DNA of 63,205 bases, taken from Opitutia bacterium. Its GTDB lineage: Bacteria; Verrucomicrobiota; Verrucomicrobiia; Opitutales; Opitutaceae. Below are positions 1-63,205 of the stretch, in pieces. The DNA lies in contig JACPIS010000033.1 in assembly GCA_016187925.1 (NCBI GenBank), positions 1 through 63,205 of the forward strand, written 5' to 3'. The translations under genes and the position numbers were made by a program. Every line of letters starts with the position of its first letter. The stretch's first letter is position 1. Under the pieces are notes generated by a model that ran no database searches, was not told where the DNA came from, and saw only the letters and a program-made list of their open reading frames with translations.

Positions 1-188
<188 letters not shown>

Positions 189-286
189 TAGACCCGGTTT
201 CTAGGCGTTTATTTCACCTCCTTACACACGGCACACTGCCTGTCTGAACTTTTTATCAATTACTCCAGCATCGCTGGAGTTTCCCT

Positions 287-402
287 TCCTGGTGACCAGA
301 TGCCGGGGGTTCCACCCGTTCCCATCCCGAACACGGCCGTTAAGCCCCGAGCAGCCAATGGTAGTAGGACGTTAGGTCCCGCGAGAGTAGGTCGTTGCCA
401 GG
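287..402 (+). rRNA. 5S ribosomal RNA
   Basis: About 116 bases with the 5S core CCCATCCCGAACACGG and closing helix I formed by CCTGGTGAC at the 5' side and GTTGCCAGG at the 3' side. It lies about 100 bases after 23S with no tRNA between. The spacer has a short hairpin (CTCCAGCATCGCTGGAG, 263-279). Confidence 0.95.
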
Positions 403-407
403 TTTAT

Positions 408-450
408 GGCCCGGATGTTGCGAAAGCAGCATCCGGGCCTTCTTATTTTA
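408..450 (+). terminator. rRNA operon terminator
   Basis: A 14-bp stem (GGCCCGGATGTTGC with GCAGCATCCGGGCC, one G-U pair) is closed by a GAAA tetraloop and followed by TTCTTATTTT. This is a textbook intrinsic terminator right after 5S. Confidence 0.92.
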
Positions 451-513
451 TGGGTCGCATATCGTAGGATCGCGAGCATGGCAGAGCCCGGTGATCGACC
501 CTGCCTTTGCAAG

Positions 514-1476
514 CTAGGCGTACTGATTGATGAAATTCCGAGTGACGCGGTGGCCATCGATGGCCCGCTCTCCATTTGGAAACATCAATGTGGCGCGCTC
601 ACTCGCGCCGACGTCGAGGAGTGAGCTGACATCCGACAAGCGAGTGCGGACTTCACCGGCGAGTTTCTCGAGCTGAGACATGCTGGTGTGAGTTGCCCGA
701 AGCAGCCCCATATCCGGTGCGACCAACTCGGGTGCCTCGTCGCAAGCGGCACTCCGGAGCCATTTCGACAAATGCAACACGGCCGCCAGCTGGAAATGCG
801 CCGCCGTGCCGCGTGGCAGATATTGCCAGCGCACCGGCTCCGACATCACCGCGGGGAATTCCCACAGGCGCAGCAGGGCGGCACCGGCTTCCGCGTTGTG
901 GAATCCCAGCGTTGCCCGTTCGGCTTCGCACGTTTCCAAGGGCAAGGCGCGCGAGGTGAAACACAGGCCGAGCTGTTGCCGGAAGGCCCACTCGTCGATC
1001 GCGACCATGCCGACGCCGTGCAACAGTCCCACCGTGTAGGCGATATCCCGATCGATCTGCAGCTGCTCCGCAAAGGTTTCGGCCGCGAGCGCGCAGGCCA
1101 CGGACATCCGCCAGAGTTGGTCGGCCTCGAGGCCATACGCGACCAGCGGCCGCACGAGCACTTGGGACGCGACGGCGTGGGCGACCAGCTCGTAAACCTG
1201 ATCGTAGCCGACGCGGTTGACCGCTTCATCGACCGTGTAGCACCGCTGCCCGTGGCTGTAGTATGCACTGTTTCCCATCTGAAGCACGCGTGCCGCGATG
1301 CCCGGATCCAGCCGGATCATGGAAACAACCTCGTGCATAGAGGAATTTCCGTCGCTCAACAATTTCTTCAGTCTCGGTAACACCCTCGGAGCCGATGGCA
1401 GATGCCGCAATTGCCGCACGACGTCGTCGGGCGCCAAGCGATAGCCAAACGGCGAGACTGAAGGGTTTTGGGACAC
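514..1476 (-). CDS. HDOD domain protein
   Basis: 320 aa. Residues ~25-220 read as an HDOD domain: a helical start (LPRLKKLLSDG), the MIRLDPGIAARVLQMGNSA block and the degenerate metal site GLLHGVGMV, where true HD phosphohydrolases have HD. HDOD proteins are non-enzymatic output or scaffold proteins often linked to chemotaxis and c-di-GMP signalling. The start is GTG at 1476. A sigma-28-type promoter at 1483-1509 predicts +1 at about 1476, so the mRNA would be leaderless or translation starts slightly downstream. It is the first of three HDOD genes in the window (others at 6132-7061 and 60837-61721) and is convergent with the rRNA operon. The exact role is unknown. Confidence 0.85.
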   Translation of the reverse strand: MSQNPSVSPFGYRLAPDDVVRQLRHLPSAPRVLPRLKKLLSDGNSSMHEVVSMIRLDPGIAARVLQMGNSAYYSHGQRCYTVDEAVNRVGYDQVYELVAHAVASQVLVRPLVAYGLEADQLWRMSVACALAAETFAEQLQIDRDIAYTVGLLHGVGMVAIDEWAFRQQLGLCFTSRALPLETCEAERATLGFHNAEAGAALLRLWEFPAVMSEPVRWQYLPRGTAAHFQLAAVLHLSKWLRSAACDEAPELVAPDMGLLRATHTSMSQLEKLAGEVRTRLSDVSSLLDVGASERATLMFPNGERAIDGHRVTRNFINQYA

Positions 1477-1482
1477 GTCCTT

Positions 1483-1509
1483 GTATCGGCTCGTTTTCGC
1501 AGAACTTTC
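1483..1509 (-). promoter_or_regulatory. sigma-28 promoter for HDOD gene
   Basis: On the minus strand: GAAAGTTC-N11-GCCGATAC, against the FliA consensus TAAAGTTT-N11-GCCGATAA (6/8 and 7/8 matches, exact spacing). Predicted +1 is near 1476, at the GTG start itself. Confidence 0.7.
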
Positions 1510-1725
1510 GCCTTCTCAGACTCACCGCTCGTTCAAGGCGGATCGCCTTGTGACGATTACTACCGCTGGAACTACATTCTCGGTGGAGAAACTTCATCCA
1601 TCGTAACGCCGGAAATTCACCGGGCGTACGCGCCGGTTGCATCCCGATCCCGCGGCTGCGAGCGATCCTCTGTGCCGTTGCGCGAACGTTCTTTGCAATA
1701 CGCTACCTGGCCGGCGGTGCCGCGG

Positions 1726-2109
1726 TCAGCGGTGTCGCTGGTAGATTTTTTGCAGCATGGAGGGCGAGGCGCCGGTCGAGGCGGGCGGCGCCGACAGGCG
1801 ATTGCCGGTCAAGCTGACGCGAAGCAGCAGTTGCTCGTTTTCCTTGTCGAGCTGCAGAATCTGCAAAATGCGGGAGCGGGTCTTCTCGAGCGCGTGCCGG
1901 AAACCGGGCGCATTCGTCCCATCCCGCGGGGCATTGCGCAAGGCCCCCAGCGTATCATCCAGCCGGGCCACCAAGGTGCGTTTCTTCTCTAGCAAGGGCG
2001 TGTCAGGCGCCCGCTGGTGCTGTTGCAGAAACCGATTCTCCTCCAAGGTCAGCTCGTGCAATTCATCGCACAATTGTTGGTGCTGTTGCAGGGCTTCCAT
2101 TGGCGTCAT
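1726..2109 (-). CDS. Small coiled protein, possibly FlgN/FliT-like
   Basis: 127 aa, mostly charged helix: an N-terminal coiled stretch, then LLEKKRTLVARLDDTLGAL and a second helix ending KENEQLLLRV. The pattern of two long helices around an EKK-type segment resembles FlgN/FliT export chaperones, but no diagnostic motif is visible and the call is tentative. Its start overlaps the end of the TPR gene (2063-3454) by 47 bases, so the two are probably translated from one message. A second ATG lies three codons in. It is the last gene of a three-gene minus-strand unit. Confidence 0.6.
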   Translation of the reverse strand: MTPMEALQQHQQLCDELHELTLEENRFLQQHQRAPDTPLLEKKRTLVARLDDTLGALRNAPRDGTNAPGFRHALEKTRSRILQILQLDKENEQLLLRVSLTGNRLSAPPASTGASPSMLQKIYQRHR

Positions 2110-3454
2110 TGGCGGGAGGAGGAGGGAGCTTATTCACTGCGCGAACCCCCGTGCTTGTCGAGAAAAACGCGGTCAGCTGATGATCGGTGCGATCCGACCA
2201 GTCGAGGTTGCCGAGGCGCCAACGGGCCATGCGGGCGAGCTCGGCCATGTCGGCGGGCACCGGGCTGTTCGTCTTCCCCGCCGTCTCGGCGGTCGCATCG
2301 ATAATCGACTGATAGGCGGTACGGGCCCGGTCAACCAGGCGCAGGCGTTCATAGCAGAGTGCGATCTGGTAGGTCACCGGCAGGCGCCACGCGGCGTCCG
2401 GCGCGAGTGCGGCCAAGCCTTGGTAGATGGCCAGTGCATTGATGGTGTCGCCACCCTGGAAAAATTCGTTGGCCAGCTGGTTGCCGGTGCGCCGTTGCCA
2501 GTAGGCCCAGCGCTTGGGATCCGCTTCGGAGTTCGACCGCTCGCTGCGCAACAGCTCAAGCGTGGCGGCCAGCGATTCTTCCGGACGATTCAACTGCCGC
2601 AGGGTGGTGGCGAGCAGATAGCGGCCCTCGGGGACATTTTCGTCGTGCGGCCACTGCTCCAGATAAGCGCGCAGGGTTGTCACCGAGGCTTCGAGATCGC
2701 CGGCGAGTTGCAGCGCATAAGCGGATTTGAAATGCGCCCGGGCCCGATCCGCGGGCGCCAAGTCCAGCAAGCGCAGGCGGGCGAAAAATTTTCCGGCCTC
2801 GGCAAAGTTGCCCGATTCAAAATGGGTCTCGGCGATCTCGAATTGGGCCGTCTTGGCCAGCAACTGGTAATGATCGAAGCTGTCCGCCGGCACCTTGAGC
2901 GTGGAGTTGATGACGCTGTAGAAGCGATTGATCGCGAGCCGATGCGCGCCCATGGCGCGGAGCGTGCGGCCGAGGTCGAGCAGCGCATCCGGTACGCGCC
3001 CCTCGTCGGGGAACTCCTTCAGGAATTTCTCGTAGATCGCCGCGGCCTTGGTGAAACTGCTTTGACGGCGGTACATGCGGGCCAAGCCGAGCAGCGCGTC
3101 TTTCTGATCGGCTTGGCTGAATTCTTTCGAGTTCAGCACCTGCCGGTAGGCGATCTCGGCGGCGGAAAAGTCGCTGCGCTCTGTCAAGGTCCCTCCGAGA
3201 TTGATCAATCCCCTGGCCTCGGCGGCCTTGATAGCCGCAAGCACCTGAACGCCTTTGTTGTGGTCCACGGGTGCGCGCCGTGCGGGTGCCTCGGTGGCTG
3301 CGGGAGCTTGCGCTTCGTTCGCTGGCTCAGCTGGGCGCGGTTGATCGGCCGGCTCCGGTTCGGGTTCTCCGGCTCGCAGGTCCGTCACGGAACACCAGGC
3401 CAGTGCGGCGAGCACCAGCAGCGTGCGACGGGATTGGAGCAGGAAGAGGATCAT
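2063..3454 (-). CDS. Exported tetratricopeptide repeat protein
   Basis: 463 aa. A basic start plus a hydrophobic run (TLLVLAALAWC) in residues 1-28 looks like a signal peptide, followed by a Pro/Ala/Glu-rich linker to ~65. From ~70 to ~430 there are helical TPR-type repeats (for example FSAAEIAYRQVL, FTKAAAIYEKFLKEFPDEG, GDLEASVTTLRAYLEQWP). Such proteins act as periplasmic or envelope scaffolds. The start codon overlaps the stop of the upstream Pro-rich gene (ATGA, 3451-3454), indicating translational coupling. No enzymatic motif is seen. The function is unknown, although the surrounding motility genes make a flagellar or envelope role possible. Confidence 0.8.
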   Translation of the reverse strand: MILFLLQSRRTLLVLAALAWCSVTDLRAGEPEPEPADQPRPAEPANEAQAPAATEAPARRAPVDHNKGVQVLAAIKAAEARGLINLGGTLTERSDFSAAEIAYRQVLNSKEFSQADQKDALLGLARMYRRQSSFTKAAAIYEKFLKEFPDEGRVPDALLDLGRTLRAMGAHRLAINRFYSVINSTLKVPADSFDHYQLLAKTAQFEIAETHFESGNFAEAGKFFARLRLLDLAPADRARAHFKSAYALQLAGDLEASVTTLRAYLEQWPHDENVPEGRYLLATTLRQLNRPEESLAATLELLRSERSNSEADPKRWAYWQRRTGNQLANEFFQGGDTINALAIYQGLAALAPDAAWRLPVTYQIALCYERLRLVDRARTAYQSIIDATAETAGKTNSPVPADMAELARMARWRLGNLDWSDRTDHQLTAFFSTSTGVRAVNKLPPPPANDANGSPATAPTIVR

Positions 3455-4005
3455 TGTTGTCGATAGGTGGCGGAGCTGGGCGGCTGCTGTCCGGGAGCGG
3501 GCGGCGTGGGCACGAGCGTCACGTCGTTGGGATTGGCGGCTGAGCCGGGGAATTGGAAGAAGGGGAGGAAATCCTCGGGGCGAACCCGCGGGCGGGTGTC
3601 GTCAGGCAGGATGGCAGGCGGGGGAGTTTTTCCCTTGGGCGCGGGTTGCGTGGTCTCAGGCGAGGTGGTGTCCGCCGGCGCGGGCGTGCCCGTGGCCAGG
3701 GATTTGGCCGCCTCTTTGGTTGGTTCGGATTCGGAGGTGGTGGCAGTATCGGGGGCCGTCGGTTGGGGCGGCGCGCCGGCAGCTGGCCGGATCATGTGAT
3801 CCGGCGGCGGCGGGGGAGTAGGCTCCTCGAAGCGCAAGGGTGCGGCACCGGCCACCGTGAGATAAGGGCGGCTGGCAGCGGATCCGGCTATCTCGGGGGC
3901 CATCGAGGGGGCGGAAGTGGCCACGGCGGGCAACAGGCCAAGCACCAGGCGAAAGGTCGCCCAGCGCGCGCCGGCCAATCGTGGCGGATGTGCGCGAAGA
4001 TTCAT
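3451..4005 (-). CDS. Pro-rich exported protein
   Basis: 184 aa from the ATG at 4005. I chose this start because it places a plausible signal peptide (MNLRAHPPRLAGARWATFRL and a hydrophobic stretch) at the N-terminus; an in-frame ATG at 4095 would add 30 charged residues ahead of it. The mature part is low complexity, rich in Pro, Thr and Ala (PTPPPPP, TPAPADTTSPETTQPAP), typical of a periplasm-spanning or wall-exposed linker. It overlaps the TPR gene by 4 bases (ATGA) and is the first gene of that unit. No known family is recognised. Confidence 0.62.
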   Translation of the reverse strand: MNLRAHPPRLAGARWATFRLVLGLLPAVATSAPSMAPEIAGSAASRPYLTVAGAAPLRFEEPTPPPPPDHMIRPAAGAPPQPTAPDTATTSESEPTKEAAKSLATGTPAPADTTSPETTQPAPKGKTPPPAILPDDTRPRVRPEDFLPFFQFPGSAANPNDVTLVPTPPAPGQQPPSSATYRQQ

Positions 4006-4149
4006 GTATGATGCAACGGTCCATGTGATTGGATCGGTCTGATTCGCCCATCGGGTATATCGACTCCGCCACTTCGTTCTGAAATGCTTTTGCATGAATT
4101 TCAGTCCTTAGTCGTTGCGGTTTGCTGAATTTCGCGTCCGAGCCTTGGC

Positions 4150-6069
4150 TCAGGCGGCGTCTTTTTTCCCCTCCAACAGTTCGCGCAAGTGGCGGCCGAG
4201 TTCGTCCAAGGTGTAGGGCTTGCGGATAAAGTGCTTCTGGCCGAGCTGCTCGAACTGGGTTCGGGCGTCGGGAGTGAGGTGTCCGGTCAGCACCAGCACC
4301 TTGAGATCCGGCCGGGTCGCCCGGATGACGCGCAGAACCTCGACGCCGTTGGCGCCGGGCATGTTGAGATCGAGCAGCACCGCGTCGAGTTCTCGATGCT
4401 TGGTGACGAGATGTTCGATGGCTTCGAGGCCGTCCGCGGCACTGGTGACGCGGTAGCCTTTGCGCGTGAGCGCCGCCTCCAGCAGCAGCCGGAGCGGAGC
4501 TTCGTCGTCGACAACCAGAAGAGACTCCGCGCCGCCGGGGAAGTCGGTGGACTTGATCGCGCTGGGGGCGATGGCCGCATTTTCCGCGAGAGGCAGGTAG
4601 ACTTTGAAAGTGCTGCCCGCGCCGGGTTCGCTCTCGACCTCGATCGTGCCTTCGTGGCTGGCGACGATGCCATAGACCACAGCCAGGCCGAGGCCGGTGC
4701 CCTTGTTCACGGCCTTGGTGGTGAAGAACGGCTCGAAGATGCGCGCCCGCACCTCGGGCGTCATGCCGGTGCCGGTGTCGCTGACGGCGAGACAGGCGTA
4801 AGGACGTCCATGGTGCAGGGCGATGGGGACGGCCGGACCATCGATGCGCTTCGTGGTGATGTTGATCGTGCCGCCCGAGGGCTGCGCGTCGCGCGCGTTG
4901 ACGCACAGGTTGAGGATGATCTGCTGCAACTGGTTCTGGTCGGCTAGGAGCGGCGGCAACTGCTCCTCGAGAGTGAGATTGAAGGCGATGTTGCGCGGGA
5001 ACGTCTCGGCGAGCAGCGTGACGATGTCGCGCGTGAGCTGGTTGAGGTCGAGCGCGGTGAACTTCACGTCGGCCTTGCGGCTGAATGTCAGGATCTGCCG
5101 CACTAGGCCGCTGGCCCGCTGGGCCGCGCGCTTGATTTCGTTGACGCTTTTCTGCAGCGCCGCGCCGTCGCCGGAGTTGAGCTGGGCGAATTCGGCGTAG
5201 CCGTTGATCACGGCGATGATGTTGTTGAAATCGTGCGCGATGCCGCCGGCGAGCGTGCCGAGGCTTTCCATCTTCTGCGCCTGGCGCAGCTGGTCCTCGA
5301 GCACCTTGCGGCTGGTGATGTCCTCACGCAGGCAGAGCAGGTTGGTGATTTCACCGGCGGTGTTGCGCATGCAGGAGACCTGGACGGACTCCCAGACCTT
5401 GCCGCCGCCGGGACGCTCGCGCATCAGTTCGCCGCGCCATTCGCCGCCGGCGCGCACGGTCTCCCAAAACTTTTGGTAGGAATTTTCATCCGGATGTCCC
5501 TCGCGCAGCACTTGCACGCCGTTGTCGAGGATCTGCTCCAGCGTGTAGCCGGTGGCCTGCGTGAACTTTGCGTTGACGTACTGGACGTTGCCCTCGGCGT
5601 CCGTGATCACCATCGAGACCGGCGATTGCTCGACGGCATTGGACAGCTTGTAATACTGCTCCTCGGCCACGCGCTGCCGGGTGATGTCGTGGCCGACGGC
5701 GCGGATGCCGATCGTCTTGCCGTGCTCGTCCTGGATGGCGGCCTCCTCCCACGCGATCCAGCGCCAGCCCTGCGGGGTGAGCCAGCGGTGCTCCCGATTG
5801 GTGCGGTGCGTGGAGGAGCGTAGGTCCGTGTCGGCGATGGTCAGCACGGCCGCGTCGTCCTGATGGAGGAAGGTCGTCACCGGTTTTCCCGGCAATTCGG
5901 CCGCGATGCAGCCGAACTTGCGGGCGAAGGCGTGATTGGCGGCCAGCAGCAAGCCCTGCCAATCCCGGCAATAGACGAGCGCGGCGCTGCCCGCCCAGGC
6001 ACCGAGCAAAGCCTCCGGCGGCGGGAACGCGTTGGCGCCCGCGATGGAATCGCAACTCACGACAGACAT
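4150..6069 (-). CDS. PAS/PAS hybrid histidine kinase with receiver
   Basis: 639 aa, cytosolic, with no membrane segment. PAS domains lie at ~20-135 and ~140-262. The HisKA domain carries H279 in GGIAHDFNN. The HATPase has N box [11 protein letters not shown]1 box DTGTGM and G2 box [13 protein letters not shown]-terminal receiver at ~515-635 carries D567 and K617. The family autophosphorylates on His and passes phosphate to the attached receiver; the final output is not evident. A sigma-28-type site at 6079-6105 predicts a transcript starting about 3 bases before the ATG. The signal sensed by the PAS domains is unknown. Confidence 0.93.
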
Positions 6070-6078
6070 GCAGCCACT

Positions 6079-6105
6079 ATATCGGCCGCACCGCGGCCAA
6101 CTTGA
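6079..6105 (-). promoter_or_regulatory. sigma-28 promoter for hybrid kinase
   Basis: Minus strand TCAAGTTG-N11-GCCGATAT; 6/8 and 7/8 consensus matches with exact 11-base spacing. Predicted +1 is ~6072 and the ATG is at 6069, so the mRNA would be nearly leaderless. Confidence 0.62.
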
Positions 6106-6131
6106 GTCCGCTCCCTGGCGTCAAGCCGGGC

Positions 6132-7061
6132 TCAAATCAGGCCGCCGAGCATCGACGGCAGGCGTTGCAAGGCGTTCGCCACGTGGGCACGGGCGAGGGT
6201 CGTTTCCGGACCGTCGACCCCGTAAAGAATTTTCCAGCCGGACAGACCCAGCCAGGCATCGGCCTTGACGGGCTCGACCTTCTCGAATCCGCCGCTGATG
6301 CCGGCGTGCCGGACCAGATGGTCGGCAACTTGTACGGCCGCGGCAAACAACCGCTGGCGCGGGGCCTGGTCGGGCGCGTTGTGATACCGGACCGTGAGAG
6401 TGATCTCCTCCGAGAGCTGGTGGCGCTCGAGGTAGTGCGCGCCGATCTGCGCATGGTCCCAGCCAATGAGGCGGCGCTCGTGCGCGCAGACATCGGCCGA
6501 GGTGGCGTGCGAAGTTTGGGTGACCTCCAGCAATTCGTCGGGAAACGAGTAGGCCATGACGACCTTGCCGACGTTGTGCAGCAGACCGGCCAGGTAATCC
6601 GTCTCGTCGTCGATCGCCAGCGGAGTGGCGCGGAGTATTTCGCGCGTCAGCACGGCCGTGCCGATGCTGTGCGACCAGAGTTCTTTCCACGGCAACGGAG
6701 TGGGGGAGTTGGACTGCAGGCGCTCGAGCTCCTCGATGACCGGCGTGGCCATCGACAACTCGCGGATCTGGCGCAGACCGAGGAAGAACACCGCCTCCTC
6801 GATGTTGTTTACGCGGGCCGACAGACCGAAGTAAACCGAGTTGACCATACGCAGCAGTCGCGCCGAGAGCGACGGGTCGCGCCGGATGATCTCGGCAATC
6901 TGCGAGGTGAGGCTCTGGTCGGATTTCACCAGATCACTCAGTGCGCGGTTGTTGACCTGCAACGAGGCAAGCTTGGGGCAGGCATCAATGCGCCGCCGGA
7001 CATCCTGGTCCGCCAGTCGCGCCGCGGGCGGCGCTACGGGCGTTGGAAAGGAGAAAGACAT
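6132..7061 (-). CDS. HDOD domain protein
   Basis: 309 aa from the ATG at 7061. An in-frame ATG at 7091 gives 319 aa, but the promoter at 7107-7133 predicts +1 near 7100, leaving only 9 bases before 7091, so I prefer 7061. HDOD signatures: IIRRDPSLSARLLRMVNSV, NNIEEAVFFLGLRQIREL and the degenerate HD site LAGLLHNVGKVVMAY. Residues ~15-215 form the domain; the C-terminal ~90 residues are helical. It is divergent from the OGT-like gene, each with its own sigma-28 site in the short shared intergenic region, so both are likely late flagellar genes. Confidence 0.87.
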   Translation of the reverse strand: MSFSFPTPVAPPAARLADQDVRRRIDACPKLASLQVNNRALSDLVKSDQSLTSQIAEIIRRDPSLSARLLRMVNSVYFGLSARVNNIEEAVFFLGLRQIRELSMATPVIEELERLQSNSPTPLPWKELWSHSIGTAVLTREILRATPLAIDDETDYLAGLLHNVGKVVMAYSFPDELLEVTQTSHATSADVCAHERRLIGWDHAQIGAHYLERHQLSEEITLTVRYHNAPDQAPRQRLFAAAVQVADHLVRHAGISGGFEKVEPVKADAWLGLSGWKILYGVDGPETTLARAHVANALQRLPSMLGGLI

Positions 7062-7106
7062 TGGGAAATGGGCTGCGCTCCATGAGGGCATGGCGCGACG
7101 GTGACC

Positions 7107-7133
7107 TTATCGGCGGACACCGGGTCCGCTTTA
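7107..7133 (-). promoter_or_regulatory. sigma-28 promoter for HDOD gene
   Basis: Minus strand TAAAGCGG-N11-GCCGATAA. The -10 element is a perfect consensus match and the first five bases of the -35 are perfect. It is back to back with the plus-strand site at 7145-7171. Confidence 0.8.
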
Positions 7134-7144
7134 GGGGTTTTCGT

Positions 7145-7171
7145 TAAAGCGATGTGATTTGCGGCCGATAG
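7145..7171 (+). promoter_or_regulatory. sigma-28 promoter for OGT-like gene
   Basis: TAAAGCGA-N11-GCCGATAG, exact spacing and 7/8 match in the -10. Predicted +1 is ~7178, about 60 bases before the GTG start at 7239. Confidence 0.78.
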
Positions 7172-7238
7172 GGAAGGGAGCGAATCAACCCATCCGACGC
7201 CGCCCCACGCGGCCCGGGGCATTCGCGATTTCCCGCAC

Positions 7239-9134
7239 GTGAACCCCGCCCAGCTCCAACGCCAGCTCCAGGAAGCGATCAAGCATCACCAGGCCGGCCG
7301 CCTTTCGCAGGCCGAAGCGATCTATCGCCGCATCCGGTCTGCCGCTCCGGCGAACTTCGACGTCTGGCACCTCCTCGGGGTCATCGCGATCCAGCAAGGG
7401 CGTGCGACCGAGGCGGTCGAACTGCTTACCAAGGCCCACAAGCTCAGCCCGCCGCACGCGGTGTGCGCCATGCGTCTCGGGCTGGCCCATCTCATGGGCG
7501 GGCACGGCACGGAGGCCGAGGCCTTTCTGGCCAAATCCATCCAGCTCAATCCGCAACTGCCCGAGGCGTGGGACAATCTCGCCTATTGCTACAAGACGCA
7601 GAACCGCCTGCGCGAGGCGATCGAGTGCCACCAGAAAGTCACCGCGCTCAAGCCGGACTACGCCATCGGCTGGTATAACTTTGGATTGACCCTCAGCCTC
7701 TACGGCCAGCCGACCGAGGCGTTGAAATGCCATGAACGCTCGCTCGTGGCCGATCCGAATTATGCCTATGGCCACTATGGCCGCGCGCAGGCGCTGCAGC
7801 AATTGCACTGCATGCCCGAGGCGATCGCCGCCTACGATCGGTTCCTTGCGAAGGAGCCGATGCATTTCGAGGCGCGCAGCTACCGGCTTTTCGCCCTGAA
7901 CTACGGAGAGACGCTCACGCGCGAGCAGGTGTTCGCCGAGCACATCAACTTTGGGCGCGATGTCGGCACGTATCTCGCGCCCGCGTTCCCGAATTGCCCC
8001 GAGCCGGCGAGGAAACTGCGCGTGGCCATCCTCTCGCCCGATCTGCACACGCACTCGTGCGCCTACTTCATCGAGCCGTTGGTGCAGCACCTCGACCGGG
8101 AGCAGTTCGAGATCTGTCTCTATCACGATCACTTTCGGGAAGATGCGGTCTCGCAGCGCCTCAAGTCGTTCGCGACGGTCTGGCGGCAGTTTGTGGGTCT
8201 GTCCGGCCCGGCCGTCATGGAAGTGATTCGCGCCGACCAGCCCGACATCCTGATCGATCTGGCCGGCCACACCGGCATGACCAATCGCTTGCCGCTCTTC
8301 GCGCAGCATCTCGCCCCCGTGCAGATTTCCTACCTCGGCTATCCCAACACCACCGGGGTGCCCGCGATCGGCTATCGCTTCACGGATGCTATCGCCGATC
8401 CGCCGGGTGCGGCGGATCGTTTTGCGACAGAAAAGCTCGTGCGCTTCTCTCCGGTCGCGTGGGCCTACCGGCCACTGGACAGCGCTCCGGCCGTCGCACC
8501 CGTACCCAGTGCCGACGGGGCCCCGGTCACGTTCGGCTGCTTCAACAATCTCGGCAAAGTCAGTGACACCATGCTCGCCGTCTGGGCCCGCATCCTCGCC
8601 GTTGTACCCGGCTCACGCCTGATGCTGAAAGGCCCCGGTTTGAGCGCCCCCGCCATGCGGACGCGCTATCTTCATCGGCTGGCGGCCGCCGGTCTACCCG
8701 TCGAGCGGGTCGAGCTCATCGAGCGCACGGCCGGTACGGAGGAGCACCTGGCACTCTACCATCGCGTCGACATCGCGCTCGATACCTCGCCTTACAGCGG
8801 CACCACCACGACGTGCGAGGCCCTGTGGATGGGCGTGCCGGTTGTTACCTTGCGCGGTGACCGCCATGCCGCGCGCGTCAGCGCCAGCCTGCTCACCGCA
8901 CTCGGCCGGCCGGAGTGGATTGCCACGTCGGTGGACGACTATGTGCGGATCGCCGTGGAACTGACGTCGGATCCGACCCGACTCGCCGGGATCCGCGCAG
9001 GCCTCCGCGAGGAAATGCGGCGCAGCGCGCTGCTCGACCACGCCGGCCAGGCCCGCCGTTTTGGCGACGCGCTTCGCGAGTGCTGGGCTGCGTGGTGCGA
9101 GAAGCAGGCTGCTGTTGCGGCCTGCTCCGACTGA
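7239..9134 (+). CDS. TPR-GT41 O-linked GlcNAc transferase-like protein
   Basis: 631 aa with a GTG start. Residues ~5-235 form about six TPRs (for example AIYRRIRSAAPANFDVWHLL, AIECHQKVTALKPDYAIGWY). Residues ~265-625 are a GT41/SPINDLY-type catalytic region: KLRVAILSPDLHTHSCAYF, PDILIDLAGHTG, APVQISYLGYPNTTG and DTSPYSGTTTTCEALWMGVP. The family transfers GlcNAc or related sugars from UDP-sugars to Ser/Thr, with TPRs binding the protein acceptor. A sigma-28 site upstream and the adjacent pse and flagellin genes make flagellin or another flagellar protein the likely acceptor; that target is inferred. Confidence 0.92.
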   Translation: MNPAQLQRQLQEAIKHHQAGRLSQAEAIYRRIRSAAPANFDVWHLLGVIAIQQGRATEAVELLTKAHKLSPPHAVCAMRLGLAHLMGGHGTEAEAFLAKSIQLNPQLPEAWDNLAYCYKTQNRLREAIECHQKVTALKPDYAIGWYNFGLTLSLYGQPTEALKCHERSLVADPNYAYGHYGRAQALQQLHCMPEAIAAYDRFLAKEPMHFEARSYRLFALNYGETLTREQVFAEHINFGRDVGTYLAPAFPNCPEPARKLRVAILSPDLHTHSCAYFIEPLVQHLDREQFEICLYHDHFREDAVSQRLKSFATVWRQFVGLSGPAVMEVIRADQPDILIDLAGHTGMTNRLPLFAQHLAPVQISYLGYPNTTGVPAIGYRFTDAIADPPGAADRFATEKLVRFSPVAWAYRPLDSAPAVAPVPSADGAPVTFGCFNNLGKVSDTMLAVWARILAVVPGSRLMLKGPGLSAPAMRTRYLHRLAAAGLPVERVELIERTAGTEEHLALYHRVDIALDTSPYSGTTTTCEALWMGVPVVTLRGDRHAARVSASLLTALGRPEWIATSVDDYVRIAVELTSDPTRLAGIRAGLREEMRRSALLDHAGQARRFGDALRECWAAWCEKQAAVAACSD

Positions 9135-9289
9135 AATCCAAGCTCAAGATAGGTTGTGCTGCCCGGGATGGGTAAATTCTGCCGCTTCGGACTTGAAGCG
9201 ATTCTGTCGACTTTGTTTAGGAAGATCAGGGACTTGAAAAATCGCTTTATTCATTAGAGGAAAGGCGTTTGTGGGCTAGATTATCGGGC

Positions 9290-9305
9290 AGGCATGGAAT
9301 TGGCT
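9290..9305 (+). promoter_or_regulatory. Possible sigma-54 promoter for pse operon
   Basis: AGGCATGGAATTGGCT has GG and GC separated by exactly 10 bases, as in the -24/-12 consensus TGGCACG-N4-TTGCW, with three mismatches. It lies 40 bases before pseB in a 211-base AT-richer gap that has no sigma-28 site. A sigma-54 activator is encoded at 31776-33251. Weak evidence. Confidence 0.35.
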
Positions 9306-9345
9306 TAATTGGAGGCATCCGCAGTTCCCTTCGCCCTGCCTCACT

Positions 9346-10437
9346 ATGAACAAGCCATCCCCGCATTCACTGCCTCTCGAAAACGCCAGCATACTTCTCA
9401 CCGGCGGCACGGGCTCGTTTGGCAAGGCGTTTGTCAGGACTGTGCTCAGCCGCTATCCTGGCATAAAGCGGTTGGTCGTTTTCTCGCGCGACGAACTCAA
9501 GCAGTTCGAGATGGCGCAGCAATTTCCCACCGCGAAATACAAGGCGATGCGCTATTTCATCGGCGACGTGCGCGATGAGGCGCGCCTCCGCCGGGCCATC
9601 GAAGGCATCGACATTGTCGTCCACGCCGCGGCGCTCAAGCAGGTACCCACCGCGGAATACAATCCCTTCGAGTGCATCAAGACCAACGTCCTCGGGGCCC
9701 AGAACATCATCGAGGCCTGCCTCGACAGCAATGTGCGGCGCGTCGTGGCGCTGTCGACCGACAAGGCCGCAGCGCCCATCAACCTCTATGGCGCCACCAA
9801 GCTGTGCTCGGACAAACTTTTTGTCGCCGCGAACAACATCAAGGGTGCACGCGACATCCGTTTCAGTGTCGTGCGCTACGGCAACGTCATGGGCAGCCGG
9901 GGTTCGGTCATTCCCTTTTTTCTCGAGAAGCGGAAAACGGGCGTGTTGCCGATCACCGATCCAACCATGACGCGCTTCAATATCAGCCTGCAGGAGGGCG
10001 TAGAGATGGTGCTTTGGAGTATTGTGAACGCGTGGGGGGGCGAAATCCTCGTCCCGAAGATACCTTCCTACCGCATCACGGATCTTGCGCAGGCCATCGG
10101 ACCTGAGTGTGCCCACCCGGTTGTCGGGGTGCGCCCTGGCGAGAAGATCCACGAGGAGATGATCACGGCCAGCGACAGCCTCAACACGGTGGATCTCGGT
10201 CGTTATTATGCGATTCTCCCCGGCGGCGCCGACTACACCCAGCTGGAATACTGCAAACAGCACAAGTGCCAGCTGATGCCCGCCGGCTTCTGCTACAACA
10301 GCGGCACCAACGAGCATTTCCTTACCGTCGCCGAACTGCGGCAGCTGATAAACGAGCACGTCCAGTCCAGTGGCGATGCCGACCCCGGGCGCGACAGCCG
10401 GTCACCGCTCCTGCGCGAACTCGCCCCCGTGGCCTGA
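9346..10437 (+). CDS. pseB: UDP-GlcNAc 4,6-dehydratase (inverting)
   Basis: 363 aa. This is the first pseudaminic acid enzyme: it converts UDP-GlcNAc to UDP-2-acetamido-2,6-dideoxy-beta-L-arabino-hexos-4-ulose with NADP. Visible motifs are the Rossmann loop LTGGTGSFGKAF, VVHAAALKQVP, the STDKAAAPINLYGATKL block with catalytic Lys and the YxxxK pair, and VRYGNVMGSRGSVIPFF. Length and motif set match PseB/FlaA1 rather than retaining dehydratases. It opens a 12-gene plus-strand operon. C. jejuni and H. pylori use this enzyme for flagellin glycosylation, and flagellin genes lie downstream here. Confidence 0.95.
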   Translation: MNKPSPHSLPLENASILLTGGTGSFGKAFVRTVLSRYPGIKRLVVFSRDELKQFEMAQQFPTAKYKAMRYFIGDVRDEARLRRAIEGIDIVVHAAALKQVPTAEYNPFECIKTNVLGAQNIIEACLDSNVRRVVALSTDKAAAPINLYGATKLCSDKLFVAANNIKGARDIRFSVVRYGNVMGSRGSVIPFFLEKRKTGVLPITDPTMTRFNISLQEGVEMVLWSIVNAWGGEILVPKIPSYRITDLAQAIGPECAHPVVGVRPGEKIHEEMITASDSLNTVDLGRYYAILPGGADYTQLEYCKQHKCQLMPAGFCYNSGTNEHFLTVAELRQLINEHVQSSGDADPGRDSRSPLLRELAPVA

Positions 10438-10463
10438 GCGCTGCCGCAAGGATGCACCCAGTC

Positions 10464-11678
10464 ATGTTGAGCTACGGACGCCAGAGCATTTCTGAAGACG
10501 ATATCGCCGCGATCTCGGCTGTATTGCGCTCGGATTTTCTCACCCAAGGGCCGTTGATCGCGGAGTTTGAACGCTGTTTCGCCGAGCGGGTGGGGGCGCG
10601 GCATGCCGTCGCCGTGAATAGTGCCACCGCTGCGCTGCATCTGGCGATGCGTGTCGCGGAGATTAGCGTGGGCGATCGCGTCGTTACCTCGCCGATCACC
10701 TTTCTCGCCTCGGCCAATGCCGTGGCTTACGTCGGTGCTATTCCCGATTTCTGCGATATCGATCCTGTCACCTTCACGCTCGACCCGCGCGAGCTGGAGC
10801 GCTCTTGGCGCGACGATACGCGAGCCGTCGTAGCCGTGGACTATGCCGGTCAGTCGGCCGACCTGCCCGAGATTGCCCGTATCGCCCGCGCTCGCGGGGC
10901 GGTGGTAATCGAGGATGCCTGCCATGGAGTGGGTGGCTCGTTCCATGTCGCAACCCGGCCCGACCGCGCGTGGTCACTGGGAGCCAATCCCTGGGCGGAT
11001 ATCGGAGTCTTCAGTTTCCATCCGGTGAAGACCATGACGACCGGTGAGGGGGGGATGCTCGTGACCGACCGTCAGGATTGGGCCGACCTTGCGCGTACGC
11101 TGCGCTCCCACGGCATTACGCGTGATCATGCGCGGTTTGAGACGCCAACTAGCGACAGTTTGCTCGGGGAACAAGGGCCGTGGTTCTACGAGATGCAGGA
11201 ACTCGGCTTTAACTACCGCCTGACTGATCTTCAGTGCGCCCTCGGTCTTTCGCAGCTCAAACGGCTCGATTCCTTTATTGCGCGCCGTCGCGACATCGTT
11301 GCCGCTTACAACACCGCCTTCTCCGATCTGGACTGGCTGCGTCCGCCTGGTCTGCGTGCAGCGGTCGATGCCACTACCACGTCGTGGCATCTTTATACGG
11401 TGCAGCTCGATTTCACGGCCCTGGGGCGCACGCGGACACATGTGATGGATGAGCTGCGCGAAGCCGGGATTGGTACACAAGTGCTCTACATCCCCGTTCA
11501 CCTGCAACCGTGGTATCGTCGCACCTACGGCTACGGTCCCGGCAAGTGCCCCGTCGCCGAGGCATTCTATGCCTGTGCCCTCAGTCTGCCGCTTTACCCG
11601 GCGATGACGGACGCTGACGTCGCCCGTGTCATTGCGGTCGTTCGAGCGCTGGCGCCCGTTTCTCTTTCCATTCCATGA
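10464..11678 (+). CDS. pseC: UDP-4-amino-4,6-dideoxy-AltNAc aminotransferase
   Basis: 404 aa from the ATG at 10464. PseC proteins characteristically begin MLxYxxQxI and this start gives MLSYGRQSI; AAGG lies about 12 bases upstream. An ATG at 10452 would add four residues. It is a PLP-dependent DegT/DnrJ/EryC1 aminotransferase: AVNSATAALHLAMRV (cofactor phosphate), VIEDACHGVG (aspartate) and FSFHPVKTMTTGEGG, where the Lys forms the PLP imine. It aminates C4 of the PseB product using glutamate. The last four bases overlap the next gene's ATG. Confidence 0.95.
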   Translation: MLSYGRQSISEDDIAAISAVLRSDFLTQGPLIAEFERCFAERVGARHAVAVNSATAALHLAMRVAEISVGDRVVTSPITFLASANAVAYVGAIPDFCDIDPVTFTLDPRELERSWRDDTRAVVAVDYAGQSADLPEIARIARARGAVVIEDACHGVGGSFHVATRPDRAWSLGANPWADIGVFSFHPVKTMTTGEGGMLVTDRQDWADLARTLRSHGITRDHARFETPTSDSLLGEQGPWFYEMQELGFNYRLTDLQCALGLSQLKRLDSFIARRRDIVAAYNTAFSDLDWLRPPGLRAAVDATTTSWHLYTVQLDFTALGRTRTHVMDELREAGIGTQVLYIPVHLQPWYRRTYGYGPGKCPVAEAFYACALSLPLYPAMTDADVARVIAVVRALAPVSLSIP

Positions 11679-12292
11679 AATACAGCACCCCGCAGGAAGA
11701 ATTTTGGGCCGGCGAGTTCGGTGATCACTATATCGACCGCAACAACACGTCCGCGATGATCGAAGCCAAGCACGCAATGTTCCGCCGCGCGCTGACTCCG
11801 GCGGCCGGTATCCGCAGCGTGGTGGAGCTTGGCTGCAACATCGGGCTCAATCTTATCGCGCTCTCCCGCCTGCTGCCGCAACCCGAGCTGCGGGGCGTTG
11901 AGATCAACGCCACCGCCGCCGCCCGCGCGCGGGAAAACCTGCCGGGCGCGCAGATCACCCATGGCTCCCTCTTCGACTACACACCCGAGGCGCCCGGCGA
12001 TCTCGCCTTCACCTGCGGCGTGCTGATTCATCTCAATCCCGACATGTTGCCGGCGGTCTACGCCAAACTGGCGTCGGCCTCGCGCCGCTTTGTGCTGATT
12101 GCCGAATACTACAATCCTTCGCCGGTCACCGTCAGCTACCGCGGGCACGGTGAGCGGCTCTTCAAGCGCGACTTTGCCGGAGAGTTTCTCGATGTCCGCC
12201 GGGAGTTCCGGCTGGCCGATTATGGCTTTGTCTACCGGCGGGACCCGCACCATCCGCTCGACGACCTGACTTGGTTTCTGCTGGAAAAATGA
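11675..12292 (+). CDS. Pseudaminic acid biosynthesis-associated methylase
   Basis: 205 aa. Class I SAM methyltransferase fold: motif I VVELGCNIGLNLIALS, acidic residue in LRGVEINATAA, and CGVLIHLNPDMLP. The N-terminal pattern TPQEEFWAGEFGDHYIDRN is characteristic of the methylase family found inside pse clusters. The substrate is not known from sequence; it may methylate Pse or a precursor. It is tightly embedded, overlapping pseC by 4 bases and pseF by 4 bases (ATGA), so it is clearly co-translated with the pathway. Confidence 0.88.
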   Translation: MKYSTPQEEFWAGEFGDHYIDRNNTSAMIEAKHAMFRRALTPAAGIRSVVELGCNIGLNLIALSRLLPQPELRGVEINATAAARARENLPGAQITHGSLFDYTPEAPGDLAFTCGVLIHLNPDMLPAVYAKLASASRRFVLIAEYYNPSPVTVSYRGHGERLFKRDFAGEFLDVRREFRLADYGFVYRRDPHHPLDDLTWFLLEK

Positions 12293-13011
12293 GCACCGTT
12301 GCCCTCATCCCCGCCCGCGGAGGCAGCAAACGCATCCCGCGCAAGAACGTGAGGCTCTTCGCGGGCCAGCCGATGATTGCGCACTCGCTGCGCGCGGCGG
12401 GCGCGGCGGGCGTGTTTGACCGCATCCTCGTCTCCACGGACGATCCCGAAATTGCCGCCGTCGCTCGCGAGCACGGGGCCGAGGTGCCCTTCGTCCGCCC
12501 GGCCGAGTTGGCCAACGATTTTGCCGGCACCGATGCCGTCATAGGGCACGCGCTCGAGTGGCTCGCCGTGCAAGGTCAGCCGGCCGCGCGCTTTTGCTGC
12601 ATCTACGCCACTGCGCCATTTCTGCGCCCGGCCGACTTGCGCCGTGGCCTCGCCGTACTTGAGGAGACACAGGCCGCCACGGCGTTCTCCGTCACCACCT
12701 ATCCCTACACGATTTTTCGCTCGCTCAAATTTAACGCCACTGGCCGCGTCGAGATGTTCTGGCCGGAAAATTTCACCAAGCGTTCGCAGGACCTTCCGGC
12801 AGCCTGGCACGACGCGGCCCAATTCTATTGGGGCGACACGGCCAAGTACCTCGCCGAACGCCGGCTCTTTTCGAGCAACTCCGTGCCGGTCGAGATTCCC
12901 CGGGCGCGCGTACAGGACATCGATACGCCCGAGGACTGGGAGGTTGCCGAGCTGATGTTCCAGGCCTTGGAAGCCCGCGAGGCGCGCGCTACCGCCACTC
13001 TCCCCGTATGA
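12289..13011 (+). CDS. pseF: Pseudaminic acid cytidylyltransferase
   Basis: 240 aa from the ATG at 12289, which overlaps the methylase stop (ATGA). The N-terminus ALIPARGGSKRIPRKN is the CTP-binding signature of acylneuraminate cytidylyltransferases, followed by DRILVSTDDPEIAAVA and FCCIYATAPFLRP. It activates pseudaminic acid to CMP-Pse, the donor for flagellin glycosylation. Length is normal for PseF. It is coupled to pseG by another ATGA overlap. Confidence 0.93.
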   Translation: MSTVALIPARGGSKRIPRKNVRLFAGQPMIAHSLRAAGAAGVFDRILVSTDDPEIAAVAREHGAEVPFVRPAELANDFAGTDAVIGHALEWLAVQGQPAARFCCIYATAPFLRPADLRRGLAVLEETQAATAFSVTTYPYTIFRSLKFNATGRVEMFWPENFTKRSQDLPAAWHDAAQFYWGDTAKYLAERRLFSSNSVPVEIPRARVQDIDTPEDWEVAELMFQALEAREARATATLPV

Positions 13012-14684
13012 CCCCCACCTTGCTCATCCGCGCCGACGGCAGCGCCAGCATCGGCGCGGGCCATGTGATGCGCTGTCTCGCGCTTGCGCAGACCTGGCAA
13101 AATCAGGGCGGGCGGACGCTCTTTGTGCAAGCGGCGACGACACCTGCGCTCGTCCGGCGCCTGCACGTCGCCGGCTGTGAGAGCGTGACGATCGCCGTCG
13201 AGCCGGGTAGCGCGGCAGATGCTGCGGAGACCGTCCACCACGCGCAGGCCTGCGGGGCGAAGTGGGTCGTTGGCGACGGTTATCATTTCGGCGCCGCGTG
13301 GCAGCAACAGGTCCGCGCCGCGGGCCTCCGTCTGCTCGTCATCGACGACTATGGCCATGCCGATCACTACCACGCCGACCTCGTCCTCAACCAGAATCTC
13401 TCCGCCGACGCCGCGCTCTACGCCCGGCGCGACGCGCAAACCCGGTTGCTGCTCGGGCCACGTTATGCCCTGCTGCGCCGCGAATTTACCGCCGTGCCCC
13501 GGCCGATCCGCGATTTCACCGCGCCAGCGCGCAAGGTGCTCGTCACCCTCGGCGGCGGCGATCCCGACAACGTCACGGGTCAGGTTCTCACCGCGGTGTC
13601 GCGCATGCCCGGGCTCGAAGTCTGCGTCGTGATCGGGGGTAACAATCCGCACCGCGTCGCCCTATTGGCCACGGCCGCTGCGAATCCCTCCGTTCGCTGC
13701 GTGGTCGACGCCACCGACATGCCCGGCCTTATGGCTTGGGCCGACATAGCCGTGACGGCCGGAGGGTCGACCTCCTGGGAGCTGGCCTGCGCCGGCTTGC
13801 CCGCGCTTCAACTGGTCCTCGCGAACAACCAGGCGAGGATAGCTGGCGCACTCGCCCGTGCCGGGGCTACTGTCAATCTCGGGGATTTTCGCACGGTGAC
13901 ATCCGAGGCCCTTGCGACCCGGCTGGGCGAATTATGCGCCGACTCCTCACGCCGTGCCGCGATGAGTGCACGCGCGGCTCGATTGGTCGATGGCCACGGT
14001 GCCCGCCGTGTTGCTGCCGCGCTCGGTATGCCGCTTCGCCTGGCGATCGTGAGCGATGCCGGTTCGTGGTTGAATGCATTTTTACCGGAGTTGTGTGACG
14101 CTTTTACTGCCGCCGGACACGAGGTGCGCTGGATTCACGAGCCGGCGGAACTGGCGGAGGGCGACATCGCGTTCCTTCTCTCGCTCAGTCGCATCGTCCC
14201 GCCGGACGCCTTGCGCCGCCATGCGCACAATCTCGTGGTGCACGAAAGTGCGTTACCCCACGGCCGCGGCTGGTCGCCTCTCACTTGGCAGGTGCTTGAG
14301 GGAAAGAGCGAAATTCCGGTTACGCTGCTGGAAGCGGCAGACGAAGTGGACGCCGGTGATATCTACGTGCAGGAAATCATCCATCTGCGTGGCGACGAAC
14401 TGGTGAACGAGCTTCGCGCGGCTCAGGCCGCCGCCACGATCCGGCTCTGTCGCGATTTTGTCTCTCGCTATCCCTTCATCCTGGCGGAAGTGCGCCCGCA
14501 AGCGGGTGAGGCGATGTTCTATCCGCGCCGTCGTCCCGCCGACAGCCGGCTTGATCCGGACAAGACGCTGCGCGAGCAGTTCAATCTCCTGCGCGTCTGC
14601 GATCCAGAGCGCTACCCCGCCTACTTCGAACTCGCCGGCCAGCGCTACGCTATCCGGATTTCCACCGTGCGCGAGGCATCATGA
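13008..14684 (+). CDS. pseG: PseG hydrolase fused to a sugar N-formyltransferase
   Basis: 558 aa from the ATG at 13008 (ATGA overlap with pseF). Residues 1-~340 are PseG: IRADGSASIGAGHVMRCLAL contains the GxGH loop with the catalytic His (H19), and ITVTAGGSTSWELACAG-type residues bind UDP. The enzyme removes UDP from the 2,4-diamino altrose sugar. Residues ~344-558 resemble a methionyl-tRNA/sugar formyltransferase: NLVVHESALPHGRGWSP, matching the NxH and SLLPxxRG signature, and EVDAGDIYVQ with the catalytic Asp. PseG alone is usually ~270-340 aa, so this is a real fusion. No PseH acetyltransferase is seen in the operon, suggesting that the C4 amine is formylated instead. Confidence 0.88.
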   Translation: MTPTLLIRADGSASIGAGHVMRCLALAQTWQNQGGRTLFVQAATTPALVRRLHVAGCESVTIAVEPGSAADAAETVHHAQACGAKWVVGDGYHFGAAWQQQVRAAGLRLLVIDDYGHADHYHADLVLNQNLSADAALYARRDAQTRLLLGPRYALLRREFTAVPRPIRDFTAPARKVLVTLGGGDPDNVTGQVLTAVSRMPGLEVCVVIGGNNPHRVALLATAAANPSVRCVVDATDMPGLMAWADIAVTAGGSTSWELACAGLPALQLVLANNQARIAGALARAGATVNLGDFRTVTSEALATRLGELCADSSRRAAMSARAARLVDGHGARRVAAALGMPLRLAIVSDAGSWLNAFLPELCDAFTAAGHEVRWIHEPAELAEGDIAFLLSLSRIVPPDALRRHAHNLVVHESALPHGRGWSPLTWQVLEGKSEIPVTLLEAADEVDAGDIYVQEIIHLRGDELVNELRAAQAAATIRLCRDFVSRYPFILAEVRPQAGEAMFYPRRRPADSRLDPDKTLREQFNLLRVCDPERYPAYFELAGQRYAIRISTVREAS

Positions 14685-14712
14685 CTGACCGACGCTGCAT
14701 CGTTTGCTCGCG

Positions 14713-15723
14713 ATGAATACCACCACCAGGCCCAACTTCACGCTCTTGTTGACCGGCGCCGGCGGGGTCGCGGCGCCCGGACTCATCGCGCATTTGCAGG
14801 CCAAGGGGGTGCGCGTACTGGCGGCGGATATGAATCCGCTGGCCACGGGGCTCGTCCTGGCTGACCGCGGCTATTGCATCCCGGCCGCCACGTCGCCGCG
14901 CTTCCTTCCGGCGATGCGCGATATCTGCCGGGATGAACGGGTCGACGTGTTGGTCCCCTTGGTGGACGAGGAATTGCTACCGGTGCAGGAACTGGCTTCG
15001 GACACGCTGCACGTCCTCACGCCGCGGGCCGCCTTCATTCGCACATGCCTTGATAAATATCGCTTGTGCGCGGAGCTGGCCCGAGCGCAAGTTTCCTGTC
15101 CGCTGACGTGGTTGCCAGGCGCAGACCTTGCCACGCTGCCTTATCCACTGATCCTGAAGCCACGTACGGGCAGAGGCAGCCGGGGCGTGGTGCGGGTGGA
15201 TTCGGCCGACGCCTTGCAGCGAGCGCTGGATGCGGTCGACGGCGCCTGCGGCGGGATGATGCTCCAGGAGTTTATCGATGGCCCGGAGTTCACCGTTTCG
15301 GTGGTCGTCTGGCGCGACGGCGAGGTGCAGGCAGTCGTGCCCAAGGAGATCATCGCCAAACGGGGCGTGACGCAGATGGCGGTCACGCGTCGGCATCCCG
15401 GCATCGAGCGGCTTTGTCACCGCCTGCAGGAGGTGTTGCGGGCTGACGGACCGTTCAACGTGCAACTCCGACTCCATCCTACATCGGGCGAGCCGTTGCT
15501 TTTCGAGATCAACCCCCGCTTCTCGACCACCGTGACGCAGACGATGGCGGCGGGGATCGACGAACTTTACGGCCTCGCGCTCCAGGCGGTGCACGGGCGC
15601 GCCACCCACCCCTTCGGTGCCTGGACGGAGAATCTCGTGCTCCGCCGGCGTTCGGTGGATGAATTCGTCGCGGAAACCGATTACCTCGGCGCCCGACGCT
15701 CCAAGCTATGCGACGTCCGGTGA
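14713..15723 (+). CDS. ATP-grasp carboligase-like protein
   Basis: 336 aa from the ATG at 14713; a TTG three codons upstream is possible. ATP-grasp fold similar to carbamoyl-phosphate synthase large-subunit halves: LLLTGAGGVAAPGLIAHL at the pre-ATP-grasp domain, PYPLILKPRTGRGSRGV (phosphate-binding loop), LQEFIDGPEFTVSVV, and FEINPRFSTTVTQ (Mg-binding E and N). The family forms amide-type bonds with ATP. The substrate is unknown here, but position inside the pse operon suggests sugar decoration. It overlaps the following epimerase gene by 16 bases. Confidence 0.82.
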   Translation: MNTTTRPNFTLLLTGAGGVAAPGLIAHLQAKGVRVLAADMNPLATGLVLADRGYCIPAATSPRFLPAMRDICRDERVDVLVPLVDEELLPVQELASDTLHVLTPRAAFIRTCLDKYRLCAELARAQVSCPLTWLPGADLATLPYPLILKPRTGRGSRGVVRVDSADALQRALDAVDGACGGMMLQEFIDGPEFTVSVVVWRDGEVQAVVPKEIIAKRGVTQMAVTRRHPGIERLCHRLQEVLRADGPFNVQLRLHPTSGEPLLFEINPRFSTTVTQTMAAGIDELYGLALQAVHGRATHPFGAWTENLVLRRRSVDEFVAETDYLGARRSKLCDVR

Positions 15724-16634
15724 TCGCAGTCACAGGAGCCGGCGGTTTTGTCGGCGCCGCCTTGGTGAGTCACCTTCGCGGCTTGGGGTGGCCCGTGGTC
15801 GCCTTCCGCCGGGGGACGGAGCCGCGCTTTGCACAACAGGAATGCTTTGCCGATCTTGCCCACCGCGCACATCTGGCGGCGCTGGTCGAGCAGGGGTTTC
15901 GCGCGGATGTGATCGTTCACCTCGCGGGGCGGGTGGAAATCGCGCTGCAGCCCGATCCGGCGCAGCCCACGACCGGTTGCCGGCCAGGACAGGTCGCGGT
16001 GGAACCGCTGTATTCCGCCAACGTCGTGGGCACGGCCAACGTCGTGGATCTCGCGCATGCGTGCGGTGCCCGCAAGATCATCTTCGCCTCCTCGCAGACC
16101 GTTTATGGCTACGGCGAGCACGGCCGGGCGGACGAGCAAACGCTCCTGTGCCCGCTCGAGCATTATGCGGCCAGCAAGGTATGCGCCGAGCGGTTGCTCA
16201 AGACGTCGTCCCACTCAGGACTGGCGGTCGTTATCCTGCGTTTTCCGGGCGTGTTTTCGCCGCAACGGACTTCGGGGGCCGTCCACGCGCTGTGTCGCGC
16301 TGCGGTGAAACAGCGAGTGATTTTGCTCCAACCGGACTGCGCGATTCCCTTCGACGTGCTGGCGCTCGATGACTTGCTGCCGGCATTTGCAGCGGCGATC
16401 GAATACGAGGGGGAGTCGCTGGAGGTATTCAATCTTTCCACAGGCGAGCCGTGCAGCCTGGAACGGCTGGCGGAGCGGATTGCGGCGCTGGTGCCCGGAA
16501 CCCGCATCGAAAAGCGAGGCGTTCCCCAGCCGACCTTCCAGATGAGCGCAGAGCGGGCCGCGCGGCTCCTGCACTGGCAACCGGCGCCTTTGGCACATCG
16601 ACTGACGGAAGTGCTCTCCGTCCTGCAACTATGA
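15708..16634 (+). CDS. NAD-dependent sugar epimerase/dehydratase
   Basis: 308 aa. Extended SDR: AVTGAGGFVGAALVSHL (NAD loop), IVHLAGRVE, IIFASSQTVYGYGE and YAASK carrying the YxxxK catalytic pair, with VVILRFPGVF. The likely substrate is a nucleotide sugar; the exact reaction cannot be read from sequence. It overlaps the ATP-grasp gene by 16 bases and the IMPase gene by 4 bases (ATGA), so the three are coupled. These three genes are accessory to the core Pse steps. Confidence 0.86.
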   Translation: MRRPVIAVTGAGGFVGAALVSHLRGLGWPVVAFRRGTEPRFAQQECFADLAHRAHLAALVEQGFRADVIVHLAGRVEIALQPDPAQPTTGCRPGQVAVEPLYSANVVGTANVVDLAHACGARKIIFASSQTVYGYGEHGRADEQTLLCPLEHYAASKVCAERLLKTSSHSGLAVVILRFPGVFSPQRTSGAVHALCRAAVKQRVILLQPDCAIPFDVLALDDLLPAFAAAIEYEGESLEVFNLSTGEPCSLERLAERIAALVPGTRIEKRGVPQPTFQMSAERAARLLHWQPAPLAHRLTEVLSVLQL

Positions 16635-17419
16635 CGACGGAGCTTTGCCAGGCAGCCCGCAGGGTCGGTGCGGCCCTCGCCCGCTGGAGCGTCGAAAGAC
16701 GGTTCAACGGCCGCCGGCTGGGCAGTCAGTTCAAGGCCGAGGCCGACCGGTGGGCTCATGAGCTGTGGACCCGGGAGTTGCAGGCCATCGCGCCCGGCTC
16801 GACTGTGATCAGCGAGGAGGACGAACAGGTGGGAGCGGTTCCTCCGCCGGAGCGTTACTGGCTCGTAGACCCGCTCGATGGCACGGCGAGTTTTGTGGAG
16901 GGATTCCCGGGTTGGGTCACGCAGGTCGCCTGGATGGAAAATCACCGGCCCGTCGCGGCAGTGGTCTTTGCTCCGCTGACCGAGGAACTCTTTCGGGCGG
17001 AACTCGGGCGAGGGGCCTTCCTCAACGAGCGTCCGCTGGTCGTCGATCCCACCGTTTTCCCCGTGACCCTGGTGGACAATTATCCGGAGCCTCGGGGAAT
17101 TGCCGCGGCGGCGATGCAGCGGTTCGGCCTTTCGCGTTATCTGGAGTCGGGCAGCATCGGATTGAAGATCTGTCGGGTTGGCGCCGGGCACGCCGATGTG
17201 TTCGTGAAGGATGTCAGCGTGAAAAGCTGGGACGTGGCCCCGGGTGATCTGCTCCTCTCCGAGGCTGGCGGGGTGCTGACCACCTTGGACGGCCAACCGT
17301 TCGATTACCGCGGGAGCGTCGCCCACACCGGACTGATCGCCAGCCGCTCCCTGGGCTTCGGTCGGGAAATCGCTCAGTGGGCAAGTCTGACCGGTTTCCG
17401 CTCCACACTCACCGCTTGA
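16631..17419 (+). CDS. Inositol monophosphatase family phosphatase
   Basis: 262 aa from the ATG at 16631. Metal-binding signatures of the IMPase/FBPase/CysQ superfamily are intact: ISEEDEQ, WLVDPLDGTASFVEGFPGW (DPxDGT) and SWDVAPGDLLLSEAGG. It hydrolyses a sugar or nucleotide phosphate with Mg. Embedded in the pse operon, it may dephosphorylate a sugar-phosphate intermediate or clear a by-product; the substrate is unknown. Confidence 0.88.
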   Translation: MTTELCQAARRVGAALARWSVERRFNGRRLGSQFKAEADRWAHELWTRELQAIAPGSTVISEEDEQVGAVPPPERYWLVDPLDGTASFVEGFPGWVTQVAWMENHRPVAAVVFAPLTEELFRAELGRGAFLNERPLVVDPTVFPVTLVDNYPEPRGIAAAAMQRFGLSRYLESGSIGLKICRVGAGHADVFVKDVSVKSWDVAPGDLLLSEAGGVLTTLDGQPFDYRGSVAHTGLIASRSLGFGREIAQWASLTGFRSTLTA

Positions 17420-17446
17420 TTCTCCCTTCTTCCTTTTCATTCACCC

Positions 17447-18160
17447 ATGAATCCCATCAAAAAATTCAGCCAGGAAGATGCCGCCTACTTTGAGCGCCGC
17501 GATCGCTTCGTCGAAAAATATGTCGACGCCGGCTTCACCTTCGTTGCTGACAACTGGCCGATGATGGCGGGCACGGTGAATATTGCGCGCTCGCTCGCCA
17601 TCTACGAACTCGTCAAGCAGGTCAGCCATCTGCCTGGGCATTTTTGCGAGCTGGGCTGCTGGAACGGCACGAATCTGATCTATCTGGCCAAGCTTGCGCA
17701 GCTCACGAAACCGCGCAACTACACCGAGGTCTTCGGCTTCGACGCTTTTGCCGGCCTCCAAGTCTTCGACGAAAAAGACGGTGCGGCGATCCAGGCCGGG
17801 CGAGGCAAGTACAAGGGCAACCCGGAATTGCTGCAGGATGCGCTCAAATGGCACGGACTCGAGGACACGGTTCGCATGGTGAAAGGGAATATCGAGGAAA
17901 GCCTCCCTGCGTTCCTTCAGGAGCGGAAGGATGTCCGCTTCTCCTTCGTCTACCTCGACACCGATCTCTATCCGTCCATCCGCTGCGGCATCGAGCTGCT
18001 CTACCCGAAGCTGCTCAAGGGCGGCATCATGGTGTTCGATGAATACAATATCGCCGAATGGCCCGGCGAAACCTCGGCGGTGCACGACGTGCTCGGTCAC
18101 GATGCCGTCTTGCGCGCGGTGCCGATGACTCGTCAACCCACCGCCTATCTCGTCAAATGA
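17447..18160 (+). CDS. TylF/MycF-type O-methyltransferase
   Basis: 237 aa. Class I SAM methyltransferase with GHFCELGCWNGTNLIYLAKL (motif I), EVFGFDAFAGLQVF, FVYLDTDLYPSIRCGIELL and GGIMVFDEYN. The LDTDxY and FDEY segments with acidic metal ligands match the macrocin O-methyltransferase (TylF) family, which is Mg-dependent and methylates sugar hydroxyls. It is a probable sugar-decoration step for the flagellar glycan. It lies 27 bases after the IMPase gene in the same operon. Confidence 0.87.
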   Translation: MNPIKKFSQEDAAYFERRDRFVEKYVDAGFTFVADNWPMMAGTVNIARSLAIYELVKQVSHLPGHFCELGCWNGTNLIYLAKLAQLTKPRNYTEVFGFDAFAGLQVFDEKDGAAIQAGRGKYKGNPELLQDALKWHGLEDTVRMVKGNIEESLPAFLQERKDVRFSFVYLDTDLYPSIRCGIELLYPKLLKGGIMVFDEYNIAEWPGETSAVHDVLGHDAVLRAVPMTRQPTAYLVK

Positions 18161-18212
18161 TCCTGCCGCGGCCAACCCTGCCCGCGAACCACCCGCCAAT
18201 CCGGACTCAACC

Positions 18213-19268
18213 GTGAACAATACCATCAAAATCAGCACCCGTCTCGTCGGGGCCGGACACCCCGCCTATGTGATCGCCGAGATGTCGGCGAACCATAACC
18301 AGGACTTCAACCGTGCGGTGGAGATCGTGCAAGCCGCCAAGGCGGCGGGGGCCGATGCCGTCAAGCTGCAGACCTATTCTGCCGACGCGCACACGATCGA
18401 CAGTCAGAAGACGGAGTTTAAAATCGCCGGAGGCACCGCGTGGGACGGCCAGACGCTCTACGGACTGTATCGCGACGCCTATATGCCGTGGGATTGGCAA
18501 CCCAAGCTCCAGAAGGCCGCCACGGAGTTGGGGCTCGATTTCTTTTCCGCGCCGGTGGACGCGACCAGCTTGGAGTTTCTCGAGACTCTGGCCGTGCCGG
18601 TCCACAAAATCGCTTCCTTCGAATTGGTGGATCTGCCCCTGGTCCGCCGGGTCGCGCAGACGGGCAAGCCCGCCATCATGTCCACCGGCATGGCTTCGCT
18701 GGCGGAGATCGATGACGCCGTGCGGGCTTTCCGCCAGGCTGGCGGGACGCAACTCGCCCTGCTCAAGTGCACGAGCGCCTACCCGTCGCTTCCGGAAGAG
18801 ATGAATTTACGCACCATCCCGCACCTCGCCGAGGCGTTCGGCGTGCCGGCCGGTCTATCCGATCATACGCTCGGCATCGCGGTGCCGGTCGCGGCCGTCG
18901 CGCTGGGCGCGTGCATCGTCGAGAAGCATTTCACCCTTTCCCGGGCGGAACCGGGGCCGGACAGCGCCTTTTCGCTCGAACCGGCCGAGTTTAAGGCGAT
19001 GGTCGAAGCGATCCGCATGACCGAGAAAGCACTCGGATCCGTGAACTACCGGATGACCGCCAAGGAGGAGGCGAGCCGGGTGTTCCGGCGTTCACTCTTC
19101 GTGGTGCAGGACGTGAAGGCCGGTGAACTGCTCACCGCGGCGAATGTCCGCAGCATACGCCCGGGCTGCGGATTGCCGCCGAAACACTGGGAACAGGTGA
19201 TCGGCCGCAAGGCGGCGCGAGACATCGAGCGCGGCACACCACTGGACTGGAGCCTGATTGCCGGATGA
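18213..19268 (+). CDS. pseI: Pseudaminic acid synthase
   Basis: 351 aa with a GTG start at 18213. It condenses the 2,4-diamido altrose sugar with phosphoenolpyruvate to give pseudaminic acid. NeuB-family features: YVIAEMSANHNQDFNRAV, DAVKLQTYSADAHTID, FFSAPVDATSLEFL, MSTGMASLAEID and GLSDHTLGIAVPVAAVALGA. The C-terminal ~65 residues form an antifreeze-like SAF domain (SLFVVQDVKAGELLTAANVR). It overlaps the PIG-L deacetylase gene by 4 bases. The AHTID segment fits PseI rather than NeuB or LegI. Confidence 0.94.
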   Translation: MNNTIKISTRLVGAGHPAYVIAEMSANHNQDFNRAVEIVQAAKAAGADAVKLQTYSADAHTIDSQKTEFKIAGGTAWDGQTLYGLYRDAYMPWDWQPKLQKAATELGLDFFSAPVDATSLEFLETLAVPVHKIASFELVDLPLVRRVAQTGKPAIMSTGMASLAEIDDAVRAFRQAGGTQLALLKCTSAYPSLPEEMNLRTIPHLAEAFGVPAGLSDHTLGIAVPVAAVALGACIVEKHFTLSRAEPGPDSAFSLEPAEFKAMVEAIRMTEKALGSVNYRMTAKEEASRVFRRSLFVVQDVKAGELLTAANVRSIRPGCGLPPKHWEQVIGRKAARDIERGTPLDWSLIAG

Positions 19269-19954
19269 AAACCGACCGTATCCTGATCGTCGCTGCGCAT
19301 CCCGATGACGAAGTCCTCGGTTGCGGCGGCACCATCGCGCGCCTCGCCACCGAAGGCGCCGCCGTCACGATCCTGATCCTCGCGAACGGCTTGTCCTCGC
19401 GGCCGGATTTCGACCCCGTGCGCGACGCTCCGCTTATGAAATTGCATCACGAGCGCGCGCAACGCGCCGGCGCGCTGCTCGGCGCCCGCGAGGTGGTGCT
19501 AGCAGGGTTTCCCGACCAGAAGATGGACACCGTGCCGCTGCTCGACATCACGCAGACCATCGAGCGGGAGATCGCGCGCGTGCAGCCCGAGATCGTCTTC
19601 ACCCAGCACGGGGGTGACCTGAACCAGGATCATGTGCTCACCTTCCGTGCGACGCTCGCCGCCACGCGGCCGATGGCGGGGCATCCGGTGAGGCGCGTCT
19701 ATGCCTACGAGGTCGGCTCGTCCACCGAATGGGCGTTTCAGCAATTCGAACCGGTGTTCCGGCCGCAGGTGTTTTTCGACATCACGGCGCACCTCGAGAC
19801 GAAGATCGCGGCGATGCAGGTTTACGAGAGCGAGGCGCGGGCGTTTCCACATCCTCGTTCACCGGAGGCGCAGCGCGCGCAGGCGCAGCGCTGGGGCAGC
19901 ACCGTGGGCGTCCATGCCGCCGAGGCGTTCGCCTGTATTCGCGACCTGCGGTGA
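19265..19954 (+). CDS. PIG-L/LmbE family N-deacetylase
   Basis: 229 aa. The zinc motif AAHPDDEVLGCGGTIA at the N-terminus is intact (AHPDDE), with the third ligand in QDHVLTFRA. PIG-L enzymes remove N-acetyl groups from GlcNAc-type sugars. In this operon it could deacetylate an acetamido group on the nonulosonic acid or its precursor, creating a free amine for formylation or another acyl group; this is inferred. The start overlaps the pseI stop (ATGA). Confidence 0.9.
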   Translation: MKTDRILIVAAHPDDEVLGCGGTIARLATEGAAVTILILANGLSSRPDFDPVRDAPLMKLHHERAQRAGALLGAREVVLAGFPDQKMDTVPLLDITQTIEREIARVQPEIVFTQHGGDLNQDHVLTFRATLAATRPMAGHPVRRVYAYEVGSSTEWAFQQFEPVFRPQVFFDITAHLETKIAAMQVYESEARAFPHPRSPEAQRAQAQRWGSTVGVHAAEAFACIRDLR

Positions 19955-19981
19955 CCGCCCTGGCGTCCTGTCGATCCCTTT

Positions 19982-20794
19982 ATGAAAAACACCTCGCAAC
20001 CCGCGGTCGAACTCGCCACCCGCTACAAGGCAGAGATCGGCGCCATCACTGAGCTGGTCGAACCCAGCATCCACGTCTTCGCGCATTTGCTGGAACTGCA
20101 GAAGTCGCTTAATGTTGCCGGCGACATGTTGGAGACAGGCGTGTTTCGGGCAGGGACGGCGTCGCTGCTGGCCGCGGGGCTGCAGGGGAACGAGCGACTG
20201 TTCCTGATTGATCCGACCCAGAATGTGGACGTGAACCGGCAGACGATCGAGCGCTTCGCGCGGACCCAGCCGGAGCAACTCGTTTTTCACGTGCTCGATT
20301 CGATGGCGGTGAACAAGTGGCGCGAGAGCATGCTGTCACCTGCGGTGCCGCTCGTGCGCTTCGCGCACATCGACGGGGAGCACAGCTACGATGCCGTCTA
20401 TTCCGACCTGGACCTGTCCCGGCGCTATCTCACCGGCGGCGGGGTGATCGTGCTCGATGATATCTTCAACATGAATTCGGCGTGCTGCACGCATGCGCTG
20501 TTCGACTATCTGCGCGACCAGCCGCTGCTGCAACTCGTGGCCATGGGTTTCCGCAAGGCCTACCTGTGCGAGAGCCGCCATGTCGCCAGTTACCGGCGGT
20601 TCTTCGTCCGGCTGCCCGAATTGCTCGCGCAGACAGCCAACCTGCACGTCCGGCTCTGTTTTAACAGTTGGGCGCACGAGCGCTCCTACGTGACGTTCGA
20701 TGCATGCGAGCCGAACGCGCCGCACTATCAGATCATTGGCAAGCGCTTTGCCCGGCTGGAGGAGGCGCTGGCGGCGCTGGAAACGTTGCCCTGA
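19982..20794 (+). CDS. Class I SAM methyltransferase (Methyltransf_24 type)
   Basis: 270 aa. The sequence shows MLETGVFRAGTASLLAAGL (SAM loop region), a conserved acidic step LFLIDPTQNVD, and FAHIDGEHSYDAVYSDLDL with GGVIVLDDI, a pattern shared by O-methyltransferases for sugars. It is the last gene of the pse operon, ending 7 bases before the convergent glycosyltransferase gene, with no clear terminator between. It is the third methyltransferase of the cluster; the substrate is unknown. Confidence 0.82.
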   Translation: MKNTSQPAVELATRYKAEIGAITELVEPSIHVFAHLLELQKSLNVAGDMLETGVFRAGTASLLAAGLQGNERLFLIDPTQNVDVNRQTIERFARTQPEQLVFHVLDSMAVNKWRESMLSPAVPLVRFAHIDGEHSYDAVYSDLDLSRRYLTGGGVIVLDDIFNMNSACCTHALFDYLRDQPLLQLVAMGFRKAYLCESRHVASYRRFFVRLPELLAQTANLHVRLCFNSWAHERSYVTFDACEPNAPHYQIIGKRFARLEEALAALETLP

Positions 20795-20801
20795 GGATGG
20801 C

Positions 20802-22700
20802 TCAATGGACCGCCTGTGGCCGGACTGGCGATGTATGGCCGGCCCGGTCGGCCATGGCGCTGAGTTTCTGCCCGATGGCCATGAAGGTGGGGGTGCGGAG
20901 CAGCACGGAGCCGGTCCGGCGGGCCAGGGTTTTGAAATCGCCCGGTTCCCCCGTGTTTGCGTGACGCATCAGAGCATCAAGCAGTGGTGAGGCGGTGTTT
21001 TTCAGCACCAGCTCAAGTTGCGGCAGCGTGAGTTTGGCGGCCGCACTCTCGAGTGCGTGAACGGCATCTTTGGTCGCTCCCAGCCGGATGAGACCGAGGA
21101 CAAGAACCGAGTGCGCGGCATCATCCCCGGGATTAAAGTCCGCCATGAGACGGGCAATGTCGGCAGACCGGACAAACTCTCCCTTCTGAAACAGATCGAT
21201 CAGGCGCTTCCGCAAATCGTCGTAGTCGGGACGCAGGCAGTGCCCGCGGAAGGGGCTTTTGAATTCGTAGTCGGAAATCTGCTCGGTGACAAAGTGCTGG
21301 AACGGGTCGCCAAAGGTGTTGAGATAATAGCCGTAGCGGAGGGCGTGCTCGCGTGGTTTCGGCGGCAGCTCGGCCCGGCAAAGCAGGTCCAGTAATTCCT
21401 CTTCGTTGGCGACCTCATATTGCGCGTCGAGGCCGTCGTAGAAACTGAAGTCGCCGCAGATGGCGGGCCGGCCCCAATAAGTGGCTTCAATGCCGATGGT
21501 GGACCCGAACGTCAGCACACGATCCGCGCCTTCGAGCAGCGCGTAGGAATCCGTCTTCTCATCGGGCCGGATGAGAGTGACGTTAGAAAGAGAGACCGTC
21601 GCTTCGGTCCAGCGCTGCACGGTCGCGGGGCTCTTGTCGTTCGGGTGCACGCGAACCCAGAGATGGGTGGCGGGACTCCGGGTGGCCAGCAGCTGCGCGA
21701 TGCGCCGCAGAGCGCCCACTTGGTCGGGATAGATTTTCCCGACAGTGTTGCCACCGATGGCGGCAAATTCGAATTCCGAGGAAGTGAAGAACACGAGGCG
21801 CCGTGCGGCGCGGTCCCAGTCGGCCGGTGTGCGGCCGGCTTCCTGCTGCTTCACATGGCTGAACCAGGATTTTTCCACGCGTTGCCGGCGTTCGAGGAAG
21901 AAGGCCTCGGCTAGAGGTACGGTTTGTGGATGCCCCGCCGCATGCGCCCAAGCCGCTTTTGTCCGGTCACGGAAAGCCGTCTTCTCGTGCGGGAGGGAAT
22001 CCCGATAAAGAGCGAACTTGCGGAAATCCGAGCCACGTTCGTGGGTGTAGTAAGGGACGCCGAGCTGCTCGCAGGCGCGCACCGCCGCGCGCATTACGCT
22101 CCAGCGTCCATTGTAGATGTAGACGCGGTCATAACGGCTGGCAGCGAGCAGCCGCTTAAAGGCCAGGAAGGCAGCCACAGCGGAATAGATCGTGCGATGG
22201 ATGACGGCGGCATGCAGTTTGGTGTCGAGCGTCACGGCTCGGGCGAAGTCGATCAGCGAGGAAAGTGCCGCCAGGCCCGCGTCGAAGCCGTCGAAACAGT
22301 ACCGGCGCAGTGCCTCTTGGTCGGCGAACTTCCGCGGGAGCCCGGCGAGGCGGGCAAGGTCATCCGGAGCGAGCGCGCGCAGTGCACCATGGATGGGCAC
22401 GGCGCGCGCGAGTTGGGCCGCGCCTTGCAGGCTGCGGCTGACGCACTGGATACAGCGTTGGGTTTCGTGCAGCGGATTGAGCTGACAGGAGGGCAGCTCG
22501 GCATCGCAGAGCACGAGTTCGACCTGATCGCCCAGATCCAAGTGCCGCTGCGCGATTTCTAGGTCCGTCTCAAAATGTGGCGTCGAAAACGCCAAGGGCG
22601 CATAGACCAGCACGCGTCGGGGCGCTCGGTCGGGAAGGAAGGCTTGGCTGATCGTGAGATCAGAGACTGGGGCGGGCGATGATTCGGGGAAAATGGGCAT
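20802..22700 (-). CDS. Capsule-type GT-B glycosyltransferase, candidate Pse transferase
   Basis: 632 aa, cytosolic. The N-terminal half has RRVLVYAPLAFSTPHFETD and YDRVYIYNGRWSVMRAAVRA; the C-terminal half has LWVRVHPNDKSP and ADRVLTFGSTIGIEATYWGR, the pattern seen in Kps/capsule-type transferases that use CMP-sugars. The last ~130 residues are helical and TPR-like. No MAF-family flagellin transferase is seen in the window, so this is a candidate for moving Pse from CMP-Pse onto flagellin; that is inference from position. It is convergent with the pse operon and divergent from the next GT gene. Confidence 0.7.
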   Translation of the reverse strand: MPIFPESSPAPVSDLTISQAFLPDRAPRRVLVYAPLAFSTPHFETDLEIAQRHLDLGDQVELVLCDAELPSCQLNPLHETQRCIQCVSRSLQGAAQLARAVPIHGALRALAPDDLARLAGLPRKFADQEALRRYCFDGFDAGLAALSSLIDFARAVTLDTKLHAAVIHRTIYSAVAAFLAFKRLLAASRYDRVYIYNGRWSVMRAAVRACEQLGVPYYTHERGSDFRKFALYRDSLPHEKTAFRDRTKAAWAHAAGHPQTVPLAEAFFLERRQRVEKSWFSHVKQQEAGRTPADWDRAARRLVFFTSSEFEFAAIGGNTVGKIYPDQVGALRRIAQLLATRSPATHLWVRVHPNDKSPATVQRWTEATVSLSNVTLIRPDEKTDSYALLEGADRVLTFGSTIGIEATYWGRPAICGDFSFYDGLDAQYEVANEEELLDLLCRAELPPKPREHALRYGYYLNTFGDPFQHFVTEQISDYEFKSPFRGHCLRPDYDDLRKRLIDLFQKGEFVRSADIARLMADFNPGDDAAHSVLVLGLIRLGATKDAVHALESAAAKLTLPQLELVLKNTASPLLDALMRHANTGEPGDFKTLARRTGSVLLRTPTFMAIGQKLSAMADRAGHTSPVRPQAVH

Positions 22701-22957
22701 ACGAGAGCAGGGCTATTCAGCAATTACGGTGCCTTCTCTCAGTGAAGGCGGGTAATCCATTCTTTGCGTGGAAGTAGTGCGATTCTAGATATTGTTAAGG
22801 GTTCCGACGGGCAATAATTGCCGCTGCGAAAAGCCTGCCGTGACGAAGCGGCCATTTTCGCGTTTTTTCTCAGAGGACGAATGCGCCAAAATTTTACTGG
22901 ATAGAGATATGCGACGCATGCAATCGCCTTGGCAGGTGTCCTGCTAAATCGAAGGGA
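22701..22957. other. Divergent intergenic region
   Basis: 257 bases between two divergent glycosyltransferase genes, more AT-rich than the genes. It must hold promoters for both, but I see no sigma-28 or clear sigma-54 site. A weak TTGTTA-17-TAATTG pairing near 22792-22820 is the best sigma-70-like candidate. Confidence 0.4.
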
Positions 22958-24637
22958 ATGAATTCTACCCCGGGCAGCTCAATCTCATCCAGCGCAGCGC
23001 AAACCAAGCAAACTCCCGACGGCGCGCCGGTTGACAGCATACTTCCGCCGGCGGGAGAGAGTATCAGCGTGGAGCGATTGCGCGCAGCGTTGGAGCGAGC
23101 GGAGACTGCGGCGGAGTGCGTGGAAGTGGCCGGACTAGCCGAGCAGATCGGGGAGGCTGAACTGCATCGCCAGGCCTTGGGCCGGGCGGTGGGACTCGAC
23201 CGGCATTGCCAGACCGCCTTGCTGACCCTCGCGGCGCATGCCAGCGCCGAGGGAGACAAGGCATCGACTTTCGCCTTTCTGGAGGAGGCGTCGCGGGCGG
23301 GCGTGCTGCCTGACGACGTCCGGCCGGTGTTGCAGGAATTGTTCGGCCAGGTGGCCGGCGAAGAGAGCTTGCAAAACTACTTGAGGGCTATCGGCCGGAC
23401 TCCGGTGAAAAAGGCCGCGAAATCACTGTCCATCCTCCTGGTCACAAATTTGTTTCCACCGCAGGAATTGGGGGGCTACGGGCGCATGATGTGGGAGTTT
23501 GCTCACGGACTGCTCGAGCGCGGGCACCGGGTGCGCGTGCTCACGGCGGATGTGACGGAGTTCGGCCATCAGGCACCGAGCGAAGAAGAGAGCGCAATGG
23601 AGCGGCATGTCATGCGTACGCTCAAGTTGGTCGGCACGTGGGTGGGCGGTCGCGGCGTGATGCTTGATGATCGCAACGAGATTGTCCGACGCTTGCGCGA
23701 CAACGCCGCGCGTGTGCGCACAGCGATCGTCAAGTCCGAGGCTGATCTCCTGCTGGCCGGTAATCTCGACTTTCTCGGCATGCCAGCCCTCCAGCCTGCG
23801 TTTGCGCAGCGCGTTCCCGTGTTGCATGCGCTGGCCAACGCCTCGCCGGGATACTCCGTGCCGGAGTTGCCGGCGGGAGTTTCCTATTGGGTGGCCCCTT
23901 GCAGCGATTGGAATGGGCAGGTGCTGCGGGACGCCGGTTACGAGCCGGCGCGGGTTGAGACGCTTTATCCCGGCGCACGCATCGACCGTTTTTTCCGGCT
24001 TTTCCTGCCCGACACCAGACGGCTGCGGATTTGCTATGCCAGTCTGGTGCTGCCCTACAAAGGGGCGGACACACTTGTGCAGGCGTTGGGCCGTTTGCAT
24101 GCGGCCGGAATGGATTTCTCGGCTGAAATTGCGGGCGACGCCCCCGATCCGGTTTTTTTGCAGGGCTTGCAAGACTTTGTCCGCGCACAGGGCATGGAGA
24201 GCAAAGTCCACTTTACCGGATTTCTCGATCGCGCGGGGCTGGCGGGACTTTTCGCGCGAAGTAACGTGCTGGTTTTCCCGAGCAAATTCGAGGAGCCGTT
24301 CGGCATCTCGCAAGTGGAGGCATTGGCGGCCGGTCTGGTGGTCGTGACCAGTGGCACCGGCGGAGCCAAGGAAATCATCCGAGACGGAATTGACGGCGTG
24401 CGGTTCCTGGCCGGGAACGATGCGGATCTGGCCGGTAAACTGGCTGCGCTGGCGCAAGAACCCTCTCAGATGGTGCGGCTGCAAAGATACGCTCAAGCCC
24501 GGGCAGTGCGTTTTTCCGTCCAGAACGCCGTGGAGAAAATCGAGACTCTGGCCGCCGGGATGCACCAGGCACTCGAGGAGGCCGAGCTCGCTCTGCCCGA
24601 ACTAGACGTTGCTCCGGTGGCTCCCGGCAAAGAGTGA
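22958..24637 (+). CDS. GT4 family glycosyltransferase with helical N-terminal domain
   Basis: 559 aa. Residues ~25-145 are a helical, TPR-like region (ERLRAALERAETAAECVEVA). Residues ~155-540 are GT-B family 4: LLVTNLFPPQELGGYGRMMW (acceptor loop), RICYASLVLPYKGADTLVQA and the donor-site EX7E motif in KFEEPFGISQVEALAAG. These enzymes use nucleotide-sugar donors and retain configuration. Together with the minus-strand GT (20802-22700) and the OGT-like protein, it completes a set of three glycosyltransferases beside the flagellins. The acceptor is unknown. Confidence 0.88.
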   Translation: MNSTPGSSISSSAAQTKQTPDGAPVDSILPPAGESISVERLRAALERAETAAECVEVAGLAEQIGEAELHRQALGRAVGLDRHCQTALLTLAAHASAEGDKASTFAFLEEASRAGVLPDDVRPVLQELFGQVAGEESLQNYLRAIGRTPVKKAAKSLSILLVTNLFPPQELGGYGRMMWEFAHGLLERGHRVRVLTADVTEFGHQAPSEEESAMERHVMRTLKLVGTWVGGRGVMLDDRNEIVRRLRDNAARVRTAIVKSEADLLLAGNLDFLGMPALQPAFAQRVPVLHALANASPGYSVPELPAGVSYWVAPCSDWNGQVLRDAGYEPARVETLYPGARIDRFFRLFLPDTRRLRICYASLVLPYKGADTLVQALGRLHAAGMDFSAEIAGDAPDPVFLQGLQDFVRAQGMESKVHFTGFLDRAGLAGLFARSNVLVFPSKFEEPFGISQVEALAAGLVVVTSGTGGAKEIIRDGIDGVRFLAGNDADLAGKLAALAQEPSQMVRLQRYAQARAVRFSVQNAVEKIETLAAGMHQALEEAELALPELDVAPVAPGKE

Positions 24638-24660
24638 AACTTCTGACCTGACGGGAAAGC

Positions 24661-24694
24661 AAAAAGACCCCGGGATGGGACCGGGGTCTTTTTG
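24661..24694. terminator. Bidirectional terminator between GT4 and flagellin
   Basis: AAAAAGACCCCGG and CCGGGGTCTTTTT form a perfect stem around GATGGGA-type loop bases. A-tract and T-tract flanks let it act on both strands, ending the plus-strand GT4 gene and the minus-strand flagellin gene. Confidence 0.92.
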
Positions 24695-24826
24695 ACGGAT
24701 AGAGGTGGGCCCCTCAGTCCGCCGGTTGGGTCGGCGTGGCTGGCTCCGGTCCGCCCTAGCCCGGCCGCCCTTGCGGGCGACCGGGGGGTTGGGCGAATCA
24801 GAACACAACCACTAGAACAAACCGGT

Positions 24827-25639
24827 TTACTGGATGAGACGCAGAGCGACCTGGGCGCTCTGGTTCGCCTGGGCGAGCATCGCCGTGCCGGATTGGACGA
24901 GGATGTTCCACCGAGCGAGCTGGGTGGATTCCTCGGCCACGTCGACATCGGAGATGCGGCTGTTGGCGGCCTCGAGGTTGGCCTTGTTGACCGTGAGGAC
25001 TTCCGAAGCGAAGCCGAGGCGGCTCTGCTCGGCACCGTTGTTGGCGCGCATCGTCGCGACGTTGCCGATCGCGGAGGTGATGTTCGCCAGCGTGATGCCG
25101 CTGAGGGCGGTGACGCCCGTGGCGGTGATGGTGCCGACACCCGAGGTCGAGGTGGACAGCTGCTTGGCGCTGACCGTCACGGTCTGGGAGCCGTCTTCCG
25201 AAACCTGCACGGACAGCGAGGAGGCACTGAACAGTGAGACACCGTTGAACGTTTCACTGGTGAGGGACGACAGTTCGCTCTTGAGCTGCGTGAACTCGGC
25301 ATCGTAGTTCGACTTGTCCGTGCTGTTCTTGGTCGGATCGGCGTAGAGGGTCTTGAGCTCGCTGATGCGGTCAAGAACCTTGCCGGCGACTTTGAGCACA
25401 CCGTCCTGCGTTTGCAGGAAGGACACGGAGTTACCGATGTTGCTGGCAGCCGCGCCGGAACGTTTGGCGGCGGCAGACAACTTCATCGACACAGCGAGAC
25501 CACCGGCATCGTCTGCCGGATTCACGATTTTCGAGCCGCTGGACAACCGGTTAAGGCTGCGTTGCAGCATCGCGTTCGAGGCGGCCAGGTTGTTCGAGGC
25601 AACCGTCGCCGAGTAGTTGGTATTAATCACGACTGACAT
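24827..25639 (-). CDS. fliC: Flagellin (short), second copy
   Basis: 270 aa. D0/D1 regions are intact at both ends: SVVINTNYSATVASNNLAAS with SLNRLSSGSKIVNPADDAGG at the N-terminus, and IRDVDVAEES-like ISDVDVAEESTQLAR plus TAMLAQANQSAQVALRLI at the C-terminus. Only ~60 residues, rich in Ser and Thr (ASSLSVQVSEDGSQTVTVSA), separate them, so large D2/D3 domains are absent and this stretch is the likely glycan site. It is roughly 85-90% identical by eye to the upstream flagellin, so a recent tandem duplication. Unlike that copy, it has no clear sigma-28 site within its own 198-base upstream gap. Confidence 0.96.
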   Translation of the reverse strand: MSVVINTNYSATVASNNLAASNAMLQRSLNRLSSGSKIVNPADDAGGLAVSMKLSAAAKRSGAAASNIGNSVSFLQTQDGVLKVAGKVLDRISELKTLYADPTKNSTDKSNYDAEFTQLKSELSSLTSETFNGVSLFSASSLSVQVSEDGSQTVTVSAKQLSTSTSGVGTITATGVTALSGITLANITSAIGNVATMRANNGAEQSRLGFASEVLTVNKANLEAANSRISDVDVAEESTQLARWNILVQSGTAMLAQANQSAQVALRLIQ

Positions 25640-25837
25640 GGTATCTATCCTTGATTTTTGCGACCTTCCGTCGTCGCCACGTATCCGGATAAGCGGCGCC
25701 GGATCGCGCCGTCTGGGGCATGTGCCTCAAGAGGGTGGCGCGCCGCAAAACGCGCCAAAGGGGGACATATAGACAACCGCTTCTATTTCAGACGCGGGAG
25801 AGCCGGGGGACTAGTCCGGCTCCGCCCGCGGACTCGA

Positions 25838-26650
25838 TCAGCCCAAGAGCTTGAGCGCGATCTGGGCGCTCTGGTTCGCTTGGGCGAGCATGGCCGTGCC
25901 GGACTGGACGAGGATGTTGTAGCGGGCGAGCTGGGTGGACTCGGACGCGACGTCGACGTCGATGATGCGGCTGTTGGCGGATTCGAGGTTGGCCTTGTTA
26001 ACCGTGAGCACCTCTGCGGCGAAGCCGAGGCGGCTCTGCTCGGCACCGTTGTTGGCGCGCATCGTCGCAACGTTGCCAATCGCGGTGGTGATGGCCGCCA
26101 AAGCGAGGCCGCTGAGGGCGGTGGCCGAGGTGGCGGTGATGGCACCGACGCCCGAGGTCGAGGTGGCCAGCTGCTTGGCGCTGATTGTCACGGTGGAGGA
26201 ACCGTCCTCCGAGACACCGACCGAGAGGCTGGAGGCGCCGAAGAGCGAGACGCCGTTGAACGTTTCGCTGGTGAGGGACGACAGCTCGCTCTTGAGCTGG
26301 GTGAACTCCGCATCGTAGTTCGACTTGTCCGTGGCGTTCTTGGTCGGATCAGCGTAGAGGGTCTTCAGCTCACCGATACGCTCGAGCACCTTGCCGGCGA
26401 CCTTGAGCACGCCATCCTGCGACTGCAGGAAGGAGACCGAGTTGCCGATGTTGGTGACGACGGCGCCGGACCGCTTGGCGGCGGCGGACAGCTTCATCGA
26501 GACGGCGAGACCGCCCGCATCATCGGACGGATTGACGATTTTCGAGCCGCTGGAGAGCCGGTTCAGGCTCTTCTGCAACATTTCGTTGGAGGCGGCGAGG
26601 TTGTTCGACGCGACGGTCGCGGCGAAGTTGGTATTGATGACGACTGACAT
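25838..26650 (-). CDS. fliC: Flagellin (short), first copy
   Basis: 270 aa filament subunit. It has the same architecture as its neighbour: N-terminal D0/D1 (SVVINTNFAATVASNNLAAS, SLNRLSSGSKIVNPSDDAGG), a Ser/Thr-rich centre and C-terminal TAMLAQANQSAQIALKLLG. It is exported by the flagellar type III system with no signal peptide. A sigma-28-type promoter lies ~100 bases upstream. A weak hairpin (GAGCCGG/CCGGCTC, 25800-25822) sits between the two flagellin genes without a T-tract, so read-through into the second copy is plausible. Confidence 0.96.
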   Translation of the reverse strand: MSVVINTNFAATVASNNLAASNEMLQKSLNRLSSGSKIVNPSDDAGGLAVSMKLSAAAKRSGAVVTNIGNSVSFLQSQDGVLKVAGKVLERIGELKTLYADPTKNATDKSNYDAEFTQLKSELSSLTSETFNGVSLFGASSLSVGVSEDGSSTVTISAKQLATSTSGVGAITATSATALSGLALAAITTAIGNVATMRANNGAEQSRLGFAAEVLTVNKANLESANSRIIDVDVASESTQLARYNILVQSGTAMLAQANQSAQIALKLLG

Positions 26651-26753
26651 GGTATCTTCCTTGATTTTTGAGTGCGACGTCCGTGTCGCAATCGGCTCCG
26701 GGAGAATCGGCCCTGGAGCGGACCGGCCTTGTTTCTGATTCGCGGCAGGGGAA

Positions 26754-26781
26754 GTATCGTCGCGGAGGGTGAAAAAATTTA
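26754..26781 (-). promoter_or_regulatory. sigma-28 promoter for flagellin
   Basis: Minus strand TAAATTTT-N12-GACGATAC; the -35 starts with TAAA and the -10 matches 6/8. The spacer is one base longer than the other sites in the window. Predicted +1 is near 26747. Confidence 0.68.
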
Positions 26782-26906
26782 GCGACTTGGCGCAGAATTA
26801 TTTTTTCGGGCCGCGTTGGCGCGGGGCAGAGCGGGGCGGGTTTTCACTCGGCGGCGGGCCGGCCCGGGCGGAGACGAAAATCCGCCGAAAATAGCCTCTG
26901 AAAGAT

Positions 26907-26933
26907 TTAACTTCCGGCGGGGCGTGCCGATGA
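26907..26933 (+). promoter_or_regulatory. sigma-28 promoter for fliD
   Basis: TTAACTTC-N11-GCCGATGA, 7/8 match in the -10. Predicted +1 is ~26940, 30 bases before the fliD ATG. The rest of the 319-base gap between flagellin and fliD holds only this and the divergent flagellin promoter. Confidence 0.78.
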
Positions 26934-26969
26934 AGGGTGCGGACAATTGTCTCTTCTTAACTCATCCCT

Positions 26970-28700
26970 ATGGCAGGCATACAAATCTCAGGACTCCTTT
27001 CGAACTCCGCCTTCGACTGGAAGTCAGTCGTCGATCAGTTGATCGCCGTCGACGGCATTCCGATCCAGAACCTGAACAAGGAGAAGGACACCAACACGCA
27101 GAAGGTCGCTGCGCTCGACCAGCTGCGCACGGCGATGTTTGATCTGAAGGACTCCCTGCAGACCCTGCGCAGCAACAGCGTCTTCTCGGCGCGGAGCGTC
27201 AGCGCCGATGTCGCCACGACCTGGAAATCCACCTCGTCCACCGGCGCCGCGCTCGGTAGCTACAAGTTCGCCGTCCAGCAGCTCGCCACCAAGGCGCAGA
27301 CCACCGGCACCGCTAACATTGGCCAGGGCATCAGCGCCACCGACGATGTCTCCGGTCTGACGCTTTCCAATCTCGCCACCGCCACCGCTGCGACCGCCGG
27401 CACGCTCACGGTCAACGGCCAGCAGATCACGATCGCGCTCACCGATTCGCTGCAGAGCGTGTTCACCGCCATCTCCACCGCGACCGGTGGTGATATCACC
27501 GCGACCTACAGCGCCGCGACCGACAAGGTCACGCTCACCAGCGCCAGCAACACCCCGATCGTGCTCGGGGCGGCCAACGACACCTCCAATTTTTTCTCGG
27601 TCCTCAAGCTGGCCAACAACGGCACGGGCACCGTCGCCAGCTCGGCCTCGCTCGGCACGCTCAAGACCGCCGCCACACTCGCCTCCTCCGGCCTCGCCAC
27701 CGCGCTTACCGGCCAGGACGGCTCGGGCAACGGCAGCTTCACGATCAACGGCGTCAGCATCAGCTACAACGTCAACACCGACACCATCGGCAGCCTGCTC
27801 AGCACCATCAATCAGGCCGGCGCGGGCGTCACCGCGACCTACGATTCGTCGAGCGACCGCGTGAACATCGTCAACAACAGCACCGGCGACACCGGCATGG
27901 GCCTCGCCGACACCACGGGCAATCTGCTCGCGGCACTCGGAGTCACCAGCGGCGCGGGGGGCACATTCACGCGCGGCAATAACGCCCTCTTCACCGTCAA
28001 CGGCGGCCCGACCCTCGCGAGCATGAGCAACACGCTCACCGCCGACGTGCACGGCATCACCGGCCTGAGCGTCACCGTCAACACGCAGACTACGCAGACC
28101 CTGCAGGTCGAGAGCGACAGCCAGACGATGCAGGGCGCCATCCAGACGTTCGTGGACAAGTTCAACGCCTTCCAGAGTCTCGTCGAGACCAGCACGAAGA
28201 TCACCACCACGAGCGGCAAGGTCAGCACCTCCATTCTCTCCGACAACCGCGAGGTGCAGGGTTGGGCGGGCAGCTTGCAGACCTTCGCCTTCGAGGAGGT
28301 TTTCGGGTTGACCGGCACCGTGAAGCGCCTCGATCACCTCGGCATCGATTTCAACAGCACCACCGGACAACTCACCGTCAAGGACGCCGGCAAGCTCGCC
28401 TCCGCCCTGGCCGATCACCCGGACGACGTTGAGAAGTTTTTCCTCACGAACACGACGGGCTTCGTCGCCAAGATGTACGGCTTCCTCACCACGACCATTG
28501 CGGCCGACGGCAGCCAGCAGAGCAATCTGAACTCCGCCAACAATTCGCTGGACGACCAGATCGCGACGCTGCAGCGCCGGCTCGACAACGAGCGCGAGCT
28601 GCTGACCAACGCGTTCATCAAGATGACGGAAGCCCAGTCCGCGGCGCAGAGCCAGAACCAGTATCTCACCAACACGTTCTTCAAGAACAACAGCAACTGA
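26970..28700 (+). CDS. fliD: Flagellar filament cap protein
   Basis: 576 aa. N-terminal GIQISGLLSNSAFDWKSVVD and VDQLIAVDGIPIQNLNKEK are the FliD_N signature, and the C-terminus NNSLDDQIATLQRRLDNERE plus QNQYLTNTFFK is the FliD_C coiled region. The middle is Thr/Ser/Ala-rich. FliD forms the cap under which flagellin polymerises. A sigma-28 site at 26907-26933 controls it; no clear Shine-Dalgarno sequence precedes the ATG. The following lipoprotein gene starts 2 bases after its stop, so they share a message. Confidence 0.94.
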   Translation: MAGIQISGLLSNSAFDWKSVVDQLIAVDGIPIQNLNKEKDTNTQKVAALDQLRTAMFDLKDSLQTLRSNSVFSARSVSADVATTWKSTSSTGAALGSYKFAVQQLATKAQTTGTANIGQGISATDDVSGLTLSNLATATAATAGTLTVNGQQITIALTDSLQSVFTAISTATGGDITATYSAATDKVTLTSASNTPIVLGAANDTSNFFSVLKLANNGTGTVASSASLGTLKTAATLASSGLATALTGQDGSGNGSFTINGVSISYNVNTDTIGSLLSTINQAGAGVTATYDSSSDRVNIVNNSTGDTGMGLADTTGNLLAALGVTSGAGGTFTRGNNALFTVNGGPTLASMSNTLTADVHGITGLSVTVNTQTTQTLQVESDSQTMQGAIQTFVDKFNAFQSLVETSTKITTTSGKVSTSILSDNREVQGWAGSLQTFAFEEVFGLTGTVKRLDHLGIDFNSTTGQLTVKDAGKLASALADHPDDVEKFFLTNTTGFVAKMYGFLTTTIAADGSQQSNLNSANNSLDDQIATLQRRLDNERELLTNAFIKMTEAQSAAQSQNQYLTNTFFKNNSN

Positions 28701-28702
28701 TC

Positions 28703-29383
28703 TTGAGCCCGTCCCGCCACTCCGTCCGTTTTCTCCGCGTCGCCTCGGCGCTGCTGGCCGCCGCGCTGCTGGGCGGCTGCGCAGGCGGCCCGGCCATCAA
28801 CGATCCCGTGCGGGTCGGGCCGTTTTTCGCTCCGCGTAATTTTGCCGGCGACAAGACGATGCCTGCGACCATCCGCCGGGTGCTCGTGCTGCCGGTCTGC
28901 GGCGGCAATCTCACCGAACCCGAGGCGGTCGCCGCGCTCGACCCGGTCATCCTCACGACGCTGCAGCGTCAGCAGCGCTTCGAGGTCGTGCCGCTCTCCC
29001 GCGAGGAGTGCGCGCAGCGCTTCGGCGCCCGGGAGTTTTCCTCGGCCGGCGCACTGCCGCACGGCTTCCTCGAGCAGGTCGGCCGCTACTACGCCGCCGA
29101 CGCCGTGCTCTTTGTCGACCTGACGGTCTACCAGCCCTACCGGCCGCTCGGGCTCGGCTTCCGGGCCAAGCTCGCCACGGTGCAGGACGTGCGGCTGATC
29201 TGGTCCTTCGACGAGATTTTCTCCGTGACCAACCCCGCGGTGGTCAACGCCGTGCGGCGTTTCCACCTGCAGGAGCAGCACACCACGCCCCCGGTCGACC
29301 TCTCGGTCGCGGCGTTGCAAAGCCCGGGCCGTTTCGCCGCCTACGCGGCCGACACGATGTTCGCCACTCTGCCACCGCGCTGA
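28703..29383 (+). CDS. Lipoprotein co-transcribed with fliD
   Basis: 226 aa with a TTG start at 28703, two bases after fliD. Residues 1-26 are a lipoprotein signal: basic start, hydrophobic ALLAAALLGGC with the lipobox LGGC. The mature part (RRVLVLPVCGGNL, ADAVLFVDLTVYQPYRPLG) resembles envelope lipoproteins with a CsgG/FlgT-type alpha-beta domain, but that is only a weak resemblance. The position suggests a flagellar role at the outer membrane. No known symbol is assigned. Confidence 0.78.
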   Translation: MSPSRHSVRFLRVASALLAAALLGGCAGGPAINDPVRVGPFFAPRNFAGDKTMPATIRRVLVLPVCGGNLTEPEAVAALDPVILTTLQRQQRFEVVPLSREECAQRFGAREFSSAGALPHGFLEQVGRYYAADAVLFVDLTVYQPYRPLGLGFRAKLATVQDVRLIWSFDEIFSVTNPAVVNAVRRFHLQEQHTTPPVDLSVAALQSPGRFAAYAADTMFATLPPR

Positions 29384-29413
29384 TGGACCGGTGCAAATCG
29401 CTCTCTTTCCGGC

Positions 29414-29440
29414 TAAAGTCCCCTTCGCTCCGGACGATTA
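29414..29440 (+). promoter_or_regulatory. sigma-28 promoter for FlgM-like/fliS operon
   Basis: TAAAGTCC-N11-GACGATTA, exact spacing, 6/8 in both elements. Predicted +1 is ~29447, about 67 bases before the ATG at 29514. Confidence 0.78.
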
Positions 29441-29513
29441 TCATGCTATCAACCAACGGCGTTCCCTGTAGCCCCAGTCAGAGGCGGACCGTTTACACAG
29501 AAACGCAAAGCCC

Positions 29514-29795
29514 ATGATTCATTCTACGTCTTCTTCCGATCGGACCAACCGTCCGGAAGCCGTCAGCCAGACCACCCCCAAAGTGGTCGTGCGTGCTCCC
29601 GGCTCCGACCAGTTCTCAGCCGAGAACTCCGCCGCCTTGCGCGTCGCGCTGGCGAACCAGCCGGAGATCCGCCCCGAGGTGGTCGAGCGCGGCCGGGCCC
29701 TCGCGGCCGACCCCTCCTATCCCTCGCCGGCGATTCTTCGCCAGGTGAGCGCGGCGATCCTCCGCTCGCCGGACTTCTCCGAAGACCAGGCCTGA
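29514..29795 (+). CDS. FlgM-like anti-sigma-28 factor (candidate)
   Basis: 93 aa. The N-terminal half is polar and probably disordered. The C-terminal half (PEIRPEVVERGRALAADPSY, then SPAILRQVSAAILRSPDF) follows the FlgM pattern: a short helix starting I-x-x-E-x-V, a basic residue, a turn, then a final amphipathic helix that holds sigma-28. FlgM proteins are ~90-100 aa. It sits behind its own sigma-28 site, as flgM often does for feedback, and ahead of fliS. Similarity is by pattern only, so the call is a candidate. Confidence 0.62.
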   Translation: MIHSTSSSDRTNRPEAVSQTTPKVVVRAPGSDQFSAENSAALRVALANQPEIRPEVVERGRALAADPSYPSPAILRQVSAAILRSPDFSEDQA

Positions 29796-29814
29796 CGCGT
29801 TCACCCCCCGCCCC

Positions 29815-30243
29815 ATGGTCGCCCAAGATTGCGCGCGCGCCTACCGGACCAACTCGGTCCTCACCGCCAGCCCGGGGCAACTCGTGCTGATGATGTACGA
29901 CGGCGCCCTGCGCGCCCTGGCCCAGGCCCGCGAGGCCTTCGCCCGTCCGGCGGATGACATCCGCCGCGTCGAGGCGATCAACCAGCAGCTGCTCAAGGCG
30001 CAGAACATCATCGGCGAACTGCAGGGCACCCTGAATTTCGAGGCGGGCGACGGGCAGTTCGCCCGCGAGATGCACCGGCTCTACGATTACTACAACCGCC
30101 GCCTCATCCAGGCCAACATGCGCAAGGAAGAGGCCCCGGTGATCGAGGTCGAGCGCCTGCTCGGCGAGGTGCGCAATGCGTGGGCGGAGATGCTCCGCTC
30201 CCACGACCCGGCGCACACGCCCGGCGTCCGCAGCGTGGCCTGA
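29815..30243 (+). CDS. fliS: Flagellin export chaperone FliS
   Basis: 142 aa. N-terminal ARAYRTNSVLTASPGQLVLM and MYDGALRAL, with helical QNIIGELQGTLNFEAG and LYDYYNRRLIQANMRK, match FliS. It binds the C-terminus of flagellin and prevents premature polymerisation. The stop and next start overlap (TGATG), so it is coupled to the FlgN-like gene. Confidence 0.94.
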   Translation: MVAQDCARAYRTNSVLTASPGQLVLMMYDGALRALAQAREAFARPADDIRRVEAINQQLLKAQNIIGELQGTLNFEAGDGQFAREMHRLYDYYNRRLIQANMRKEEAPVIEVERLLGEVRNAWAEMLRSHDPAHTPGVRSVA

Positions 30244-30608
30244 TGGAAACGCCCCTCCAGACCGCGAAACGCCTCATCACCGCGCTCGAGGAGCTCGTGG
30301 CGCAGGAGGCCGCCAACCTGCGCAACCTCGATTTGGTCGAGGCCGTGCAGGTCACCGAGCGGGCCGCCCCGCTGGTGCAGAAGCTCGGCGAGCTGGCGAA
30401 CGAGCCCGGCGTCGCCCCTTTGCGGCCGCGAGTCGAGGCACTGATCATCCAACGCCAGCAGAGCACACAGATGCTCGATTCACACTTGGCGCGCATGCAG
30501 TCCGAGCTGCGCCGCATCGACGAGGCGCGCGCCCGGCTTTCCAAGGTGGCCCCGGCCTATGGCTCCGGCGGCGCGCCCGCCGTGTCGCGCCTGAATACGG
30601 CGGCTTGA
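30243..30608 (+). CDS. FlgN-like flagellar chaperone
   Basis: 121 aa from the ATG at 30243, which overlaps the fliS stop by one base. It is almost entirely helical: AKRLITALEELVAQEAANLR, then VTERAAPLVQKLGELANEPG and DSHLARMQSELRRIDEARAR. This three-helix pattern and its place directly after fliS fit FlgN or FliT, chaperones for hook-associated proteins or FliD. No signature motif distinguishes the two. It is followed by a strong bidirectional terminator. Confidence 0.74.
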   Translation: METPLQTAKRLITALEELVAQEAANLRNLDLVEAVQVTERAAPLVQKLGELANEPGVAPLRPRVEALIIQRQQSTQMLDSHLARMQSELRRIDEARARLSKVAPAYGSGGAPAVSRLNTAA

Positions 30609-30663
30609 GCGGCGGCGCCGGTCCGTGGTTCGCCCGGCGAGCCCGAATCATTATTGGGAAAAC

Positions 30664-30700
30664 AAAAAAAGCGCATCCCGCGGGATGCGCTGAATTTTTC
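30664..30700. terminator. Bidirectional terminator
   Basis: Perfect 10-bp inverted repeat GCGCATCCCG/CGGGATGCGC (30671-30690), with an A-run on the left and ATTTTT on the right. It ends the fliS operon on the plus strand and the 135-aa gene on the minus strand. Confidence 0.93.
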
Positions 30701-30712
30701 GGCGGGGTTCGC

Positions 30713-31120
30713 TCAGACCGCAGCAGCGGTCAACGGGGCCGCGGGCACCTCGGCCATCAGCGGCTCGGTCTTGGCGGGCGGGCCGGCCATCCATTCGGCG
30801 GCCACTTTGCGGGCCTCGCTGGTCCAGTTGAGGTCGGGCTTGGTGTAAATCGAGCGGATGACGCTGCTCTCGACGCCGCTCCAGGAGAGCGCGGCCTTGA
30901 GGCAGGGCGTGCCGTCGGCGAGCGCATAGCTCTGCAGCAGCACGCAGCCGCGGGATTCCTTGCGGCCGTCCGGAGCGCGAACACCGAGCGCGATGCGGGC
31001 GAGGCCGAGATGGTAGTTGATGGTGCGGGCGGTATCCCACGAGCCGTCGGACGGGGACGGATCGTCGGCCGCGAGGGCCTTCTCGATGTCGGTCAGGAAG
31101 GAGAGCAGACGGGTATGCAT
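30713..31120 (-). CDS. Unknown 135-aa protein in the sigma-28 regulon
   Basis: 135 aa with no family recognised. Residues ~1-95 look like a compact alpha-beta domain (LLSFLTDIEKALAADDPSPS, TARTINYHLGLARIALGV, SRGCVLLQSYALADGTPCLK); the last ~30 residues are Ala/Pro-rich and probably disordered. No signal peptide or membrane segment, so it is likely cytosolic. The striking point is its promoter: the best sigma-28 match in the window lies 34-60 bases upstream. With flanking fliS/FlgN-like and receiver genes, this predicts a late flagellar or chemotaxis function. It ends at the bidirectional terminator. Confidence 0.8.
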   Translation of the reverse strand: MHTRLLSFLTDIEKALAADDPSPSDGSWDTARTINYHLGLARIALGVRAPDGRKESRGCVLLQSYALADGTPCLKAALSWSGVESSVIRSIYTKPDLNWTSEARKVAAEWMAGPPAKTEPLMAEVPAAPLTAAAV

Positions 31121-31153
31121 GGCAAGGGAGCGCTGGGAACGCTTGTCAGGGGG

Positions 31154-31180
31154 TAATCGGCCCGCGGGCGAAAAACTTTA
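31154..31180 (-). promoter_or_regulatory. sigma-28 promoter, near-perfect
   Basis: Minus strand TAAAGTTT-N11-GCCGATTA: 8/8 in the -35, exact spacer, 7/8 in the -10. Predicted +1 is ~31147, 27 bases before the ATG of the 135-aa gene. Confidence 0.88.
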
Positions 31181-31192
31181 ATGAAATTATCC

Positions 31193-31219
31193 TAAAGCGG
31201 GCTCGACGCCGGCCGATGG
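31193..31219 (+). promoter_or_regulatory. sigma-28 promoter for receiver gene
   Basis: TAAAGCGG-N11-GCCGATGG, exact spacing, -10 6/8. Divergent from the near-perfect minus-strand site; the two -35 boxes are only 12 bases apart. Predicted +1 is ~31226. Confidence 0.8.
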
Positions 31220-31242
31220 TGTTGGTTGGTTAATTACCCGCC

Positions 31243-31707
31243 ATGTCCGACGCCCATTCCGCAATCGAGGGAACCGCGTTCGGCCCGACCTATCCTCACC
31301 CGAGGAAGGACGTCGTGCTGTTGCTGGAGGACAACGAGACGATCGCGAAGATGCTGATGGCCGTGCTGCGGCAGATTGGCCTGCGCGTGGTCTGGAGCCC
31401 GCTCGGCGCCGAGGGAATGGCCGCTTTCCGGCGTCATGATCGCGAGGTCGCGCTCGTGCTGGCCGATTGCCGGCTGCCCGATATGGACGGCCGGGAGGTT
31501 TGCCAGCAGATGCGCGAACTCGTGCCGACGCTGCCGGTGCTCGTCACCAGCGGCAGCGTGACGGCGCGCAACCTCGGTCCGCTTGTGCCGCACCGACTCG
31601 TGCAATATCTGCCCAAGCCCTACGCTCCCTCGGAAATCATCTCCCGGGTGCGCCAGTTGCTCGCCCAGGCCGAACAGGCCGAATCGGCGGCCGCAGGTTT
31701 TGTTTGA
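31243..31707 (+). CDS. Single-domain response regulator
   Basis: 154 aa. Receiver fold at ~22-145: acidic pair in LLLEDNETIA, phospho-acceptor Asp in LVLADCRLPDMDG, Thr/Ser position in PVLVTSGS and conserved Lys in QYLPKPYAPSE. No output domain, so it would act by protein contact like CheY or relay to another protein. It has its own sigma-28 site. It precedes the sigma-54 activator gene by 68 bases containing a palindrome. Confidence 0.88.
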   Translation: MSDAHSAIEGTAFGPTYPHPRKDVVLLLEDNETIAKMLMAVLRQIGLRVVWSPLGAEGMAAFRRHDREVALVLADCRLPDMDGREVCQQMRELVPTLPVLVTSGSVTARNLGPLVPHRLVQYLPKPYAPSEIISRVRQLLAQAEQAESAAAGFV

Positions 31708-31721
31708 ACCGGGTGGAGCAG

Positions 31722-31739
31722 GCGTCTACTTGTAGACGC
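31722..31739. promoter_or_regulatory. Palindrome upstream of sigma-54 activator gene
   Basis: GCGTCTACTTGTAGACGC is an 8-bp perfect inverted repeat with a 2-base centre. The tiny loop and absence of a T-tract make an operator more likely than a terminator. No regulator can be named. Confidence 0.5.
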
Positions 31740-31775
31740 TCATGCTGATTACTGCGTCAACCCGCCGTCGCTCCG

Positions 31776-33251
<1,476 letters not shown>

Positions 33252-33329
33252 GCCAATTTGACCGGACGGGCTGGGGGAGCCGGCGCACGAAGTGCCGTTC
33301 CGGGTGGGTGATAGCCGCGAAGATTTGCG

Positions 33330-33356
33330 TAAAGTCCCTCAGGGCTGCGCCGATAG
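33330..33356 (+). promoter_or_regulatory. sigma-28 promoter for cheX
   Basis: TAAAGTCC-N11-GCCGATAG, exact spacing, -10 7/8. Predicted +1 is ~33363, 34 bases before the cheX ATG. Confidence 0.83.
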
Positions 33357-33396
33357 ATGCGGGACAGGCCTTGGATGTTACCCTGCGCCCTTATTT

Positions 33397-33927
33397 ATGC
33401 CCGCAACACAGGAAATTTCCGAAAGTCTCATTCGTGAGAACATCACCCGCGCCGTCGGCGACGTTTTTAAAACCATGTTGAACCGCACGACGCAGATGCA
33501 TGCCGCGGCGGGCGATGCGGCCTCTCCCAGCTGGCCGCCGATTCCCTCCGAGGGTGAGTGCATCCCGCAGGTGGTCGGCACGGTCGGCTTCCTCGGCGAT
33601 GCCAACGGCCTGATCTACTTTTACCTGCCGGTGCCCTTCGCCCGGCTCGTGACCTGCCACCTGCTCGGCATGACCGAAGCCGAGCTCGAGGAGGCCGGCG
33701 ACGAGGTGATCAACGACGCCATCGGCGAGCTCACCAACATGACCGTCGGCAGTTTCAAGAACGGCCTCTGCGACGCCGGCTTCCCCTGCAAGCTCACCAT
33801 CCCCTCCATACTCCGCGGCAGTAATTTCTGCATCGAGCCCATCAGCTCGGCGCAGCGCTACATCTACAGCTTCGAAAGCGGCGGCCACAAGATCGTGACC
33901 GACATCCTCCTCAAGACCGGCGACTGA
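33397..33927 (+). CDS. cheX: CheX-type CheY-P phosphatase
   Basis: 176 aa from the ATG at 33397; the promoter just upstream excludes the longer in-frame start at 33292. The CheX/CheC signature is clear: DEVINDAIGELTNMTVGSFK, where E and N form the phosphatase dipole (E-x-x-N). GLIYFYLPVPFARLVTCHLL precedes it. CheX dephosphorylates CheY-P and resets the switch. It is followed 24 bases later by the REC-STAS gene in the same transcript. Confidence 0.88.
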   Translation: MPATQEISESLIRENITRAVGDVFKTMLNRTTQMHAAAGDAASPSWPPIPSEGECIPQVVGTVGFLGDANGLIYFYLPVPFARLVTCHLLGMTEAELEEAGDEVINDAIGELTNMTVGSFKNGLCDAGFPCKLTIPSILRGSNFCIEPISSAQRYIYSFESGGHKIVTDILLKTGD

Positions 33928-33951
33928 GCCCCCCAATTCCCCGATTCCTCC

Positions 33952-35115
33952 ATGCGCAACAAGATCCTTACCGTCGACGATTCCAAGACCGTCCGCATCA
34001 TCGTGCGGAAGGCGTTCAAGTCCTACGATTGCGAAGTCCTCGAGGCTGGCAACGGTGTCGAGGGCCTGGCCGTGGCCGCCAAGGAAATGCCCGACCTCAT
34101 CCTCCTCGACATCACGATGCCCGTCATGGACGGGGTCGAGATGCTCACCAAGCTGAAGTCCGACCCGCAGCTCAAGGGCATCCCCGTCATGATGCTCACC
34201 GCCGAGGGCGGCCGCGACAACGTGCTCAAGATCGCCAAAATCGGCGTGCGCGACTACATCGTGAAGCCCTTCAAGGAGGACGTGCTCATCGAGAAGGCCG
34301 GCCGCATCATCGAGCTCAAGCCCCTCTCCGACACGCCCACCAAGGCCCGCTCCATCTTCGACCCGGCCGACCTCCTCATCGTCGAGGATAAGCCCGCTAT
34401 CATCCAGCAGATCCAGGAAGGCCTGAAGCACACGCCGTGGAAGATCACCGGCGTCAGCACGCAGGGCGAGGCGATCGACTTCTGCACGAAGACGCCGCCC
34501 GACCTCATCATGATCAGCCTCTCGCTGCCGGAGGACGCGGCCTTCACGCTGTTCCGCCTCATCCGCACCAACGTGAAGACCAAGTACACCCCGGTCTTCG
34601 GCCTCGTCGTCAAGACCGAGACGGGCGCGCAGCAGCAGGCGCAGAATGTCGGCTTCACCACCGTCATCACGAAGCCCATCGATATTTCCGAACTCGAGTC
34701 CAAGGTCGCCAAGGCCATGAACCTCGACACCTCCCAGCGCTACTTCGCCGTCGAGGGAGAGAGTCTCGTCATGCGCCTGCCCGAGAACTGCCCCCCGGCC
34801 GTGCTCGCCGAGGCCAGCACCTATCTCAAGCCCAAGCTCTCCGAGGCGGTCGACGCCGGCCACAACAAGACCGTCATCGACGTGCACCTGCTCAAGTCGC
34901 TCCACATGGGCGTCATCAAGCTTCTCATGCTGGCGATGCAGACCTGCCGCGAGCTCGGCGTGCAATACGCCTTGGTCGGCAACGCGCACATCATCGCCGA
35001 GTGCAAGGGCTTCGAGGACACCCGCACCTGGGTCTTCCACGACACGCTCGAAGACGCCAAGGCGAGCTTCTCCAAGTCGCTCGCTCCGGCCTCGCCGGCC
35101 CTGGCCGACGCCTGA
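33952..35115 (+). CDS. REC-pseudoREC-STAS-like signalling protein
   Basis: 387 aa. The first receiver (1-120) is canonical: KILTVDDSKTVR, phospho-Asp in LILLDITMPVMDG, MMLTAEGG and DYIVKPF. The second (~140-262) keeps LLIVEDKPAI and the K of ITKP, but the acceptor position is Ser (LIMISLSLPED), so it is a pseudo-receiver. The C-terminal ~110 residues (KTVIDVHLLKSLHMGVIKLL) resemble a STAS anti-sigma-antagonist-like fold. Such an output would act by binding partners. It is co-transcribed with cheX, so it probably acts in chemotaxis adaptation. The STAS call is by pattern and tentative. Confidence 0.78.
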   Translation: MRNKILTVDDSKTVRIIVRKAFKSYDCEVLEAGNGVEGLAVAAKEMPDLILLDITMPVMDGVEMLTKLKSDPQLKGIPVMMLTAEGGRDNVLKIAKIGVRDYIVKPFKEDVLIEKAGRIIELKPLSDTPTKARSIFDPADLLIVEDKPAIIQQIQEGLKHTPWKITGVSTQGEAIDFCTKTPPDLIMISLSLPEDAAFTLFRLIRTNVKTKYTPVFGLVVKTETGAQQQAQNVGFTTVITKPIDISELESKVAKAMNLDTSQRYFAVEGESLVMRLPENCPPAVLAEASTYLKPKLSEAVDAGHNKTVIDVHLLKSLHMGVIKLLMLAMQTCRELGVQYALVGNAHIIAECKGFEDTRTWVFHDTLEDAKASFSKSLAPASPALADA

Positions 35116-35182
35116 GAGCCGCCCGAACTTTGTTGCGCCAATTGCGCCGCCGTTTTCTCGCCGCGCCGCTTTTGGTTTGCTG

Positions 35183-35307
35183 AGAGCCTATCCGAATAAC
35201 ACTTGCTTTGGCGTGCGCCTGGGTAGGGCGGGGCGGCCCGCCCCGTCGCGGCGCACCGGGCCGGTGCGCCCTACCGCGCAAAGTCGGCCGATATTCGGAT
35301 AGGCTCT
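35183..35307. repeat. MITE-like element, copy 1
   Basis: 125 bp flanked by a perfect 16-bp terminal inverted repeat (AGAGCCTATCCGAATA / TATTCGGATAGGCTCT). The inside is made of nested GC hairpins (GGCGCACCGG/CCGGTGCGCC). A related copy lies at 54999-55146 and a partial one at 35878-35935. It has no coding capacity. Confidence 0.82.
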
Positions 35308-35329
35308 GAGCCGTAACGATTCAGTCGGC

Positions 35330-35404
35330 GGTGGAGCGCGTTGACCTCAACGCGCTTTCTGCGAGCGAAAGTGTGACAGCGCGTTGGGGTCAACGCGCTC
35401 CACC
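35330..35404. repeat. Palindromic repeat, GGAGCGCGTTGA family
   Basis: Left arm GGTGGAGCGCGTTGACCTCA and right arm TGGGGTCAACGCGCTCCACC are near-perfect inverted copies around a ~25-bp centre. Typical of dispersed intergenic palindromes. No second copy is seen in this window. Confidence 0.72.
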
Positions 35405-35462
35405 CGACCAAGGGCACGGTTGCTAGCGGAAGATGCTTCAATCGAATTGTTCCGGCTGAGCG

Positions 35463-35537
35463 GAAGCGAAGGATCCACGGGTTCGAATGCGGCATCGGGT
35501 TCGATGCGGTGGATTCTTCGCAGCGCTCAGAATGACA
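35463..35537. repeat. Palindromic repeat, GAATGACA family, copy 1
   Basis: GAAGCGAAGGATCCACGG at the left and GGATTCTTCGCAGCGCTCAG..GAATGACA at the right. The same arrangement recurs at 62936-63025, so it is a dispersed family. Confidence 0.7.
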
Positions 35538-35615
35538 GCTACGGGAGCCCAAGTCTGCCTTCATTCGCAGTGGGTCCGATACCCTGGAGCAGTTCGCTCC
35601 GGCTTGGATCGCGTT

Positions 35616-35692
35616 GTAGGAGCCTGCTTGCAGGCGATAGGGAACGCGCGCCGACGGATCGTACGCTGAATCGCCTGCAAGCGGGCTCCTGC
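35616..35692. repeat. Palindromic repeat, GTAGGAGCCTGCTTGC family
   Basis: Left arm GTAGGAGCCTGCTTGCAGGC and right arm GCCTGCAAGCGGGCTCCTGC are inverted with few mismatches, separated by ~35 bp. Resembles the REP-type palindromes widespread in other bacteria. Confidence 0.68.
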
Positions 35693-35814
35693 AAAAAAAT
35701 GCGAGCAAGGGGCGAGTTGAGAGGGCGTTGGTTTGATCCAATGCCTCGGGCTTACCCCGAGGATCTTCATACATTCGCTTATCCCCTGTGCTTTTCGCGG
35801 GCGGGAAAAGCAAG

Positions 35815-35852
35815 CGGGGGCCCGCAGCGCAGTCTGCTGCGAGCCCCCGCGT
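35815..35852. repeat. GC-rich hairpin
   Basis: GCGGGGGCCCGCAGC and GCTGCGAGCCCCCGC flank a short loop, giving a ~14-bp stem. It may act as a transcription barrier between the cheX and chemoreceptor units, but no T-tract follows. Confidence 0.5.
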
Positions 35853-35877
35853 CTGGACCTATTGAGCCTCGCGAATC

Positions 35878-35935
35878 AGACCGACAGGTAGGGCGCACCG
35901 CCAAGGCTGACGCACTTGTCGCCGGCCCGGTGCGC
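35878..35935 (-). repeat. Partial MITE-like element
   Basis: Read on the minus strand, GTGCGTCAGCCTTGGCGGTG and the bases that follow match the interior of the copy at 54999-55146 (GGGCGTCAGCCTTGGCTGTT). The terminal repeats are missing, so this is a fragment. 35116-36047 holds no gene. Confidence 0.6.
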
Positions 35936-36047
35936 CGGGAACGTAATATCACCCTCGCGGCGGAGCGGGCCGCTCCGCCCTGCCTTTCGTTTCCTGAGCG
36001 TCAGTCTATTACACGAGCCTCAATAGGGGGAAGTGACAGGCTGGCCG

Positions 36048-37592
36048 TCAGGCGTCAGCGGGGACGAGCGACGTGGCGCGTTCCCGCTGGGTGGTGCCGC
36101 TGGCTTGGGTGAGACGAGGCCGGCGCAGGGTATCCGCGTCGGGTGCGAGGGAGCGCTTCACGGCGCGCCCTTGCTTGGCGGCGCCGGTGAGCACCTGCAG
36201 CCGGGTGACAGCGTCCTGCAGGGCGGCGGACTGGGTGTTGAGCTCTTCGGCGGCGGCGGCGGTCTCCTCGGCGGTGGCGGCGTTGGACTGCGTGACCTTG
36301 TCCATTTCCGCGACAGCGGTGGTGACCTGACCGATGCCTTGGCTTTGCTCGCTGGAGGCGGTGGCAATCTCGCCGACCAACTGGTCGAGCTCGCGGATCT
36401 GGCCTTGGATGTCCGTAAAGCTGCGGGCGACGTCGGCGCTGATCTCGACGCCCTGCTTGGTCCGGTCGGCGGCGGATTCGATCTTTTCCGCGGTTTCCTT
36501 GGCCGCGAGGGCGGCGCGCTGGGCGAGGTTGCGCACCTCGTCGGCGACGACAGCGAAGCCGGCGCCCGCCTCGCCGGCGCGGGCGGCCTCGACCGCCGCG
36601 TTGAGCGCGAGGATATTGGTCTGAAAGGCGATCTCGTCGATGGTCTTGAGGATTTTCCGGATGTCCTCGCTCGAGTGCCGGATGGAATCCATGGCGTCCT
36701 GCATCTGCTGCATGCGCTGTGCGCCGGCATCGGCCGCCTGGCGGGTGCGGTCGGCGGTCTGCCGCGCCTGGCCGGCGCTGTCGGCATTGCGCTTGGTCAT
36801 GCTGCTGAGCTCCTCGAGCGAGGCGCTCGTTTCCTCGAGCGAGGCGGCCTGCTCGCTGGCGCCGCCGGCGAGGGACTGGCTGGAGCCGGAGACCTGCCCC
36901 GCGGCCGCCGCGGTCTGCTGCGAGCTGGTGGCGAGGAAATCACCGGTTTCCTTGAGCACCCGGACGATGCTCCACTGGATGAACCACGCGATGGCGCAGC
37001 TGACGACGAAGGCGGAGGCGAGGCCCACACCGATAGCCCGGATGCCTTGGTGCGTGGCGGCGTCGATGGTGGTGGTCGAGGTCAGGAGATTACCCTCGTT
37101 GAATTCACACAGCCGGGCGAGGATGCGATCGCGATTCTCCGCGGCGGGCTCGAGACGCTGGTGGATCGCCGCGATCGCCTCCGCGGTGCGGCCCGCCGTG
37201 CTGAGTTCCAGCACGTTCTTGAACTCCTGCACAAACACCCCGCGCAGGGCGATGTATTCGGCAAACATTTTCCGATCCACTTCCGTGGTGATGGAGTCCT
37301 CGTAAGCCTTGATGGCGGCGTCGATCGCCTTGATGTTCTGGTCGATCTCCTGCCTGATCCCGGCCTTGTCGTCCGAGATGACGTGCGTGACCGCCAGCGA
37401 GAGGTTCCGCTCCATCAGGTGACGGATCGTCAGGATCGAGACGGTGCCGGGGACGGCGTCGCGGGTCATGAAGCTCTGCGCTTGGTCGACCCGGAGGAAA
37501 CTGCCGAAGGCGAACGCCCCGAGCAGCAAGGTGATGAGGATGACCGCGGCGAAGCCCGTCGCGATGCGCTGGCCGATGGTGAGGGTTTTCAT
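36048..37592 (-). CDS. Methyl-accepting chemotaxis protein 1
   Basis: 514 aa. TM1 at ~7-30 ([20 protein letters not shown]), a helical periplasmic sensor of four-helix type ~32-185, TM2 at ~188-210 ([20 protein letters not shown]), then directly a cytoplasmic signalling rod with no clear HAMP. The conserved tip [18 protein letters not shown] and the flanking EEVRNLAQR-type [18 protein letters not shown] are intact. Methylation-type segments ([36 protein letters not shown]) are present. It clusters arrays through CheA/CheW, encoded at 58-61 kb. Unlike the other two receptor genes, I see no sigma-28 site or leader element upstream. Confidence 0.93.
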
Positions 37593-38056
37593 AGATGGAT
37601 GCGGGAGGGACCGCCGGCTCGTGGCGAGGTGAATGCCGGAGCAGGCATCCCTTGAATCGACGCGCCGGACGGGACGCTTGATGGCGCGGGGGTGCGTATT
37701 AATTCCCCTGACGGCAAGATGTGCGCGCCGCCGCGCGCGGGTGTTTTCTCCTCTGAGAAATCAGCGCCGCGCCACCGCGACCGGCGTTCGCGCAAGAAAT
37801 GCGGAGAAAAAGCACCCGCCCCGCAGTCAAGCCGTGCACAGTGGAGCACAAGATGTGCACGCCGGGCCGGGCGCGCGAGCGGTCGAAACTCAAACCAGAG
37901 CCGGTCCGGAATATCTGCCGCGAAGCTGCACGGCGTGCGCCGGATTTATGACGAATCCGCTGGAGCCGTTCGGCTCTGGGAAACAAGAAACGCAACGGAA
38001 ATGCCAACCCATGCGCTGCCTGTCCGGTTGCCGGGCCGATGCGGGAAGGGGATATT
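37593..38056. other. Intergenic region, nothing recognised
   Basis: 464 bases between divergent receptor and kinase genes. A small dyad GTGCACA...TGTGCAC (37836-37862) is the only symmetry noted. No sigma-28 site, RNA gene or credible short gene was seen. An SD-like AAGGGG precedes the kinase GTG. Confidence 0.45.
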
Positions 38057-41000
38057 GTGAGCGTCACCTCTCTAAGCGTGCAGCTAATGCCATCATCCCT
38101 CTGGGCCAGGAGGGCCGGTTGGTCGTTCCTTCTGGCGGCCGGCTATTTCCTTCTCGGAGAGCTGGGCTTCTTGCTTTCGCTCGGCGAAGTGCGGCTGGCG
38201 CTGGTGTGGCTGCCGACGGGCGTGGCGGCGGGCGTGCTGGTGCGCTTCGGGACGCGCTGGTGGCCGGGCATTGCCGCGGGTGCGTTCCTGGTGAATTGGA
38301 TCAACGGCCTGGCGCTGCCCGGCGCGCTCTCGTTGGCGGCGAGTCATGTGCTGGGTTCGCTGCTGGTGGCGGGATTGTTGCGCGTCCTCGGTTTCGAATC
38401 CTCCTTTCAGCGCCGGCGCGACATCGGATTGCTCGCGCTGGCGGCGGCGGCGGGCAGCGTGGTGACGGCCTCCAACGGGCTGGTGCAACTGCGGGTGGCC
38501 GGGCTGCTCGGGCCCGGACAGGGCGGCGGCGCCTGGCTGGCGTGGTGGCTGAGCGATTGTTTGGGCATCCTCGTCGCCGCGCCCGTGATGCTGGTGTGCC
38601 GCAGCGCGGCGGTGCAGCCGTTGCGCGCGCGGTGGCGTGAATCCGTGACGTGGCTCCTCGGCTCGGCGCTGCTGCTGATCTTTGTCGACCTGGAAGACCG
38701 GTGGTCGCGCGAAGCGCCCCTGGAGTTCCTGCCCTTGTTGCTGGTGGGTTGGGGTGCGCTGCGCTTCGGCGTCGCCGGCACGGCCGTCGGCGTGTTGCTC
38801 GTCGCCTGCGCCACGGTGGCGGGCACGATCCTGCACCTCGGCCCGGGCGACACGGCGGTGACGCTGAAACACGCGCTCACGCTGGACTGGCTGCATGTCA
38901 GCGGTGTCGTGGCCCTGGGCTGGCTGCTCACGGGCATGTTGCTGGACCGCCAACGGGCGTTCGACCGGCTGACCGCGAGCGAAGCGTCGCTGCGCCTGCG
39001 GGAGCGCGCGCTGGCCTCAGTCAAACAGGGGGTGCTCATCGCCGACCCGTCGCGCCGGATCACCTATGCCAACGCCACCTTTGAGCGACTCACCGGCTAT
39101 CGCGCCGACGAAATACTCGGGCGCACGTGCCGGGTGTTGCAGGGGCGCGAGACGGACCCGCAGACCGTCGTGCGGTTGCGCGAGGCCTTGGTCGCGGAGC
39201 AGGCCTTCGAGGGCGAAATTCTCAATTACCGGAAGGACGGCACGGCGTTCTGGAACGATCTGCGCATCTTCCCCGTGCATGACGAGGCGGGGCAACTCAC
39301 GTGCTTCGTCGGCATCCAGCGCGATGTGACGGAGCGGCGGCGGGTCGAGGCGGCGTTGAGTGAGAGCGAGCAGCGTTTCCGGCTGCTCGCCGATCAGGCG
39401 CCGGTGCTGATCTGGATGTCAGGTCCAGACAAGCGCTGCACCTACGTGAACCAAGGCTGGCTGAGTTTCACCGGCCGGCGCCTAGCCCAGGAGATGGGCA
39501 ACGGCTGGGCGGAGGCTGTGCATCCGGAGGATATGCCGCGCTGCCGGGTGATCCACGATCGCAGCTTCGACCGGCGCGAATCCTTCAAGATGGAATACCG
39601 TCTCCGCCGGGCGGGCGGCGACTACCGGTGGATTCTGGATCACGGAGTGCCGCGCTTCGATGCCACCGGGATGTTTCTCGGCTACGTGGGCTGCTGCACC
39701 GATATCGACGATGAGAAGCGGAACGCTGAGGCGCTGCAGGAGCAGAGACGCCTGCTCCGGGCGGTCCTCGACCACGCGCCGCTCGGCATCTGGATGCAGA
39801 ACCGGGACGGCCGGCTGCAGTTCGTCAACGACGCGTTCTGCCAGGCGGTCGGCATCCCGGAGGAGCGTTTCCTGTCCGTGCCGCACTACGCCGAGCTCTA
39901 CGACCCGGCCACCGCGGCGTCGTGCATGGCCTCCGACCGCGAGGCGCTCACGCAGAACGGGCCGCATGTCTCGCGGGAAAGGCTGCGCCTCACCGACGGA
40001 CGCTGGCACGATCTCGAGATCATCAAGGCCCGGCTCGTCGACGATGGCGGCCAGGTCGCCGGGCTCATCGGCATTTCCCTCGACGTGACCGAGCGGCGGC
40101 AGGCGGAGGAGGCGCTGCGCCTGCACAGCAGCGCGTTGAACGCCGCCGCCAACGCCATCATCATCACCGACCGCACCGGCCGGATCACGTGGGCCAACCA
40201 CGCCTTCCTCGATCTCAGCGGCTATGCGGCGGGCGAGGTCTTCGGGCGCACGCCGCGCGAGTTGTTGCACTCGGGTGAGCACCCGCCGGAATTCTTTCGC
40301 GAGCTATGGCTTACCGTTCTCGCCGGACATGTCTGGCGGGGACAGATGATCAACCGGCGCAAGGACGGCACCCTCTATAATGAAGAGCAGACCATCACGC
40401 CGCTGCGCGATTCCACGGGCGAGGTCACGCATTTCATCGCCATCAAGCAGGACGTCACGCAGCTCACGCAGGCGCGGACGGCGCTGCGGACGAGCGAGGC
40501 GCGCTACCGCAGCCTGTTCGAGGGCAGCCCGCTGCCGATGTGGGTGTTCGACGACACGACGCTGCGCTTCCTGGCGGTCAACGACACTGCGGTGCGCCAG
40601 TACGGCTACTCCCGCGAGGAATTCCTCGGCATGACGATCAAGGACATCCGTCCGCCGGAGGACGTGCCGGCGCTGCTCTCCGTCGCGCTGGGGCTGAGCA
40701 GTTCGGCGGCCGGGCACTCCGGCGAGTGGCGCCACCGCCGGAAGGATGGCACGCTGCTCGCGGTGGCGATCGAGGCCCGGCCGATTTTCTTCGAGGATCG
40801 CAAGGCGATGCTCGTCGTCGCCCTCGACATCACCGAGAAGAAGCGCCTGCAGGAGCAATTCCTCCGCGCGCAGCGCATGGAAAACCTCGGTTTGCTGGCC
40901 GCGGGCATCGCGCATGATCTCAACAACATTCTCACCCCGCTGTTCATCGCCGTGCCGATGCTGCGGGAGCACCTGACCGACGCCGGCGACCAGCGCATGC

Positions 41001-42031
41001 TCGGGCTTGTGCAGCAGGGCGCCGACCGCGGCGCGGCACTCGTGCGCCAGATCCTCGCCTTCGCCCATGGTGGCGGCGAGGCGCGCCATGCCGTCCAGCT
41101 CAAGCACCTCGCGCGCGACATCGCCACGATGATCGAGGAGACCTTCCCGCGCCATATCCAGTTCCGGCTGGAGATGCCAGCGGCGCCGTGGCCGGTGATC
41201 GCCAACCCCACGCAGATCCACCAGGTGATGCTCAACCTCTGCGTCAACGCGCGCGATGCCATGCCCGCGGGTGGGCGGCTCGGGCTGGCGTTGCGCAACC
41301 TCGCGCTCGATGCCCACGCCGTGGCGGAGCTGCCGGGCGCGCACGCGGGCCGCTATGTCGTCATCGAGGTGTCCGACACCGGCACCGGCATCGCGCCGGA
41401 GCTGCTGACGCGCATCTGGGAGCCGTTCTTCACCACCAAGCAGCCGGACAAGGGCACGGGTCTCGGCCTGTCGACCGTGCGCGGCATCGTGAGCGAGCAC
41501 GAGGGGTTCTGCACGGTGCAGACCAGTCCGGGTGCCGGCACGACGTTCCGCATCTTCCTGCCGGCCGAGTCCGCCGCCGAGTCGGCCGCCCCGGCGGCCG
41601 GAGTCGCGGCCGAGGTTCCGCGCGGAGCGGGGGAAAGCCTGCTTGTCGTCGATGACGAGTCGAGTGTGCGCACCCTCGTGCGGGTCACGCTTGTGCAACA
41701 GGGCTACCGGGTGATCGAGGCGGCCGACGGCGCGGAGGCCATCCAACTGGTCGAGAAACACGGCGCGGGGCTCAAGGCCGTGATCACCGACAGCAACATG
41801 CCCCGCCTCGGCGGCGAGGCCTTGGTTGCCTACCTTCGGCAGAATCTTCCGCACGTGAAGATCATCGTCATGAGCGGCGAGGGCGAGGGGCACTACGCGC
41901 ACGGTGACGAGTTTTTGCCCAAACCCTTCATGGCGGAAACGATGCTTGCCGTGCTGCACCGGCTGCTCGCGGCGGCCAGCGTGGCGGCCACGCCGGGCGA
42001 GAAGTGCAACGGGTGGCCGGCGCCCCAGTGA
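38057..42031 (+). CDS. MASE1-LOV-PAS hybrid histidine kinase
   Basis: 1324 aa from GTG 38057, preceded by AAGGGG at 6 bases; an ATG at 38039 is possible. N-terminal ~20-300: MASE1-type membrane sensor with about eight segments (LVWLPTGVAAGVLVRFG). At ~316-427 a PAS of LOV type: GRTCRVLQG with Cys358, NYRKDGTAFWN and FVGIQRDVT supply most flavin contacts. Then four more PAS domains to ~855, HisKA with GIAHDLNNI, HATPase (DTGTGI, GTGLGLSTVRG) and a C-terminal receiver (AVITDSNMP). It may respond to blue light as well as a membrane signal. It is convergent with the 1759-aa kinase, whose PAS4 is a close copy of one here. Confidence 0.9.
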   Translation: MSVTSLSVQLMPSSLWARRAGWSFLLAAGYFLLGELGFLLSLGEVRLALVWLPTGVAAGVLVRFGTRWWPGIAAGAFLVNWINGLALPGALSLAASHVLGSLLVAGLLRVLGFESSFQRRRDIGLLALAAAAGSVVTASNGLVQLRVAGLLGPGQGGGAWLAWWLSDCLGILVAAPVMLVCRSAAVQPLRARWRESVTWLLGSALLLIFVDLEDRWSREAPLEFLPLLLVGWGALRFGVAGTAVGVLLVACATVAGTILHLGPGDTAVTLKHALTLDWLHVSGVVALGWLLTGMLLDRQRAFDRLTASEASLRLRERALASVKQGVLIADPSRRITYANATFERLTGYRADEILGRTCRVLQGRETDPQTVVRLREALVAEQAFEGEILNYRKDGTAFWNDLRIFPVHDEAGQLTCFVGIQRDVTERRRVEAALSESEQRFRLLADQAPVLIWMSGPDKRCTYVNQGWLSFTGRRLAQEMGNGWAEAVHPEDMPRCRVIHDRSFDRRESFKMEYRLRRAGGDYRWILDHGVPRFDATGMFLGYVGCCTDIDDEKRNAEALQEQRRLLRAVLDHAPLGIWMQNRDGRLQFVNDAFCQAVGIPEERFLSVPHYAELYDPATAASCMASDREALTQNGPHVSRERLRLTDGRWHDLEIIKARLVDDGGQVAGLIGISLDVTERRQAEEALRLHSSALNAAANAIIITDRTGRITWANHAFLDLSGYAAGEVFGRTPRELLHSGEHPPEFFRELWLTVLAGHVWRGQMINRRKDGTLYNEEQTITPLRDSTGEVTHFIAIKQDVTQLTQARTALRTSEARYRSLFEGSPLPMWVFDDTTLRFLAVNDTAVRQYGYSREEFLGMTIKDIRPPEDVPALLSVALGLSSSAAGHSGEWRHRRKDGTLLAVAIEARPIFFEDRKAMLVVALDITEKKRLQEQFLRAQRMENLGLLAAGIAHDLNNILTPLFIAVPMLREHLTDAGDQRMLGLVQQGADRGAALVRQILAFAHGGGEARHAVQLKHLARDIATMIEETFPRHIQFRLEMPAAPWPVIANPTQIHQVMLNLCVNARDAMPAGGRLGLALRNLALDAHAVAELPGAHAGRYVVIEVSDTGTGIAPELLTRIWEPFFTTKQPDKGTGLGLSTVRGIVSEHEGFCTVQTSPGAGTTFRIFLPAESAAESAAPAAGVAAEVPRGAGESLLVVDDESSVRTLVRVTLVQQGYRVIEAADGAEAIQLVEKHGAGLKAVITDSNMPRLGGEALVAYLRQNLPHVKIIVMSGEGEGHYAHGDEFLPKPFMAETMLAVLHRLLAAASVAATPGEKCNGWPAPQ

Positions 42032-42094
42032 ACTTCTGAAAGGCATTTCCGCTCTGCCGGTGAACCGCGCACGCTCCGGCCCGTGGCGGCCAAG

Positions 42095-42196
42095 AATTCC
42101 TTTCAAAACCGCGCTCCCTCGCAGAGGCGCGCCTGGTGCGCACCCGGGCGTGGTCGAGCCACGCCCCGGCACAAAGATGAGTTTTGAAATGAACTC
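42095..42196. repeat. TTTCAAAA inverted repeat, copy 1
   Basis: GAATTCCTTTCAAAAC at the left and GTTTTGAAATGAACTC at the right are inverted with three mismatches and ~70 bp between. The right arm touches the stop of the minus-strand kinase. A similar pair is at 54815-54879. It may serve as a convergent terminator. Confidence 0.5.
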
Positions 42197-45100
42197 TAAG
42201 TATTCCCCTGCAGCTGGCGCGAGAGAACGCTGGCGAGCTCGGCGAGCGTGAGGGGCTTGTGCAGGATCGCGCGAATGCCGGCGGTGGCCGGCCGGATCCG
42301 GCCGAGAGGGTCGATATTTCCGGAAACCAGGACCACCGGCAGGGACGGGCGGATGTCCAGGATTTCTGCGGTGAGCTGATCGCCAGACATGCCAGGCAAG
42401 GCATAATCGCTTACAAGCAGATCAAACGCTGCGGGGTCACGCTTGAACAAGGCCAGCGCGTCGCGCGGATCGCGCACGAGGACGACGCGGTAACCGAGCC
42501 GCTCGATCATGCAGCGGATGGCTTCGCCGCCGACCTGATCGTCGTCGACCAACAGAACCGACTGACCGGTGCCGCGCGAGAGTTGCGTTTCCGCTCCGGG
42601 TGCCGCCGGTGCGGCAGGACCAGAGGCCGGAACCGGAAAATCCAGCCGCACGGTCGTGCCCTTGCCTTTCTCACTGTCCACTTGGATGGCGGCGGAGTGG
42701 GATTGCGCTATGCCATGCACCACGGCGAGACCGAGGCCGCTGCCCTTGCCATGCGGTTTTGTGGTGTAGAAGGGCTCGAAAATGCGCTCGAGGGTCGCGG
42801 GGTCCATGCCGGTGCCGTTGTCGCTGACCGTCAGGCGCACGATCGTGCCGGGAGCCGCCCCGTCGGCCGGCGCGTCGGCCGGGCGGATCGTCTCGAGCCC
42901 GACGGTGATGGTGCCGTCGGATCCCTCGGGCAGGGCGTGCCATGCATTGGTGCACAGGTTGATGACGACTTGGTGGATCTGGTTCGCATCGGCGAGTACA
43001 GCCGGACAGGCGGTGCTGATCCTCCGGCGCAACTCGATCAGCGATGGGATGGTGCTGCGCACCAGGTCGCAGGCCTCGTTGACAACGGCATGCATCTGCA
43101 CCGGCCGCAGGTCGCTCGGCTGCTTACGGCCGAAGGTGAGGATTTGCTTCACCAAGGCCTTGGCGCGGATGCCGGCTGCGGAGATGTTCTCGATCGCGTG
43201 GCGGGCGGGATGCCCATGCGGCACATCCAGGCGCGCCACTTCGATGAATCCGAGCACCCCGGTGAGGATGTTGTTGAAATCATGGGCGATGCCTCCGGCC
43301 AGTGTACCGAGCGACTCCATTCTCTGGGCGTGGCGCAGCTGGACCTCGGCCTGCTTGCGGGCCTCTTCCGCGGCCAGCTGCGCCGTGATGTCGCGCACGG
43401 CCGCAGCCACCAGGATACCTTCGTCCGTCTGGATGGGCCCGAGGCTGATTTGCGCCGGGAAGGTGGTGCCGTCCTTGCGGCAGGCGAAGAGCGGGACTTG
43501 GCGCTGGCCCATTTCCCGCGGTGCGGCGTGCGCCGTGTAGCTCTCCCGATCGCGCCGGTGGGCAGCGCGCATCGCCTCGGGCACGAGCTGCTCGATGCCT
43601 GTTCCGAGCAACTCTTCGCGGCGGTAACCGAACAGGGTTTCGGCCCGACGGTTGATGCGCACGATGACGCCACGGTGGTCGGCCATCACGATGGCATCGG
43701 GGGCGAATTCGAACAGATCCTGGAACTGGCTGGCCGTGCGACGGACGGCTTCCTCCGCCAGTTTGCGCGTCGTGATGTCCTGCACGGTGCCAAACGTACG
43801 CAGCGGGTGTCCGTCCGGGGAGTATTCGGTAAGGCCGCGTTCGACGACGTGCCTGATGTGGCCGCCTGAAAGGAGGAGGCGGTGCTCGACCTCGTAAGGA
43901 GTGCGGGCCGCGACCGACTGGCGGTAGGATTCGTTCACCCGCGCCCGGTCTTCGGGGTGCACGCGCTCGAGAAAGGCCTCGTAAGTGGCCGCAAATTGCG
44001 CGGGATCGATCTTGAAGAGGATGAATAGAGTCTGGTCCCACTGCAGGTGGTTGCAGGTGAGGTCGAGTTCCCAGTTGCCGATCAGCGCGAGATACTGTGC
44101 CTCGCGCAGCCGGGCTTCGCTCCGCTTCAATGCCGTCCGGGCGCGGCGGGTGGCGGTGACATCGAGGATGGCATTCAGGCTGCACGCCTGCCCGCCGAAG
44201 GTCATGAGGCTGGAGTTGAGCTGGGCGGTGAAGGTCGAGCCGTCGCGGCGGCGCATCATGACCTCGAGGGCGCTGACACTGCCGTGCGTGCGCAGCATCT
44301 CCACGAAGCGGGCGCGATCCTCGGGGCGCTCCCACATCTGGAGTTCGGCAGAGGTGCGGCCGATCACGTCCTGCCGGCCGTAACCGAAGGAGGTTTCCGC
44401 GGCGGCGTTGATTTCGAGGATGCGCCCATCGGGAACCGTGGCGAGAAGCAGCGCCAGCGGACTTTTCTCGAAGACGCTGCGGAAGCGTTCCTCGCTTTCG
44501 CGCAGGCCCTGCTGGGCGATCAGGCTGCCGAGTATGTCCGCCATGCGCTGGGCTATTTCGGCGAAGAGCCGCACATCGGGGTCGCCGTAGACGCGGGCCT
44601 GGGCGCAGCGATGGAGGCCAAATAGCCAGGGACTGCCGGACTTCGGCCGGATCACAATCTGCATCTGCGAGCGCACGGAGAATTTTTCCGCGACTGACGG
44701 CGGAACGGGACGGTCCGTGCCCGGGCCATATTGCACGACCCCGGTGGTGGCCAGCATGTCGCGGAATACTGCCGCCACCTCCGGAGTCATCGGCAGGGGG
44801 GCGCCGATCGCCAAGGCCCCGGGCCACTCTGGCCGCGTGCACTCCATCGGCACGCTCCACGCGTCGGCCGTGGGGTCGCAGGGGGACAAAAACCAGGCGC
44901 GGTCGGCGGCAAACAGGCACAGCACTTCCTCCAGCACTTTCTGGAGCACCTCCTCCAGGTTTCCGGCCGTCGAGCTGATGCGGGTGATGCGCGCCATGCT
45001 GTCAAGATGGCGGAGCTGCCGCTGCAGCTGCTCCTCGGCCTGCTTGCGGGCGGAAATGTCGAGCGACAGGCCGATCAGGCCGCGCACCTGGCCCTGTTCG

Positions 45101-47475
45101 TCTGTCAGGCGGGTCTTGTGGATCTCGAGGTGATGGAGCAGGCCGTCCACGAAACGCACTTTCTCCTCGGACACGCAGGGGGCGGGCGAGGCGAGTGCGG
45201 CACGGTCGGAGGCCATGCAGGACTCGGCCGTCGCAGCGTCGTAGAGCTCGGCGTAATGCGGCACAGCCAGGAATTTCCCCTCCGGCAGGCCGATCGCATT
45301 GCAGAAAGCCTGATTCACGAAGCGCATCCGCCCGGTCTCGTCCTGCATCCAGATGCCGATGGGGGCGTTGTCCAACACGGCGCGCAACAGACGGCGTTGT
45401 TCGGCCAGAGCGAACGCCGCCTGCTTTTGCTGGGTGATGTCGTTGACCATGACAAGCGAGTGCGGCCGCCCGGCGAGATATATGAGGCGGGCGTTCAGGA
45501 GAACCTCGACCGTGCTCCCATTCTGCAGGCGCATGCGTGTTTCCAGAGCCGTGACGGAGCCATACCGGTTGAGCTCATCGAGAAAGTTTTCCCGGCTGCC
45601 GGCGTTTTCCCAGATGTCCAGGCTCAGCGCGGTTCGCCCAATGACGTCCTTGTGCGAATAACCGAACAGGGCGGTTGCCGCCGGATTGGCATCGACGATC
45701 CGGCCCTCCGGCAAGCCGGCCAATATGACAGGCATGGGCCCGTGTTCGAAAAGCGAGCGGAAGCGCTCCTCGCTCTCGCGCAAGGCGGCGGTGCGTTCCT
45801 CGGCGGCGTGCCGGGCCTCGTCATAGATCGTGGTATTGCGGAGCACGAGCGCGGCCAGGCTGGCGAAAAGTTCGGCGCGCCGGATGTCGTCCGCGGAGAA
45901 CGGCGGATGCTCCGGACTGCGCATCAGGGCGAGTACGCCGAAGCACTGCTCGGCGCGAAGGATGGGCAGCACGGCCGCGGCGCGGATATTGCGCTGGAGA
46001 TACGCGGCGTTGGCGCCCGGGACGGCCGCGTAGTCGGCCACGACCACGGGAGCCCGGGTTGCCAAGGCCTGGACGGCGAGCACGGCTTGCGCGAGCGGAG
46101 TGTGTCCGCAGGCCATGGGTGCGTTCGGGCCGTGCGCGGCGTGGACGACGAAGTTTTCGCCCTCGATCAGCGCTACTTCGACGCAGGCCGAGCCAAGGAG
46201 AGTGGCCGCGCGACGCGTCAGCGCCTGCAAGAGGCTTTTCTTATCGAGGCTCGAGAGCAGTTCGAGCGTGGTCTGGTTGAGGGCGGTGAGAAACTCGACA
46301 TCCCGTTCCTGCGCCAATTGGGCCCGGCGATGCTCGGTGAGATCGCTCACAAAGCCGATGAAAACGCCACCGCGAATCGGCAGGTATTGTGCGCTGATCT
46401 CGACGTCGATGATCGTGCCATCCTTGCGGCGGTGGCGCGTCTCGAAACGGTCGCTCCCGGTGGCAAGGATCCGGGCAATGTGCTGCCGGGTGTCCTCGGC
46501 CGACTCGGCCGCCTCGATATCGGGGATGCGCATCCGTTGCAGCTCGTCCGCCGTATAACCGAGCATGCGGCCGAAAGCAGCGTTCACCTCGAGGATGCGC
46601 GCATCATGGGCGACCATCATGAAGCCGCTCGTGTTGGCCCGGACGATCGCGGAGTACTCCTCCTCGGCGAGCATGCGGCTGGTCAGGTCGCGAAAGATGC
46701 CGCGGGTGGCGTCCGGACGGCCGTCCGCGAAGCGCACGGTGACGCGGCCCTCGACAAGAATCCGCCGGCCCTCGCGGGAGCGGAACGTCATCTCGAACGG
46801 GTCGAGCGTCTCGCCGGCCATGAGGCGGCGAAAAAGCGCATGGCACGCCTCGCGACAGGAGGGATCCACCACGTCGAAGACCCGCAGCCGCTCCACCTCG
46901 GCTTCCGTGTAACCGAGCGTCTCGCGCCAGGCACGGTTGACATAGAGGAAGCGGCCGTCGGGCGCCACGCTCTGCACGAGGTCGGAGACGTTGTCGAAGA
47001 GGTCCTGCAGACGCTCGGCAGTGTCGGCGAGTGCGGCGGTGCGTTCACGGACCCGGGTCTCGATCTGATCGTTAGCCCCGCGGAGCCGGCGCTCCATGCC
47101 ATGCTTGAAAAGGGCCATCTGGATCGTTGCGTGGAGTTCGCGCTCGTTGAAAGGCTTTGCCAAAAGGCCGAAAGGATCGGCGCTTGCGGCCTGGCGGAGC
47201 GGTGCGGGATCCGTGTGGGTCGCGAGAAAAACCACCGGGATGTCACACGTCTGTCTCAAGCGCCGGGCGGCTTCGACGCCGTCGATGCCGTCGCCCAGCA
47301 TGATGTCCATCAGCACGAGGTTTGGTCGCGCCGCAGGGATCGCCTCCAAGGCCGCCTCACCGCTGGCGGCGGCAATCACGGAGTAACCCAGCTCAGGCAA
47401 TCGATCCTTCAGGGCAGCCACGACTGCAGCCTCATCCTCTACAAGGAAGATTTTGATGGCGTGGATTTCGCTCAT
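42196..47475 (-). CDS. 1759-aa REC-PAS-GAF hybrid histidine kinase
   Basis: Cytosolic giant sensor. Order: receiver 5-120 (D57, K107); PAS 155-275; PAS 275-385; GAF 395-550; PAS 568-688; PAS 692-815; GAF 830-985; PAS 995-1115; PAS 1125-1240; PAS 1245-1370; HisKA with H1398 (GGIAHDFNN); HATPase ~1490-1615 (DNGTGMD, GSGLGLAVVHG); receiver ~1640-1755. The N-terminal receiver can take phosphate from another kinase, possibly the HisKA_2-type protein whose gene lies 60 bases upstream. Residues 692-815 are ~60% identical by eye to a PAS in the convergent MASE1-LOV kinase. No membrane segment is seen, so the signals are intracellular. The output is unknown. Confidence 0.92.
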   Translation of the reverse strand: MSEIHAIKIFLVEDEAAVVAALKDRLPELGYSVIAAASGEAALEAIPAARPNLVLMDIMLGDGIDGVEAARRLRQTCDIPVVFLATHTDPAPLRQAASADPFGLLAKPFNERELHATIQMALFKHGMERRLRGANDQIETRVRERTAALADTAERLQDLFDNVSDLVQSVAPDGRFLYVNRAWRETLGYTEAEVERLRVFDVVDPSCREACHALFRRLMAGETLDPFEMTFRSREGRRILVEGRVTVRFADGRPDATRGIFRDLTSRMLAEEEYSAIVRANTSGFMMVAHDARILEVNAAFGRMLGYTADELQRMRIPDIEAAESAEDTRQHIARILATGSDRFETRHRRKDGTIIDVEISAQYLPIRGGVFIGFVSDLTEHRRAQLAQERDVEFLTALNQTTLELLSSLDKKSLLQALTRRAATLLGSACVEVALIEGENFVVHAAHGPNAPMACGHTPLAQAVLAVQALATRAPVVVADYAAVPGANAAYLQRNIRAAAVLPILRAEQCFGVLALMRSPEHPPFSADDIRRAELFASLAALVLRNTTIYDEARHAAEERTAALRESEERFRSLFEHGPMPVILAGLPEGRIVDANPAATALFGYSHKDVIGRTALSLDIWENAGSRENFLDELNRYGSVTALETRMRLQNGSTVEVLLNARLIYLAGRPHSLVMVNDITQQKQAAFALAEQRRLLRAVLDNAPIGIWMQDETGRMRFVNQAFCNAIGLPEGKFLAVPHYAELYDAATAESCMASDRAALASPAPCVSEEKVRFVDGLLHHLEIHKTRLTDEQGQVRGLIGLSLDISARKQAEEQLQRQLRHLDSMARITRISSTAGNLEEVLQKVLEEVLCLFAADRAWFLSPCDPTADAWSVPMECTRPEWPGALAIGAPLPMTPEVAAVFRDMLATTGVVQYGPGTDRPVPPSVAEKFSVRSQMQIVIRPKSGSPWLFGLHRCAQARVYGDPDVRLFAEIAQRMADILGSLIAQQGLRESEERFRSVFEKSPLALLLATVPDGRILEINAAAETSFGYGRQDVIGRTSAELQMWERPEDRARFVEMLRTHGSVSALEVMMRRRDGSTFTAQLNSSLMTFGGQACSLNAILDVTATRRARTALKRSEARLREAQYLALIGNWELDLTCNHLQWDQTLFILFKIDPAQFAATYEAFLERVHPEDRARVNESYRQSVAARTPYEVEHRLLLSGGHIRHVVERGLTEYSPDGHPLRTFGTVQDITTRKLAEEAVRRTASQFQDLFEFAPDAIVMADHRGVIVRINRRAETLFGYRREELLGTGIEQLVPEAMRAAHRRDRESYTAHAAPREMGQRQVPLFACRKDGTTFPAQISLGPIQTDEGILVAAAVRDITAQLAAEEARKQAEVQLRHAQRMESLGTLAGGIAHDFNNILTGVLGFIEVARLDVPHGHPARHAIENISAAGIRAKALVKQILTFGRKQPSDLRPVQMHAVVNEACDLVRSTIPSLIELRRRISTACPAVLADANQIHQVVINLCTNAWHALPEGSDGTITVGLETIRPADAPADGAAPGTIVRLTVSDNGTGMDPATLERIFEPFYTTKPHGKGSGLGLAVVHGIAQSHSAAIQVDSEKGKGTTVRLDFPVPASGPAAPAAPGAETQLSRGTGQSVLLVDDDQVGGEAIRCMIERLGYRVVLVRDPRDALALFKRDPAAFDLLVSDYALPGMSGDQLTAEILDIRPSLPVVLVSGNIDPLGRIRPATAGIRAILHKPLTLAELASVLSRQLQGNT

Positions 47476-47535
47476 CGTGCGTGGGGGGCTATGGCGCGGC
47501 GAAAGGAAAGCCGGCGCAGGTGGGGGGTGAACTGG

Positions 47536-48411
47536 TTACGACGTATTGTGACGAGAGGGGCTGTGGGGCGGAGGGAGACTGTCTGGCCGAGGTGCGCCCG
47601 GCCGGACACAGGAGGAACAGGCGCAAACGCCCGTATCGCAGGTGCAGCCGCCATCGTTCAGCACGGGAAAGGACATCGCGTGCAGCAGCGAGACCGGGGT
47701 GAAGTCCACATGGGCGGGGGCTGTGCGGGGAAAGGCGACGGTCACGCTGGTGCCGGAGCGGGACAGGCTGTCCACAGTCGCGCCGAGATGGTGAACCAGG
47801 TGGCGGATCAGCCGCCAACCGCCCTGGTTGGCTTCATCCCTACTGTGACTCTTCGGCAGGCCGACGCCGTCGTCGGCCACGGTCAGCGTGACTCGCCGTG
47901 CATCAGCCGTTACGTGCACTTCGATGCGGCCGTGACGCCCGCCGGGAAAAGCACGGCGCAGGGCGTCGGCCACGAGCTCATGGGCGATAATTCCAACAGG
48001 AAGAGCGAACTCGACGGGCAAGCGGAGTGCAGGCGCGTTCACCGTGGCACGGGCAACGGTGGTGCCGGAGGCAGGAGGGCTAACGAGTTCGCTTACGATG
48101 GCCTTGAGGTAATGGTCGAAGTTGACGCAAATCCGCCCGGTGTTGCCAAGGTACGGCCGGGATCGAGACGGATCGATGACGGGACGGTCGGCGTCTTCCG
48201 GGGGCAGGAGGCGAGTGCGCAGGGCGAGCCCGGCCTTGCGCTGTTGCTGGAGATGATAAAGGGCATTCTGCGCCACTTCGGCGTCCGGCTGAGGCAGCAC
48301 CTCAACGAGAGCCAACAACACTTGCTCGCGCTCAGTGTCGGACAAAGCGTCGAAAAAGCGGTACGCTATCCGGGCGGCATGGCCGAGAGTGCTCTGAACC
48401 TCATCGCCCAT
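47536..48411 (-). CDS. HisKA_2/HWE-type histidine kinase with Cys-rich tail
   Basis: 291 aa. The ATPase part is clear: IIAHELVADALRRAFPGGRH (N box with E/N-type residues), TLTVADDGVGLP (G1) and GGWRLIRHLVHHLGA. This is the HisKA_2-type arrangement. The dimerisation helix (ALYHLQQQRKAGLAL) is degenerate, so the phosphorylated His is uncertain. There is no sensor domain; the first ~50 residues are helical. The last ~35 residues contain CTCDTGVCACSSC, five Cys in 13 residues, suggesting metal or redox binding. It lies directly upstream of the 1759-aa kinase on the same strand, which begins with a receiver. Confidence 0.78.
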   Translation of the reverse strand: MGDEVQSTLGHAARIAYRFFDALSDTEREQVLLALVEVLPQPDAEVAQNALYHLQQQRKAGLALRTRLLPPEDADRPVIDPSRSRPYLGNTGRICVNFDHYLKAIVSELVSPPASGTTVARATVNAPALRLPVEFALPVGIIAHELVADALRRAFPGGRHGRIEVHVTADARRVTLTVADDGVGLPKSHSRDEANQGGWRLIRHLVHHLGATVDSLSRSGTSVTVAFPRTAPAHVDFTPVSLLHAMSFPVLNDGGCTCDTGVCACSSCVRPGAPRPDSLPPPHSPSRHNTS

Positions 48412-48555
48412 CTGGAGCCTCCATTATCCTCCGGGCATCGCCCCGGGGATTTCTTCGCCGGCACGCTGCCTGTGCGACGGAATCCACCGAGCTCCGGCCA
48501 AGGGTTTTCCCCCCTTGCTCTTTGGCGGATTTCATGGGAAGTTTAGAGTTACAGT

Positions 48556-48572
48556 CGCCAACAAAATTGGCG
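48556..48572. promoter_or_regulatory. Candidate XRE operator
   Basis: CGCCAACAAAATTGGCG is a perfect 6-bp dyad with a 5-base spacer, 36 bases before the XRE start. Regulators of this family often bind such dyads in their own promoters. Confidence 0.5.
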
Positions 48573-48607
48573 TCAACACCAAATCGTAAAGTCGGTATAC
48601 ATTCCTC

Positions 48608-49090
48608 TTGGCCACCCACGCAGTCACTTGGAACGAACGGCTCCGCTCCCTGCGGAAAGCACTCCGGCTGAACCAGACTGGCATGGCGGAGCGGCTGGGC
48701 ATCACACGGGTCTGGCTGTCGATGCTGGAGAACGGCAGCCGAGAGGTGTCCGAGCTGCTGCGCATCAAGGCCGAACGGATGGAAAGCGAGCGGGTTGACG
48801 GTTGCGTCAACCCAGTTGACGGTCGGGTGCCGGCTTCCGGTAATGGAGATAAGCCGCTCTCGCGAATCCTTGGCGCCGGGATGCTTATAATGCCCACGCG
48901 CGCCGACTGCGAAGTCTACTTCCAAGCCTATCTCGATGCGGCCGAGGCCGACGGAGAGCCGGAGAATTTCCCGTATGTTTTCCGGCGCTTGCGACAGAGC
49001 CTGCCGCTTGATGAATGGAAGGCGATGCCGGCCGGACAGAAAGCCTCGGACAAAAGACCGGCGCTGGCGAAACGCCGGCGCGGCGATTGA
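48608..49090 (+). CDS. XRE-family HTH regulator
   Basis: 160 aa with a TTG start. Residues ~7-58 are a helix-turn-helix of Cro/CI type: ERLRSLRKALRLNQTGMAER followed by LGITRVWLSMLENGSREVSE. The second half (TRADCEVYFQAYLDAAEADG) has no known domain, and the tail is basic. It probably represses its own promoter through the dyad at 48556-48572. It is divergent from the HisKA_2-type gene. Confidence 0.82.
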   Translation: MATHAVTWNERLRSLRKALRLNQTGMAERLGITRVWLSMLENGSREVSELLRIKAERMESERVDGCVNPVDGRVPASGNGDKPLSRILGAGMLIMPTRADCEVYFQAYLDAAEADGEPENFPYVFRRLRQSLPLDEWKAMPAGQKASDKRPALAKRRRGD

Positions 49091-49118
49091 GGGCGGCGCG
49101 GTGGTGCCATGAGGGACG

Positions 49119-51503
49119 CTATTGCCAGCCGAGGCGGGAGGAGCGGGCGTGGGAAGAATCGGAGTCATGGGCATGGGGGGTGGGCTCAGGCCCACGCGAG
49201 CGGGCGTTCAGGGCATCAACTGCGCGTGACAGCACTTGGTGCAGGTCGACCGCGCGCAGCGGTTTCGGGACGAAGTCATCCATGCCCGCACTGGCGCATT
49301 GGGCGCGATCCTCTTCGAGTGCGCTGGCGGTGAGGGCGACAATATAGGGGCGTTTCCCGTTCCGCCCTTGGTCTGCCCGGAGACGACGGGAGGCCTCCCG
49401 GCCGTCCATTTCCGGCATCTGCACGTCCATCAGGATGACATCGTAGTCGGCGAGACGGACGGCTTCGAGCACCTCGCGGCCGTCGCCGACGACGGCCGGG
49501 CGGTAGCCGAGCCGTTGGAGAAGACCGAGGGCGACCTTTTGGTTTACGAGATTGTCCTCAGCGAGCAGGATGCGCAAAGGGCTCGCGAGTTGGGGCGGGA
49601 ACGCATCGCCGGCCACCGGGACGGATCGTTGAACCACAGGCTCGCCGAGGGTGCGATGCAGCGCGCGCAATAACTGGGCGGGCTTGACGGGCTTGGCGAG
49701 GACCTCGCTGAACAACCCGCGCACGGCCGGTTCGACATGGGGCCCCGAGGAACTCAGCAGCACGAGCGGCAGGCCGGCGGTGCGGGGGTCCGCGCGGAGG
49801 TGGCTGGCGAGTTCGGCACCGTCCAGGTCGGGCATGTGCAGGTCGACTATGGCGCAATCCGGATTGCCCGAGCGGCGCAGATGCACGATGGCTTCGGCGC
49901 CGCCCGCGCAGGCATGGACGCGGGCTCCCCAGCCAATCAACAGGCGCGAGAGGATGAGGCGGTTTGTCGGGTTGTCGTCCACCACCAACATCCGCCGGCC
50001 GGCGAGGAGCGATTCGGGCAACGGATCGGAACAGTTGGGCGCGGGCAGCGGCAACTCCGGGAGAGTCACGGAGAACGAGAACGTCGTGCCCCGGCCCGGC
50101 GTGCTCTCGACTTGGATGCGGCCGCCCATCATTGATACGAGGCGCTGGCAGATGGCCAGTCCGAGGCCGGTTCCGCCGTAGCGCCGCGCCGTTCCGGCGT
50201 CCACTTGGCTGAACGACTTGAACAACCGGTCCATCCGCTCGGCGGGAATGCCGATGCCGGTGTCGCTGATCTCGAATTGCAGCGTCACCTGATCGACGCC
50301 CAGCGTGCCGGTCGCAGCTTCGCGTGGCGCCGGCTCGCCGGCGATGCGGCGCACACGCACCACGACCTCACCGGCCTCGGTGAACTTGACGGCATTGCCG
50401 ACGAGATTCACGAGCACTTGGCGGAGACGGGTGACGTCTCCCTCGAGTGTGGCGGGCACGTCGTCCTCAATCGACGCAGCGAGATCGAGGCGTTTGGGCG
50501 CGGCCGCGGGGACAAACAGATCCAGGGCGGATTCGACGCAGTGGCGCAGATCGAAGGGCTGGTGCTCCAACTCCACCCGCCCGGCCTCGAGTTTGGAGAA
50601 GTCGAGGATGTCGTTGAGGATGGTCAGCAACGCGTCGCCGCTCGTGCGGATGGTCTCGATGTAGTCGCGCTGCTCGGGTGTGAGCTCGGTGTCGGCCAGC
50701 AGGTCGGAAAGGCCGATGACCGCGTTCATCGGCGTGCGGATCTCATGGCTCATGTTGGCGAGGAACTCGCTCTTGGCCCGGGCGGTGGTTTCGGCGTGCT
50801 CCTTGGCCCGGCGCAACTCGTCCTCGATGCGCTGGCGTTGCGTGGCGTCGCGCACGACTGCGACCATGATGGTCGCGCCGTCCACCTCGGCCTTGGCGAT
50901 GGAGATCTCCACCGGCACCTCGCTGCCATCCTGGCGGAGGCCGGGCAGGGTGTTGCGGTCGTGCATGGAGCGCGCGGTCGTGGCGCCGCGGGCGAAGCCG
51001 CGGAGGTATTCATCGTGTCCCCGGGCCACCCGCTCGGGCAGGAGGAGGTTGATGGAGCGGCCGACAATCCCCGCGGAGGCGTAGCCGAAGATCTGCTCGG
51101 CGCCGCGGTTGAACTCCAGGATGCGGCCGCGCTCGTCGGTGACGATGACGCCGTCGGTCGAGATGGCGAGGATGGCGGCGGTGCGGGCGGCGAGTTGCTC
51201 GTGCTCGGTGGTGCGGATGCGCCGGGCGAGATACCGGGTCAGCAGCCAGAGAGCAGGGCAGAGCAACAGGGCGAGCGACAGGGAATCGACCAGGGCCTCC
51301 TGCCACGGAGGGAGCGACGGCAGGCGGGCCAGCACCAGCATGATGAGTCCTTCGCAGGCGACGATCAGGAGGAGCAATCCGCCGAAGAGGGACGCAACCG
51401 GATGTCGCGTTAAGGGTGCCGGGGCGAGCCGGGTGGCGAGCCGGGACACCTGTGTCACCGGGCAGCGGCCGGGCGGAGGAACGGGGATTTCAGGGGTGGG
51501 CAT
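49119..51503 (-). CDS. Membrane PAS hybrid kinase with two receivers (BarA-like)
   Basis: 794 aa from the ATG at 51503. Two membrane helices at ~37-60 and ~70-92 with a very short periplasmic loop, PAS at ~105-222, HisKA with H253 in [12 protein letters not shown], HATPase ~350-485 ([16 protein letters not shown]), receivers at 502-615 (D554) and 643-760 (D693). No Hpt domain is attached, so phosphate must go to a separate Hpt. It is the last gene of the porin-receptor-kinase operon, starting 70 bases after the chemoreceptor stop, under the sigma-28 site at 54785-54811. Confidence 0.92.
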
Positions 51504-51573
51504 GATGGGGAGGGGGAATCCAGCCAAGATGCAGAGAAGGCGTGCGGCATCTCGGCGGGATTTTCGGGACGGG

Positions 51574-53205
51574 TCAGAGGTCCCGGAAATGATGGTCGTG
51601 ACTGCCGTCGTGCCCGTTGGTGGAGAGGACCGCGCTGGTTTGGCGGGTGCGGGTTGTGAGGACAGGCGTCTGCACCGCGTTGGCGGAACCGTGTCGACCG
51701 GGGAGCGGCCCAAGGTTGGAGGACGGCGCCTTGGCGCGCGATTTTTCCGGAATGCCGGCCGGCGGGGCCTCGCGGTGCGAAGTGGCACCGGCGAGGGCGG
51801 ACAGATAGGACACCGACTCTTTCAGCAGGGCGGCCTGCGAATTGAGCTCTTCCGCGGCGGCGGCAGTTTCCTCGGCGTTGCCGGCGTTGGTTTGGGTGAC
51901 CTGATCCATCTGGGTGACGGCGGTCGTCACCTGGCCGATGCCCTGACTCTGCTCGCCGGAGGCAGTGGCGATGTCGGCGACCAGCTGATCGAGCTGGCGG
52001 ATGCGGGTCTGGATGTCTTCGAAACTCTTGGCCGCCCCGGCGCTGATCTGGACGCCTTGCTGGCTCTTGACCACGGAGTCCTCGATTTTCCCGGCGGTTT
52101 CCCGGGCGGCTTGGGCGGCGCGTTGGGCGAGGCTCCGGACCGCGTCGGCGACCACGGCGAAGCCCGCGCCCGCCTCGCCGGCGCGGGCCGCCTCGACGGC
52201 GGCGTTGAGGGCGAGGATGTTGGTCTGGAAGGCGATCTCATCGATGGTTTTCAGGATCTTGGTGATATCCTCCGAGGCGCGGCTGATGTCCTGCATGGCG
52301 GTCTGCATCGCGTTCATCTGTTGGGCCCCGGCATCCGCTGCGGTGCGGGCCTGGCTGGCGGCTTGCTTGGCCTGCTGGGAGCTTTCGCTGTTGCGCTTGG
52401 TCATGCTGTTGAGCTCCTCCAGCGAGGCGCTGGTCTCCTCGAGGGAAGCGGCCTGCTCGCTGGCGCCTTCGGCGAGAGACTGGCTCGAGGCGGAGATTTG
52501 CTGCGCGGCGGCGGCGGTCTGGGTGCTGGCGGCGTCGATCTGGCCGATGGCGTCGCCCAGGGCGCGGTTCACCCCGCGGGTGATGAAGACCCCGATGCCC
52601 GAGGCGAGGACGGCCGCCACGAGGAGGCCGGTGACGATGCCGGTTTGGGCGCTTTGCACCGAAGCGTTGATGGCGGCGCCGGAGGTTTCGCCGTCGTCCT
52701 TGTTATGTTCGACGACTGCATCGATCGCCCGGTCAAAGGCGCCGAAGGCCGGCTCCATCTTCTGGCGGAGATGGCCCATGGCCTCGCTGTCCTTCCTCTG
52801 CTCGCTCAGGGCAATCAGCGCCTTGAAGGCGGTGACGTATTCGGCCCGGCGCGCGGCCATCGCTTCGTAGAGTTCCAGTTCGCGGGAGTCTTCGATGGTG
52901 GGCTTGTAGTCGTCGAGCAGCTTGGAGATGGTGGCGACGTTCGTCTGGATGGCCGCGAGATGGGCGCCCTTCTCCTCGGTGGAGTCGGACAGCACGTGCT
53001 TGAGCGTGAGGATGTAGTTTTTCTCCGCCAGGTTGGAAACCGTGGTGATGGTCGAGAGGCCCGGGAGGGCGTTGGTCGTGATCTGATGGGAGTTGCGCTT
53101 GATGGCAATGAGCTGGGTGTAGGCGAAGGCGCCGAGTGTCACGGCCACCGCGATGGTGGCGCAGAAACCGAGCGCGATCCGCTTTCCGATGGTCCAGTTT
53201 TTCAT
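51574..53205 (-). CDS. Methyl-accepting chemotaxis protein 2
   Basis: 543 aa from the ATG at 53205, which gives the typical MCP start [16 protein letters not shown]1 ~9-30, a helical periplasmic domain to ~185, TM2 ~190-212 ([20 protein letters not shown]), then a rod with the tip [18 protein letters not shown]. Periplasmic sensors in all three receptors differ, but MCP1 and MCP2 are related. The C-terminus is His/Asp-rich ([11 protein letters not shown]) and could serve as a tether. It lies between the porin and the kinase genes, 49 bases after the porin, so the three are co-transcribed. Confidence 0.93.
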
Positions 53206-53254
53206 GGGATGGGGTGGAGTTGTGTTGGTGGGATTGACGAAAAAGGGCGGCGCC

Positions 53255-54667
53255 TCAGAAGCGGTAGAGCGCCTGGGCGTAGGCGAAGGCGACAGCGTCG
53301 CTCCGGCCGGTCTGGCGGACGAAGGAACCCGCGAAGAAGCGGTTAAGGCCGGCCTCGAAATTCCAGTGCGCGTCGAAGGCGTAGTAGACCGTGAGGTCGA
53401 TTTCGCTGCCGATAGTGCGACTGAGGCCGGCGCCGGCGGGTCGGACGACGACGGCGCCCGCATCGTAGAGGGCGTCGGCCGCCTCGGCGCGGGTGAACCG
53501 GTGTGCGACGAGTTGCAGACGCATTCCTTTGGCCGGCTTGAGTTCGAGACTGGCGTTCCACGCACTGATATTCTGCCGGCCGACGAGATCGACGTATCCG
53601 AGAAAGGCGTGTCCCAGGGGGTAGAGCTGGTCGAAGGTGCCGATACGGCGGTCGGTGGGATTCTCGTCGCCGCTGGCGTAGTCGAAGCCGGCGGCGAAGC
53701 GCGGCTTCCAGGCGAGGCGGGCGGCGGTGTAGCCCAATTCGGAGCCGAGCATCCAGGCGCGCACCGGTTTGCCGGCCAACGATCCCCTCTGGATTGCCGC
53801 CTCCAGATCGAATTCCCAGTTGCCGGCCGGTCTGCCGGTGCGGCGGAAACCGAAGGTTTGCCGCCGATCCTGCGCCACCGGGCGGTCGCGGACGAGCAGA
53901 TACAATTCGGTGCTTCTCCGGAAAGTGACGTAGGTGCCGTAGAAACGCTCATGGCGGTTGCGCCGGTCGGTGGCGTATTTCTGGACGGGCACAAACCAGC
54001 TGTAGAATACCGTGGCCCTGGCTGCCGGGGATTCGCAGAGGCCGGCGGCCCCATCCCAGTGGCGGTAGGTGTTCAGCCAAGGCAGCGGACTGACCAGACG
54101 CTGCCGGCCGAAGGAGAATTGCTGCCGGCCGAGACGCAGCGTCAGCCGACGGGCATCGATGGTCGTTGAGAAATCGGCGAAGGCGTTGAGCAGTTCCCGC
54201 GAATTGACATCGGCGGCGCGCGTCCCTCCGGGGAGGGCGCGGCGGCCCAGCATCCGGGCGTCGATCAACTCCGCAAAAAAGCGCGCGGTGGATCCAAACC
54301 GCAGGTCGGCGTGCAGTTGGATGCGCCCGAGGCCGAAGTCGTCTTCCGGTGCCGCGGGCGTGCCGAAAGCGAAATTGCGCCATGTTTCCCAACGCCAGCG
54401 CGCTTGACCGCCGAGACTCAACCACGCGCGGCTGGCGTCGCCGAGTGCGATGAACTTGAGCGGATCGAGCATGTCGTCCGCGGGTCGCCCCCGCAGAACA
54501 TCCCAGTTCTCCTCGAAACGGAGCACCTGGTAGGCGGGTCGGACCGCCCTCGCTGGCGGGCGGTCTTCAGCGACGGCCAGACCGACGGCCAGAGACAGCA
54601 GAAAGACTGGCGCGCAGTGGCGCGCGGGGAAGGGGCGGGCGGGAGACTGGGGAAGCGGAGCGGGCAT
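53255..54667 (-). CDS. Alginate-export-type outer membrane porin
   Basis: 470 aa. Signal peptide at ~1-34 ([16 protein letters not shown]). The rest alternates polar and hydrophobic residues as in beta-barrels and ends in Phe (AQALYRF), the usual outer-membrane sorting signal. Segments such as [35 protein letters not shown] and [15 protein letters not shown] fit the alginate-export (AlgE) porin family. Transport of a specific sugar is unproven. It is first in an operon with a chemoreceptor and kinase, behind the leader RNA element A and a sigma-28 site, so the porin is made with late flagellar genes. Confidence 0.86.
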
Positions 54668-54702
54668 GGAAGCGGCAGGCCACGGTCCAATGGACCGGCT
54701 TG

Positions 54703-54778
54703 GCGTCGCTTCCTATCCTTGCAGGCCGCATTGCCTGCCCGAATCGGCGGCCATGCTCGGGGCATGCCGCAACGCTTG
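54703..54778 (-). ncRNA. Candidate leader RNA, copy A
   Basis: On the minus strand the predicted +1 coincides with the start of a conserved block: outer stem P1 GCGTTGC/GCGACGC, hairpin P2 GGCATGC..GCATGGCC with one bulge, and P3 GCAGGC-AATGCG-GCCTGC. Just after it a further hairpin CGGTCCATTGGACCG lies before the porin ATG (54667). Copy B at 56970-57045 shares P1 and P2 almost base for base, while P3 differs with compensation. It contains AAGGA, so it could also gate ribosome access. No match to a known riboswitch that I recognise. Confidence 0.68.
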
Positions 54779-54784
54779 CTCATT

Positions 54785-54811
54785 TCTTCGGCCTTGGGGA
54801 GTGAAGGTTAA
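54785..54811 (-). promoter_or_regulatory. sigma-28 promoter for porin-MCP-kinase operon
   Basis: Minus strand TTAACCTT-N11-GCCGAAGA, exact spacing, 5/8 and 6/8. Predicted +1 is 54778, the first base of leader element A. Confidence 0.68.
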
Positions 54812-54814
54812 GCA

Positions 54815-54879
54815 CTCATTTCAAAAGCTGTCAGGGCGAGGAGTGCCCGGGCGGCGCGACAGGATGGTTTTGAAATGAG
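54815..54879. repeat. TTTCAAAA inverted repeat, copy 2
   Basis: CTCATTTCAAAA and TTTTGAAATGAG are perfect 12-bp inverted arms, with GCTGTC/GACAGG continuing the pairing. Related to 42095-42196. It sits just upstream of the promoter of the porin operon. Confidence 0.62.
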
Positions 54880-54998
54880 CGCCCAGCGGAGGGTTGAGCT
54901 GGGCGCAAGATGCCCGCGGAGTGTCGGCTCAGACCGCGCCGCTATTTGCGCCGGTGCGCGGGGATGGACGGGCGCACCTCGCGTTGTGCCGGGTACTC

Positions 54999-55146
54999 AG
55001 AGCCTACCCGAAAAACTGGGCGTGCGGCGATGCGCCTTGGGCAGGGCGAAGCGTCCCCGCCGAGCCGCGGCGCGCCGGGACGGCGATCAGGGCGTCAGCC
55101 TTGGCTGTTCGCCCGACCCGTCGGCCGGGATATCCGGACAGGCTCT
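54999..55146. repeat. MITE-like element, copy 2
   Basis: Terminal repeats AGAGCCTACCCGAAAA and TATCCGGACAGGCTCT are imperfectly inverted and match copy 1 at 35183-35307. The 148-bp element abuts the stop codon of the minus-strand chemoreceptor gene, so its arm could act as a terminator for that gene. Confidence 0.78.
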
Positions 55147-56837
55147 TATCGCACTTGGAAGAAATCGTCATGACGGGCGTCGATTGATCCGGGGGCATCG
55201 AGCGCGGCGAGGCGATTTTTGCCCGGGGCCGGTTTGATCGCTGCCAGGTTATTGGCCTGATGGGCCGGAGTGGAGGCGCGTGGCGCGGCGGGTTGCCCGG
55301 CTCCATCGACCAAGGCTTGGAAATCGCCCACGAGCCGTTGGAGTTCGGCGGACTGCGCGTTGAGTTCCTCGGCGGCGGCGGCGGATTCTTCCGCGCCGGA
55401 AGCGTTGGATTGCGTGACCTTGTCCATTTGGGCGACGGCACCGTTGACCTGGCCGATGCCTTGGGTTTGCTCGGCGGATGCGGTGGCGATCTCCGCCACG
55501 AGGGTATCGACCCGGCGGGCACGTTCGAGGATGACCTGGAGGGAGTCGGCCACCTTGGCGGAAATGCTCACGCCGTGTTCGCTTTTGACCACCGAGTCTT
55601 CGATCTTGGCGGCCGTTTCCTTGGCGGCCTGGGCAGAGCGCTGGGCCAGGGCGCGCACCTCTTCGGCGACCACGGCGAAGCCGGCGCCGGCCTCGCCGGC
55701 CCGGGCGGCCTCGACCGCCGCGTTCAGTGCGAGGATGTTGGTCTGGAAAGCGATTTCGTCGATGGTTTTGACGATCTTGGCAATCTCGCCGGAGGAGTGC
55801 TTGATGGCGTCCATGGCGCCCTTCATCACGGCCATGTCGGCGGCGCCGGTATCGGCGGCGCTGCGCGCCTGGGCGGCGAGGTCCTTGGCCTCGCCGGCGC
55901 TCTCGGCATTGCGCTTGGTCATGCTGGATATCTCCTCGAGCGAGGCGCTGGTCTCTTCGAGGGAGGCGGCTTGCTCGCTGGCACCCTCGGCGAGGGTCTG
56001 GGCGGCGGCGGAGATTTGACCGGCGGCGGAGGAGGTTTGCTGCGCGGAGGCGGCGATTCGGGAAATCGCCAGGCCGAGCGGCTTGTTCACGAAGTGGCGG
56101 TTGAAGAAGTAGAATCCCGTGACGACGAAACCCAGGAGGGCGAGGCTGACGAAACTCATGCTCTTCATTGTCCGGGTCACCACTGCGTCGTTGGTCAGTG
56201 GCGCCCGCAGCACAAACGCGCCTTTGATGTCGCCTTGCTTCATGTTCTCCATGGCGAAGCCGAGGAGATCCCGGCCATCGCCGGTCGGGCTATGCGCCGG
56301 ATCGCCGTGGCAGGTGAGGCAGCCCTCGGCCAAGCGCACCGGTCGTGCCAGGATCAGGGTGTTTGTTTTTCCGTCGTGCTTGAAATACTCCGGTATGCCG
56401 GAGGCGAAAGCCTGGAAAGCATCGGCGAATTCCGCGCCGTTGTTGTTCTTCGCATTGCGCGCGGTCAGATCGGGGCGGGAAGGCGTGAAAAAATCGTAGC
56501 CTTCATCGCGGGCGGATTTTTCCGCCGCCTGCCAGGAGGCGACGATGGGTATGGCGTTGTAGAGCGAGGTGCCGCGGTAGGTGTCGTGCAACGGCCGGTC
56601 GCCGCTCTCCTGCTTCGCCCGGGCCACCATCCCGGCCATGTCGAAGGATTTTTGGCGGTGCATGGCTTCCATCTTTTCCGCGACGGTTTCCGCCTGCTTG
56701 AGCACGACGGACATCTGGTGGCGCAAGGCATCGATTCGATTCTTCGACGACAACCAATAGACGGTGATGGTGCCGCCAATCGCGGTGGCGACGACGGAGA
56801 TCGTGGCCGCGATGATGATTTTGGAGCTCAGTTTCAT
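55146..56837 (-). CDS. Methyl-accepting chemotaxis protein 3, haem-type sensor
   Basis: 563 aa from ATG 56837, which gives [20 protein letters not shown] as TM1; an in-frame ATG at 56921 would add 28 polar residues. The periplasmic sensor (~35-245) contains CLTCH (C173, C176, H177), a c-type haem site, in a DUF3365/Tll0287-like setting ([20 protein letters not shown]). TM2 ~250-272, then the signalling rod with [19 protein letters not shown] haem sensor suggests redox, O2 or NO taxis. It has a sigma-28 site and leader element B upstream; the leader is 208 bases to this start and 124 to the alternative. Confidence 0.92.
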
Positions 56838-56969
56838 GACGGGGCGTGGTTTCTCGGGTTGGGGGCTGAATGGCGGGCGCCGACAGCGGTCTTGGCCGGG
56901 GGCTGCGGTTGGCGCGCTCATGGGTACAGGCGTGACTGAAAGGGCTGGGGCACCGACTCGGGGTCGGTC

Positions 56970-57045
56970 GCGTCGCTCCTTTCCTTACAGATCCGAAAAA
57001 TCTGCCCGAATCGGCGGCCATGCGCGGGGCATGCCGCAACGCTTG
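56970..57045 (-). ncRNA. Candidate leader RNA, copy B
   Basis: Same layout as copy A: +1 at the first base, P1 GCGTTGC/GCGACGC, P2 GGCATGC..GCATGGCC, and P3 GCAGAT-TTTTCGG-ATCTGT. Compared with A, the P3 pairs G-C and C-G become A-U and U-A, and an outer G-C becomes G-U, so pairing is kept while sequence changes. A separate hairpin ACCGAC-CCCGA-GTCGGT follows at once. It precedes the haem-type chemoreceptor gene. Confidence 0.68.
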
Positions 57046-57051
57046 ATACCT

Positions 57052-57078
57052 ATTTCGGTCCGCGGCCGGGAAAGTTTA
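57052..57078 (-). promoter_or_regulatory. sigma-28 promoter for haem-type receptor
   Basis: Minus strand TAAACTTT-N11-ACCGAAAT, exact spacing, 7/8 and 5/8. Predicted +1 is 57045, the first base of leader element B. Confidence 0.68.
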
Positions 57079-57169
57079 GCGTTTTTTTGCGGAAACGAAG
57101 TCGGCCGGCCCAGGCGGACCGATCAACCCGTTTGCAGCCCCCAATCGGACACACCCGGTCGTGTCTCCG

Positions 57170-57847
57170 TCACGGTTCGCCCATGCCGGCGAGCACGCGC
57201 TCGAGCCGCTGGCGCAAATCTCTCAGCTCCTTTGAGCGAAAGCTGCCCTTTGTCTTTTCCAATGTGGTTATCGTTTCGGTGAGCACTTGCCGAAGAAGAG
57301 GCTGCCCATGAAGCGTGGTCGCCGAACGAGGGTGCGGTGCTGCGGCACGGGCTAGCTTGCCCGCGAGGTCGGAGAGCGGGTCGGGCAGTAGTCCATCCGC
57401 GTTGGCGCCGGGTTGGCCGCGCTCCGCCAGCATCTGCCGGATGGAGCGTACGCAATCGGCCAGTTCCTCGCGGTGGCGGCGTTCATCGAGCAGGCGCCGA
57501 AGAGCCTGGCCGAGCAGGGCGTAGTTGGGCGGCTTGAGCAGGTAGGCGGCCACGGGCAGGTTGGCGGCCCGCAATGCCGTCTCCAATTCCGGGTTGCCCG
57601 TCAGGAGTACGACGGCGGGTGCATCCTCGCGGGCCAGCAAGCGCTCGATCCACTCCAGCCGCATATTTCCGGGCATATGGATATCGCTCAGGATCAAAGC
57701 GTATTTCTCTGCGTCCAGACAGCGGTCGGCCTCGGCCGTCGTGGCGGCGGAGGTCACGAGAAATCCGGACCGCTCCATCCAACAGTGCAGCGCCAACCGG
57801 CTCGTCTCATCGTCATCGACATGGAGGATACGCTCGGTGGCTGGCAT
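57170..57847 (-). CDS. Response regulator with helical C-terminus
   Basis: 225 aa. Receiver ~5-122: ILHVDDDETSR, acceptor Asp in LILSDIHMPGNMRLEW, VVLLTGNPELE and the Lys in YLLKPPNY. The C-terminal ~100 residues are helical and end TLEKTKGSFRSKELRDLRQR, with no DNA-binding motif. It probably acts by protein contact in the chemotaxis or kinase network. It is followed on the minus strand by the region with sigma-28 site and element B, and preceded by cheW, also on the minus strand. Confidence 0.86.
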   Translation of the reverse strand: MPATERILHVDDDETSRLALHCWMERSGFLVTSAATTAEADRCLDAEKYALILSDIHMPGNMRLEWIERLLAREDAPAVVLLTGNPELETALRAANLPVAAYLLKPPNYALLGQALRRLLDERRHREELADCVRSIRQMLAERGQPGANADGLLPDPLSDLAGKLARAAAPHPRSATTLHGQPLLRQVLTETITTLEKTKGSFRSKELRDLRQRLERVLAGMGEP

Positions 57848-57939
57848 GGCTGGGGTAAATCAAAAATGCGCCTGTTGGCGCACGAGGAAAGACAAAAGCC
57901 GCGGGATTCACGCCAAACCAACACCCCGTCCAGGCAGAA

Positions 57940-57967
57940 CCCGGTGTCCGCTGAGCGGAGCACCGGG
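57940..57967 (-). terminator. Possible cheW terminator hairpin
   Basis: CCCGGTG and CACCGGG with inner TCCGC/GCGGA form a stem about 30 bases after the cheW stop. No strong T-tract follows on the minus strand, so efficiency is uncertain. Confidence 0.45.
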
Positions 57968-57999
57968 CGTTTCTTAACCCCTGCTGACAAAATGGGTGC

Positions 58000-58509
58000 T
58001 TACGCCGGCTGGGCGATGGCCTGGATGGTCTCGGGCGCGACGACGCGGTCGATGTCGAGCAACGTCTTCACCTGCCCCTTCACCTTGGCCATGCCGAGGA
58101 GATAGGTGGTGTCGATCTTGGCGCCGAACTCCGGCGTCGGCTCGATTTCTTCGCTGGTCAGGTTCACGACTTCCTCGACGGAGTCGACGATCAGGCCCAT
58201 CTGCACGACCTGTTCGCTCGGCAGCTTGACCTGGACGACCACGATGCAGGTGCGTTCGGTGAACTCGGACTTCAGGCCGAACTTCACGCGCAGGTCGATG
58301 ATCGGGATGACACGGCCGCGCAGGTTGATGACGCCCTTCACGAAGGAGGGGACCTGCGGCACCGGGGTGATCTTCTGCATGCGGATGATTTCCCGGACCT
58401 TGAGGACAGCGATGCCGTAGGCCTCGTTATCGAGGACGACGGTCAGGTATTTGCCGGCGTTTTTCTGGACGACGGCAGAGGTGGAAGAAGTGGCAGGGGC
58501 GGAACTCAT
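58000..58509 (-). CDS. cheW: Chemotaxis coupling protein CheW
   Basis: 169 aa from the ATG at 58509. CheW features: KYLTVVLDNEAYGIAVLKVR, ITPVPQVPSFVKGVINLRGR and VIPIIDLRVKFGL, and a C-terminal LLDIDRVVAPE. It couples receptors to CheA in the array. The open frame continues far upstream antisense to cheA, but this Met, the family length and the promoter at 58548-58574 fix the start. It is divergent from cheA, each with its own sigma-28 site. Confidence 0.95.
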   Translation of the reverse strand: MSSAPATSSTSAVVQKNAGKYLTVVLDNEAYGIAVLKVREIIRMQKITPVPQVPSFVKGVINLRGRVIPIIDLRVKFGLKSEFTERTCIVVVQVKLPSEQVVQMGLIVDSVEEVVNLTSEEIEPTPEFGAKIDTTYLLGMAKVKGQVKTLLDIDRVVAPETIQAIAQPA

Positions 58510-58547
58510 GAGTGGTGGTTTACGAAGAGGGGATCGGCCAAGCAGGC

Positions 58548-58574
58548 ATATCGGCGCAACCCTCCCCGGCTTGA
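58548..58574 (-). promoter_or_regulatory. sigma-28 promoter for cheW
   Basis: Minus strand TCAAGCCG-N11-GCCGATAT, exact spacing, -10 7/8. Predicted +1 is ~58541, 32 bases before the ATG. Confidence 0.7.
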
Positions 58575-58603
58575 GGGAAACCGCGCCAAAACCGGGTCCA
58601 AGG

Positions 58604-58630
58604 TTAAGTTTTTCCCGCCGGGACCGATTA
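58604..58630 (+). promoter_or_regulatory. sigma-28 promoter for cheA
   Basis: TTAAGTTT-N11-ACCGATTA, exact spacing, 7/8 and 6/8. Predicted +1 is ~58637, 20 bases before the cheA ATG. Confidence 0.78.
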
Positions 58631-58656
58631 AAGCGGGACAGCTGCACAACGCTTCT

Positions 58657-60825
58657 ATGCCCCTTGCTCCGGAATCCTTCCAGGCGCTCGACGACGCTCT
58701 TAACCGTCTCGCCGCCGAATCCATCCTCGCCGCCCCCGGGCGTGACGAGGGCCTCATTCCCTCCTACAGCCTGCTGGGCGAAGTGCGCGACCTCTGCGCG
58801 CCCGAGCCGGTGCTGCACGCCGCCATCGTGGCCACGCACGCGCTGCTCGAGCAGCGGCTCGACACCGCGCAGCCGTTCGACGAGCCCACGCTGGCCAGGC
58901 TCCGTCAGCTGATCGACTGGCTGCCCGGCGCCCTCGCCAAGATCAAGGCCGGCGCGGCCCCGGCGGCCTTCAACGCGTCCGCCACCCCGACGGCGCCCGC
59001 CGCCGCGGCTCCCGCCTCCGGCGAGGCGGCTCCGGTGGCCGACGTGCTGCTCGACCTGAATCTCGCGGAGAACCAGGAACTGCTGGGCGAGTTTTATGCC
59101 GAGGCCGTCGACCACCTCCAGCAGATCGAGGCGGCCCTGCTCATCCTCGACCAGCAGGCCGACAATCCCGAGGCGCTCAACTCCATCTTCCGCTCGTTCC
59201 ACACCATCAAGGGCAACGCCGGCTTCCTCGGCCTCGTGCCCATGCACACGCTCGCCCACGAGGTCGAGTCGCTGCTCGATCTCGCCCGCAACCGCGAGCT
59301 GCTGCTCACGCCGGCCATCATCACCGAGATCCTGCGCAGCCGCGACGCCCTGCAGGCACTCACGCAGCAGGTGGCCGTCGCCCTCGAAAAAGGCCAGCTC
59401 CCGAGCCAGATCGTTCCCGTCAGCCATCTCATGCGCGCGGTCAAGAAACTCGCCGTGCCCGACGCCAAAGGCGCAGCCCCCGCCGAGATTCCGGCGGCGC
59501 CTGCGTCCGCGGCCCCCGCGGTCGTGGCCAGCGCGCCTGCCCCGGCGCCGGCCGAGGCGCCGGCGGTCGCCCCGGCGGCTCCGTCTCCCGCGGCGCCCGC
59601 CGTCCCGCACGTTTCCGCGGCGGCCGCCAACGCCATCGAGGCGCAGGCCACGGGCAAGGCCGCGGCCGGCAACCAGACCGTGCGCGTCAACACCGAGAAA
59701 CTCGACTCGCTCATGGACGTCGTGGGCGAACTCGTGATCGTGCAGAGCCAGCTCATCGAGTCGGCCCGCGCCCAGGGCGACGCCGGTTCTCCGCTCCAGC
59801 GTAACGTCGCCCAGCTCTCGCGCATCACGAAGGAGCTGCAGCACACCGCGATGTCGCTGCGCATGATCCCCATCAAGCCGACGTTCCAGAAGATGGAGCG
59901 CCTCGCGCGCGACCTCGCCCGCAATTTCGGCAAGAAGGTCCACTTCCAGGTCAGCGGCGAGGATACCGAACTCGACCGCACCGTCGTCGAGGAGATCGGC
60001 GATCCGCTCGTGCACATGGTGCGCAACTCCCTCGATCACGGCCTCGAGCCGCCCGAGGAACGCACGGCCGGCGGCAAGGGCGAGATGGGCACCATCCACC
60101 TCAGCGCCTACCACCAGGGCAGCAACATCGTCATCGAACTCAGCGACGACGGCCGCGGCATCAACCCGGACCGGATCTACAAGAAGGCCGTCGAGAAGGG
60201 CATCGTCGCCCCCGGCGCCCAGCTCACCCGCGACGAGATCCTCGCCCTCATCTTCGCCCCCGGCTTCTCCACCGCCGAGAAGGTCACCGCCGTCTCCGGC
60301 CGCGGCGTCGGCATGGACGTCGTGAAGCGCAACATCGAGAAACTGCGCGGCAAGATCGAGATTTCCTCCGAGGTGGGCAAGGGCTCGACCTTCAAGATCA
60401 AGCTCCCGCTCACCATGGCCATCATCGACGGCCTCGTGGTGCGTGTCGGCGCCGACCGTTTCATCCTGCCCAGCACCTCCGTGCAGATGGCTCTGCGCCC
60501 GCCGCGCGAGGCGATCACCACCGTGCACGGCCAGGGCGAGGTGCTCGAGCTGCGCGGCCGCATCCTGCCGCTGCACCGCCTGCACCGCCGCTTCGGCATC
60601 CCGGCCGACGCCCAGCAGCCGTGGGACGGCATCGTCGTCATCGTCGAGCACTCGGGCCGCGTCTCCGCGCTGCTCGTCGACGAGATGGTCAGCAAGCAGG
60701 AGGTCGTCATCAAGAACCTCGGCGCCTTCATGCAGGGTCTGCCCGGCGTGGCCGGCGGCGCCATCCTCGGCGACGGTAACATCGCCCTCATCCTCGACCC
60801 CGGCACGCTGTTGCACGCCGCCTGA
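58657..60825 (+). CDS. cheA: Chemotaxis histidine kinase CheA
   Basis: 722 aa. Residues 1-98 are an extra helical N-terminal region not usual in CheA. The Hpt (P1) domain follows with H182 in FRSFHTIKGNAGFLG. A long Ala/Pro linker (~268-315) joins dimerisation and HATPase (~340-590; DPLVHMVRNSLDHGLEPPEE, DDGRGINPDRI, GRGVGMDVVK) and a C-terminal CheW-like domain. CheY/CheB-binding P2 is not evident. It phosphorylates CheY-type partners. It is followed by an HDOD gene 11 bases downstream. Confidence 0.95.
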   Translation: MPLAPESFQALDDALNRLAAESILAAPGRDEGLIPSYSLLGEVRDLCAPEPVLHAAIVATHALLEQRLDTAQPFDEPTLARLRQLIDWLPGALAKIKAGAAPAAFNASATPTAPAAAAPASGEAAPVADVLLDLNLAENQELLGEFYAEAVDHLQQIEAALLILDQQADNPEALNSIFRSFHTIKGNAGFLGLVPMHTLAHEVESLLDLARNRELLLTPAIITEILRSRDALQALTQQVAVALEKGQLPSQIVPVSHLMRAVKKLAVPDAKGAAPAEIPAAPASAAPAVVASAPAPAPAEAPAVAPAAPSPAAPAVPHVSAAAANAIEAQATGKAAAGNQTVRVNTEKLDSLMDVVGELVIVQSQLIESARAQGDAGSPLQRNVAQLSRITKELQHTAMSLRMIPIKPTFQKMERLARDLARNFGKKVHFQVSGEDTELDRTVVEEIGDPLVHMVRNSLDHGLEPPEERTAGGKGEMGTIHLSAYHQGSNIVIELSDDGRGINPDRIYKKAVEKGIVAPGAQLTRDEILALIFAPGFSTAEKVTAVSGRGVGMDVVKRNIEKLRGKIEISSEVGKGSTFKIKLPLTMAIIDGLVVRVGADRFILPSTSVQMALRPPREAITTVHGQGEVLELRGRILPLHRLHRRFGIPADAQQPWDGIVVIVEHSGRVSALLVDEMVSKQEVVIKNLGAFMQGLPGVAGGAILGDGNIALILDPGTLLHAA

Positions 60826-60836
60826 GTTTCTCCGCC

Positions 60837-61721
60837 ATGTCCACCGCCGCGCCCCAGCCGCCGTCCATCGACCAGGTTTGCGAGAAATCGCTCCGCCTGC
60901 CGTGTTCGCCGTCGCTGCTGCCGCGGCTGGCGCTGGCGCTGCAGAGCGACGAGAGCTCGGCCGCCGAGATCGAGCGGCTCATCTCGCTCGATTCCTCGCT
61001 GGCCGCCGCGACGCTGCGCCTGGCCAACTCGGCGGCGTTCTCGCGCAGCGGCATCGATTCGCTCGAGGAGGCGGTGTTCCGCCTCGGTGCGAAGGAAATC
61101 TACCGCCTCGCCGCGCTCGTGCTGGTCAACCGCTGGGAGAGCGGTTCCAACGTCCTGCTCCGCTGGGAGCCGGGCGACTTCAGCCGCCACGCGCTTTGCA
61201 CGGCCATCGCCGCCGAGGTGCTGGCCGAGGCCACCGAGCGCATCGACCCGCAGGCCGCCTACACGGCCGGACTCGTCTGCGACCTGGGCAAGCTCGCCCT
61301 CGCGCACATCTGCACCGAGCACTACCCGGCGGTCCGCGCCTTCTGCGAGCAGACGCACTGCACGTGGGAACAGGCCGAGCGCACCGTGCTGGGCTACCAT
61401 CACGGCGACGTGAGCGTGCGGCTGCTTACGGCTTGGAAATTTCCCGCGAGTTTCATTCAGGTCGCGCAGCACATGATGCATCCCACCGAGGCCCCCGCGG
61501 CCGTGCTGCCGCTGCTCGCGCACCTGCACGCCGCCAAATACCTCGCCACCGCCATGGGCCCGGGTGTGACGGAGGACGGTTTCCTCATCACGCTGCACGG
61601 CGGTTTCCTCCGCGAGTGGGGCTTCACGCCCGAGATGCTCGAGGAAGCCATGCCCATCGTGCTCGAACGCGCCTCCCAGCGCCTCGGCGAAAAACTCTCC
61701 CACGGCCCGGTCTCGATCTGA
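60837..61721 (+). CDS. HDOD domain protein downstream of cheA
   Basis: 294 aa. HDOD pattern: LISLDSSLAAATLRLANSAA, SLEEAVFRLGAKEIYRLAA and the degenerate TAGLVCDLGKLALAH. The start is 11 bases after the cheA stop, so it is co-transcribed and under the same sigma-28 promoter. This is the third HDOD gene of the window, all with late flagellar expression by context, which suggests HDOD proteins are part of chemotaxis signalling here. Function is inferred. Confidence 0.88.
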   Translation: MSTAAPQPPSIDQVCEKSLRLPCSPSLLPRLALALQSDESSAAEIERLISLDSSLAAATLRLANSAAFSRSGIDSLEEAVFRLGAKEIYRLAALVLVNRWESGSNVLLRWEPGDFSRHALCTAIAAEVLAEATERIDPQAAYTAGLVCDLGKLALAHICTEHYPAVRAFCEQTHCTWEQAERTVLGYHHGDVSVRLLTAWKFPASFIQVAQHMMHPTEAPAAVLPLLAHLHAAKYLATAMGPGVTEDGFLITLHGGFLREWGFTPEMLEEAMPIVLERASQRLGEKLSHGPVSI

Positions 61722-61783
61722 GCCGGACGGGAGCGAGAGCTTCGTGAGCGCGCCATCTGCCGTCTGTAGATCGATTATTCAGA

Positions 61784-61825
61784 GGGGACATCAATTTACG
61801 CAACCTGACCCGTTTTCAGTTTCCT
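61784..61825 (-). repeat. RAYT-type flanking repeat, inverted copy
   Basis: ACATCAATTTACGCAACCTG then ACCCGTTTTCAGTTTCC is the inverse of the GGAACTGAAAAAGGGTCAGG repeats at 62617-62795. Similar motifs commonly flank REP-associated tyrosine transposase genes in other genomes; no such gene is present here. Confidence 0.65.
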
Positions 61826-62000
61826 ACCGGCGGGGTTGGACTCCACCGGACGGAGCGCACGCGGAGGAGGAAGCAGACGGCGTGACAGCGGCTCGGCGCT
61901 GGCGCGTCGTGTGCCGCTTGGATCTTTGGAAACGTTGCGAACTGGAAACTAACAACGCGTTGACCCCTTCGGCTCGTCTTCCACGGTTGGCTGGTGGGGT

Positions 62001-62459
62001 TCACTTAGCCTGCATATTGCGCTCAATGTATTTCGGCCAGATTCGCACGACACCAAAGCATTCTCGCAGCCTCTCGGCCAGCTTCTGAAAGTCGCGACCT
62101 GCTGCACGTAAACTGCCGGGGTCTAGGATCTCATCGAGTTCCAAGCGCCAGCCTTCTTCATCATTCGCAGCCCTCGACAATACCCATGACTCAATCGGCC
62201 TGCTGTCTTGAGCGTTTATCACTTGGATATCCAAGTGCCCCCAGCCCCTACGAGTCAGGACGGCCAGATGCGAAGAGTCCTCAAGCCCCTGAACATCTCC
62301 GCCTAGGCCCGCCACACGCCACCGAACGTGCAGGCGAAACGTCGGCGCGCACGAATCGCCAAGCACTTCTAATGTGCATGGGAAAATAACCTCGAAGGGC
62401 GCAACGGGCTGCCGCGCTGCTAGCATTCGTTCGCGCATATCAGAAGGGGATTCTGCCAA
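62001..62459 (-). CDS. Hypothetical protein within repeats
   Basis: 152 aa, no family recognised. Compact and soluble: FEVIFPCTLEVLGDSCAPTF, GLEDSSHLAVLTRRGWGHLD and RLELDEILDPGSLRAAGRDF suggest an alpha-beta fold. The surrounding DNA is less GC-rich than the rest of the window and is bounded by inverted repeats at 61784-61825 and 62617-62795, which hints at a passenger of a small mobile element. A role cannot be assigned, and the start is uncertain. Confidence 0.55.
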   Translation of the reverse strand: MAESPSDMRERMLAARQPVAPFEVIFPCTLEVLGDSCAPTFRLHVRWRVAGLGGDVQGLEDSSHLAVLTRRGWGHLDIQVINAQDSRPIESWVLSRAANDEEGWRLELDEILDPGSLRAAGRDFQKLAERLRECFGVVRIWPKYIERNMQAK

Positions 62460-62616
62460 TTACCCAGCCCGCAGCCACTGCTTCCACAGCCCAAGAGTAG
62501 CACGAGACGGTTTCACCTCCCGGGACCGAAAGATACTTGTAGTCAGCCATGTTGGGCAACCGCATCACTGAGAAGCTCCAAACAACGGCCTGAGCGGCGC
62601 TCAGCGTTGCGCCGGA

Positions 62617-62795
62617 GGAACTGAAAAAGGGTCAGGCTGCGAGGAACTGAAAAAGGGTCAGGCTGCGGATATTGATGTAGGAACACACAAAACGGGTCGG
62701 ATTGGGAACTGAAAAAGGGGAACTGAAAAAGGGTCAGGCTGCGGATATTGATGTAGGAACACACAAAACGGGTCGGATTGCGGGAATTGATATTC
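62617..62795 (+). repeat. Tandem RAYT-type repeats
   Basis: A 62-bp unit beginning GGAACTGAAAAAGGGTCAGG occurs twice exactly (62643-62704 and 62719-62780), with partial copies at 62617-62640 and 62705-62718 and a degenerate tail near 62780-62795. The inverted partner is at 61784-61825. Confidence 0.85.
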
Positions 62796-62935
62796 CGTGC
62801 GAAAAAGTGAGTCCCATGGATCGACCAGAGCACGGGGAAGAGCAGCGCGCCAAGGGGTCTTCGTCAAGGCTACGTGCGCCGGCGCCCGTCTCTCCCATCG
62901 GCGATGCGCTAGAGGGCGTATATTCAAACCCGGTT

Positions 62936-63025
62936 TGTCATCCTGCGCGAAGCGAAGGATCCACGGCATCGAAGGCCAGATCGCGCGCGGAAGCAGGGAT
63001 TCTTCACTTCGTTCAGAATGACAGG
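62936..63025. repeat. Palindromic repeat, GAATGACA family, copy 2
   Basis: TCATCCTGCGCGAAGCGAAG at the left and CTTCGTTCAGAATGACA at the right are imperfect inverted arms, matching the family seen at 35463-35537. Confidence 0.72.
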
Positions 63026-63034
63026 TTGAGTTGA

Positions 63035-63169
63035 TTGAGCCGGACGTGGCTCGTATTTTCCCGCAATTCCCTCAGCACGAGTCGGCCGCGCGGCGCACGG
63101 GACCTGATCCGGGCCGAGCTGCAGCGCCGCGGCTACGCCGAGGGCCGCGACTTCCTGATGTGCGCCTGA
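63035..63169 (+). pseudogene. 3' fragment of an unknown gene
   Basis: An open frame of 44 codons ending TGA at 63167-63169 reads as a plausible protein tail: RTWLVFSRNSLSTSRPRG then IRAELQRRGYAEGRDFLM. It begins right after an in-frame stop and the palindromic repeat, with only TTG as a possible start, so it looks like a truncated gene end. The family is not recognised. Confidence 0.4.
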
Positions 63170-63205
63170 GTGACGTTGCACAACGGACGTTTTTCCCCGC
63201 TGCCC

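Follow-up and report, generated by a model that had tools for sequence, protein, structure and literature searches.

Our analysis identifies a structured leader RNA, probably cis-regulatory, which we class as new and do not assign to any described riboswitch family. Its fold is about 75 nt long and comprises helix P1, a P2 helix that carries a bulged purine, and a long P3 built from P3a, a CGG/AAG internal loop and P3b. The RNA was found in two copies in the window (the whole 63,205-nucleotide stretch of contig JACPIS010000033.1 from an Opitutia bacterium that was analysed) and in relatives, mostly behind sigma-28-like promoters and before genes for chemoreceptors and related proteins. On balance we lean towards a leader RNA class that works like a riboswitch. 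A more specific proposal, which we regard as plausible while stopping short of calling it probable, is a new riboswitch class at the predicted +1 of sigma-28-type transcripts; it would respond to a signal inside the cell and so determine, once the motility sigma factor has acted, which chemoreceptors and porins are produced by a motile cell.

A first-pass annotation of this DNA had placed two copies of a structured element on the minus strand, and both are present where it put them (Table 1). Its description of P1 and P2 matches the sequences of both copies, and its account of P3 was confirmed: GCAGGC/GCCTGC in copy A and GCAGAT/ATCTGT in copy B differ by double changes at two pairs and a G-C to G-U change at a third. 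One addition and one correction follow. A hairpin (P4) does directly follow each core and the two are unrelated in sequence between A and B, as claimed, but the hairpin of copy B is clearly related to those of two copies from the same genus. The strands J2/3 and J3/1 are not free; they pair with each other as P3a around the conserved CGG/AAG loop. Copies A and B are the only ones found in the 3,995,137-base genome. Taken singly, their folding energies are modest (z of -2.4 for A and -1.3 for B), and the case for the fold was therefore tested on relatives and rests on them.

Table 1. Coordinates of the leader RNAs, their promoters and the genes behind them in the window
Feature	Position	Strand	Remarks
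Leader RNA core, copy A	54703..54776	minus	P1 54775-54769 with 54709-54703; P2; P3a; CGG/AAG loop; P3b
Leader RNA core, copy B	56970..57043	minus	
Hairpin P4, 3' of copy A	54683..54697	minus	CGGTCC-ATT-GGACCG
Hairpin P4, 3' of copy B	56952..56968	minus	ACCGAC-CCCGA-GTCGGT
P5 alternative helix, 5' arm, copy A	54707..54713	minus	GGAAGCG; overlaps P1 3' strand
P5 alternative helix, 3' arm, copy A	54668..54674	minus	CGCTTCC; immediately 5' of porin ATG
P5 alternative helix, 5' arm, copy B	56978..56983	minus	GAAAGG
P5 alternative helix, 3' arm, copy B	56938..56943	minus	CCTTTC
Sigma-28-like promoter, copy A	54787..54812	minus	CTTAAC ... GGCCGAA; pattern match
Sigma-28-like promoter, copy B	57054..57079	minus	CTAAACTTT ... 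GGACCGAA; pattern match
Porin, Alginate_exp PF13372	53255..54667	minus	first gene behind copy A
4HB_MCP_1 / MCPsignal chemoreceptor	51574..53205	minus	second behind copy A; start taken at MKNWTIGK... within ORF 51574-54054
Hybrid histidine kinase, PAS and two receiver stretches	49119..51788	minus	third behind copy A; 5' end of the ORF runs into the MCP gene, true start internal
Tll0287-like MCP	55146..56921	minus	behind copy B; ATG 56921 or, by relatives, 56837

A DNA search added two further full copies in one genome of the same genus. A search of 252 genomes of the family (Opitutaceae) with covariance model R1, built on four copies, found carriers in 13 of them, with 20 places at E<1e-4; model R2, built on 21 sequences, gave 16 genomes, with 25 places at E<=0.05. 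The working set holds 28 distinct members, all with an R2 E<=0.0013, from those 16 family genomes, one genome of another family in the same class (G696, two copies) and one MAG contig (L112, CALMEZ010000317.1, labelled Alphaproteobacteria, one copy). The longest ORF of the L112 contig is SecA-like in our own reading and ends before the element; the contig is perhaps misbinned or chimeric. Surveys of 372 genomes of the order, 315 of the class and 288 of the phylum, in overlapping samples and under strict filters, added only G696, the sole carrier among 39 genomes of its family. A pattern scan of genome contigs gave 15 matches, of which five are members by R2 (four from Opitutus/Opitutia MAGs and one from a contig labelled Alphaproteobacteria) and eight gave nothing at E<=1. 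Two Paraburkholderia loci (29.7 and 24.6 bits; E 0.0027 and 0.025) were rejected, since they lie inside a long ORF and no promoter was seen. Beyond the 28, the promoter and the CGG-P3-AAG core are also present in two provisional members, G136 (L121) and G129b (L131), whose scores fall under the threshold; one of the two adds a 17th genome of the family. Weak R1 matches in G207, G163, G214 and G116 were dropped, being without a promoter and absent from the R2 list; the other R1 places above E 0.03, including G008:C40, which was viewed, are likewise absent from that list. Weak matches L119, L120, L122, L124, L126, L127, L129 and L130 were dropped after inspection of their sequences, and L123, L125 and L128 (the start of G008:C91) stand outside the member set. 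The resulting distribution is sporadic, with the element in 16 of the 139 family genomes that carry MCPs, a count to be read with search filters that lose weak matches. MCPs occur in all 16 element-bearing family genomes, against 139 of 252 in the family overall, and the window's genome has seven MCPsignal matches listed against two elements. The covariance search that the first-pass annotation had proposed as a check brought up more copies, most of them before mcp or related genes and with further compensatory change; it did not return copies mainly in coding or random intergenic DNA, nor a fold lacking additional compensation.

Comparison of the members supports the fold. In the alignment fitted to the model, 95.1% of 697 cells are paired, as against 44.9% for the best slid version of the fold, both partners change in 16 of 25 pairs, and none of 500 shuffles scored as high on any of five measures. 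Because such an alignment leans towards the structure, we ran our own R-scape-like test, a G-test with APC in which substitutions are redistributed along a FastTree tree to give a phylogenetic null. Five pairs passed at E<0.05 and all five lie inside the fold. With a structure-blind MAFFT alignment of the 28 members three pairs pass, every one in P3b, and ranks 4 to 6, below significance, are two P2 pairs and one P3a pair. RNAalifold, given 20 MAFFT-aligned members, recovers P1, P2 and P3b and puts a short local helix in place of P3a. Within P3a, CC/GG shows four and one C-G to U-A changes at its two pairs and is followed by U-A and U.G; a further position has double changes in 11 of 21 sequences and is unpaired in 6 of 21. 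The CGG/AAG loop is probably a C-G pair plus tandem G.A. The family thus presents what is looked for in a riboswitch, namely a conserved fold with covariation in 5' leaders.

The positions conserved outside the helices fall mainly in one internal loop and one bulge, and they bear on how the RNA might be read. With J2/3 and J3/1 mostly paired, the fold offers no open junction that would make an obvious ligand pocket. Internal loops and bulges are typical protein sites, and in a serious rival explanation, which we nevertheless consider unlikely, an RNA-binding protein recognises the bulged purine of P2 and the CGG/AAG loop and gates chemoreceptor translation. A leader bound by such a protein accounts for much of the same evidence as the riboswitch-like reading, and the narrow taxonomic range suits a lineage-specific protein; against it, no candidate protein was identified.

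The predicted promoters link the fold to sigma-28-type transcription. The sigma-28 consensus is TAAAGTTT-N11-GCCGATAA, and the sites upstream of the members, compared with it, approximate CTAAAGT-N14/15-CCGATA. Scored with a pattern that was written after the upstream sequences had been viewed, 25 of 28 members have a sigma-28-like -10 box ending 8-13 nt 5' of the core, compared with 41 of 4866 positions drawn at random from these loci. The members that do not match this pattern are G007b (a CTACAG variant), G277 (17 nt away) and G696a (none). For copies A and B the boxes end 10 nt upstream of the core, which agrees with the earlier claim that the cores begin at the +1, itself a prediction. 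Other sigma-28-like sites in the window carry no such leader: one at 26906-26931 (plus strand) before fliD, one at 58575-58550 (minus strand) before a gene that we read as cheW-like and one at 7134-7109 (minus strand) before an HDOD gene. The element is therefore not simply part of the promoter. Hairpin-forming repeats beside a promoter can also be operators, and the inverted repeats could in principle be bound by a regulator as DNA. We judge this extremely improbable: the asymmetric bulge, the U-G pair in P1 (17 of 28 members), the mismatched internal loop and the variable loop lengths speak against it, as do the recurrent position just 3' of the predicted +1 and the sense orientation of the 22 members with a Pfam-recognised first gene.

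These 22 of the 28 members lie in sense before a first gene that Pfam recognises, and in 16 of the 28 the first large gene contains MCPsignal (B, G002a, G001b, G001d, G018, G001e, G008, G007a, G039, G007c, G006, G129a, G174, G054, G001c and G183b). The remaining recognised first genes encode the porin of copy A, part of a carbonic anhydrase (G158), an MCP-like sensor (G010), a receiver (G217), a PAS protein (G696a) and CheW (G696b), those of G158 and G010 being cut by locus or contig ends. Proteins of 431 aa without a Pfam match follow the element in G001a and G007b and lie upstream of a second element with an MCP; in G183a a 71-aa ORF comes before a second element with an MCP. The DNA of G002b, L112 and G277 ends too soon to identify the first gene. 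Among the provisional members, G129b precedes a Porin_O_P gene and G136 a protein without a Pfam match. No flagellin was seen among the element-led genes. In the window, the contexts are those described before: copy A leads the Alginate_exp porin, the MCP and the hybrid kinase, and copy B leads the Tll0287-like MCP, whose sequence contains CxxCH and which is perhaps haem-binding. A chemotaxis cluster at 57170-61721 adjoins both element-led operons; it encodes a CheA that has Hpt and CheW domains, together with one receiver and one HDOD protein. Elsewhere, four chemoreceptors of 821-837 aa, each behind an element, combine a beta-carbonic anhydrase (Pro_CA) near the start with MCPsignal near the end (L072:169-2652:-, L075:2928-5399:-, L076:2671-5133:- and L079:3473-5983:-), and these could possibly be receptors for CO2 or bicarbonate. 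With 25 of 28 members behind sigma-28-like promoters, most of them before mcp or related genes, and with covariation in the fold, the idea of a structured leader RNA of sigma-28 chemoreceptor operons is supported.

Downstream of the core the leader suggests how the RNA could act. A P4 hairpin tends to adjoin the 3' end of the core (mean z -1.25, n=30, against -0.25, n=29, at a control site; taken one by one, 7 of the 30 fall below 0.05). In addition, many members have a second possible partner for the purine-rich 3' strand of the core (AGGA-GCGAC), namely the stretch of leader close to the start codon; in copy A, GGAAGCG faces CGCTTCC-ATG. We call this alternative helix P5. Against composition-preserving dinucleotide shuffles its signal is weak (mean z -0.47; the two control segments gave -0.33 and -0.06), since purine tracts will pair with pyrimidine tracts in any case. 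In a permutation test devised after the shuffle test, true partners form 6.20 contiguous pairs against 5.25 for permuted partners, a value reached in 0 of 5000 permutations, while two control segments gave P of 0.21 and 0.38. Omission of G174, G277 and the provisional G136 and G129b leaves P at 0.013 to 0.022 by length and 0.0008 by energy. P5 is not evident in G001b, G007a and G010. In G174 and the provisional G136 it takes the form of a long hairpin followed by a U-run, and G277 is similar with a weaker U-tract; a terminator pattern scan did not call the hairpins of G174 and G136, since its rule allows only loops of 3-8.

The same leader contains a recurrent start. The first ATG lies at +33 to +48 after the core in 16 of 30, compared with a shuffled mean of 2.5 and maximum of 10, for an interval chosen after viewing. 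Short ORFs of 25-90 aa begin at +33 to +44 after the core in L073, L077, L080, L112 and L092, a spacing that matches that of the real genes in other members, and are possible leader peptides. Shine-Dalgarno-like words are not enriched before ATGs in the window and 13 loci (10 of 90 ORFs, as against 10 of 90 in the background), and none precedes the 28 element-led first ATGs, the first ATG not always being the gene start. Models in which P5 hides a Shine-Dalgarno sequence or bridges it to the ATG are thus not favoured, and masking of the start region or termination is preferred.

We envision a scenario in which a ligand or partner stabilises P1 and P3. The stabilised fold would keep the purine strand off the downstream leader, so that the start region stays open and receptors are made; in two members it would prevent a terminator-like hairpin from forming. 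When the ligand or partner is missing, P5 would form and enclose P4, and the start region would be masked or transcription ended. As the fold and P5 compete for one strand, we favour a switch of the riboswitch type with the stabilised fold as the ON state. This polarity is drawn from the terminator-like members and could be different in others. From the gene context we would guess at a small molecule connected with motility or with life on surfaces, for example a cyclic dinucleotide. The recurrent short distance to the first ATG would also fit the RNA-binding protein discussed above; the alternative helix, terminator-like in two members, suits a ligand switch, although a protein could use this helix too.

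Two further explanations turn on this part of the transcript. CsrA is a usual post-transcriptional regulator of motility and might bind the GGA-rich 3' strand (AAGGA..GGAG). Its gene is found in 17 of the 18 element-bearing genomes searched (G136 counted), and the final 24 nt of the core contain one GGA or more in 26 of 28 members. Yet CsrA is about as common in sampled genomes in which the element was not found (24 of 28), G696 has two copies of the element and no CsrA match in a genome that is 95% complete, G174, G001c and the two provisional members have no GGA within that stretch, and the sole GGA of G277 lies in P3b. Such a site would moreover leave the covariation of P2 and P3 unexplained, and we consider it improbable. 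Slightly less credible still is a released 5' small RNA of about 110-120 nt, ended by the P5 hairpin and acting on other messages. The element's start near the predicted +1 and the P5 hairpins with U-runs in G174 and the provisional G136, together with the weaker case of G277, would fit such an RNA, but no such U-run follows P5 in other members, the first ATG lies 33-48 nt behind the core in 16 of 30, and 22 of 28 members sit in sense just 5' of a Pfam-recognised gene. The first-pass annotation had named a riboswitch, a released small RNA and a translation gate as options; among them, the alternative helix near the start codon, with its U-run in two members, favours a switch.

The annotation could not assign the element to GEMM or another known riboswitch, and our searches agree. 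Rfam 15 at the gathering score, run on the window and eight further loci, gave no match at the element, the window's two matches being rRNA genes. At E<=10 the window region gave two chance-level matches elsewhere and none at the element; at E<=1, 13 relatives gave none at the element and one match to a microRNA model, far below the cut-off and away from the element. A known Rfam family was accordingly rejected, and at the level of titles and the openings of abstracts we found no published description of the element. The c-di-GMP-I (GEMM) and c-di-GMP-II riboswitches are leader RNAs upstream of motility and membrane genes, class I forming a three-way junction. Like them, the element is a leader RNA of motility-related genes; unlike them, it has a different sequence signature and helix plan, in addition to lacking an Rfam match. 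It resembles the orphan riboswitch candidates and the structured leader motifs that comparative-genomics surveys have reported, likewise covarying folds in the 5' leaders of functionally related genes, yet it differs from these by having a single type of promoter, sigma-28, upstream of a fold that sits at the predicted +1, and by its association with chemoreceptors. The CsrA-regulated hag leader of Bacillus subtilis offers an analogy, with GGA motifs and what may be a comparable post-transcriptional control of transcripts of the motility sigma factor; in contrast, GGA is not universal in our element, which has a conserved multi-helix fold and leads mainly receptors and porins.

Discussion of what sets chemoreceptor levels has centred mostly on promoters and on the motility sigma factor. 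If our reading is correct, the messages of receptors and porins carry a dedicated RNA layer, absent from the window's sigma-28-like promoters of fliD and the cheW-like gene, through which the cell would tune sensing separately from swimming. The family also provides a ready target of about 75 nt for ligand screening in vitro.
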